NCBI GenBank assembly: GCA_020846745.1
Contig: JADLDI010000027.1
Coordinates: 1-32,943, forward strand
DNA from: Bryobacterales bacterium
GTDB taxonomy: Bacteria > Acidobacteriota > Terriglobia > Bryobacterales > Bryobacteraceae
DNA: 32,943 nucleotides
Direction: 5' to 3'
Below are positions 1 through 32,943 of this stretch, one piece after another. Under the pieces are notes generated by a model that was given only the letters and a program-made list of their open reading frames with translations, did no database searches and was not told where the DNA came from. Both the position numbers and the translations under genes were made by a program. The first letter of the stretch is position 1. Each line of letters starts with the position of its first letter.

Positions 1-242
1 CGGCCATCGGAGCGGTCGTAGAGTTCGTTTTGGAAATCTAGGGCACGGAGTTTATCGAAGAAGATCTCTTCCAAGGGGCCATCGGGGCGGCACTGGGCGT
101 GGAGTTCGTTTCGCAAACTGTTGAAAACAGGACGGAGATCGGCGGGGATGGACTCGGCGGCCAATCCGTGCTTTCTGGCATTTTGGGAGGATTTGGCTTT
201 GCCTTCTTCGGTGCGGGGGCCTGTGCTGAGGTTTGCAGACAT
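1..242 (-). CDS. KSSQNARKHGL-family short protein, partial at window edge
   Basis: The frame opens with ATG at 240-242 on the minus strand and runs off the left edge, so about 80 N-terminal residues are visible. It begins MSANLSTGPRTEEGKA, then KSSQNARKHGL, then PADLRPVFNSLRNEL, followed by a charged helical stretch (GPLEEIFFDKLRALDF). From memory, proteins beginning with a TGPRT-EGKA-SQNA-KHGL pattern occur in many copies in Acidobacteria and some Planctomycetes; no function is known to me. A damaged relative lies at 9354-9652, almost identical in DNA over about 50 bases. The gene sits downstream of a strong bidirectional terminator. What I see is an intact reading frame with a family signature; any role, including a mobile or selfish nature suggested by copy number, is inference. 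Confidence 0.7.
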   Translation of the reverse strand, partial: MSANLSTGPRTEEGKAKSSQNARKHGLAAESIPADLRPVFNSLRNELHAQCRPDGPLEEIFFDKLRALDFQNELYDRSDG

Positions 243-764
243 CTGAGTAGTACTCCTTATGGGGGGAATTTGAATCGGCCGCCGATTAACGCGGGTTAAC
301 GCCGAGGGGTCGGGGGCGCGACGGCTTCCGACCGGAGGTAGTGCGAAAAAGAAAAAAGACCGCGCGATGGCGGTCCTTTTTGATTTGTTTGGTGGGTGAA
401 CACACGTCCACGACCACGGGTCAAGTGTACCAACAATGCCAGCGGAATTCAAGAGGTATTTCGTGATCGCGTTAGGAGCGTGAGGAACTCCCCGGCGCTC
501 AAGAACCGATCGTGCCAGATCCGGAACCCAGCGCCTGTGCGCCGCAGTGACGCGGGCGCTTCTCCCCCCGGGTCCAAGTCCAACTTCTCCAATAAGTGCC
601 GCCGAAGCCGGCGGGAACACCGGGTTCAGCCGCCGTGATAATTGGTGTCGTCGCCCGATCGGATCGAGCCAGGAGCTGGCCACAAACCTCGGCTTGGGAA
701 TGGGCCTGAATTACATTCCGCGCGAACTGCCTTCGGTCCGAACAATACGAATAGCACGATGACG
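243..764. other. Intergenic stretch with a bidirectional terminator and no supported gene
   Basis: Apart from the terminator at 352-381, I see no gene here. Open frames at 396-638 and 547-762 have biased, Arg/Pro/Ser-rich translations and no plausible ribosome binding site. The stretch from 382 to 764 lies between the stop of the minus-strand sialidase-like gene and the terminator, so it would be an unusually long 3' untranslated region of about 385 bases, or it hides a small RNA that ends at the terminator. I compared it by eye with tmRNA, RNase P, SRP RNA and tRNA signatures and found none. Confidence 0.5.
352..381. terminator. Bidirectional intrinsic terminator
   Basis: A perfect 6-bp stem (gaccgc at 358-363, gcggtc at 370-375, loop 364-369) is flanked by a run of six A on the left and five T on the right. 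Read on the minus strand it is followed by six T, a C and five more T, a good intrinsic terminator for the gene ending at 765. Read on the plus strand it also has a T run. Confidence 0.75.
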
Positions 765-3380
765 TTAGGGCTGAAAGGCACCGCCGAGATCGAAGGCAAC
801 GCTCTCAACAGCTACATTGATACCGTTGGCGGTTGCGCCCCAGCCGATGTGCGATCCGCGGGCAGCCTGCGCCTGGTCGGGCCCAAACTCGGCGGGTCGG
901 GTAGCCAGCAACTTACCGTCACGATAGATCTGGCCCGCGGTGTCGGGCCGGATGGCGATTCGGTAAGTGTGGGGAGTAGTCGAGTTATCGAGGCCGGAGG
1001 CGATTGGCTTCAGACGGCCCTCTTCGAGGTAAACGACGGACGATGGGGTGATGCGAAGGTGGTAGCGGTTTAAGTAACGTGGACCGCTAATCACGTATGT
1101 CTCAAACTGGAGCCCGCCGCCGGCCGACCCTCCGGATACGGAAGCGCGAATCTCGATGGTGGCCCCGGTATCGGGATTGAGGTTGCCGAACTCTCCTGTA
1201 CGATCGTTCGCCCATTGCTTCGGCAGGCTTGCTGTTGCGGGCACGGCGTGCCACCCCGAAGTTGCGCTTGCGGAGAAGCGGGCGGCAGGGAATGGCCGTG
1301 CAAGGATGCGTTTTGAAGCCAATGAGGCCGGCTGCGGATCGAGCGGCAGGTCCGGCTGACCTTGCTTTAGCCAGCCGAGGTTGAACGCGTAATGATTGAT
1401 GCTGCTGAGCAGGTGGATGATGCCGTCTTGTGACTGAGTGGCGGTCAGGTATCCGATCGGTTCGGAGCGGACCGGACTCATGCGCACACGGCCTTCGTCC
1501 ATCGTGAATACGGCGTGGTCCGGCTTGTTATCGCTGATGACGCGCCGGACCGGCCAGGTTTTGCCCTCGTCATAACTGACCGCGGCAAACAAGCTGGTGA
1601 CGTAGCGGGATAACTCACCTTTCGGATCGGGCTCGAAACGGCGCACGTCTTTCGCGAATGAGGCGAACAGGATCGGCCCTTCTTTCAGGCGAAGCAGGAC
1701 CGCGCGCTGGCCTCCGGTGATCGGCGGAAAAGGGCTGGCCGTTGTTTTCCAGCTAACGCCCATGTCATTGGAGACACTCATGGGCATCCATCCGTCGATT
1801 GGCGCACCGCGCGACAAAGCCAGCAAGCGACCGTCTTTCAATTCCACGATTGTCGGATGTACGCCGGCGATCGCCGCTTCGGGGTGCGACCACGTTTGCG
1901 CCTCGTCGCGACTGATCCAAAGCGTGCCCGGGTGATCGGCAGGCATGGCAATCGCTCCGCTTTGTGTGCGGATTACGGATTCGACGACGCTTGAGCGGAA
2001 GCCAAACTCAGGGGTGACAAAGCGTGGTTTTGACCATGTGGCGCCGTTGTCCAGCGACGTTCGCATGATGATCGCCAGAGGTGACCAGCGGCCCCCGATG
2101 CCTAATCCATTGAAGTGGTAAATCGTCCGTTTGCCGTCGAACCACATGACGGGGCAATGGTCGTTGCGGTCGGGCGCATCCCAGAACAGCGAAGCCGGCT
2201 CCCACGCTTCGGCTCCACGCCGTAAACGGGAGACCGCAACGGCTAACTCGCGGCCGCGTTCCTGGACGCACGTATACCAGCTTGCGAGTAAGTCGCCGTT
2301 CGGACACTCTGTAATGGCCGGAAAATGGTTGTGGTGCGAGTAAATCGGTCCGTGCGAATCGCGCGGGATGTTCACGAACTTCCGCGGTCCGCTGAAGTAG
2401 GGCTTCTGCGGATCGATGCTGGAAACAGGGGCCGGGGTTTGCGAGACGTTTTGCTGAAAACGTTGCGGCTGAACCGGCGGCAGAGGCTCGGTGGCCGGCA
2501 TCTCCCCAACCACGACACGGAATCCGGTAATCCAGGTTCGTGCCTGAGGCGGCAGGCCCAGGCGATTGGCGGATCGAAGGAAGTACAGCGGAGTGCCGTG
2601 GCTGCCGCCGCGAGTTACTTTGAAATCGCCATCGGCACGGCCGACCGGGTCAATTACGTCCTTGGGGTCGTATGGACCATACCAATCGGCTACCCACTCT
2701 TCCACGTTGCCGTGCATATCGTGAAGTCCCCAGGGATTCGCGGGTGTAATCCCGGTTTGTAGGGACACCAGGTCCGCCTTTTCGTCGAATGCGCTGTTCC
2801 TGGAGTTGTTGTGAAAGGCAGCCGGAAGCGTGTTGCCGGTTGAGTAGAGGGTCGAGGTGCCGGCCCGGCAGGCGTATTCCCATTCGGCTTCAGTGGGCAA
2901 GCGGTACGTTTTGCCTTCCTTCTTCGATAGCCAGCGGCAAAACGCCTGTGCCTCTTCCCAATTCACGAAGATGGCCGGCTCGCCATCAGCCTTGGAGAAC
3001 CCGTTCTTACCTCGCAGTTGGCTGTGCGAGGGATCGAACATCTCGTACTGGGCGTTTGTAACTTCAGTAACTCCCATCAGGAACGGCTTGGTGATAGTGA
3101 CGCGGCGCACCGGATGCTCGTCGAAATCGCCGGATTGCGCGTGGCCGATCCAAAGCTTGAATAATGAAGGATCGCCGAACGGAAATCGTTTCTGGAGCAT
3201 GGCTGCGGAAAAATAGGTGAGCGGCTCAGTCAACTCTGGGGGAACGGCTGCGGACTCGCCCATCGAGAACCTTCCTGGATTGATATGCGCCAGGCGCATG
3301 CCGATGCTGTTCTGTTCCGCTGAATAGAGGCTAAGAGTACTGGCTATGGCCAGAGTGAGTATGAACGTTCTGTTTACCAT
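765..3380 (-). CDS. Secreted three-module protein: FGE/SUMF1-like, sialidase-like BNR, LamG-like
   Basis: The 871-residue product starts at ATG with AAGGAAG seven bases upstream. Residues 1-20 look like a Sec signal peptide. Residues about 23-290 form a formylglycine-generating-enzyme-like fold: GVTEVTNAQY, LPTEAEWEYACRAG, DMHGNVEEWVADWYG and VTRGGSHGT. Residues about 335-680 are a sialidase-type propeller with four Asp boxes (SLDNGATW 442, SRDEAQTW 490, SNDMGVSW 537, SYDEGKTW 602). Residues about 695-871 resemble a LamG/DUF1080-type jelly roll. Active FGE carries two cysteines just after its RGGS motif; here that region reads HGTPLYFLRSANR with no cysteine, so maturation of sulfatases by this protein is unlikely and the fold may serve binding or another chemistry. 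Probably a periplasmic or surface glycan-active protein; substrate unknown. Confidence 0.85.
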   Translation of the reverse strand: MVNRTFILTLAIASTLSLYSAEQNSIGMRLAHINPGRFSMGESAAVPPELTEPLTYFSAAMLQKRFPFGDPSLFKLWIGHAQSGDFDEHPVRRVTITKPFLMGVTEVTNAQYEMFDPSHSQLRGKNGFSKADGEPAIFVNWEEAQAFCRWLSKKEGKTYRLPTEAEWEYACRAGTSTLYSTGNTLPAAFHNNSRNSAFDEKADLVSLQTGITPANPWGLHDMHGNVEEWVADWYGPYDPKDVIDPVGRADGDFKVTRGGSHGTPLYFLRSANRLGLPPQARTWITGFRVVVGEMPATEPLPPVQPQRFQQNVSQTPAPVSSIDPQKPYFSGPRKFVNIPRDSHGPIYSHHNHFPAITECPNGDLLASWYTCVQERGRELAVAVSRLRRGAEAWEPASLFWDAPDRNDHCPVMWFDGKRTIYHFNGLGIGGRWSPLAIIMRTSLDNGATWSKPRFVTPEFGFRSSVVESVIRTQSGAIAMPADHPGTLWISRDEAQTWSHPEAAIAGVHPTIVELKDGRLLALSRGAPIDGWMPMSVSNDMGVSWKTTASPFPPITGGQRAVLLRLKEGPILFASFAKDVRRFEPDPKGELSRYVTSLFAAVSYDEGKTWPVRRVISDNKPDHAVFTMDEGRVRMSPVRSEPIGYLTATQSQDGIIHLLSSINHYAFNLGWLKQGQPDLPLDPQPASLASKRILARPFPAARFSASATSGWHAVPATASLPKQWANDRTGEFGNLNPDTGATIEIRASVSGGSAGGGLQFETYVISGPRYLNRYHLRITPSSVVYLEEGRLKPIASGLDNSTTPHTYRIAIRPDTAGQIYRDGKLLATRPAEFGPDQAQAARGSHIGWGATANGINVAVESVAFDLGGAFQP

Positions 3381-3410
3381 GTCCAGTCTTCCTTGATGTG
3401 CGGATGCAGG

Positions 3411-4814
3411 CTACCTTGTGAGTTGCAATACGGCCCGCAAGACAAACGGGTCGCGACGCATCTCGATCTCGTCGCCCTTTTCAACGCCCAGTGCCTGGTT
3501 AAACAACTCCTGCAGCAACCGGCTGCGGATCCATTCCCGTTCGGCGGACCATTCGGCCAGGGCCGGCCGGACGTTGCGTTCAGAGAGATAAAGCTGGAGG
3601 TCGTCCATCAGCCGGTCCGAAACCTGGAAATCTGTATTGATCTTGAGTCCCTTGGTTAGAACTTCGGTGGCGAAGTTAGTGAGGATACCGGTGGAGTCGA
3701 GGTAGGCCCGCAGCCGTGTGTAGCTTTCGGGATACACGGTGATATCGGGCTTGATGCCGGCGTCCTGGCCGAGGTTCGTATAGTGCTTCAGTTGACCGTC
3801 GGCGAGGGGGCGCTGGATGGACCGGCCGCTCGGTGTAAAGTAAAACGCAGTAGTCAGCGCCATGCCGGTGCCCTGGGCGAGCGGATACACGCTCTGCACC
3901 AGACCTTTACCAAACGATGCCGACCCGATTACCGTGCCGCGCTTATGATCCTGCATCGCACCCGCAACAATCTCCGATGCCGATGCGCTTTTCTCGTTGA
4001 TGAGGATGGCCAGCGGAAGCGTGTACGGCTTCGCCGTGGCCGGGACCTTCGTCTCTTCCAACGGCCGGGCGCGTCCGCGGATCGAGACGATCACCTGGTT
4101 AGGCTGCAGGAACAACGAAGCGATATCGACGGCGGAATTGATAATACCGCCTGGATTGTTCCGTAAATCGAGTACCAAGCCCTTCAGCTTATCCGCACCA
4201 AGCTTGTCGATCGCCTCACGCAACTGCTTGCCCGTCTCGCCTTCGAAGCTCGTGACGCGAACGTAGGCAACGCCATCGGGCAGCATAAACGCGCGGTCGA
4301 CACTGGGGGATGCCATTTCTTCGGGTGTCAGCGTGAACTGCAAAGGCCGCGCGCTGCCGGCGCGGCGTACCCACAACTGCGCCTGCTGGCGCCGCGTTTC
4401 GCTTAGGACAGCGACCAACTGGTCTGTATCGAGCATGTCGAGGCGGATGTTGTTGACGGCGATGATTTCGTCGCCCGGCGCAATGCCGGCACGCGCGCCA
4501 GGCGCTCCGGGCAGTGCCTGGAGCACGATCACACGGCCCGGCAGGACTGAGACCACCGTGCCGAAACCCTTGGTAGTGGACCGCTCCATCTCTTTCAGTT
4601 GCTCGAACTGCGCCGGCGAGAAGAAGACCGAATGCGGGTCGAGCGTGCGCAGCAGCGAGGGCAGCGCGCCTTCGTAAATCGCCGCGTTCGGGTTAGGGGC
4701 GGTGGCGGCGTTCTGCTCGATGAGTGCCCAAGCCTGCGTAAACGTGCGAATGGAGTCTTTGAGATCGTTCGGGTCAGCCTGCAACAGGAGCAGGGATAGG
4801 AATAGTTGGATCAT
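3411..4814 (-). CDS. S41 family C-terminal processing peptidase (CtpA/Prc-like)
   Basis: Residue numbers here count from the ATG at 4812-4814, which gives 467 residues and starts with a hydrophobic signal-like segment (MIQLFLSLLLL); a longer GTG/ATG reading to 4913 adds an implausible 33 residues. A PDZ domain spans roughly 79-162 (GIAPGDEIIAVN). The S41 protease core follows, with LRNNPGG and the Ser-Lys dyad: Ser278 in SASASEI and Lys303 in FGKG, 25 residues apart as in Prc. Such enzymes cleave C-terminal tails of envelope proteins. The C-terminal about 100 residues are helical and family-typical. It follows the three-module gene's start by 30 bases in tandem orientation (this gene is upstream), so the two may be co-transcribed. 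No strong Shine-Dalgarno is visible before this ATG. Confidence 0.9.
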   Translation of the reverse strand: MIQLFLSLLLLQADPNDLKDSIRTFTQAWALIEQNAATAPNPNAAIYEGALPSLLRTLDPHSVFFSPAQFEQLKEMERSTTKGFGTVVSVLPGRVIVLQALPGAPGARAGIAPGDEIIAVNNIRLDMLDTDQLVAVLSETRRQQAQLWVRRAGSARPLQFTLTPEEMASPSVDRAFMLPDGVAYVRVTSFEGETGKQLREAIDKLGADKLKGLVLDLRNNPGGIINSAVDIASLFLQPNQVIVSIRGRARPLEETKVPATAKPYTLPLAILINEKSASASEIVAGAMQDHKRGTVIGSASFGKGLVQSVYPLAQGTGMALTTAFYFTPSGRSIQRPLADGQLKHYTNLGQDAGIKPDITVYPESYTRLRAYLDSTGILTNFATEVLTKGLKINTDFQVSDRLMDDLQLYLSERNVRPALAEWSAEREWIRSRLLQELFNQALGVEKGDEIEMRRDPFVLRAVLQLTR

Positions 4815-4918
4815 TCGGAGCGCAGGCGCTTCTCTCTTTATGATACTGGCGCACAGAATGTGGGGATGCCTATGTACCGCAACCAAAATAACGCCGCAAT
4901 GCTCGGCGCCCATCGTGT

Positions 4919-5038
4919 TTGGATCTCGTCACGTTGCTGCGCGAGAAGGTGGAGCAACACCTCGAACTACTCGCGCCTTCGGCTTGGAAGTCAACGACCA
5001 CGCTCTGGACAATGCCGCTGCCGCGTCAGGAAATGTAG
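4919..5038 (+). CDS. Doubtful small open frame or gene remnant
   Basis: Between the divergent or tandem neighbours there is an open frame whose translation looks protein-like: DLVTLLREKVEQHLELLAP then SAWKSTTTLWTMPLP, ending at TAG 5036-5038. Third codon positions are mostly G or C, as in real genes here. There is no ATG at its head; TTG at 4919 is the only convenient start, and no ribosome binding site is seen. A different frame upstream starts MYRNQNNAAMLGAHRVW at 4872, so a broken small gene is possible. Kept at low confidence. Confidence 0.18.
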   Translation: MDLVTLLREKVEQHLELLAPSAWKSTTTLWTMPLPRQEM

Positions 5039-5051
5039 AAAGTCCAGGGGC

Positions 5052-5345
5052 TTAGCTAGCCATCCGCAGCGCTTCGAGCATCGGATGCACACTCAATTGC
5101 GCGGAAACGCCCGCCGTAGCCAGCGCTGAGCGGACCGCCGCCGTCCACGAGGCATAAGCAGGGAACTCGACAGAAGTCTTTTGAGTAGTCCGAACGCCGT
5201 GATAGATCTGAGGATTAATCAGGAAAGGCAGTTCAGCGAGGGTTTCCAGCAGGTCTTCGAGTAGCCGAGGCTCAACGGAGACTCGGATCAGAACCAGTTC
5301 CCCCTCATTGGTAGCGAGGGTACAAGCAGCGGGCCATGCGCTCAT
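5052..5345 (-). CDS. Small conserved-looking hypothetical protein (97 aa)
   Basis: ATG at 5343-5345 is preceded by AAAAGGAG with a nine-base gap, a good ribosome binding site; a TTG three codons upstream is rejected because it would overlap that site less sensibly. The product has a strand-helix-strand pattern: LVLIRVSVEPRLLEDLLETLAELPF, then NPQIYHG, EFPAYASW and a helix AAVRSALATAG. This alternation resembles small ferredoxin-like alpha/beta domains, and similar proteins with LPFPINPQIYH-like cores are, as far as I recall, present in Acidobacteria. No catalytic motif is seen and function is unknown. It stands between the S41 peptidase and the oxidoreductase-sulfatase operon. Confidence 0.6.
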   Translation of the reverse strand: MSAWPAACTLATNEGELVLIRVSVEPRLLEDLLETLAELPFLINPQIYHGVRTTQKTSVEFPAYASWTAAVRSALATAGVSAQLSVHPMLEALRMAS

Positions 5346-5360
5346 GAAACACAACTCCTT

Positions 5361-5513
5361 TTAAGCGCGAACGGCCCTAAAACACGAAACCCTGAGGCGA
5401 AGCTCAGGGTGTTTATGCAGCCAGTTCGCCTTTAGCACTTTTTTTAGCGTGGTTGCAAGTAGCAAGGCCCACAAGACTGCGTGGGTCCCTAAATCAATCC
5501 ACGTAAATTCCAT
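5361..5513 (-). CDS. Possible 50-residue membrane-anchored small protein
   Basis: ATG at 5511-5513 is preceded by GGAG with a short spacing of about four bases. The product starts MEFTWIDLGTHAVLWALLLATT, a possible single membrane segment, followed by a basic tail KKVLKANWLHKHPELRLRV. Its stop is 15 bases before the start of the 97-residue gene, so the two could be co-transcribed. Against this, its C-terminal codons coincide with the hairpin at 5389-5410, which may instead be a regulatory or terminator structure, and the frame is short enough to be chance. Confidence 0.25.
   Translation of the reverse strand: MEFTWIDLGTHAVLWALLLATTLKKVLKANWLHKHPELRLRVSCFRAVRA
5389..5410. other. Eight-bp hairpin with A/T-rich flanks
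   Basis: Perfect arms accctgag (5389-5396) and ctcagggt (5403-5410) enclose a six-base loop. The left side is preceded by aaacacgaa and the right is followed by gttta, so a weak terminator in either direction or a leader structure of the 97-residue gene is possible. Confidence 0.45.
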
Positions 5514-5581
5514 TTTGCTCCAGCCTCGTGGGAATTGCAAGAGAAATCCGTACCAGCCGCCAGGACCCGGTGGCACACTGG

Positions 5582-7921
5582 ATGTCGATGAGTTTCGATC
5601 GACGCGGGTTGTTCTGCCGTCTCGCCAGTTGGATGGGGCTCCCGGCCTTACCCTCACCTACTGAAAGTCATGCCCCAGGTGCTCTTGGTGGGTATATCCT
5701 TCCGAATCGTGAAGAGGTGCTCCGCCGCGACTTCGACGTGGTGGTGATCGGTGGCGGCATTGCCGGCACCTCGGCCGCCATCGCCGCCGCCCGCAATGGA
5801 GCCAAGACCGCGCTCGTCCACGAACGTTCGGTCCTGGGCGGCAACTCGTCAAGCGAGGTCCGGCTCTACCCCGAAGTCAGCACCAGCCATAACGTCTGGT
5901 GCAAAGAGACCGGCATCCTCGATGAGATCCACGTGGAAGAGCGGCGCCGCAATCACGAGCCATATATAGAAGGACTGATGAACTCGATCTGGGACCTGGT
6001 GTTGTACGATTGGGTGGTTCGCGAACCGAACCTGACGCTGTTCCTGAACACTACGGCGCGCGAAGTGGAAATGAAGGACCCGTCGACCATCCTCGCCATC
6101 CACGCCGTTCAGTTGGGGACGGAGTTACGATACCTGTTCACGGCGCCGCTGTTTGTGGATTGCACGGGAGATGGGGCGATCGGGTATCGGGCGGGTGCGC
6201 AGTTCCGCTGGGGGATGGAGGCGCGGTCCGAGTTCAACGAGTCGCAAGCGCCCGCCGAGGCATCCGCCCAGCCGCAGATGGGCAGCACCCTCTTCTTCCG
6301 CGCCCGCGATGCCGGCCGGCCGGTGCCGTTCGAACTTCCCGAGTGGGCCGCCCGGTTCTCCGCCGAAGCGGATCTGGTGGGCCGTAACCACTCGCAGATT
6401 GAAGGCGGCTACTGGTGGATCGAAGTCGGCCTGCCGCATCATCAGATTCGCGATAACGAGAAGATCAAGCACGAAGCCCTGCGCCAGTTGCTGGGCGTAT
6501 GGGACCACATCAAGAACCGCTGCGACCGCCGCGGCAAGGCCCGCAACTACGGCCTCGACTTCGTCAGCTTCTGGCCCTACAAACGCGAAGCGCGCCGGAT
6601 CGTCGGCGACCATATCCTTATCGAGCGCGACCTGAAGAACCCACCCATCCACCACGACTCGATCGCCTTCGGCTGTTGGTACATCGATATCCACAAGCCC
6701 GCCGGAATCCTGGCGCGTAGCAAGCCCAACACGAAACCCGCCTGGGAGGATGCGGCGGTGGCGCCGTATGGCATCCCACTACGGTCGTGCTATTCGACGA
6801 ACGTCGGCAACCTGATGATGGCAGGCCGCCCTATCAGCACCAGCTACGTCGCCTTCTCGTCCACCCGCGTCCTGCGGACCGGCGCCATCGTCGGCCAAGG
6901 CGTCGGTACCGCGGCCGCGCTCTGCCACAAACACAACTGCTCGCCCAAGCAACTGTCGCAACAACACGCCGAGGAACTGCGCCGCACCCTCCAAAAGCAG
7001 GACGCCTTCCTGCCTGGGCACGAGAACGACGACCCGGCGGACCTGGCGCGCACCGCAGCGGCCACCGCGTCAAGCGATGCTCCGCTGATTTTCCCTGAGA
7101 GCAAAGAATTCCAGCCGCTGAAGACTCCGACGGCCCAGCTCTTCCCGGTCTCGACTGACCGCATCGATTCCATCGACCTCCTGCTTCGCTCGGACCGCGG
7201 CGAGCCGGTCACAGTTACCCTCGGCCTGCGCCAGTCGAGCTTCGTGTACGACTTCCGCGCAACCACGGACGTCGCAAGCGCAACCGCAGTGGTCCCGCCG
7301 AAATCGGAGGGCTACGTCCGGTTCGTGTTCCAAACGAAGGTCACACGCCGAACCTTGTACTGGATTCATCTGCCCGCTATCGAAGGCCTGTCATGGGCCC
7401 GGTTCAACGATGTGTTCGACTTGCCCGCACAAGTCCCAACCGGAACAACGGCCGCAGAGCTACCCGGACCATCCCGCTGGCGCCCGCTCACCAAAGGCCA
7501 GAGCTTCTGCCTGCGCATCACGCCGGAGCAGCGCCCGTACGGCCCTGAAAACGTGGTGCGCGGGGCGAACCGGCCCGACCGTTGGACCAACATCTTTGTC
7601 TCCGAAACCCTGCCCGCATGGCTCGAATTGCGGCTGCCGAAACCGGCCGAGATATCGGCAGTGCAGCTGACCTTCGACACCGACATGAACCGCCACACAC
7701 GCCAGCCGCTCTACGTCTATCCCGACTGCGTGAAGAAGTACCAGGTGCTGGTGGGCCAAGGCAGCCGTTGGAAGCAAGTGGCCGGCGAAGCCGCCAACTA
7801 CGTGCGCCGCCGCGAACTGCGGTTCGCCCCGGTGGTGACCGATCGTGTTCGGGTGCAGGTGGACGAGACAAACGGGTCCGCGGCGGCCCGTATTTATGAG
7901 GTGAGATTGTATGGGAGTTAA
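5582..7921 (+). CDS. Exported FAD-dependent oxidoreductase with C-terminal discoidin-like domain
   Basis: The frame stays open back to a GTG at 5528, but ATG at 5582 (or 5588) gives a typical N-terminus: FDRRGLFCRLASWMGLPALPS, a twin-arginine-like signal. From 5582 the protein has 779 residues. A Rossmann FAD-binding motif follows at about 51-75 (VVVIGGGIAGTSAAI, acidic VHE end) and then the FAD_oxidored-type body with GGNSSSEVR, FVDCTGDGAIGYRAGA and a C-terminal FAD-contact region around the NVGNLMMAGRPIS segment. The last about 130 residues (WLELRLPKPAEISAVQLTFD, YEVRLYGS) match an F5/8-type C (discoidin) carbohydrate-binding fold. Family members are found in polysaccharide-degrading bacteria; the reaction is not established. 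It overlaps the sulfatase start by 11 bases, so the pair is translationally coupled. Confidence 0.85.
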   Translation: MSMSFDRRGLFCRLASWMGLPALPSPTESHAPGALGGYILPNREEVLRRDFDVVVIGGGIAGTSAAIAAARNGAKTALVHERSVLGGNSSSEVRLYPEVSTSHNVWCKETGILDEIHVEERRRNHEPYIEGLMNSIWDLVLYDWVVREPNLTLFLNTTAREVEMKDPSTILAIHAVQLGTELRYLFTAPLFVDCTGDGAIGYRAGAQFRWGMEARSEFNESQAPAEASAQPQMGSTLFFRARDAGRPVPFELPEWAARFSAEADLVGRNHSQIEGGYWWIEVGLPHHQIRDNEKIKHEALRQLLGVWDHIKNRCDRRGKARNYGLDFVSFWPYKREARRIVGDHILIERDLKNPPIHHDSIAFGCWYIDIHKPAGILARSKPNTKPAWEDAAVAPYGIPLRSCYSTNVGNLMMAGRPISTSYVAFSSTRVLRTGAIVGQGVGTAAALCHKHNCSPKQLSQQHAEELRRTLQKQDAFLPGHENDDPADLARTAAATASSDAPLIFPESKEFQPLKTPTAQLFPVSTDRIDSIDLLLRSDRGEPVTVTLGLRQSSFVYDFRATTDVASATAVVPPKSEGYVRFVFQTKVTRRTLYWIHLPAIEGLSWARFNDVFDLPAQVPTGTTAAELPGPSRWRPLTKGQSFCLRITPEQRPYGPENVVRGANRPDRWTNIFVSETLPAWLELRLPKPAEISAVQLTFDTDMNRHTRQPLYVYPDCVKKYQVLVGQGSRWKQVAGEAANYVRRRELRFAPVVTDRVRVQVDETNGSAAARIYEVRLYGS

Positions 7922-9284
7922 CTTGAATCGACGTCAGTTTGTAGCGAGTTCTCTGGCCGGCACCGCAGCCTATGCCGCGGCGCGCCCACCCGCTCCGCCG
8001 AACTTTCTGTTCATCATGGCCGACGACCTCGGCGTGTACGACCTTGGCTGTTACGGACAGAAGATGATCCGCACGCCCCATATCGACCGCCTGGCCGAGC
8101 AAGGCACACGGTTCACCGCCTGCTACGCCGGAGCCAGCGTGTGCGCGCCCTCAAGAAGCGTGCTGATGACGGGCCGGCACACCGGGCATACAACGGTCCG
8201 CGCCAACGCGAGCCTCCGCACCGGGCGCCGCGTATCGCTCACGCCGGACGATGTCACCGTGGCCCAGGTGTTGAAAGGTCCGGAATGGAAACACGGCTAT
8301 GACGAAGACTTCGGCTACGCGACCGGCATCTTCGGCAAGTGGGGGTTGGGCGAGCCTGGGACAACCGGTTTGCCGAACGATCATGGCTTCGACGAGTGGT
8401 TCGGGTTTCTGAACCAGCAGCACGCCCACTATCACTATCCCGAGTACCTGTGGCGCAACAAGTCTAAGGAACTGCTCAAGGGGAACGCCAACCGCCAAAA
8501 GCGCGAGTATGCCTCTGACCTCTTTCTGCGCGAGGCGCTCCACTTCATCGACCGCCACCGCTACGAGCCCTTCTTCCTCTACTTCACGCCGACGATTCCG
8601 CACCAGGAGTTCGACGCGCCGGAACTGGGCGCCTATGAGAACCAACCGTGGCCGGATGAAGCCAGGAACTACGCCGCGATGGTCACCCGTATGGATTCCT
8701 ATGTCGGCCGCCTGATGGCCCGCCTGGAAGAGACAGGGCTGGCGTCGAACACGGTGGTGTTCTTCTGCAGCGACAATGGCGGCACCTTCGAAGGACCGTT
8801 CGGAACCATGGGTCCGCTACGCGGCAAAAAAGGCACGAACTACGAAGGCGGCCTGCGGGTACCAATGATCGCCCGCTGGCCGGGCAAAGTCGCGGCCGGC
8901 GGAGTCAACGATTATCCATGGTCCTTCTGTGACGTGCTACCCACGCTCGCGGATTTGGCGGGCGCGCGAGCAATCCCCAGGAACGTAGACGGCCGCTCCG
9001 TCGCGCCGACACTGCTCGGCAAGAAGCAGAACCCGGACCGGCCGCTCTATTGGGAATCGCACGACGGCGGCTTCTGGCAAGCGGTCAGGATGGACCAATG
9101 GAAAGGCTTGCGCCGCGGCCTGAACGCGCGACTGGAACTATACAACCTGGCAGCCGATCCAGGCGAGAAACAAGACGTCGCCGCCGCGCATCCAGAAGCG
9201 GTACGCAAGATAGAAGCGTATCTGGCCGGGTGCCGGACGGATTCGGAGGAGTATCCCGTGCGGGGGACGATTACAAAGGAGTAA
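7911..9284 (+). CDS. Tat-exported type I sulfatase (Cys-type)
   Basis: The 457-residue product starts MGVNLNRRQFVASSLAGTAA, a clear twin-arginine signal. The alkaline-phosphatase-like sulfatase fold follows. NFLFIMADDLG carries the two N-terminal metal-binding Asp (38, 39). SVCAPSR holds the CxPSR motif with Cys78, which needs conversion to formylglycine. GKWGLG holds Lys143, and FFCSDNGG holds Asp288/Asn289. These are all the residues expected of an active hydrolase of sulfate esters, probably on polysaccharide. The start ATG lies within the end of the oxidoreductase gene (11-base overlap). A GC-rich hairpin follows the stop. The only FGE-like protein in the window lacks the catalytic cysteines, so the maturase must lie elsewhere. 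The exact substrate cannot be read from the sequence. Confidence 0.93.
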   Translation: MGVNLNRRQFVASSLAGTAAYAAARPPAPPNFLFIMADDLGVYDLGCYGQKMIRTPHIDRLAEQGTRFTACYAGASVCAPSRSVLMTGRHTGHTTVRANASLRTGRRVSLTPDDVTVAQVLKGPEWKHGYDEDFGYATGIFGKWGLGEPGTTGLPNDHGFDEWFGFLNQQHAHYHYPEYLWRNKSKELLKGNANRQKREYASDLFLREALHFIDRHRYEPFFLYFTPTIPHQEFDAPELGAYENQPWPDEARNYAAMVTRMDSYVGRLMARLEETGLASNTVVFFCSDNGGTFEGPFGTMGPLRGKKGTNYEGGLRVPMIARWPGKVAAGGVNDYPWSFCDVLPTLADLAGARAIPRNVDGRSVAPTLLGKKQNPDRPLYWESHDGGFWQAVRMDQWKGLRRGLNARLELYNLAADPGEKQDVAAAHPEAVRKIEAYLAGCRTDSEEYPVRGTITKE

Positions 9285-9310
9285 GGAAGTCAGATGTGGC
9301 CGGCAATGGG

Positions 9311-9340
9311 CGGCCGGGTTCGACCAACGAATCCGGGCCG
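9311..9340 (+). terminator. GC-rich hairpin after the sulfatase gene
   Basis: Arms 9311-9322 and 9328-9340 pair over 12 positions with one bulged base and one G-T pair around a five-base loop, 27 bases after the sulfatase stop. There is no T run, so factor-independent termination is uncertain; it may act as a 3'-end stabiliser. Confidence 0.45.
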
Positions 9341-9353
9341 ACCGTAGGCAGTG

Positions 9354-9652
9354 CTAATTGGGGTCGCAATTGGGGTCGTTCCGCACGGATTCTTCGAGGG
9401 CGGTCTGGTAGCCGATTTTGGCGTACTGGCTGGCTACCGACGGGGGGAAGTGGGTGAGGATGTCGTCGGATGGCGAGTCTGAGGAGAGATTGGGCCCGCG
9501 CCCTGACGGTTGCGGTTCCGTTTCCGGGGAGGTGCGAGGTGGGGGAGTTCGTTTCGCAAACTGTTGAAAACAGGACGGAGATCGGCGGGCATGGATTCGG
9601 CGGTGAGACCGTGTTTGCGGGCATTTTGGGAGGATTTGATATTTGCAAACAT
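9354..9652 (-). pseudogene. Decayed second copy of the KSSQNARKHGL-family gene
   Basis: The copy starts MFANI then KSSQNARKHGLTAESMPADLRPVFNSLRNEL. Compared with the copy at the left edge it lacks 11 codons of the TGPRTEEGK segment. It loses homology right after RNEL, where the continuing frame turns into a Pro/Arg/Ser-rich tail that stops at 9434. A second minus-strand frame ends at 9354 with TALEESVRNDPNCDPN, which I think resembles a family-type C-terminus. Together these suggest an internal deletion plus frameshift. DNA identity to copy 1 is nearly complete over about 50 bases covering the LRPVFNSLRNEL part. Start is the ATG at 9650-9652. Confidence 0.65.
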
Positions 9653-9753
9653 CTGAGTAGCCTAGCGTGTGACTCTGGAAACGAAGGTGCCTTTCGATTG
9701 CCGCCAAACCACTGACAAAACCATGGGCGTGCGCGCCCGTGGTCAACCCGTGT

Positions 9754-10095
9754 TCACGCCCGTCCGACAGCCCCTTCCACCGTCTCGAAAAACTGAAACA
9801 CACTGTCGAGTCTTGTCAGGCGAAAAGCCTCACGTATCTTCGCCGTGGCCGCCGCCAGCAACAGCTCCGCCTCCGCATTCATGGCATCGTTCATCGCCGC
9901 CACCAGATAGCCGATTCCCGTCGAATCCAGGTGTGTCACCCCCGCCATATCGATAACGACGCGCTTGGCGCCCTGTCCATACAGGCTGCTAATGAGGTTC
10001 TGTACCCGTGGGCCGTCCGACCCGATGATGAGGCGCCCGACAATCGACACGACCCATGTGTCCGGGGCAACTTGGCGGCTGTCTAGCTCAATCAC
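9754..10095 (-). CDS. STAS-domain anti-sigma factor antagonist-like protein
   Basis: This 113-residue protein is a single STAS domain. It opens with ELDSRQVAPDTWVVSIVGRL, continues with RVQNLISSLYGQGAKRVVIDM, and has the phospho-acceptor loop AGVTHLDSTGIGYL, with Ser58 next to Asp57, followed by the last helices. SpoIIAA-like proteins are phosphorylated at that Ser by an anti-sigma kinase and bind it in partner switching. The start appears to be GTG at 10093-10095 with only a weak ribosome binding site. A small hairpin (acggct/agccgt, 10116-10136) lies just upstream in its leader. No kinase or phosphatase partner is present in the window, so the pathway is unknown. Confidence 0.85.
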   Translation of the reverse strand: MIELDSRQVAPDTWVVSIVGRLIIGSDGPRVQNLISSLYGQGAKRVVIDMAGVTHLDSTGIGYLVAAMNDAMNAEAELLLAAATAKIREAFRLTRLDSVFQFFETVEGAVGRA

Positions 10096-10334
10096 GAAGG
10101 TTCGCTATTAGTGTAACGGCTAACCCCAACAGCCGTCGCACCGCCCATTTGTGGCGCAGGCTTGAGCTAAGCTTCAGATTGCCGGCCCGTCATTCCCTGA
10201 ATATGCGATTGGCCCGGCTGAAGTCCGCCACGTCGACCGTGTGACTTAACTCCGGAACGGGTTGGTTCTGACCATCTTTCATCGCCGTGGCAACATATGG
10301 CTATTTAACTGATCTGCGCTGTCCCTAAGCTCGT

Positions 10335-13300
10335 CTAAAACACGAACCGCGCCCCCAACTGTATCCATCGCGCATTCTGCGCCACGCTCGTGTACTGCCC
10401 GAAATCCGCCGCCGTGATGGTCCGCGATACATCCTGGAACGAAGTGTTGTTGAACAAGTTATAAAACTCCGCGCGAATCTGGAATCGCAGCCGCTCGGCC
10501 ACCGGAATGTTCTTGTAAATCGTCCAGTCGAAGTTCCGCTCCCCATTCAACCGGAACGTGTTACGCCCGAGGTTGCCGATGTTACCCAAGAAGGGCTGCG
10601 ACAGTCCCAGGCTGGCCGCGTAAGTCGATACCGCCTGCCCGTTTACTACCGCCGTCCCGAACGGTGCGCCGGCCGACCCCGCCGGACGCGGCTCGAAGCG
10701 CAGCGGACCCGCCACGTTTGGCCTCACCGACGTACCGCCGCCCAACACCGTGATTGGATCCGTAATCCCACGCCGCGGACCTGCCAACAGCGTCACCGGA
10801 AACCCCGACCGGAAACTGGTAATCCCCGCAAATCCCCAACCGCCCGCGACCGTTCGCAGCAGCCTGCTGGCAGAAGTCCGGAAGAACGGCAATTCGTAGC
10901 TGTGCGAGATCACCAACCGGTGCGTCAGGTCGAACTGCGACGGACCGCGGTTATTCCGGTTATTCCGCGGGTCCTGCTGGAACGACGAATCGTTGATCAG
11001 CACGCCCAACACATCGGAGTTGTCGTCAATCGACTTCGCCAGCGTGTAGTTCGCATTGAAGAAGTATCCGAACGCGAACCGCTTCTTCACCTCCAGTTGC
11101 GCCGAATGGTAGATCGAGTTCGCCGAGCTCTCGACATAGTTGACCGTGTTGTACCGGGGATCGATCCGGTTGCTGAAGCGGGTGGCCGTGCCCGATAGTC
11201 CGGCAAAGGCGTTTGTGAATTCGCTTAGCCGCGCGGCCTCATCTTCCAGACTCGCCGCCGGACGCACCGGGTTCGCGATCAAGTTGATTGGCCTGGCGCG
11301 CATCAAGTACGTGCCTTTCGTGCCCACGTACGACGCACTCCACACCACCCCGAACTGCTCCCGCTGCACGCCCAGGCTCCACTGCTGCACTTGCGGGTTG
11401 CGCAGATCGCGGGCGATCGCCGGGTTTACGCTGCCCCAATTCAGCGCGGTTGTGCTCAGCCGCCCCACTTGCGACGCCCACTCGCGTTGCACGGCCGCCG
11501 TGCCCGCCACCAGTTGCGCAAAACTGTTGCCGCCGGTGAACGCCGCCGCCCCGCTTAAACTGCCCGCGACGGCCAGGGGCGGCAGGAACCGCTGGTTGAT
11601 CACCGGGTTCAGAAAGATAAAGTCGTATGCAATGCCGTACCCGCCGCGCACTACCGTCCTTTGATCGCCGAAGGGGCTGTACGCGAACCCGATCCGCGGC
11701 CCCCAATTCGTGTTCGCGTTGTTCGCGGAACTGCTCAACTCGAGCAACCCCAGCGGACCCGCGCCGGCCGCCCCATACGCCTGCCTGTTATCCAGGTTTA
11801 AGTTCGACAGCCGACCGTTCGCTTCGGTCACGCCCCCCGCCCACTCCATGCGGAGCCCCAGGTTTACTGTCAGCCTGCGCGTCACCTTCCAGTCGTCCTG
11901 CACAAACGCAAATACGTTCTTCACGCGGTTGGCCCGAAACGAATCGCCGAAGTTCTGTACGTATACCGCCGGACGGCCCGCCGCGAACTCCGCCCAGTTC
12001 GTGAACGTGAATCCAGGCCGAATGTTCGCATCGGCATACGAATCGGCCTGCACGTAGTAATACTCGCCGCCGGCTTTGAACGTATGCCGCCCGCGCACAA
12101 ACGAGACGTTGTCGCTGAACTGGTAGGTCCGCTGGTCGCGGCCTTGCGGTAGCGCCGGCGATACGCCGATCCCGTTTATGGTTCCGTCCGCAAACGTCAG
12201 CCGCGGCCCGATCGGATAGGGCGTGTCGATTGCGAAGATTGGCGGATTCTGCCCAAAACCAAACCGGAACTCGTTCACCACGGAAGCGGCAATCACGCGC
12301 GTCATCGCCAGTGTCGCCTCGCGAGGCTTGTTGGTCGCGGTCGCCCCGAAACCGGGAATATTCGTATCCAGAAACGTCAAGCCGCTCGAAGCGTTTTCGC
12401 TCGAATAGATGCTGTATCGCGCCCACAGCGTGGTACGCGACCCCAAATTGAAGTCTCCGCGGACCGCGAATTGGTCCGCATTCGTGCGCGCCGGACCTTG
12501 CGTCTGCACCTGTCCCGTTGCACTCGTCGGGATCTTGTATTGGTTCATCAGCGCCCGCGCTGCCGGATCGGTAATCGCATCGATCTGCCCCGGCGCCGGC
12601 ACGCGCGCGATCCGCGTCGCGCCCAATCCCCTCTGCCGGAAGCCCTCGTAGGTCGTATGCCAGAACGCTTTGTTCTTGCCATTGAACAGCTTCGGCAGCA
12701 GCACCGGGCCGCCCAATTCCCACCCGAACGTATTCACGCGCGACACGCTGGCCTTACCGGTGGTATCGAAAAACGGCCGCGCGTTGAACTTGTCGTTCTG
12801 CAGATACTCGTACAACTCACCATGCAAATCGTTGGTCCCGTTCTTCGTGATGTACAGCACCTGCGACGACGAGTTCCGCCCATACTCGGCATTGAAGTTA
12901 TTCGTGATGACCTTCACTTCCTTGATCGCCGAGAAGTTCAGCGGACCGAGCAGTCCGCTTGTACCGGTCACGCTCACGTCGGTCGCCGTAATGCCATCCA
13001 CCACGATGTTGTTCCCACGCCCGCGCCCGCCGTTCACGTTGAAACTTCCCGACCCTAGAAACGGATTGTTCGCCGAAACCGGAGCGACGCCAGGTGCGGT
13101 TAGCGCCATCAGATTGACGTTGCGCCCCACCGGGATCTCCTGAATGGCCTGTCCCGTAATTGCCGTTTGCACTTGCGCATTTTCGACATCCACCGGCGCC
13201 GCCGCTCCGCTCACCGTCACCGTCTCGCTTACCTGCCCGACCTCCAAGGTCAGCGCCACCGAGGCCACCTCACCCGTCCGGACCTGCGCCTGCGCGATCG

Positions 13301-13559
13301 CTGCGCGGAACCCCGGCGCTTCGGCGCGCACCTCATAGTTGCCCACCTGCAGCAAGCCAAAGGCAACCGTTCCCGCCGCGTTGCTCAATTGGCTTCGTTC
13401 CAACTTTGTCTCGACGCTCGTCAGCGTGACCGTGGCGTTCGGTATCGCGCCACCGCTCGGATCCGTCAGTGTCCCGCGGAGTTCGCCGGTGATCTGGGCC
13501 GAGGCAACGCTCGCCAACACGACGAAAGGGAGGACGCGCAAGCTTTGATACATTTTCAT
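10335..13559 (-). CDS. Oar-like TonB-dependent outer-membrane receptor 1
   Basis: Starting at ATG 13557-13559 (an alternative ATG is two codons on) the protein has about 1074 residues; the longer open frame to 13691 adds a tail without signal-peptide logic. Residues 1-22 are a Sec signal ending ASVASAQ. A carboxypeptidase-regulatory-like domain follows (GELRGTLTDPSGGAIPNATVTL, then VGNYEVRAEAPGF). Next comes a plug-like region (IPVGRNVNLMAL, FNVNGGRGRGNNIVVDG, IKEVKVITNNFNAEYGR, ITKNGTNDLHGELYEYL), then a long beta-barrel ending in the aromatic GARFVF. Such receptors import large or complexed substrates, commonly glycans or peptides, using TonB energy. It is divergent from the MaoC gene, with 164 bases between starts. 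No Shine-Dalgarno is obvious. Substrate unknown. Confidence 0.92.
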   Translation of the reverse strand: MKMYQSLRVLPFVVLASVASAQITGELRGTLTDPSGGAIPNATVTLTSVETKLERSQLSNAAGTVAFGLLQVGNYEVRAEAPGFRAAIAQAQVRTGEVASVALTLEVGQVSETVTVSGAAAPVDVENAQVQTAITGQAIQEIPVGRNVNLMALTAPGVAPVSANNPFLGSGSFNVNGGRGRGNNIVVDGITATDVSVTGTSGLLGPLNFSAIKEVKVITNNFNAEYGRNSSSQVLYITKNGTNDLHGELYEYLQNDKFNARPFFDTTGKASVSRVNTFGWELGGPVLLPKLFNGKNKAFWHTTYEGFRQRGLGATRIARVPAPGQIDAITDPAARALMNQYKIPTSATGQVQTQGPARTNADQFAVRGDFNLGSRTTLWARYSIYSSENASSGLTFLDTNIPGFGATATNKPREATLAMTRVIAASVVNEFRFGFGQNPPIFAIDTPYPIGPRLTFADGTINGIGVSPALPQGRDQRTYQFSDNVSFVRGRHTFKAGGEYYYVQADSYADANIRPGFTFTNWAEFAAGRPAVYVQNFGDSFRANRVKNVFAFVQDDWKVTRRLTVNLGLRMEWAGGVTEANGRLSNLNLDNRQAYGAAGAGPLGLLELSSSANNANTNWGPRIGFAYSPFGDQRTVVRGGYGIAYDFIFLNPVINQRFLPPLAVAGSLSGAAAFTGGNSFAQLVAGTAAVQREWASQVGRLSTTALNWGSVNPAIARDLRNPQVQQWSLGVQREQFGVVWSASYVGTKGTYLMRARPINLIANPVRPAASLEDEAARLSEFTNAFAGLSGTATRFSNRIDPRYNTVNYVESSANSIYHSAQLEVKKRFAFGYFFNANYTLAKSIDDNSDVLGVLINDSSFQQDPRNNRNNRGPSQFDLTHRLVISHSYELPFFRTSASRLLRTVAGGWGFAGITSFRSGFPVTLLAGPRRGITDPITVLGGGTSVRPNVAGPLRFEPRPAGSAGAPFGTAVVNGQAVSTYAASLGLSQPFLGNIGNLGRNTFRLNGERNFDWTIYKNIPVAERLRFQIRAEFYNLFNNTSFQDVSRTITAADFGQYTSVAQNARWIQLGARFVF

Positions 13560-13723
13560 TTGGAGTGTGGAGTCGCTAAACCGTGAGGAAGCAACCCATG
13601 ATTCATTATGAAGCAAAACCAGACAAAATACCCCGCAAGTCTTGCAAGTGATAGTCCTGTAGTAACTTAGGGCGTACGCGCCACCCGACACTTGTCAGCA
13701 TGTCGCCTGCTATCATCGGGGCC

Positions 13724-14188
13724 ATGAGTGTCCGTACCTTTGCTTCCATCGACGAACTTCGCGGTGCCGTCGGTCAGGAAGTTGCCACCACTCAATGGCA
13801 TACCGTCACACAGCAACAGATCGATACCTTCGCCGACGCCACTGGCGACCGGCAGTGGATCCACATCGATGCCGCCCGGGCTAGCGTTGAATCCCCCTAC
13901 AAGAGCACGATCGCGCATGGCTTTTTGACTCTTTCTCTGCTGTCGGAACTGTCGCGCGAAGCCGTCGAAATAAAGGAACCCTTTCGTCACCGGATCAACT
14001 ACGGCATCAATCGCCTGCGCTTCCCCGCCGCCGTCCGTGCCGGAGCGCGCGTGCGCGGCCGATTCACACCCAAGGCGGTGGAAGATGTTGAAAACGGGGT
14101 GCAGGTGGTGTGGGACTGCCGGATCGAGATCGAAAACGAACCCAAGCCGGCGCTGGTGGCCGAGTGGCTCACCCGGCTTTACCGTTAG
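13724..14188 (+). CDS. MaoC-like (R)-specific enoyl-CoA hydratase
   Basis: ATG 13724 is preferred to the ATG at 13700 because family members start with a motif like MSVRTFASIDELRGAVGQ; this gives 154 residues. The hot-dog fold hydratase signature is present: FADATGDRQWIHID, with Asp42 and His47 in the D-x4-H arrangement of catalytic (R)-hydratases, followed by SPYKSTIAHGFLTLSLL, then NYGINRLRFPAAVRAGARVRG. It would hydrate 2-enoyl-CoA to 3-hydroxyacyl-CoA in the cytoplasm; NodN-like relatives share the fold. Its stop abuts the stop of the convergent sialidase-like gene with no intervening base. No partner beta-oxidation genes are nearby. Confidence 0.9.
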   Translation: MSVRTFASIDELRGAVGQEVATTQWHTVTQQQIDTFADATGDRQWIHIDAARASVESPYKSTIAHGFLTLSLLSELSREAVEIKEPFRHRINYGINRLRFPAAVRAGARVRGRFTPKAVEDVENGVQVVWDCRIEIENEPKPALVAEWLTRLYR

Positions 14189-15346
14189 CTACTTCGCCGT
14201 TACCCAGTCCACGTCAAACGCGGCATGGCGGATGGTCTTGCCGGCTGAGGTGAACGTGCTGTAGGTCGAGTGGAGCTTTCCGTCCCGAGTCTGGATGAGC
14301 GACGGATAATGAAACGAACCCGATTCTTCCTTCTCCAGGTGCCGCGTCCATTTCCAGGTCTTGCCCTCATCGTCCGAAATGGAAATAGCCAGTGAGTTCC
14401 GGCCTTTTTCCAGATCGTTATAGATGAGCGCCCAGCGGCCGTCCTTCAGGTTGATCGCCTCCGCGCCCGAACCCGGATTCGGCAACGGTGTATCCACCAC
14501 CTTGCTCCATGTCACGCCGTTATCGGTCGATTCCGACATCATGATGCGCTTCGGCGGCGGACCGTTGTCGCGCATATAAGCGACCAGCGACCCATCCCGC
14601 CTGCGGACAATCGACGGTTGAATGCTGCCGACGCCGACAATCGGTTCGCTGCCGGACCATGTCCGCCCGCCATCATCCGTATACGCGATGATCGAGTAGC
14701 TGTAGCCATCCGAATAAAGCGGCACCAGGATGCGCCCCGATGGCAGTTCCACCGGATGCGCCCGCGTCATCCAGCCCATCCGCGAGAAGTACTTGTCTTT
14801 GGCGTGCTTCTCCGCCTCGTCCAGTGCCTTCGTGAAACGCGCATTCCCTTCGGCCATCGGCCGCATTTCCTTGATCGCCGCCAACGACTTGTCCGCGAAG
14901 TTCTTCGGCTTGAACAGCAGCGGTTCCGACACCTCCCATCGCGGCATCGCCCCGTTGTAGTCCGATGAGATCTTGTACTGCATCAAGGAGGTGTGCCATT
15001 CGTTGGCCACGATGATCGGCCACAGCAGCCACAGCCGCTGCTTCGAATCGACGAACACCGTGGGATTGCAGTCCGGGAAGCCCGGCGTATCGGCAATGGT
15101 TTGCCGCGCCGTCCATGGTCCGCCGGTCCGGGGCTTACGCGAGAACTCGACGATCACATCGTCGGCCGTACGCTCTCCGGACCCGTGATACCACACGGCG
15201 ACGAGATCCCCATTCGGTAACTCGGTCACCATCGAGGAGTGGTTGTGCCACTTCTCCGGAACAAAGATGTCTTCTTTAACGGGAGCGCCGGGCTGTTGAG
15301 CGAACAGCCCGGTTACAAAAGCGAGGAAAGTCAGTCTACGCAACAC
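14189..15346 (-). CDS. Secreted sialidase-fold (BNR) family protein
   Basis: The GTG start at 15344-15346 gives 385 residues beginning MLRRLTFLAFVTGLFAQQ, a Sec signal peptide. The body is a six-bladed sialidase-type propeller with Asp boxes TDDGGRTW (223), STDNGVTW (273) and SDDEGKTW (324). Its first blade, HNHSSMVTELPNGDLVAVWY, closely parallels HHNHFPAITECPNGDLLASWY in the fused protein at 765-3380, so the two propellers belong to one subgroup. Members are annotated as exo-alpha-sialidases, but activity on sialic acid is unproven and rhamnosidase-type or other glycan activity is possible. The start lies 16 bases inside the 3' end of the penicillin-binding gene upstream. Confidence 0.85.
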   Translation of the reverse strand: MLRRLTFLAFVTGLFAQQPGAPVKEDIFVPEKWHNHSSMVTELPNGDLVAVWYHGSGERTADDVIVEFSRKPRTGGPWTARQTIADTPGFPDCNPTVFVDSKQRLWLLWPIIVANEWHTSLMQYKISSDYNGAMPRWEVSEPLLFKPKNFADKSLAAIKEMRPMAEGNARFTKALDEAEKHAKDKYFSRMGWMTRAHPVELPSGRILVPLYSDGYSYSIIAYTDDGGRTWSGSEPIVGVGSIQPSIVRRRDGSLVAYMRDNGPPPKRIMMSESTDNGVTWSKVVDTPLPNPGSGAEAINLKDGRWALIYNDLEKGRNSLAISISDDEGKTWKWTRHLEKEESGSFHYPSLIQTRDGKLHSTYSTFTSAGKTIRHAAFDVDWVTAK

Positions 15347-16563
15347 GGGCGAGTGCCCACCAGCGCCACCGGCGATATGGGCCGTTCCTTTTCGAAATAC
15401 CCTTGATCGGCTAAAGTCTTATACACCTTGCCGGCAACGCCGGAAGCCACCGGACCGTTGATCGGCTTGCCACCGGTCAACAACACCACCACGGCCAGCT
15501 TATTCTTCTCCGTATCGCTGAACGAACCGAACCAGCCAAGATGAGTCGGCGTGGCGCGATCGGTGCAGGTGCCGGTTTTGCCCAACACCGGGATATCAAC
15601 CTCCGCACCGGCCCGGCGGGCGGTGCCATAGGCGACCGCACCCATCAATCCCGGCTTCAGATCGTTGATAAACGGTTGAATTTCCAGATGACGCTTCACC
15701 CGCGGCACAAACGCTTCCGCTTCCTGCCGGTTCTGCGGATACTGCAGATAGTAGAGCGTTCCACCGTTGGCGAGCGCCGCCATGGTCGACGCAAGCTGGA
15801 GCGGCGACAGGAAGATGCCATGCCCAAAGCTCGACATCATGCCCACACCGTCCGGCGGAGGTTCGAGCGGTAAAGTGCCCGGTGTTTCCGTATCGAGACC
15901 GAGCGTCGCGCGTTCGCCCAACCCGAGCATTTTCGCGTAATAGCTCACGCGATCGAACCCAAGCTGTTGACCCAACCGGGCGAAGTAGGCGTTGTCGGAC
16001 CGCGCTAGTGCATCGGTCATGTCGAGCGACATCCGGCGCGAGAACCGCACCTGCGTTGTCCGCTCAATCACGCCTTCGCTCAACGCGCCCATGCCGACAA
16101 ACACCTTCACTGTGGAGCACGGAGTGTAGCCGCCCTTCAGAGCCAGCTTTTGATTGACGATCGTTAAAATGCGGCCCGTACCGGCCTCGACGGCCACAAC
16201 AGTTCCATTCAGCGGCCCAAGAGCTTCCACCGCTGCACGGCGAACTATCAGGTCTTCGCCATCCACGTTGTCGCCTACCGTCGAATCCGCGTAGGTCGGC
16301 TCTTTCCACGGGCTGTAGCGCGAAACCAGCGCGCGCGACCGAACTGTCCGGCGCGTCGACACAGTGCGCACCGGCACAGCGTTCGCACGCGCCTTCACCG
16401 TCACCGCACGGGTGCTCCGTACCACTCTCTTTGAGGCTGTGGATTTGTGCGCCTGCGATGACGTGGCCGTCTTTCGTCCCTTTGTCTGGGAACTCGTCCT
16501 GGTGGCTCCAAGCAGCATGCAGCCGCACAAGAGCATCGCGGTAATTCTTGCGAGTACGCTCAT
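15331..16563 (-). CDS. Penicillin-binding protein transpeptidase domain, short form
   Basis: The 410-residue protein starts at ATG 16561-16563 with a signal or lipoprotein-like segment (ITAMLLCGCMLLGA; either Cys could be a lipobox). A Lys/Arg/Ser/Thr-rich, low-complexity linker follows at about 22-82, and then a transpeptidase domain. All three active-site motifs are present: STVK (Ser150, Lys153), SDN (189-191) and KTG (329-331). The usual dimerisation/pedestal domain of class B PBPs is absent, so it is a minimal PBP; a peptidoglycan crosslinking or class D beta-lactamase-like role should both be considered. Its stop at 15331 overlaps the sialidase-like gene start by 16 bases, suggesting coupled expression. 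No clear ribosome binding site is seen. Confidence 0.88.
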   Translation of the reverse strand: MSVLARITAMLLCGCMLLGATRTSSQTKGRKTATSSQAHKSTASKRVVRSTRAVTVKARANAVPVRTVSTRRTVRSRALVSRYSPWKEPTYADSTVGDNVDGEDLIVRRAAVEALGPLNGTVVAVEAGTGRILTIVNQKLALKGGYTPCSTVKVFVGMGALSEGVIERTTQVRFSRRMSLDMTDALARSDNAYFARLGQQLGFDRVSYYAKMLGLGERATLGLDTETPGTLPLEPPPDGVGMMSSFGHGIFLSPLQLASTMAALANGGTLYYLQYPQNRQEAEAFVPRVKRHLEIQPFINDLKPGLMGAVAYGTARRAGAEVDIPVLGKTGTCTDRATPTHLGWFGSFSDTEKNKLAVVVLLTGGKPINGPVASGVAGKVYKTLADQGYFEKERPISPVALVGTRPCCVD

Positions 16564-16646
16564 CGTCGATATAGGGAGTCAGCCGAGCAAGCTAACACAA
16601 TCGCGACTCTATTCCTGCACATCGGCAGGAAAGGCGCCAACCAATA

Positions 16647-16671
16647 GGTTCCCCGTCTGGCTAAGGGAACC
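16647..16671 (-). terminator. Possible terminator hairpin after the M48 peptidase gene
   Basis: Perfect 7-bp arms ggttccc (16647-16653) and gggaacc (16665-16671) with an 11-base loop lie 22 bases past the M48 gene stop on the minus strand. The following bases are only modestly T-rich, so confidence is limited. It separates the three-gene peptidase unit from the PBP gene. Confidence 0.4.
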
Positions 16672-16693
16672 GTCAATTCAGTATAGCGAAACT

Positions 16694-17752
16694 TCAACGG
16701 CATGCATCCGAGGGCGGCCAGACAGTGCTAACTTGCAGTGGCTTCACAGGATAGTGCGCGGAAGACGCCCATTGTTGCGCCCTTTCTACGCGGCCTTCGA
16801 TCCGAGGATGTGTTGAAAGGTACGCCGGTATTTCCGCCCCGTTCTTCGCCAACGTCTGAAAGACGCGCACGAGCGCATCCGGTTTCAAATGCGCCCTCGT
16901 CAGCAACTCCATCGCCGCCGTGTCCGCGTCCTCTTCCTGCTGCCGTTGGAAATGCAACTCACCGAGCGAGCCCGCCACCTGCGCCCCCAGCGATGTCGGA
17001 TCGCCGCTCACATACGCGATGATCGCCCACAGCGCCGCCGATCGAAACACCATCTGCGTGGAGTGGCGTTCCACCACATGGCCCATCTCGTGCGCCAGTA
17101 CTGCCGCCAACTCTTCCGGCGCCGCCGTCTTTGTCACCAACCCGCGAAACACGACGATATACCCGCCGGGCGCCGCCAGCGCATTTACCACCGGCTGATC
17201 GACCACCCTCACCTCGAACCTGTATGGAGTGGCCGGCATGGTCGCCGCCAGTCGATCCACAATTGCCGTCACCGGGCGTTCCAACTCCGGGCACGTTCGT
17301 CCGCCCGCCGTGTATTGCGCGGCGACACTTTCGCCCAGCCGCCGCTCCCACTCGATCGGAACCACCTTTGCGAGCGATTGGCCCACCAGCGGCAACCCCC
17401 ATTGCCACGCCGCAAAAATGGCGAACGCCGTCATCGCCAGCAGGATCAGCCCGATACCGGACGCACCGATGATCCCGAAACCGACACCAACCGGCTCCGC
17501 CCGCCAGCCCAACGCGCCCAGAATCGATTCGTCCCGCACGATGACCAGTCCGCCGTTGCGCTCCAGCCGCACCCCTGTCCCGGAGACAGTCGCCGTTCCG
17601 CGCCTGACCTCATCAATCGGCCACTCCAGATCAACCGGCCACTCCAGCCTCGCGCCCGACTCGCGCCGGATGTGGACGGCATTTCCGGCGATTGTCAGGC
17701 GAACCGGTTCGCCTTCATGACCGCCACACCAGTACTTGCCCGTCCACTCCAT
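16694..17752 (-). CDS. M48 family membrane metallopeptidase with N-terminal PH-like domain
   Basis: ATG at 17750-17752 has GGAG seven bases upstream and lies 18 bases after the M81 gene stop. The 352-residue protein starts with an all-beta segment of about 80 residues (KYWCGGHEGEPVRLTIAGN, LERNGGLVIVRDESIL) like the PH-like domains seen at the head of other M48 proteins. One or two membrane segments follow at about 88-118, then the peptidase domain. That domain carries HEMGH at 221-225 (zinc ligands His221 and His225, catalytic Glu222) and an ExxAD motif at 273-277 supplying the third ligand. Bacterial relatives (BepA, LoiP, YcaL) act in outer-membrane protein quality control. No C-terminal TPR repeats are present. 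Confidence 0.9.
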   Translation of the reverse strand: MEWTGKYWCGGHEGEPVRLTIAGNAVHIRRESGARLEWPVDLEWPIDEVRRGTATVSGTGVRLERNGGLVIVRDESILGALGWRAEPVGVGFGIIGASGIGLILLAMTAFAIFAAWQWGLPLVGQSLAKVVPIEWERRLGESVAAQYTAGGRTCPELERPVTAIVDRLAATMPATPYRFEVRVVDQPVVNALAAPGGYIVVFRGLVTKTAAPEELAAVLAHEMGHVVERHSTQMVFRSAALWAIIAYVSGDPTSLGAQVAGSLGELHFQRQQEEDADTAAMELLTRAHLKPDALVRVFQTLAKNGAEIPAYLSTHPRIEGRVERAQQWASSAHYPVKPLQVSTVWPPSDACR

Positions 17753-17770
17753 TCGTCCACTCCAAATCGT

Positions 17771-19315
17771 CTATTGCAAACCCCAGAGTTTCTCGCGAAC
17801 CCGCGTGTACTTGAAACGCGCCGGATTCACCGTCGTCGGACCCGGCGTATCCACCGGAACGATTTCCGCCGACACTGGTTCATACGCCGCCCGCGGCGCG
17901 ATTGTTCCCTTGGCCGTCAGGATATGCATCTGCCGCGGATCGATGCCTAAGCTGATGATCTGGTTCAGGCTGTTCGGTGACGACCGGCGCTTCGTCAGCA
18001 CCAGGTAATTCGGCAGATCCCGTGTCGACCCGTCCACCAGGATCACGGCAGTCTCCCCGTTGTCCCAGTACCGCCCGCCGCCGTGCCGCACCGCGCTCTC
18101 GATATACGTGCCATCGTGCAGCGACCGCACCCGTCCACGCACACGTACCGGCTTGCCATGTTTATCGTCGGTCTTGCCGCCTACCGCCATATCGAACGCG
18201 CCGTTAATGCCCGCCTTCTTGGCCGCGTCCACCGCCGCCGCGTCGGCAATCACAACCACCCATGCTTCGGCCTTCTGCTTGATCAACTCGTCCAGCAGAA
18301 ACGTCGCATCCCCCGCCGAGCCGCCGCCGATGTTATCGCCCGTATCGAACAACGCCACCGGGAACTTCTTCGCCGCCTTCGCCCTCCGCACCGCTTCCGC
18401 GGCATCGGGCAGGTTCAAACGAATACGTTCGCGCGTAGCCCACAGCATGTCCGCCAGGCGCTTGGCCTCGGTCCGCGCCAGGTTCAGGTCGCCATTCGTC
18501 ACCACAATCGCCGACGGTCCGACATATGGCACGTCGCCATACTGGTACCCGCCCGGCACCGATGCCGCCAGCACTTTCGGATTCTCGCGCTCCAGCTTCT
18601 CGCTTGCCTCGCGAATCGGCTTATACGGCTCGGCATAGGTGTTCTGGAAAATGATGTTGTAGATCATGGGCGGCTTCACAATCGCCTGCACCGGTTTGAT
18701 CTCGCCCTTCAGCGTCCGTCCCAGCAACCGCGCCGCCTGCACCCCCCGATCCTTCGTATCGAGGTGCGGATTCTGCTTGTACGTGATCAGCACCGTCGAA
18801 TCGCGCACAATCTCGGGCGATACGTTGGCGTGATAGTCATGGGTCACAAAGATCGGAAACCCCGGACCAAAGTGCTTCCGCAACCGCGCCACAATCTCCG
18901 CGTCCCCATGCGGATAGCCCTCCACCACCATCGCCCCGTGCAGCGCCAGCAGCAGCCCGCTCAACTTGCGCGGAGCCTTGTCCAACTTGGCGATAATCCG
19001 GCCCATGATCGCGTTGAAACACTCGTTCGTCAGCGGACCCTTCGGGGTCGCATTCGCGATCATCGTGGGATAGATCTCCAGACCGGCTTCCTTGGCGCCG
19101 GCAATGTAACCCGATACTTCCGTGCTTGCGTTCGCCCAGCGTTGAAATACCTCGCTATCGGTGCCGGGCTCTTCAATGCGATAGTCCTCGAGCGTTGTTT
19201 TCGAGGCGAAAAACGAGTTCGATTCATGCATAAACCCGGCCACGCCAACCAGCGGGCGGGTCTGCGAGAAAGCGGTCAAGCCAATAAGAAAGAGGAGAAA
19301 TGCGCGAACGGCCAT
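17771..19315 (-). CDS. M81 family metallopeptidase (MlrC/microcystinase C-like)
   Basis: ATG at 19313-19315 is preceded by AGAGGA and lies five bases after the stop of the upstream epimerase-like gene; the open frame continuing to 19627 is an overlap artefact. The 514-residue protein begins with a signal peptide (VRAFLLFLIGLTAFSQT) and then VGVAGFMHESNSF, the M81 opening. LLALHGAMVVEGYPHGDAE and FVTHDYHANVSPE follow. Asp160, His162 and His184 (in NPHLDT) are placed like the zinc ligands I recall for MlrC (spacing +2 and +22). MlrC cleaves linearised microcystin, but most homologues act on unknown peptides or lactams. The DTGDNIGGGSAGD segment is a conserved C-terminal feature. Likely periplasmic here. 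Confidence 0.92.
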   Translation of the reverse strand: MAVRAFLLFLIGLTAFSQTRPLVGVAGFMHESNSFFASKTTLEDYRIEEPGTDSEVFQRWANASTEVSGYIAGAKEAGLEIYPTMIANATPKGPLTNECFNAIMGRIIAKLDKAPRKLSGLLLALHGAMVVEGYPHGDAEIVARLRKHFGPGFPIFVTHDYHANVSPEIVRDSTVLITYKQNPHLDTKDRGVQAARLLGRTLKGEIKPVQAIVKPPMIYNIIFQNTYAEPYKPIREASEKLERENPKVLAASVPGGYQYGDVPYVGPSAIVVTNGDLNLARTEAKRLADMLWATRERIRLNLPDAAEAVRRAKAAKKFPVALFDTGDNIGGGSAGDATFLLDELIKQKAEAWVVVIADAAAVDAAKKAGINGAFDMAVGGKTDDKHGKPVRVRGRVRSLHDGTYIESAVRHGGGRYWDNGETAVILVDGSTRDLPNYLVLTKRRSSPNSLNQIISLGIDPRQMHILTAKGTIAPRAAYEPVSAEIVPVDTPGPTTVNPARFKYTRVREKLWGLQ

Positions 19316-19320
19316 GTCCT

Positions 19321-19995
19321 CTAGGAAACCACAAACTCGCCCTGTGGCCTCGCCTCGCGGATTTCCGGGACGGTCCAGACCCTCCAGGCGGCCTCCGGCG
19401 GGCTGCAAACCGCCGCCGTCAGCGCATCCACCATTTGATCGATCGTCACCAGGCCGAGTCGACGCGCCGCTTCGCGAGTCCGCGCAAGGCGCTCGGCGGC
19501 GGCGTATACCGGCTTCAGCGCCAGCGGCCACCAGTGCCCAGGGCCGATGACGTACCACGGCCGCAACACGGTTGCGGGAACGCCCGAGTCCCGCAGCAAC
19601 CCCTCGCAGCGCTCGCGAACCCGCCAATACGCCGTCATCACCGGCGCCGGGTGTGCCACGCTGACGTACACAAAGTGCGCGGCCCGCCGCTCGCGCGCAG
19701 CCGCCATCGCTTCCACCGCCGAACGGTAATCTATTTCCTCAAACTGGCGGGCTTTCGCCGGGCTCGGGTGAGGCACTCCCACCAGGTGGACCAACGTGTC
19801 CCCCGGGTTCACGTAGTGCTTGTATGTTTGCGCGTCGAGAGCGTTGCCTACCGCCGTGCGGCAACCCGGAGGCAGTTTCCCCTCCGACCCCGGCCGGACC
19901 AACGCACAAACATCCCAGCCCTGCTCCCGCAGCCGCGGTATCAGCCGCGACCCAAGATACCCGGTGCCACCCGTGACAAATGCCGTTCTCTGCAT
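19321..19995 (-). CDS. NAD(P)-dependent epimerase/NmrA-like oxidoreductase
   Basis: ATG 19993-19995 gives 224 residues starting MQRTAFVTGGTGYLGSRL, the Rossmann GGTGYLG nucleotide-binding motif; the longer open frame to 20130 puts 45 unrelated residues before this motif. Further family features are VCALVRPGSE at the cofactor-specificity strand, GDTLVHLVGVPHPSP, and AAHFVYVSVAHP in place of the usual SS-x-xAP, then RPWYVIGPG. Atypical SDRs of this NmrA/complex-I-39kDa type act as reductases, epimerases or redox sensors. It is the first gene of a unit with the M81 and M48 peptidases (gaps of 5 and 17 bases). The functional link is unclear. Confidence 0.85.
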   Translation of the reverse strand: MQRTAFVTGGTGYLGSRLIPRLREQGWDVCALVRPGSEGKLPPGCRTAVGNALDAQTYKHYVNPGDTLVHLVGVPHPSPAKARQFEEIDYRSAVEAMAAARERRAAHFVYVSVAHPAPVMTAYWRVRERCEGLLRDSGVPATVLRPWYVIGPGHWWPLALKPVYAAAERLARTREAARRLGLVTIDQMVDALTAAVCSPPEAAWRVWTVPEIREARPQGEFVVS

Positions 19996-20141
19996 GCACA
20001 AGAGATACGTTGACGCCCCCCAATCGGATTTTTGACTACCGCAAACCACCTGAGTCACTGTGAATTCGAGCCAGTCCCCGCCCGGAGGCCGGGCTGGCCT
20101 GCTTGTGCAGCGTCGAACTTCCACCAGCAACGTTCACTGAG

Positions 20142-20159
20142 TCATACTTGTAAGTATGA
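20142..20159. promoter_or_regulatory. Inverted repeat over the vapB start codon, probable autoregulatory operator
   Basis: The sequence tcatacttgtaagtatga has perfect 8-bp arms around a 2-base spacer. The antitoxin start ATG (20156-20158) lies inside the right arm. AbrB-type antitoxins autorepress by binding such palindromes near their promoter, so this is the natural operator candidate; it leaves no room for a Shine-Dalgarno, which suggests a very short or absent leader. Confidence 0.6.
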
Positions 20160-20389
20160 AAGTAGGAGAGCGCGGTCAGGTCACCATTCCCAAAGACATC
20201 CGCGACCGCTTCGGTATCGGCCCCGACACGGAAGTGGAGTTCGCTGTCGAAGGCGGCCAGATCCTGCTTCGCAAACACGCTCCGGAACTCCCTCTACGCA
20301 AATGGAAAGGTCGTTGTGGTGCAGCTTTTCGGGAGGCAGGCTACAACGACGTTGATGATTACATTGACGATGTTCGAGGCAGACTGTGA
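20156..20389 (+). CDS. vapB: AbrB/MazE-type antitoxin of a VapBC module
   Basis: The 77-residue protein starts MKVGERGQVTIPKDIRDRFGI, the swapped-hairpin SpoVT-AbrB DNA-binding domain, then DTEVEFAVEGGQILLRK. The C-terminal third (GRCGAAFREAGYNDVDDYIDDVRG) is the acidic toxin-binding tail. It is expected to neutralise the PIN toxin and repress its own promoter with it. The stop overlaps the toxin start (GTGA, four bases). The inverted repeat at 20142-20159 includes its start codon. The symbol is given for the gene-pair role; the fold is AbrB-like. Confidence 0.88.
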   Translation: MKVGERGQVTIPKDIRDRFGIGPDTEVEFAVEGGQILLRKHAPELPLRKWKGRCGAAFREAGYNDVDDYIDDVRGRL

Positions 20390-20793
20390 TCTCCGCCCTC
20401 GACACAAACGTTTTGCTCGATATCCTCATCCCGAACGAACAATTCTTTGAGCGCTCGCTAGCGGCTATTCAACGCTCAGCTGCCGAAGGTTCACTAGTGG
20501 TTTGCGATCCGGTATATGCCGAGTTGTGTGCTCATTTCAGAACTCAAATCGAATGCGACCGGTTTTTCGAAGAAAACAGAATTGTAGTCGAACGCATTTC
20601 GCGGCAGGCGATGTGGGGCGCATCTGCCGCATGGCTCCAGTACCGGCGAGCCGGTGGCAAGCGCGATCGAATTCTTTCCGATTTCCTGATTGGTGCTCAT
20701 GCGCGCTGGCAGACCTCCAGGCTAATCACCCGCGACCGAGGCGCCTACCGCCAATACTTCAAAGATTTGGTTGTAACCGATCCAAGCGCATAA
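20386..20793 (+). CDS. vapC: PIN-domain ribonuclease toxin (VapC)
   Basis: A GTG start overlaps the antitoxin stop. The 135-residue PIN domain has the acidic active-site set: Asp6 in SALDTNVLLDIL, Glu46 in DPVYAELCAHF, Asp99 in ILSDFLIGAHA, and Asp117 in LITRDRGAYRQYF. VapC toxins are Mg-dependent RNases that cleave specific tRNAs or rRNA to slow growth. The operon is self-contained and its stop lies ten bases from the convergent stop of the YihY-like gene. The module appears intact. Confidence 0.92.
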   Translation: MISALDTNVLLDILIPNEQFFERSLAAIQRSAAEGSLVVCDPVYAELCAHFRTQIECDRFFEENRIVVERISRQAMWGASAAWLQYRRAGGKRDRILSDFLIGAHARWQTSRLITRDRGAYRQYFKDLVVTDPSA

Positions 20794-20803
20794 CAGCCCC
20801 CGT

Positions 20804-21643
20804 TTACCGCCGCCGCTCCACCGCATTGAACGCACACCCATAGCACGCAATAATCGCCAGCAAATACATCCACACCAGCAGCGCGATCACCGCCCCGATC
20901 GACCCGTAGAGCACGTTATACGACCCGATCTTCCTGACATACAAAGCAAAGAGCGACGTCGCCCCCAACCACAGCACCGTCGCCAGCCACGCCCCCGGCC
21001 ACACGCTGTGCCAATTCTGCCTACGGTTCGGACCCAGGTAGTACAGCAGTCCCGTCACCAGCACAATCGTCGCCAGCGCCACACTGTACCGCACGAAGTA
21101 TCCAAGTATCAGCAACCCGCCGGTCAACGGCTCCGCATCCGGATAATCGCGCAACCACCGGTTGATCGATTGTTCCGTCCGCGCGCCCAGCAGGATCAGT
21201 GTCGACGCGCCCACCGCCGGCAGCGCCGAGGTCACCACCAGCAGCGCCGCCATCAGCCGCTGCTTCAAAAACGGCCGCCCCGATGGAATGTGGTACAGCC
21301 GGTCGAACGCTTCCATCAGGCTCATCATCACGCCCGAAGCCGCATAGATCGCCAGCAGCGTCGCCGCGATCAGCAGCAGCACCGGCCGCTGTCCCGACGA
21401 CACGAACCTCTCCAGCACCAGCGGCTCCGTTCCCGGCGGTAGCACGCCCGTCAGAAACCGCGACAGCACCTTCAGCACCGGCGTCGCCCGCGCCTGCACC
21501 AGCAGCGTGGCCAAAGTCGTTAGCACCGGGAAGATCGCCAGAAAGCCCGAATACGACGCGCCCTTGCAGATCGACAGGCACCCGCGCCGGTAAAACAGCA
21601 CCGCCGCCTTCCCCATCGGCTCCAGCACCGGTCTCGGGCTCAT
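20804..21643 (-). CDS. YihY/BrkB family inner-membrane protein
   Basis: ATG 21641-21643 overlaps the stop of the preceding membrane-protein gene as ATGA, so the start is fixed by coupling; 279 residues. The N-terminal cytoplasmic part (YRRGCLSICKGASYSGFLAIFPVLTTLATLL) has the family's G-x-AY-x-x-FLAIFP-like motif, followed by about six membrane segments, including YGSIGAVIALLVWMYLLAII near the C-terminus. The family was once called RNase BN, a misassignment; a lipid or envelope transport role is suspected but unproven. Being last in a glycosylation operon, it may handle the glycolipid product. It ends NAVERRR. Confidence 0.88.
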   Translation of the reverse strand: MSPRPVLEPMGKAAVLFYRRGCLSICKGASYSGFLAIFPVLTTLATLLVQARATPVLKVLSRFLTGVLPPGTEPLVLERFVSSGQRPVLLLIAATLLAIYAASGVMMSLMEAFDRLYHIPSGRPFLKQRLMAALLVVTSALPAVGASTLILLGARTEQSINRWLRDYPDAEPLTGGLLILGYFVRYSVALATIVLVTGLLYYLGPNRRQNWHSVWPGAWLATVLWLGATSLFALYVRKIGSYNVLYGSIGAVIALLVWMYLLAIIACYGCAFNAVERRR

Positions 21644-23643
21644 GCGCGCCGCCGCCGGCCTCGATACAACGCCGTCAACGCCGCCGCCCACGCCGTCAAA
21701 CTGATCGCGGTGAACGCAACCTGCTCCAGTGGAGGCCGATACTCAAGCCGGATCTCGGTCATCTTCGCAGCCTTCGGCTTTAAGACGATGTGACCCAGGG
21801 TATTTGTTTCCACCGGCAGTTCCGCGCCATCCTGCCACGCGTGCCACCCCGGATGATAGGAAATCGCGATGTCCATCCAGTACTTCTCCGGCACTGCGGA
21901 CCGGATCGACACACTCGAATTGGACACGAACTTACATTCCGCCGTCGGCCGCCGCGGATCGTCGAAACCCTTCACCAACGGCTCCAGTAAATCCACTTGT
22001 AATAAGCCCGTCGGCCGCACCGCCGGCAACTCTTCCGGCAACACCAGGTGCGCCAGCGACCGGAACGGCAGCTTGTACACCTGTTCCGGTCCGTTCTCGT
22101 ACACCGGCTCCATTTGTTCCCGGAGCAGCCCGGCTTGCTGGATATCGCGCCAGTGCTCCGCCGAATCTTTCGTGTGTACCGCAAAGTACTCCACACCCCA
22201 CGCCCGTAACAGCCACGTCACATCGCGCACGCGCGTCTCCGCGGTCGAACCCTTCCCCCAAACCACATGCTCCAGAAACGCGAGTGGAACCCGGTTCTGC
22301 AACCCTGACTCGAATGTTCCGCCCAACTGCGGCACGTCGAACCATGAGTTCAACCGGAACCGCGTCCCGCCCGACACAAACACCCGCGCCGGCTTCCGCT
22401 GTGCCAGATAAGACGCCACCTGGAACTCCGGATGTCTCTCCCGCGGACTCGGCCGCAGCAGGATCCACGTCTTCTCCACATAGCTCCGGGCCTGTGGCAA
22501 CCCATGCTCCAGCATCAATACCAGCAGAGCGACAGCCACATCCCGCGGCCATCGCGGCCGCTGCAGCGACAACTGCCGTCCGAACTCCGCGAACAAGGCG
22601 AAGAAGAACATCTCCGCTTCAAGCGCATACCGCCGCGACTCCGGAATCGTCTCCACCCGCAGCCAGTAATGCCCTGACACTACCAGGAAGTAACCCAGGA
22701 ACGTCAGCATCAGGAAACAGACGAAATACTGCTTGGGATACCGCCAGAACACCAATCGCCCCAACGCCGTCAGCGCCGCCAGCGCGCCCAGCATCAGCCA
22801 CTGCCCCCATTGCATCTTGTACTGGAACGCATCCACCGGCCAGTTGAATAACGTGGTCCGGATAAATGTCGGCGTCAGCCAGAAACACGCCAGCAGATAC
22901 GCCAGCCCCGCGGCCAGCAACACCCGCCGGCCCAGAAATCCCGTCGACGGACCCGTCCCCACGCCCGTCACCAGCAGCGTCACCACACACCACGCCAGCC
23001 CGAGCGCGGCCACCCAGTTCGTCAACGTAATCGCCGCCAGCATCACCGCCGCCATAAACAGCGTTGAAAAGCGCCGGGTGATCGCCGCCCGCCAGCACGC
23101 CACAATCGCCAGCGGCAGCATCGCCAGCCCGGCATTATGCGGACCCTCCCCATACTTGATCAGCACCTGTATCCGCCACGGCACATACGTGATCCCGCGG
23201 TCGCGAAAAATGTCCGGATAGAGCAAATACGCGGGCGACAAAAACGTGTACGCAAACCCCGCGATGAACGCCCACGCCCTGTTCCGTGTGAAGTACAAAA
23301 CCATCAGGAACAGCGTCACCGGCGGCAGGCAAGCCAGCGTCACCGTCACCAGCCGGTAGATATGTTCCGGCTTCAAATGCGGAACAAGGTTGATCGCCAG
23401 CGCGCTCAGGTAAGGGATGCCTGGCAGATACCAGAACTGCGTCGGCATGCCGCCGTATTGCAGCGGATTCCACCCGAACGGATCCGGATGCTCGGAAATG
23501 AACACCGCCATCGACGCATAGCCGCCCTCGATCGAATCGCGATATTTCGACTCTCCCGGCAGAAACAGCGGCGCGTTCAGCGCCACGTTCAACAGAAAGA
23601 GCGCGAGCGCCAGCGCGACGGTTCGTAGCGGCCAGCGGGTCAT
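21640..23643 (-). CDS. Polytopic membrane protein, YfhO-like/GT-C type, paralogue 2
   Basis: ATG 23641-23643 overlaps the upstream stop as ATGA, giving 667 residues; the open frame further upstream is a shadow. About ten or more membrane segments run through the first about 420 residues. The first extracytoplasmic loop contains RDSIEGGYASMAV (SIE at 37-39), and YGEGPH occurs at 164-169; both align in position with paralogue 1. The C-terminal domain ends with IAISYHPGWHAWQDGAELPV and IRLEYRPP, the beta-rich tail typical of YfhO-like proteins. GT-C enzymes transfer sugars from polyprenyl phosphate donors outside the inner membrane. The acceptor is unknown. The membrane-protein family named PTPS-related is another possible database match. 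Confidence 0.8.
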   Translation of the reverse strand: MTRWPLRTVALALALFLLNVALNAPLFLPGESKYRDSIEGGYASMAVFISEHPDPFGWNPLQYGGMPTQFWYLPGIPYLSALAINLVPHLKPEHIYRLVTVTLACLPPVTLFLMVLYFTRNRAWAFIAGFAYTFLSPAYLLYPDIFRDRGITYVPWRIQVLIKYGEGPHNAGLAMLPLAIVACWRAAITRRFSTLFMAAVMLAAITLTNWVAALGLAWCVVTLLVTGVGTGPSTGFLGRRVLLAAGLAYLLACFWLTPTFIRTTLFNWPVDAFQYKMQWGQWLMLGALAALTALGRLVFWRYPKQYFVCFLMLTFLGYFLVVSGHYWLRVETIPESRRYALEAEMFFFALFAEFGRQLSLQRPRWPRDVAVALLVLMLEHGLPQARSYVEKTWILLRPSPRERHPEFQVASYLAQRKPARVFVSGGTRFRLNSWFDVPQLGGTFESGLQNRVPLAFLEHVVWGKGSTAETRVRDVTWLLRAWGVEYFAVHTKDSAEHWRDIQQAGLLREQMEPVYENGPEQVYKLPFRSLAHLVLPEELPAVRPTGLLQVDLLEPLVKGFDDPRRPTAECKFVSNSSVSIRSAVPEKYWMDIAISYHPGWHAWQDGAELPVETNTLGHIVLKPKAAKMTEIRLEYRPPLEQVAFTAISLTAWAAALTALYRGRRRRA

Positions 23644-25631
23644 GACAGGCGCCGGCGCCGCCGCAACTCGACCGCGGCGCCGGCATAGAACAACAGCGTC
23701 GCCACCGTCAGCGCCTGCCCCACGCGATTTTCGGGCGGTGTCTCGAACCGCAGCGTGATCTCCTGCGGTCCCGCCGGTGCATCCACCAGCATGAACCCCA
23801 TCGGATCGTACGATATCGGCAGCCGCTGCCCGCTCGCCGAATACGCCCGCCACGCCGGGTCGAACGATTCCAGCACTGTCACCGCCTGTCCCGCCCCGAG
23901 CGTCGTCTTCACACGCATTCCCTCCAGCCCCTCTCGCGTGAACTCGATCGGCGCATCCGGACCCTGCTCCATCGCCTTCGCGTACGCGTGTACCGTCTCC
24001 ATCGGCACGGCTCCGTCCTGGTGCGGCGCAAGGGCCATCACCTCACTGCGATTCACCACCCGCGCGATGTGGCGTTGCTTCCGCGGTATCTCAAAAATCC
24101 GGTTCCCCTTGCCGTCGTCATAAATCACCGGAATCCGGCCGTCATAGACGTGCGCGTTTGTCACGTCTTTATATACTTCCTCCGACCGTTGGTCGTGCAG
24201 CACAAACGCGTCCGTCCCCACCGCTTGCATCCACGCGATTACATCCGCCGCCGGCACCATATAGGCGACCGCGAAATATGCGCTCACCGAAATCATGTTC
24301 AGCGTGCCCTGCTCCGACCCGCCTCCCGTCTCCGGCAGGTCGTACCACGCGTTGTACCAGAACCGTAGCGACCCCATCGACAATACCCGTTGCCCCGGCA
24401 GGTTGTCATGTATGTACTTCGTCAGTTGATACTCGATCCGTTGATGATAATCGGCGGGAGCGGGGAAATACTGCCACGACCGTCGCACCCATCCCTTCAC
24501 CGGATAAATCGCCAGCACCACCAACCCGATCGCCAGCCACTTCGCCGCCACGCCGCGCTGCCACAGCGCGCCCAGCGCCACCGTTCCCACGATGATAAAG
24601 AAGCAATCGAACTCCGGCACCAGCCGCTCCGGCTCGCCCAACACCCGGAACCCGAAGTAGTAGTGTCCCAGCACCGTCAGCGTGAACACCGCAAACGTCC
24701 CCATCGCGAACACCGGCCATGCCCGCTCCGGCCGCCCCCGCGCCAGCCGCCAGCTCAACACCGCGAACACCACCAGCACGCCCGCCAGCAGATACGCCGA
24801 CCATGCATTGCCCGGCTGCGACACCAGCTTCATGTTCCGCAGTGTCACCCGCACATACGAGGGCACCAGCCAGAACGCTGTAAACCCATACGACAGCACT
24901 GCGAACACCGCCGCCCGCACAAACACGCGCCAGTCCTGCTTTTCATGCAGGTAAACCGCCCACGTCAGAATCGGAAACGTCAGCGCCAGCGCCGTCGCCC
25001 CGTAGAAATTGTTCGATACCGCCGCCGCGGCCGCCACCGCACCCAATAACAAAGGAACCGGCCGGCCCTTGCGCAATCCGATCCACGCGCCCGCAAACGC
25101 CAGCGGCAACAGCGCGAACGCCGTCATGTGCGGACCTTCCCCATAGCGCACCAGCACCCCCAACCGCACCGGAAAATTCCGCGACGATCCGTATTCCGCC
25201 CGAAAATGCTTCAAAAACAGCAGCGACGGCGACATGGTCAGCACGCCCAGCCCGGCGATGTACCCCAATAAGCGGTACCCGGACCCTACGCGCACAAACA
25301 CGTACGTCGCCACAATCCCCACCGCGAAGAAGAATCCCGTGTACCAGTGGTACGACCGTGCAGTCGACACGTCGAATGCCTTCGAAATCAGCGCCGTCCC
25401 ATACCGAAGCGCCGGTGGATAGATGTAATCGAACCGCGTCCCGCAATACCAGTTCGGCTGCCACTGCGGATGCGGCAGATTGTCGCGCAAGAAACGGCCG
25501 TCCGCGATAAAGGTCGATTCGATCGACCCCCAATTTGCGGAGTACTCTAACCGGAACCACGGCCAAAGCAGAAAGACGGTAAAAGCGAACAGTAGAACTG
25601 AGTCGACAACCCAGGTGCGCCCGTTACGCAT
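23640..25631 (-). CDS. Polytopic membrane protein, YfhO-like/GT-C type, paralogue 1
   Basis: The 663-residue protein starts at ATG 25629-25631, inside the last codons of the GT2 gene (8-base overlap). It has about a dozen membrane segments. The first loop reads NWGSIESTFIADGRFLRD (SIE at 36-38), a place where GT-C enzymes keep their catalytic acidic residues, and YGEGPH follows at 163-168. After about residue 440 there is a soluble domain. It includes MGSLRFWYNAWYDLPETGGGSEQG, and the end has SFDPAWRAYSASGQRLPI and ITLRFETPP, matching the YfhO-type tail. Likely an inner-membrane glycosyltransferase using a lipid-linked sugar, perhaps made by the adjacent GT2. Its donor and acceptor are not readable from sequence. 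Confidence 0.8.
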   Translation of the reverse strand: MRNGRTWVVDSVLLFAFTVFLLWPWFRLEYSANWGSIESTFIADGRFLRDNLPHPQWQPNWYCGTRFDYIYPPALRYGTALISKAFDVSTARSYHWYTGFFFAVGIVATYVFVRVGSGYRLLGYIAGLGVLTMSPSLLFLKHFRAEYGSSRNFPVRLGVLVRYGEGPHMTAFALLPLAFAGAWIGLRKGRPVPLLLGAVAAAAAVSNNFYGATALALTFPILTWAVYLHEKQDWRVFVRAAVFAVLSYGFTAFWLVPSYVRVTLRNMKLVSQPGNAWSAYLLAGVLVVFAVLSWRLARGRPERAWPVFAMGTFAVFTLTVLGHYYFGFRVLGEPERLVPEFDCFFIIVGTVALGALWQRGVAAKWLAIGLVVLAIYPVKGWVRRSWQYFPAPADYHQRIEYQLTKYIHDNLPGQRVLSMGSLRFWYNAWYDLPETGGGSEQGTLNMISVSAYFAVAYMVPAADVIAWMQAVGTDAFVLHDQRSEEVYKDVTNAHVYDGRIPVIYDDGKGNRIFEIPRKQRHIARVVNRSEVMALAPHQDGAVPMETVHAYAKAMEQGPDAPIEFTREGLEGMRVKTTLGAGQAVTVLESFDPAWRAYSASGQRLPISYDPMGFMLVDAPAGPQEITLRFETPPENRVGQALTVATLLFYAGAAVELRRRRRLS

Positions 25632-26409
25632 TCTTCGCCGGGTTGATGACCGCTTTCGAGTAGCGGCGCTCCAGAGATTGAAACTGCCGCTGCCGCCACA
25701 TCCCCGCGCGGTGCATCATGTACCGCGCCAACAGGGTCAGAATCGACAGCCCATACACCGAACTTTGAATAAACGATGCCGACGATGCCTGCGGAAAATA
25801 CCGCGTCGGCACCGGAACCTCGGCCACCCGCGCGCCTACTTCCACAAATTGCGCCATGATCTCCTGGTCGAAGATGAAATTGTCGGAGTTCGTCTCCAGG
25901 TTCACGGCCTCCAGTGTTTCCCGCCGGTACGCGCGATATCCCGTGTGATACTCCGCCAGCTTCAATCCGAACACCTTGTTTTCACACCACGTCAGAAACC
26001 GGTTTGAGATGTACTTCCACCACGGCATGCCCTGCCGCATCGGATCTCCGCCCAGCAACCGCGACCCCAGCACCACGTCCGCCTCGCCGTTCTCGAGCGG
26101 CGCGATTACCTGCGGCAGCAATGTCGGGTCGTACTGATAATCCGGGTGGACCATCACAATAATGTCCGCCCCGGCGCGCAACGCCTCCCGATAGCACGTC
26201 TTCTGATTGGCACCATATCCATAGTTGCGGTTGTGGACAAACAGATGCAGCCCCAGGTCCTTCGCGATCCGGATCGTCTCGTCAGACGACCCATCGTCCA
26301 CCACAATCACCAGGTCCACCACATCGTGCGGCAGCTCCGCATATGTCATGTGCAGCGTTTTGGCGGCGTTATACGCCGGCATCACCACCACCACCTTATG
26401 TTTCGACAT
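25624..26409 (-). CDS. GT2 family glycosyltransferase (polyprenyl-phosphate sugar synthase-like)
   Basis: The 261-residue protein starts at ATG 26407-26409 with GGAG seven bases upstream, three bases after the methyltransferase stop. The GT-A fold is clear: VVVVMPAYNAAKTL, VIVVDDGSSDET, NYGYGANQKTCYREAL, and a metal-binding motif in VMVHPDYQYDP (88-95). VLGSRLLGG, then YHTGYRAYRRETLE, complete the active site, as in dolichol-phosphate-mannose synthase relatives. It has no terminal membrane helices, so it would act at the inner leaflet, loading a sugar on a polyprenyl carrier. The two membrane proteins downstream, overlapped by eight bases, are natural users of such a donor. Sugar identity is unknown. 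Confidence 0.9.
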   Translation of the reverse strand: MSKHKVVVVMPAYNAAKTLHMTYAELPHDVVDLVIVVDDGSSDETIRIAKDLGLHLFVHNRNYGYGANQKTCYREALRAGADIIVMVHPDYQYDPTLLPQVIAPLENGEADVVLGSRLLGGDPMRQGMPWWKYISNRFLTWCENKVFGLKLAEYHTGYRAYRRETLEAVNLETNSDNFIFDQEIMAQFVEVGARVAEVPVPTRYFPQASSASFIQSSVYGLSILTLLARYMMHRAGMWRQRQFQSLERRYSKAVINPAKNA

Positions 26410-26412
26410 ACA

Positions 26413-27081
26413 CTATCTCCGCTGCGCCACAACCACAAACTGGTAAGCGAACAGTCGCTTCCACCAGCGGGCCAGTAAATAGCATATCGTTTCACCCGAT
26501 CGGACCAGTACCGAAGCCTGGGCGTCAGGAAACCGCAGCCCGATCGGGATCCCCGATGGCTGTACCGTCAGCCAGCCTAACCCGGCTTCCTCAAACAATC
26601 CTTGCCAGCTGTCGAATGTGTGGAAATGGATGTGTGTCCGGTCGAACAGTCCCTTGTCCTCCTTCGGGAAACGCCCCGAAAGCACCACCAGCCGGAAGTA
26701 GATATTGCCCGAATTGGGCAGCGACGCTACAATCACCCCGTCCGGCGCCAGCAGTGCCGCCAGTTGCCGCAATAACTCCTCCGGCCGCCGCACATGCTCC
26801 AGAATGTCGGCACAGATAATGGAATCGAATTTCTCGTCCACCGCCGGTAATCCCTCATCGAGATCCGCTTCAATCAGCCGCACGTTGGACGGAATCGAAG
26901 TCCACCCGCCCGGCCGCTCAATCCCCACTACCTCGTACCCGCGCTCCGCGAGAATTGCCCCCAGATAGCCGTTCCCACAGCCTACGTCCAGCACCTTCTT
27001 TGCGCTTCGTGTTTCTGAAAACAGCCGCAGCACCAGCGCGTGCGACGAATAGGGCGATTCCTTGAAGCTGTAGTGGCTCAA
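26413..27081 (-). CDS. Class I SAM-dependent methyltransferase
   Basis: The start appears to be TTG 27079-27081, since a stop codon lies just two codons upstream and the protein motif SHYSFKESPYSSHAL begins at once; 222 residues. The SAM-binding motif LDVGCGNGYLG is at 31-41, with GIERPG as the acidic strand end, IEADLDEGLP, and FDSIICADILEHVRRPEELL as motif II. This is the UbiG/Methyltransf_23 pattern seen with glycan operons. The C-terminal part (GWLTVQPSGIPIGLRFP and a hydrophobic YLLARWWKRLFAYQF) may touch the membrane. It heads the five-gene operon. The target could be a sugar or a lipid-linked glycan. Confidence 0.88.
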   Translation of the reverse strand: MSHYSFKESPYSSHALVLRLFSETRSAKKVLDVGCGNGYLGAILAERGYEVVGIERPGGWTSIPSNVRLIEADLDEGLPAVDEKFDSIICADILEHVRRPEELLRQLAALLAPDGVIVASLPNSGNIYFRLVVLSGRFPKEDKGLFDRTHIHFHTFDSWQGLFEEAGLGWLTVQPSGIPIGLRFPDAQASVLVRSGETICYLLARWWKRLFAYQFVVVAQRR

Positions 27082-27169
27082 ACCCTAGAGAATAGCCGAA
27101 CCCGAAACAGCCCGCGGTGCAACTTGCGCATTCTCCCCTTTTCAGGAAACAATATGGGCAACAATTAAC

Positions 27170-27190
27170 TCGCTCGTTCCAATTGAGCGA
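27170..27190. promoter_or_regulatory. Small hairpin in the leader of TonB-dependent receptor 2
   Basis: Arms tcgctc (27170-27175) and gagcga (27185-27190) enclose nine bases, directly before AGGAGG (27192-27197). It could be an operator or a leader structure affecting ribosome access. The 130-base divergent gap between the methyltransferase and receptor starts must hold both promoters; no convincing -35/-10 pair was found. Confidence 0.3.
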
Positions 27191-27211
27191 CAGGAGGAAA
27201 GGGGCTTTTCG

Positions 27212-30200
27212 ATGCTACGTTCGCTTGCCGTTTACGTTCTCTTTCTTTGGCCTGTGGCCGCTTCCGCCCAGGCTACTTTCGGAACCATTACGGGTACGGT
27301 GACAGACTCCACCGGCTCGGTGGTTCCCAAAACCGTCATTACGGTCACCAATGAAGGCACCAATTTGACCCGGACCGTTGCCACCGGCGAAGACGGCAAC
27401 TACTCCATCCCAAACCTGAACGCCGGCAACTACCGTGTGCAGGCCAAAGCGGCGGGTTTCAAAACGTCCACTACCCAGGGCATCGGCCTTGAAGCGCTGC
27501 GCACGGTTCGCGTGGACATCCGCCTCGAAGTCGGCGAAGTCGGCACCGAAGTCACCGTGCAGGGAACCGCGCCGGTGATTGAAACCGACACTGCTTCCAT
27601 TGCCGCTGTCCGCACCGGCAAAGACCTTAACGACCTTCCCCTCAATATCCGTTCCACCGTCAGCGGCACCGGCGATTCCGGCCTCTACCGCTACGTCTTC
27701 ATGACACCCACCGGCGGCCAGGGCGGCGGCTCGCGCTTCTCGCTCGGCGGAGCGCGCGGCAGCCAGAACTACTTCAACGTCGACGGCATCTCGTCAAACT
27801 CGCCGGCATTCGGCAACTCCATCGGACCCGCCGAACCCAGCTTCGAATCCATCCAGGAAGTCCGGTTCGAGATCGTCAACAACAAGGCCGAATTCGGCGA
27901 AGTGGCCAACATCACCGCCATCACCAAGAGCGGTACAAACGACATTCACGGCGCCTTGTTCTGGTATCACGAGAACTCCGCCCTCAACGCCCGGCCGTTC
28001 TTCGCCACCACCAAGGGCCAGAACATCCGCAACAACTTCGGCGCCTCCGTCGGCGGGCCCATCGCTCACAACAAGCTCTTCTACTTCGGTACGTTCGAGG
28101 GCGAGCGCCAGCGCCAGCCCGCAATCATTGCCCCCAACGTACCCACGCTCGCCATGCGCGCCGGCGACTTCTCCGCTGCCGGCGTCACCCTTCGCAACCC
28201 CTTCACCGGCCAGCCATTCCCTGGCAACGTCATTCCCTCTTCGCTTATTAACCAGGGCGCTCTCAGCTGGCAGAATCGCTTCTATCCCAACCCCAATTTC
28301 GGCCTCCCGAACTCCACCAACGGCAACTACCGCGAAACAGTGCCTCAACAATTGCGCCACGATCAGTTCGACCTTCGCGTCGACTACGCCATCCGCTCCA
28401 ATAACACGCTCTATGCACGCGTCAGCTACAAGCGCTCCGTGCCTCACGTGCTCGACGGCGGGCTTCCGGCGGAAACCACCGGCTATCGCATTCAAACCCG
28501 CATGGCTCGCCAGGTCGCCGTCTCCGATACCTGGACCATCAGCCCCCGCCTGATAAACGAACTCAAGCTGGGCTTCGCCCGCAACTTCAATCCGGCTCGC
28601 GGCGAATTGCTCGGCCAGCAGCTGGTCGATCTCCTCGGTATTCAGGGTCTCCAGCCCGCGCCCGGGGTCGAAAACGTTCCCACCCTGAACATCACGGGAT
28701 TTCAGACCGTAGCCCCCTTGGCGAAACAGGCGCCTGCGGAGAACACCTACCAGGTGGTCGACCAGCTTACCTACATTCGCGGCAAGCATAGCTTCAAAGG
28801 CGGCATCGAGTACCGCCCGCAGCAGTACAACGCTCCCGTCCCCGCCCAGTTTGGCTCCTACGGCTTCACCGGTTTCGCCACCGGCAACGCCTGGGCCGAC
28901 TTCCTCCTCGGCATACCGCAAACCACTTCGCGTAACTACGTCCGTCCCTCTCGCTACGCCCGCTTCTATCACCTCAGCTGGTTCGTCCAGGACGATTACA
29001 AGGTCTCCCAGAACTTCACGCTCAACTACGGTCTCCGCTGGGATTACAACCAGCCCGCTTACGACAAGCGGGACATCATCTTCAATGTCGACCCCGCCAA
29101 CGGCCGCCTCGTCGTTCCCAACCAGAGCGTCATCGACCAGTACGTCAACCCGCTCTTCCCAAAAACGATCCCCATCGTCACCGCCGCCACCGCCGGGTTT
29201 CCCGAGCGCACGCTACGCCGCGGCGACTTCAACAATTTTCAGCCTCGTGTCGGTTTCGCCTGGCGTCCCTTCGGCGGCACCAAAAACGTGATCCGCGGCG
29301 GATATGGTTTCTTCAACGACGACTTCACGGCCGACATCTTCTCCGCCCTCTACGGCGGGCCGTTCTCGCTCACCGAAAGCTTCGTCAATACCATCGCCGG
29401 CAACACTCCGGCGCTGACTCTTCAACGCCCGTTCCTCGGCGCCGGCACTACCGGCAATGTCGACGTTACCGGCCTCAGCCTGGCCCTCCGCAATCCCTAT
29501 GTGCAGCAGTGGAACCTGACCGTCGAGCGCGACCTTGGCGCATCCATCGGCCTCCGCCTGTCCTATGTCGGCACCAAGTCCACCAACCTGGTCTACGGCC
29601 GCAACGTTAACCAGCCGCCGCCCAGCACCATTCCCTTCGCCCAAGCTCGCCGTCCCTATCCGCTCTTCCGCAATATCGTCATGCGCGAGAACGGCGGCAA
29701 TCAGATCTATCACGCCTTGTCCACCCAACTCGAACGCAAGTGGTCCCGCGGGTTGTCGTTCATGGGCGCCTGGACCTGGGCCAAGAACCTCACCGATGTC
29801 GACGAGATCTCAGGCGTCGAGGCCGGCACCACCCTCGAAAACGCATTCGACCGCCGGCGCGAACGCGGCGACGCACAGTACACGCCGCGCCATCGATTCA
29901 TCTCGACGCTGATCTACGAACTCCCGGCCGGTAAGGGTAAACGGCTGCTCAACGGTGGCGGTCCGGTGGCGCTCTTCCTCGGCGGCTGGCAGTTGAGCGC
30001 ATCCTATATCGCGCAGACCGGCGAGTTCCTCACGCCTTCGTTCGCCGGCGTCGATCCATCCAACACCCAGACCGTCGGCGGCATTCCTGACCGCATCGGC
30101 AACGGCAACCTCCCCAGTGGACAGCGCACCATCGACCGCTGGTTCGACGTTTCCGCCTTCGCCGTCCCCCCCGCCAACTCCGGCCGCTTCGGCACTTCCG

Positions 30201-30448
30201 GCCGCGGTATCCTCGTTGGCCCCGGCCGTCAGATCGCTTCCGCCGCCATGTTCAAATCGTTTCCCATTCGGGAACGCATGTTCTTCCGGGTTCAGATCAG
30301 CTTCACAAATCTGTTCAACCACCCGAACTTCGATATCCCGGCTTTGAACATTTCCGCGACCAACAACGTGAGCACAATTCGCGCTACTCAAGGCCGCGAC
30401 CTCGCCGGACCCCGTAACGGCCTGATCGGCGCCCGCTTCGACTGGTAA
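27212..30448 (+). CDS. Oar-like TonB-dependent outer-membrane receptor 2
   Basis: The 1078-residue protein has AGGAGG then GGGG ahead of ATG 27212. Residues 1-20 are a signal peptide (VYVLFLWPVAASAQA). A carboxypeptidase-regulatory-like domain spans about 24-105 (GTITGTVTDSTGSVVPKTVITV, then NLNAGNYRVQAKAAGF). The plug region runs from about 115 (DLPLNIRSTVSG, FSLGGARGSQNYFNVDG, IQEVRFEIVNNKAEFGE, ITKSGTNDIHGALFWY), and a large barrel follows, ending GARFDW. It shares domain order with receptor 1 but is not a recent duplicate, as the plug and barrel differ widely. It is divergent from the glycosylation operon and convergent with the metallophosphoesterase (20-base gap). Substrate unknown. Confidence 0.92.
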   Translation: MLRSLAVYVLFLWPVAASAQATFGTITGTVTDSTGSVVPKTVITVTNEGTNLTRTVATGEDGNYSIPNLNAGNYRVQAKAAGFKTSTTQGIGLEALRTVRVDIRLEVGEVGTEVTVQGTAPVIETDTASIAAVRTGKDLNDLPLNIRSTVSGTGDSGLYRYVFMTPTGGQGGGSRFSLGGARGSQNYFNVDGISSNSPAFGNSIGPAEPSFESIQEVRFEIVNNKAEFGEVANITAITKSGTNDIHGALFWYHENSALNARPFFATTKGQNIRNNFGASVGGPIAHNKLFYFGTFEGERQRQPAIIAPNVPTLAMRAGDFSAAGVTLRNPFTGQPFPGNVIPSSLINQGALSWQNRFYPNPNFGLPNSTNGNYRETVPQQLRHDQFDLRVDYAIRSNNTLYARVSYKRSVPHVLDGGLPAETTGYRIQTRMARQVAVSDTWTISPRLINELKLGFARNFNPARGELLGQQLVDLLGIQGLQPAPGVENVPTLNITGFQTVAPLAKQAPAENTYQVVDQLTYIRGKHSFKGGIEYRPQQYNAPVPAQFGSYGFTGFATGNAWADFLLGIPQTTSRNYVRPSRYARFYHLSWFVQDDYKVSQNFTLNYGLRWDYNQPAYDKRDIIFNVDPANGRLVVPNQSVIDQYVNPLFPKTIPIVTAATAGFPERTLRRGDFNNFQPRVGFAWRPFGGTKNVIRGGYGFFNDDFTADIFSALYGGPFSLTESFVNTIAGNTPALTLQRPFLGAGTTGNVDVTGLSLALRNPYVQQWNLTVERDLGASIGLRLSYVGTKSTNLVYGRNVNQPPPSTIPFAQARRPYPLFRNIVMRENGGNQIYHALSTQLERKWSRGLSFMGAWTWAKNLTDVDEISGVEAGTTLENAFDRRRERGDAQYTPRHRFISTLIYELPAGKGKRLLNGGGPVALFLGGWQLSASYIAQTGEFLTPSFAGVDPSNTQTVGGIPDRIGNGNLPSGQRTIDRWFDVSAFAVPPANSGRFGTSGRGILVGPGRQIASAAMFKSFPIRERMFFRVQISFTNLFNHPNFDIPALNISATNNVSTIRATQGRDLAGPRNGLIGARFDW

Positions 30449-30468
30449 TCGTATAGTTCCTACGCCGG

Positions 30469-31425
30469 CTATTCCTGCTTGGGCGGCGCCGGATTGCGTG
30501 GGGAACCCACCGGGTTGCCCCGCCGGTCCGTGGCCGGCGCGCCCTCCGTCAGCACCGCCGGCGTTTTCTTGCCGAACTTCTCAATCGTCCCGAAATCGAC
30601 CGTCTCGCCCTGCCGGCTGATTGCCTGGAACGACATCACATCGCCATCGATCTCCACCAGCAGGAACGCCAAGTCCTGGTCATACCCGCGCGCGGTCTGT
30701 TCCTGTACCCGGATGTCTGACTTTCGCAGCTTGCCCGCCGAACCGACAATGAAATAGTGAATCCCCTTCTGCGGCTTGATTCGCTCGTAGAAATGTTCGT
30801 GCCCCGTGAACACCACGCTCACACCATGGTTCACCAGCACCGGTTCCAGCGCCTTCCTCAATTCATCGTCCGGACCGTGTCGCTTCCCCGACGAGTACAG
30901 CGGATGATGAAAGAACACGATCTTCCATTCGCTGCCGGAATCGGCCAACTCCTTGCTCAGCCACGTTAACTGTTCCGGACTCATGTAGTTGCTGTCCAGC
31001 GCAAAGAACCGTACCCCATTCTTTGGCTTGAACGTGTAGTATCGCTCCCCGTTCATGTTGAATAACTTATAGGTGCGCTCATTCGGGTCGTCGTGATTGC
31101 CCAGCGACGCGTAGAATTTCACGCCTCCATCGAGCAGCGCTTTGTACGGGCGTTCAAACTTCTTTTCGAAATCCGAAGGTCCCTCTCCGCCATAAAGGTT
31201 GTCGCCCAGCAGTATGCCGAACGTGAACGGAAAGGCTGTCCGGTAGCGGATCGCCTGTTCGGCTACTTCGTACTGCTTCCGGTCGCCCGTGCCCGTATCC
31301 CCAAGCACAATAAACTTGAGCGAGTCGGGCTTGTTCGGAAGCCGCAGCGCCACCGGTTCCGCATATCCGCCCGCCGCCACCGCCATCACCAACAGCAGGC
31401 CGGCGATCTGTCCCCGCCCGCTCAT
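30469..31425 (-). CDS. Secreted metallophosphoesterase (purple acid phosphatase-like)
   Basis: The start ATG 31423-31425 overlaps the upstream stop as ATGA; 318 residues. A signal peptide (IAGLLLVMAVAAGGYA) is followed by the calcineurin-type metal site: GDTG at 42-45, GDN at 74-76, GNHD at 109-112, FFHHPLYSS with His173/His174, and TGHEHFYER at 208-216. This is the tartrate-resistant acid phosphatase (ACP5)-like pattern, hydrolysing phosphomonoesters in the periplasm. The tail after about 280 is Pro/Gly-rich and disordered (GNPVGSPRNPAPPKQE). It is coupled to the unknown secreted protein upstream. Confidence 0.9.
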   Translation of the reverse strand: MSGRGQIAGLLLVMAVAAGGYAEPVALRLPNKPDSLKFIVLGDTGTGDRKQYEVAEQAIRYRTAFPFTFGILLGDNLYGGEGPSDFEKKFERPYKALLDGGVKFYASLGNHDDPNERTYKLFNMNGERYYTFKPKNGVRFFALDSNYMSPEQLTWLSKELADSGSEWKIVFFHHPLYSSGKRHGPDDELRKALEPVLVNHGVSVVFTGHEHFYERIKPQKGIHYFIVGSAGKLRKSDIRVQEQTARGYDQDLAFLLVEIDGDVMSFQAISRQGETVDFGTIEKFGKKTPAVLTEGAPATDRRGNPVGSPRNPAPPKQE

Positions 31426-32012
31426 TGTGGCGGCCCCACCTGCGGCGCATAGTCGATGATCAGGTTCGCGGGCACATCCAGCAGCACCAGCGTTCGCCCG
31501 ATAAACCGGTACTCCAACTCCTTTGGCAGCTTCGGAAAGCGCGCCAGCAGCGATGGTGGCATCGTCGATTTGGGAGCCGCCTTCGGATACGTCCCGTTGA
31601 CCTTCAGCTCAACGTCCGCACCCTCCTTCTCCGTCGCCGGGTTCCCTTGTTTGATCGTGTCCTTCACCGCCACGCCCCCCGGCGCCCGCACCTGTTTTGA
31701 CGTTAAGCCTTGAAAGTACTTCTGCGCGGCCGGCGTAAGAACGTCCCCCGCCTTTGCGTCCGGCCGCGCTTTCCGAATCGCCTCCGCCAATTCCTGCTCA
31801 TGTGCAATGACACTCGCTGGGTCGGCCTTCCGCTTCAAGTCCCCCGCCGGCTTCACCGCCGTTTTCCTCACCTCCAGATACCGCTGGACGTTGGCTTCAA
31901 ATTCCACCCATCCGGGGCGCCGGGAGCCCGCTTCTTTCCCCTCGCCCCCCGGCAACACCGGTTGGGCCGCGACGGCGATCAGCAACAGTCCTACAAACGT
32001 TCCCGCCCGCAT
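31422..32012 (-). CDS. Secreted protein of unknown function, coupled to a phosphoesterase
   Basis: ATG 32010-32012 gives 196 residues. The first about 20 (GTFVGLLLIAVAAQPVLPGG) form a signal peptide. A helical, charged middle follows (FEANVQRYLEVRKTAV, IAHEQELAEAIRKARPDAKAGDVLTPAAQKYFQGL). The C-terminal part, TYPKAAPKSTMPPSLLARFPKLPKELEYRFIGR then LVLLDVPANLIIDYAP, is the best conserved-looking stretch. I do not recognise a named domain, although similar secreted proteins with a LPPELEYRFVGR-like motif are, I believe, common in Acidobacteria. It shares an ATGA overlap with the phosphoesterase, so both are likely made together. Confidence 0.75.
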   Translation of the reverse strand: MRAGTFVGLLLIAVAAQPVLPGGEGKEAGSRRPGWVEFEANVQRYLEVRKTAVKPAGDLKRKADPASVIAHEQELAEAIRKARPDAKAGDVLTPAAQKYFQGLTSKQVRAPGGVAVKDTIKQGNPATEKEGADVELKVNGTYPKAAPKSTMPPSLLARFPKLPKELEYRFIGRTLVLLDVPANLIIDYAPQVGPPQ

Positions 32013-32196
32013 CCTGACGGTTAGATTGCTTTCACCAACGCGCTGTTTCCCACCCGGCCCCGGCCAGTACGGCTAAACAGGGTACCAGACCTGTCGTCGC
32101 CTGATTGTTCTTGACGCCTCCGAACTTGTCGGATATCGTTTGTGCTGGCTCGTACACTCCGTAAATCCAACAGAGCCTACCTCAGGAGAATTTCAC

Positions 32197-32562
32197 ATGG
32201 AAGATTCAGCGGGCTTGTTCGGCAGCTTGTTTACGATCGTGATGCTCGCGGTCGCCCTAGTAGTCGTCGCGTCGATGTGGAAGGTATTCACAAAGGCCGG
32301 AAAACCAGGATGGGCCGTTATTGTCCCCATCTACAACATCGTGGTTCTGCTCGAGATCACGGGTAAGCCAATCTGGTGGATTATTCTTCTGTTCATCCCG
32401 ATCGTCAACTTCGTCATCGCGATCCTCGTTTACGTGAGCTTGGCGAAATGCTTTGGCAAAGGAGCGGGTTTCGCTGTCGGTCTGCTGCTGCTCGGTTTCA
32501 TCTTCTTCCCGATCCTCGGCTTCGGCGACGCCAGGTACCTCGGCCCCAAAGCCGGCGCGTAA
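32197..32562 (+). CDS. Small four-helix membrane protein (DUF5684-like)
   Basis: ATG 32197 has AGGAG eight bases upstream, which decides against the longer reading from 32140. The 121-residue protein has about four membrane segments: LFTIVMLAVALVVVASMW, WAVIVPIYNIVVLLEIT, WWIILLFIPIVNFVIAILVY and GFAVGLLLLGFIFFPILGF. The motifs AGKPGWAVIVPIYN and ITGKPIWWIIL, and FGDARYLGP at the end, fit the DUF5684 family, whose function is not known. It stands alone, divergent from the secreted protein gene, followed by repeats. Confidence 0.85.
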   Translation: MEDSAGLFGSLFTIVMLAVALVVVASMWKVFTKAGKPGWAVIVPIYNIVVLLEITGKPIWWIILLFIPIVNFVIAILVYVSLAKCFGKGAGFAVGLLLLGFIFFPILGFGDARYLGPKAGA

Positions 32563-32597
32563 CCGCTGACCGAACCAAGCTCGCGCGCTCTCCTGGT

Positions 32598-32620
32598 AAA
32601 TCGGGGACAGACCCCGATTT
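32598..32620. repeat. REP-like palindrome, copy A
   Basis: Perfect 9-bp arms aaatcgggg and ccccgattt flank the loop acaga. The gggacagacccc core is the type seen at sites linked to REP-associated tyrosine transposases (RAYT) in other bacteria; no transposase is in this window. Confidence 0.8.
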
Positions 32621-32638
32621 CCAACGACTTAATCGGCA

Positions 32639-32669
32639 GGGCGTTAAATCAGGGCGTTAAGGGCGTCAA
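32639..32669. repeat. Triple direct repeat gggcgt(t/c)aa
   Basis: Three nine-base units lie at 32639-32647, 32652-32660 and 32661-32669, between the two REP-like palindromes. The last unit differs by one base and runs into copy B. Confidence 0.7.
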
Positions 32670-32689
32670 ATCGGGGACAGGCCCCGATT
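32669..32689. repeat. REP-like palindrome, copy B
   Basis: Arms aatcgggg and ccccgatt (8 bp) flank the loop acagg. It differs from copy A by one loop base and one terminal pair, and is in the same orientation 71 bases further on, so the two form a direct pair. Confidence 0.8.
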
Positions 32690-32822
32690 CAGCGACTTTC
32701 ACCTTAGACGTGGTCTCGCCGTTCCGCGTGCGCCTCAGCATCCTCGATTAGAGGGGCTGCCGAAGGCGATTGTAGATCCGCGGTCGTTTTCGATGGTGGC
32801 CTGGGTGAATAAGGAGCGGACG

Positions 32823-32844
32823 GCAGGAATGCCGGCATTTCTGC
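32823..32844. repeat. 22-bp near-perfect palindrome
   Basis: The sequence around aatgccggcatt is self-complementary over 22 bases with one G-T mismatch and no loop. The ATGCCGGCAT core is likely part of a dispersed repeat or a protein-binding site; I cannot count copies outside the window. Confidence 0.55.
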
Positions 32845-32943
32845 GCGACACGCGGGCAGGGTGTGTTTGGACGGGTGTTCTGTTTCAGTCAGTCGGATCG
32901 GTGTTAGTTCAGGCGCACTGGACGCCGAGGCGTGGGCGGCCCG

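Follow-up and report, generated by a model that had tools for sequence, protein, structure and literature searches.

The combination of a GT2 glycosyltransferase, a flippase, and a GT-C transferase represents a described class of systems, known as multi-component transmembrane glycosylation, according to excerpts of PMC8035078. To this class belongs the CsbB/GtcA/YfhO system, responsible for the glycosylation of lipoteichoic acid in Bacillus subtilis (excerpts of PMC8035078 and PMC5836110). In these excerpted descriptions, the gene of a GT2 making a carrier-linked sugar lies beside that of the GT-C protein, and an extensive extracellular region separates the last two membrane helices of B. subtilis YfhO.

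In the present work we analyzed a window of 32,943 nucleotides (the whole stretch of DNA considered here; contig JADLDI010000027.1 of the Bryobacterales assembly GCA_020846745.1), where five ORFs, whose positions were checked, lie on the minus strand between positions 20804 and 27081 and code for a methyltransferase (MT), a GT2, two membrane proteins (M1 and M2), and a YihY/BrkB-family protein. The operon resembles CsbB/GtcA/YfhO in the adjacency of GT2 (whose carrier-linked product is here predicted) and GT-C genes, and the M1 and M2 models suggest a similar extracellular part; it differs in having two paralogous GT-C proteins, sometimes fused, instead of one, a GT2 that lacks predicted membrane helices and is coupled to a methyltransferase, and no GtrA protein. 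Moreover, the host, unlike B. subtilis, is a Gram-negative acidobacterium and is not known to possess teichoic acids. The five gene products are likely to attach together a sugar, perhaps methylated, to something outside the inner membrane, and we consider it reasonably probable that they form a Gram-negative version of CsbB/YfhO-type transmembrane glycosylation, in which the GT-C transferase consists of two subunits.

The initial annotation had regarded the pathway as undescribed; its kind is not new in principle, the class being that set out in the excerpts of PMC8035078. No paper on this operon was found among open-licence papers, which is weak evidence, since the genes were never queried together.

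Organization of the operon

The arrangement initially described was confirmed: the MT stop and the GT2 start are separated by a 3-base gap, GT2 and M1 overlap by 8 bases (ATGCGTAA), and an ATGA overlap is present at both the M1/M2 and M2/YihY junctions (Table 1). The starts of M2 and YihY were placed at the ATG of these overlaps, the longest ORFs extending to 23853 and 21691, respectively. The overlap of the genes suggests that YihY is likely co-transcribed with the operon. No RNA family exceeded the threshold within positions 20300–27400. The scans for promoter-like patterns (5 versus 2.2 expected, with none on the minus strand before MT) and terminator-like patterns (6 versus 7.5 expected) were not informative.

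Table 1. Genes of the operon and codons of the M1 and M2 residues discussed in the text (window positions).
Feature	Position	Strand	Remarks
MT	26413..27081	-	Class I SAM-dependent methyltransferase; first gene; 222 aa; TTG start; PF13489
GT2	25624..26409	-	GT-A-type glycosyltransferase; 261 aa; PF00535
M1	23640..25631	-	YfhO-like membrane protein; predicted GT-C fold; 663 aa
M2	21640..23643	-	M1 paralogue, PTPS_related-like; predicted GT-C fold; 667 aa
YihY	20804..21643	-	YihY/BrkB-family membrane protein; fifth gene; 279 aa; PF03631
M1 E38 codon	25518..25520	-	First-loop acidic, candidate catalytic residue; start of loop helix 38-51 in model
M1 D44 codon	25500..25502	-	D in 76/76 M1
M1 D68 codon	25428..25430	-	D in 76/76 M1
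M2 E39 codon	23527..23529	-	Equivalent first-loop acidic residue; helix 39-51 in model

Gene order, fusions, and the methyltransferase-GT2 pair

The gene order was counted in 80 loci, excluding those with less than 800 bases of flank. Immediately upstream of M1, a GT2 is present in 26 of the 76 loci having at least 800 bases on that side; six of the 50 loci without it (by a distance rule) carry a GT2-MT fusion in that position. M2 lies directly downstream of M1 in 43 out of 75 loci, and the order MT-GT2-M1-M2 was found in 18 out of the 71 loci testable on both sides. Since this order recurs across related genomes, the arrangement is more than chance, and the conservation expected by the initial annotation was indeed observed. 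The five-gene unit that it had proposed stands for the MT-GT2-M1-M2 core, whereas all five genes occur in order in only 15 of the 80 loci, with YihY within 2.6 kb and sometimes another gene between. Thus, the operon is real and conserved in one lineage (one acidobacterial family), with MT-GT2-M1-M2 as the core of a set that is not fixed.

Gene fusions were of two types. M1 and M2 form a single gene in four of the 80 loci (L019, L021, L073, and L083); along the M1 tree this label changes twice, and the fusion probably arose twice. GT2 and MT form a single gene in seven loci (L052, L059, L066, L070, L072, L078, and L080), all in one clade of the same tree, which omits L068 (its best stretch being short) and whose group labels were assigned by hand.

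Of 150 genomes, 36 contain a close GT2 (threshold E 1e-118), and 30 of these 36 also harbor a close M1 (threshold E 1e-80), against 14.2 expected if relatedness is ignored; the two genes are side by side in 25 of these 30 genomes. GT2 is kept in the other six genomes, and therefore it may serve other acceptors; its neighbors in three M1-less genomes (L164–L166, sequence starts only) gave no clear lead. Furthermore, M2 (E 1e-90 or better) was retrieved from 40 genomes, 38 of which hold a close M1, while 21 of the 59 close-M1 genomes have no M2 at this threshold. The close M1, GT2, and M2 counts, like the yihY-uvrB counts given below, were made by hand with thresholds set after the tables had been seen; locus and genome counts are not independent, because several loci and genomes belong to the same organisms.

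The GT2 matches PF00535 (E 3.9e-20), and its best solved structure is the dolichol monophosphate mannose synthase 5mlz (E 1.2e-10). The best NCBIfam model is PpgS, a polyprenyl-phospho-GalNAc synthase (E 3e-24); since the score of 85.6 bits falls below the equivalog cut-off of 370, the GT2 is not a PpgS orthologue by this test, and the assignment was dropped. A crude hydropathy scan of the GT2 revealed no hydrophobic segment. Its likeness to dolichyl- and polyprenyl-phosphate sugar synthases suggests that it likely makes a polyprenyl-phosphate sugar.

The MT matches PF13489 (E 8.2e-23). It belongs to a class with many substrates and reached the cut-off of no specific NCBIfam family; together with the occurrence of a yihY-uvrB pair in the absence of the pathway (see below), this would fit a scenario in which MT and YihY are passengers and the pathway consists of GT2, M1, and M2 alone. 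We consider this scenario unlikely: MT adjoins GT2 in all 26 loci having GT2 directly before M1, and is fused to it in the seven loci listed above.

The paralogous membrane proteins M1 and M2

The comparison of the M1 and M2 families (hhalign E 6e-95, 650 columns, 24% identity) indicates that the two proteins are paralogues. Both score under the cut-off of 28.5 bits on Pfam YfhO (PF09586; 17.0 bits for M1 and 13.3 for M2), and M2 scores 16.3 bits on PTPS_related (PF10131), under the cut-off of 26.4. The alignments comprise 76 M1 and 78 M2 sequences, each from 120 listed per query, and 40 members of each were scanned against Pfam: at E 0.01 or better, YfhO was matched by 23 of the 40 M1 and 3 of the 40 M2 proteins (best 5.4e-8), and PTPS_related by 14 of the 40 M2 proteins (best 7.1e-9). 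Matches to the two unnamed families at E 0.001 or better were 1351 and 541, with 7993 candidates scored each, in sets that may overlap.

The AlphaFold models of both proteins (pLDDT 95) have a GT-C fold, nearest to STT3 and DPY19, in agreement with the GT-C-like nature initially proposed. The models thus suggest a shared GT-C membrane fold, which by itself is no proof of activity, and the activity of M1 and M2 is a prediction. Neither protein has a close characterized relative: the M1 profile retrieved three chance-like rows only (E 1.3 and above) from the solved structures and the M2 profile no match.

An alternative reading takes M1 and M2 as oligosaccharyltransferase-like enzymes that would glycosylate secreted proteins by transferring a sugar or glycan to them. 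The signature of the STT3/PglB oligosaccharyltransferase family is the WWDYG motif; it was found in none of the 76 M1 and 78 M2 sequences, and the identification of the two proteins as oligosaccharyltransferases was dropped. Moreover, they share about 10% identity with STT3/AglB/PglB and DPY19 and add a C-terminal beta domain and a final helix. We give little credence to the oligosaccharyltransferase-like reading, and retain M1 and M2 as the putative two-subunit GT-C transferase of a CsbB/YfhO-type system.

The first-loop acidic residue, judged by sequence and by helix position in the models, is maintained in both proteins: position 38 of M1 is occupied by E in 71, D in four, and Q in one of the 76 sequences (acidic in 75), and position 39 of M2 by E in all 78. 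Hence, the loss of GT-C acidic residues, regarded at the outset as a possible objection, did not occur. Two aspartates set the paralogues apart: the equivalent of M1 D44 is Met in 71 of the 78 M2 sequences, and that of D68 is variable, the adjoining M2 column (F70) having F in 39 and D in 13 of the 78 sequences. Since M2 lacks these M1-invariant residues, M1 and M2 are probably not equivalent enzymes, and the retention of D44 and D68 in M1 alone suggests that M1 is likely the main catalytic subunit. The earlier idea of two GT-C transferases is supported as to the fold but weakened by this probable non-equivalence.

M2 might even lack catalytic activity and, instead of being a second transferase, serve as a partner binding M1 or the acceptor. 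The substitution of the two aspartates and the co-occurrence reported above (M2 nearly always with a close M1, M1 often without M2) point in this direction; however, all 78 M2 sequences keep E39 as well as the Glu and His of the YGEGPH motif, as a working site would. We estimate the chances of a non-catalytic M2 as only slightly short of even. Two related GT-C chains per complex have precedents in Pmt1-Pmt2 and EmbA-EmbB (structure titles 6p25 and 7bvc); the M1-M2 pairing is here suggested by gene fusions. The same natural fusions support, for the M1-M2 pair only, the initial suggestion that the proteins are made in a fixed ratio.

YihY, the flippase, and the proposed pathway

The YihY protein of the window matches PF03631 (E 1.1e-46; 160.1 bits, cut-off 33.7); it scores 62.4 bits on the NCBIfam yihY model, under the cut-off of 73.15, and matched no solved structure. 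Its distribution was checked in a subset of 76 genomes out of the 150. Of these, 39 belong to the 59 close-M1 genomes (38 taken from the top of the list, together with G041), 17 have a distant M1 as their only match, and 20 lack any match.

The initial annotation had assigned YihY a possible role in moving the product. YihY might indeed be the missing transporter, flipping the polyprenyl-phosphate sugar or carrying the glycosylated product. In 20 of the 39 close-M1 genomes a YihY gene is found no more than 5 kb from M1/M2, against a chance of about 0.6% per genome that ignores relatedness, and in four of the 17 distant-M1-only genomes (G053, G056, G058, and G067) yihY is near the distant M1 match. 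The link is independent of uvrB, since uvrB is not directly beside yihY in eight of the 20 linked genomes (in G104 it is 4.7 kb away, and the window's own genome yielded no uvrB). In addition, E. coli possesses YhjD, which falls, like the product of the fifth gene of the operon, within the broad YihY/BrkB family. YhjD is reported, in excerpts of PMC3219608, to act in LPS transport, to co-purify with LptB, and to bind core-lipid A.

Several data argue against such a role. YihY-family proteins are present in all 76 genomes, irrespective of M1, and in 12 of the 20 M1-less genomes (five genera) yihY is directly beside uvrB. In the YihY tree, which holds 11 of these 12 genomes (G040 is absent), operon and uvrB-only sequences are mixed in one clade, which points to a history independent of M1/M2, and one of the 20 linked proteins (G119) belongs to another YihY branch. 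Because of the uvrB neighborhood in M1-less relatives, the last position of yihY lends little support to a product-moving role; its use as strong functional evidence was dropped after this control, and the proposed role is weakened. The yihY-uvrB pair itself is not universal, because it is absent from the 17 distant-M1 genomes (in G058 the genes are 2.9 kb apart) and from G041. Finally, two GtrA-type genes occur elsewhere in the genome, none being present among the five operon proteins according to Pfam; their neighbors (L157 and L158, sequence starts only) gave no clear lead. On balance, a transporter role for YihY appears quite improbable.

In the favored CsbB/YfhO-type pathway, the GT2 would make the polyprenyl-phosphate-linked sugar donor, and the MT would methylate the sugar, a target suggested by the GT2-MT fusion. 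A GtrA protein encoded outside the operon could act as the flippase. M1, as main catalyst, and M2, as partner subunit, would form a complex, as suggested by the fusions and by the close M2 being nearly always accompanied by a close M1, and would act on LPS, a glycolipid, a polysaccharide, or a protein as candidate acceptors; YihY would be at most a weakly supported helper. A more specific version, in which an obligate two-subunit transferase, with M1 as catalyst and M2 binding the acceptor, attaches an O-methylated sugar to LPS or another envelope lipid and the co-transcribed YihY passes the lipid to or across the membrane, so that one five-gene transcription unit covers activation, methylation, transfer, and lipid handling, is in our opinion very unlikely.

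Acidobacteriota are abundant in soil, according to excerpts of PMC11561045. Caution is advisable before this neighborhood alone is used to assign YihY a function. If the proposed pathway is correct, it would offer a testable envelope-glycosylation pathway for one family of this phylum and a likely enzyme class for two unnamed protein families; furthermore, it would provide a bacterial case of a GT-C transferase made of two paralogous chains, whose natural fusions would serve as constructs for structure determination.

Organization of the operon and features of its products

The initial annotation had placed an operon of five genes at 20804–27081, with 3 bases between the first two genes, an overlap of 8 bases at the next junction and ATGA overlaps at the last two; both the layout and the junctions were confirmed, with all five genes on the minus strand. 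Since the gene upstream is divergent, that of the methyltransferase (MT) is likely the first of the operon.

Features of the operon and of other genes in the window
Feature	Position	Length (aa)	Strand or orientation	Place
MT, methyltransferase		222	-	1st in transcription order
GT2, family-2 glycosyltransferase		261	-	2nd in transcription order
M1, membrane protein		663	-	3rd in transcription order
M2, membrane protein		667	-	4th in transcription order
YihY/BrkB protein		279	-	5th in transcription order
Large outer-membrane beta-barrel protein with carboxypeptidase-regulatory domain	27212–30448		divergent from operon	upstream flank
PIN-domain protein	20386–20793		converges on operon 3' end	downstream flank
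Second large outer-membrane beta-barrel-type protein, resembling the 27212–30448 product by eye only	10335–13691			

MT is a class I methyltransferase, which Pfam and NCBIfam did not assign to a specific family. GT2 is nearest to carrier-sugar synthases: it matches NCBIfam PpgS (E 3e-24, far below the PpgS cut-off), the best solved structure is dolichol monophosphate mannose synthase (E 1.2e-10), and a crude hydropathy scan revealed no membrane helix in it. M1 and M2 are full-length paralogues (hhalign E 6e-95, 24% identity). Neither protein of the window reaches the Pfam cut-off of YfhO or that of PTPS_related, but of 40 members scanned for each family, 23 of M1 matched YfhO and 14 of M2 matched PTPS_related at E 0.01 or better. 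At E 0.001 or better, at least 1351 (M1) and at least 541 (M2) database matches were retrieved; 7993 candidates were scored for each, and the two sets may overlap. A third M1-like gene (G000:C138:60829-62664, locus L144; 28% identity to M1) is harbored by the window's genome.

The loss of the catalytic acids, named at the outset as evidence against the proposed pathway, was not seen, and candidate acidic residues are retained in the alignments of both proteins. In 76 M1 sequences, position 38 of the first loop is acidic in 75 and Gln in one, and D44, D68, and E165 and H168 of the YGEGPH motif are invariant. In all 78 M2 sequences E39, E166 and H169 are invariant, the equivalent of D44 is Met in 71, and the region matching D68 is variable; because of these differences at D44 and D68, M1 and M2 are, as far as their sequences indicate, not equivalent.

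Recurrence, distribution and gene fusions

When named genomes were scanned with the M1 alignment, 123 stretches were confirmed, and the best 80 of them served as loci; 79 of the 80 titles are of acidobacteria of some kind and one of an Acidimicrobiia bacterium. The latter record (L008/L133) holds the operon, and its name is probably wrong, since its YihY row is identical to that of G121, a genome from the window's family. Conservation of the gene order in relatives, proposed initially as a check, was found among these acidobacterial loci. In the best 80 of 123, M1 is directly preceded by GT2 in 26 of the 76 loci with enough flank (accompanied by MT in all 26) and directly followed by M2 in 43 of 75 testable loci; both apply in 18 of 71. 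The complete five-gene order, counting YihY when it is no more than 2.6 kb away, is seen in 15 of 80. Many loci, largely Solibacter-like, harbor M1-M2 or additional M1/M2 copies without the operon-type GT2. In L015, L063 and L074 a family resembling FAD-dependent glycerol-3-phosphate dehydrogenase (start read by eye) lies between M2 (or M1) and YihY.

Among 150 genomes of the order Bryobacterales, M1 was matched at E 1e-5 in 107 and at 1e-80 (close M1) in 59, and M2 at 1e-90 in 40, 38 of which also have a close M1; 21 of the 59 close-M1 genomes have no M2 at 1e-90. Close GT2 matches (1e-118 or better) occur in 36 genomes, 30 of them with a close M1 (14.2 expected) and 25 with the two genes side by side; the remaining six (G006, G070, G091, G103, G107 and G135) keep GT2 without a close M1. 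The system looks lineage-restricted, since a 297-genome phylum sample gave matches at 1e-20 only in the window's own genome and in one of the same family.

Moreover, GT2 and MT are fused upstream of M1 in six further loci and, in a seventh, downstream of M1 on the other strand, while M1 and M2 form a single open frame of 1321–1390 aa in four loci (L019, L021, L073 and L083). On the M1 FastTree tree a single label change (96 support) accounts for the GT2-MT fusion, and well-supported branches impose two for the M1-M2 fusion, so that the former probably arose once and the latter twice. Both M1 and M2 end with a helix followed by arginines, from which we infer that the C-terminus of M1 and the N-terminus of M2 would be cytoplasmic, making a direct fusion feasible.

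Association of yihY with the operon and with uvrB

We checked YihY in 76 control genomes (39 with close M1, 17 with distant, i.e., weaker-matching, M1 only, and 20 with no M1 match), all of which possess YihY-family proteins. In 20 of the 39 close-M1 genomes a YihY gene and M1 or M2 lie no more than 5 kb apart, far above a rough chance estimate; in one of these (G119) YihY is from another branch, and in another (G110) its gene precedes the operon. In the genomes without M1, yihY is directly beside uvrB in 12 of 20, from five genera. Twelve of the 20 linked cases show the same adjacency; in the other eight uvrB does not adjoin yihY (4.7 kb off in G104). The window's own assembly, one of these eight, gave no uvrB match at E 1e-100, versus 75 of the 76 searched genomes with one, which may reflect an assembly gap. 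Of the 17 distant-M1 genomes, none has yihY directly beside uvrB and four (G053, G056, G058 and G067) have it near a distant M1-like gene; at L134, L135 and L136 (G053, G056 and G067) distant M1/M2-like genes adjoin yihY in opposite orientation, with uvrB not beside it.

One clade of the YihY tree mixes rows from the operon with rows that have uvrB only, and it is separate from the other YihY copies of the genome. The simplest history would be that the yihY-uvrB pair is older and, in some members of the family, has the glycosylation genes on its upstream side, with uvrB separated in others. The proposed role of YihY in moving the product is weakened by this mixed clade and by the pairing in M1-less genomes. 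We take E. coli YhjD to be a member of the YihY/BrkB family. That YihY is the transporter of the pathway appears improbable: it does accompany M1/M2 even where uvrB lies elsewhere, and a role in LPS transport is reported for YhjD (PMC3219608), but two GtrA genes elsewhere in the window's genome offer an alternative flippase.

A possible transmembrane glycosylation pathway

Overall, we moderately favor assigning the operon to the CsbB/YfhO-type class of transmembrane glycosylation pathways, each biochemical step of which we infer. It differs from the described multi-component glycosylation systems in its pair of paralogous predicted GT-C proteins, its coupled methyltransferase and its Gram-negative host. 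The operon is real, well conserved within its lineage and open to testing, but the role proposed for YihY, the most striking claim about it, is weakened.
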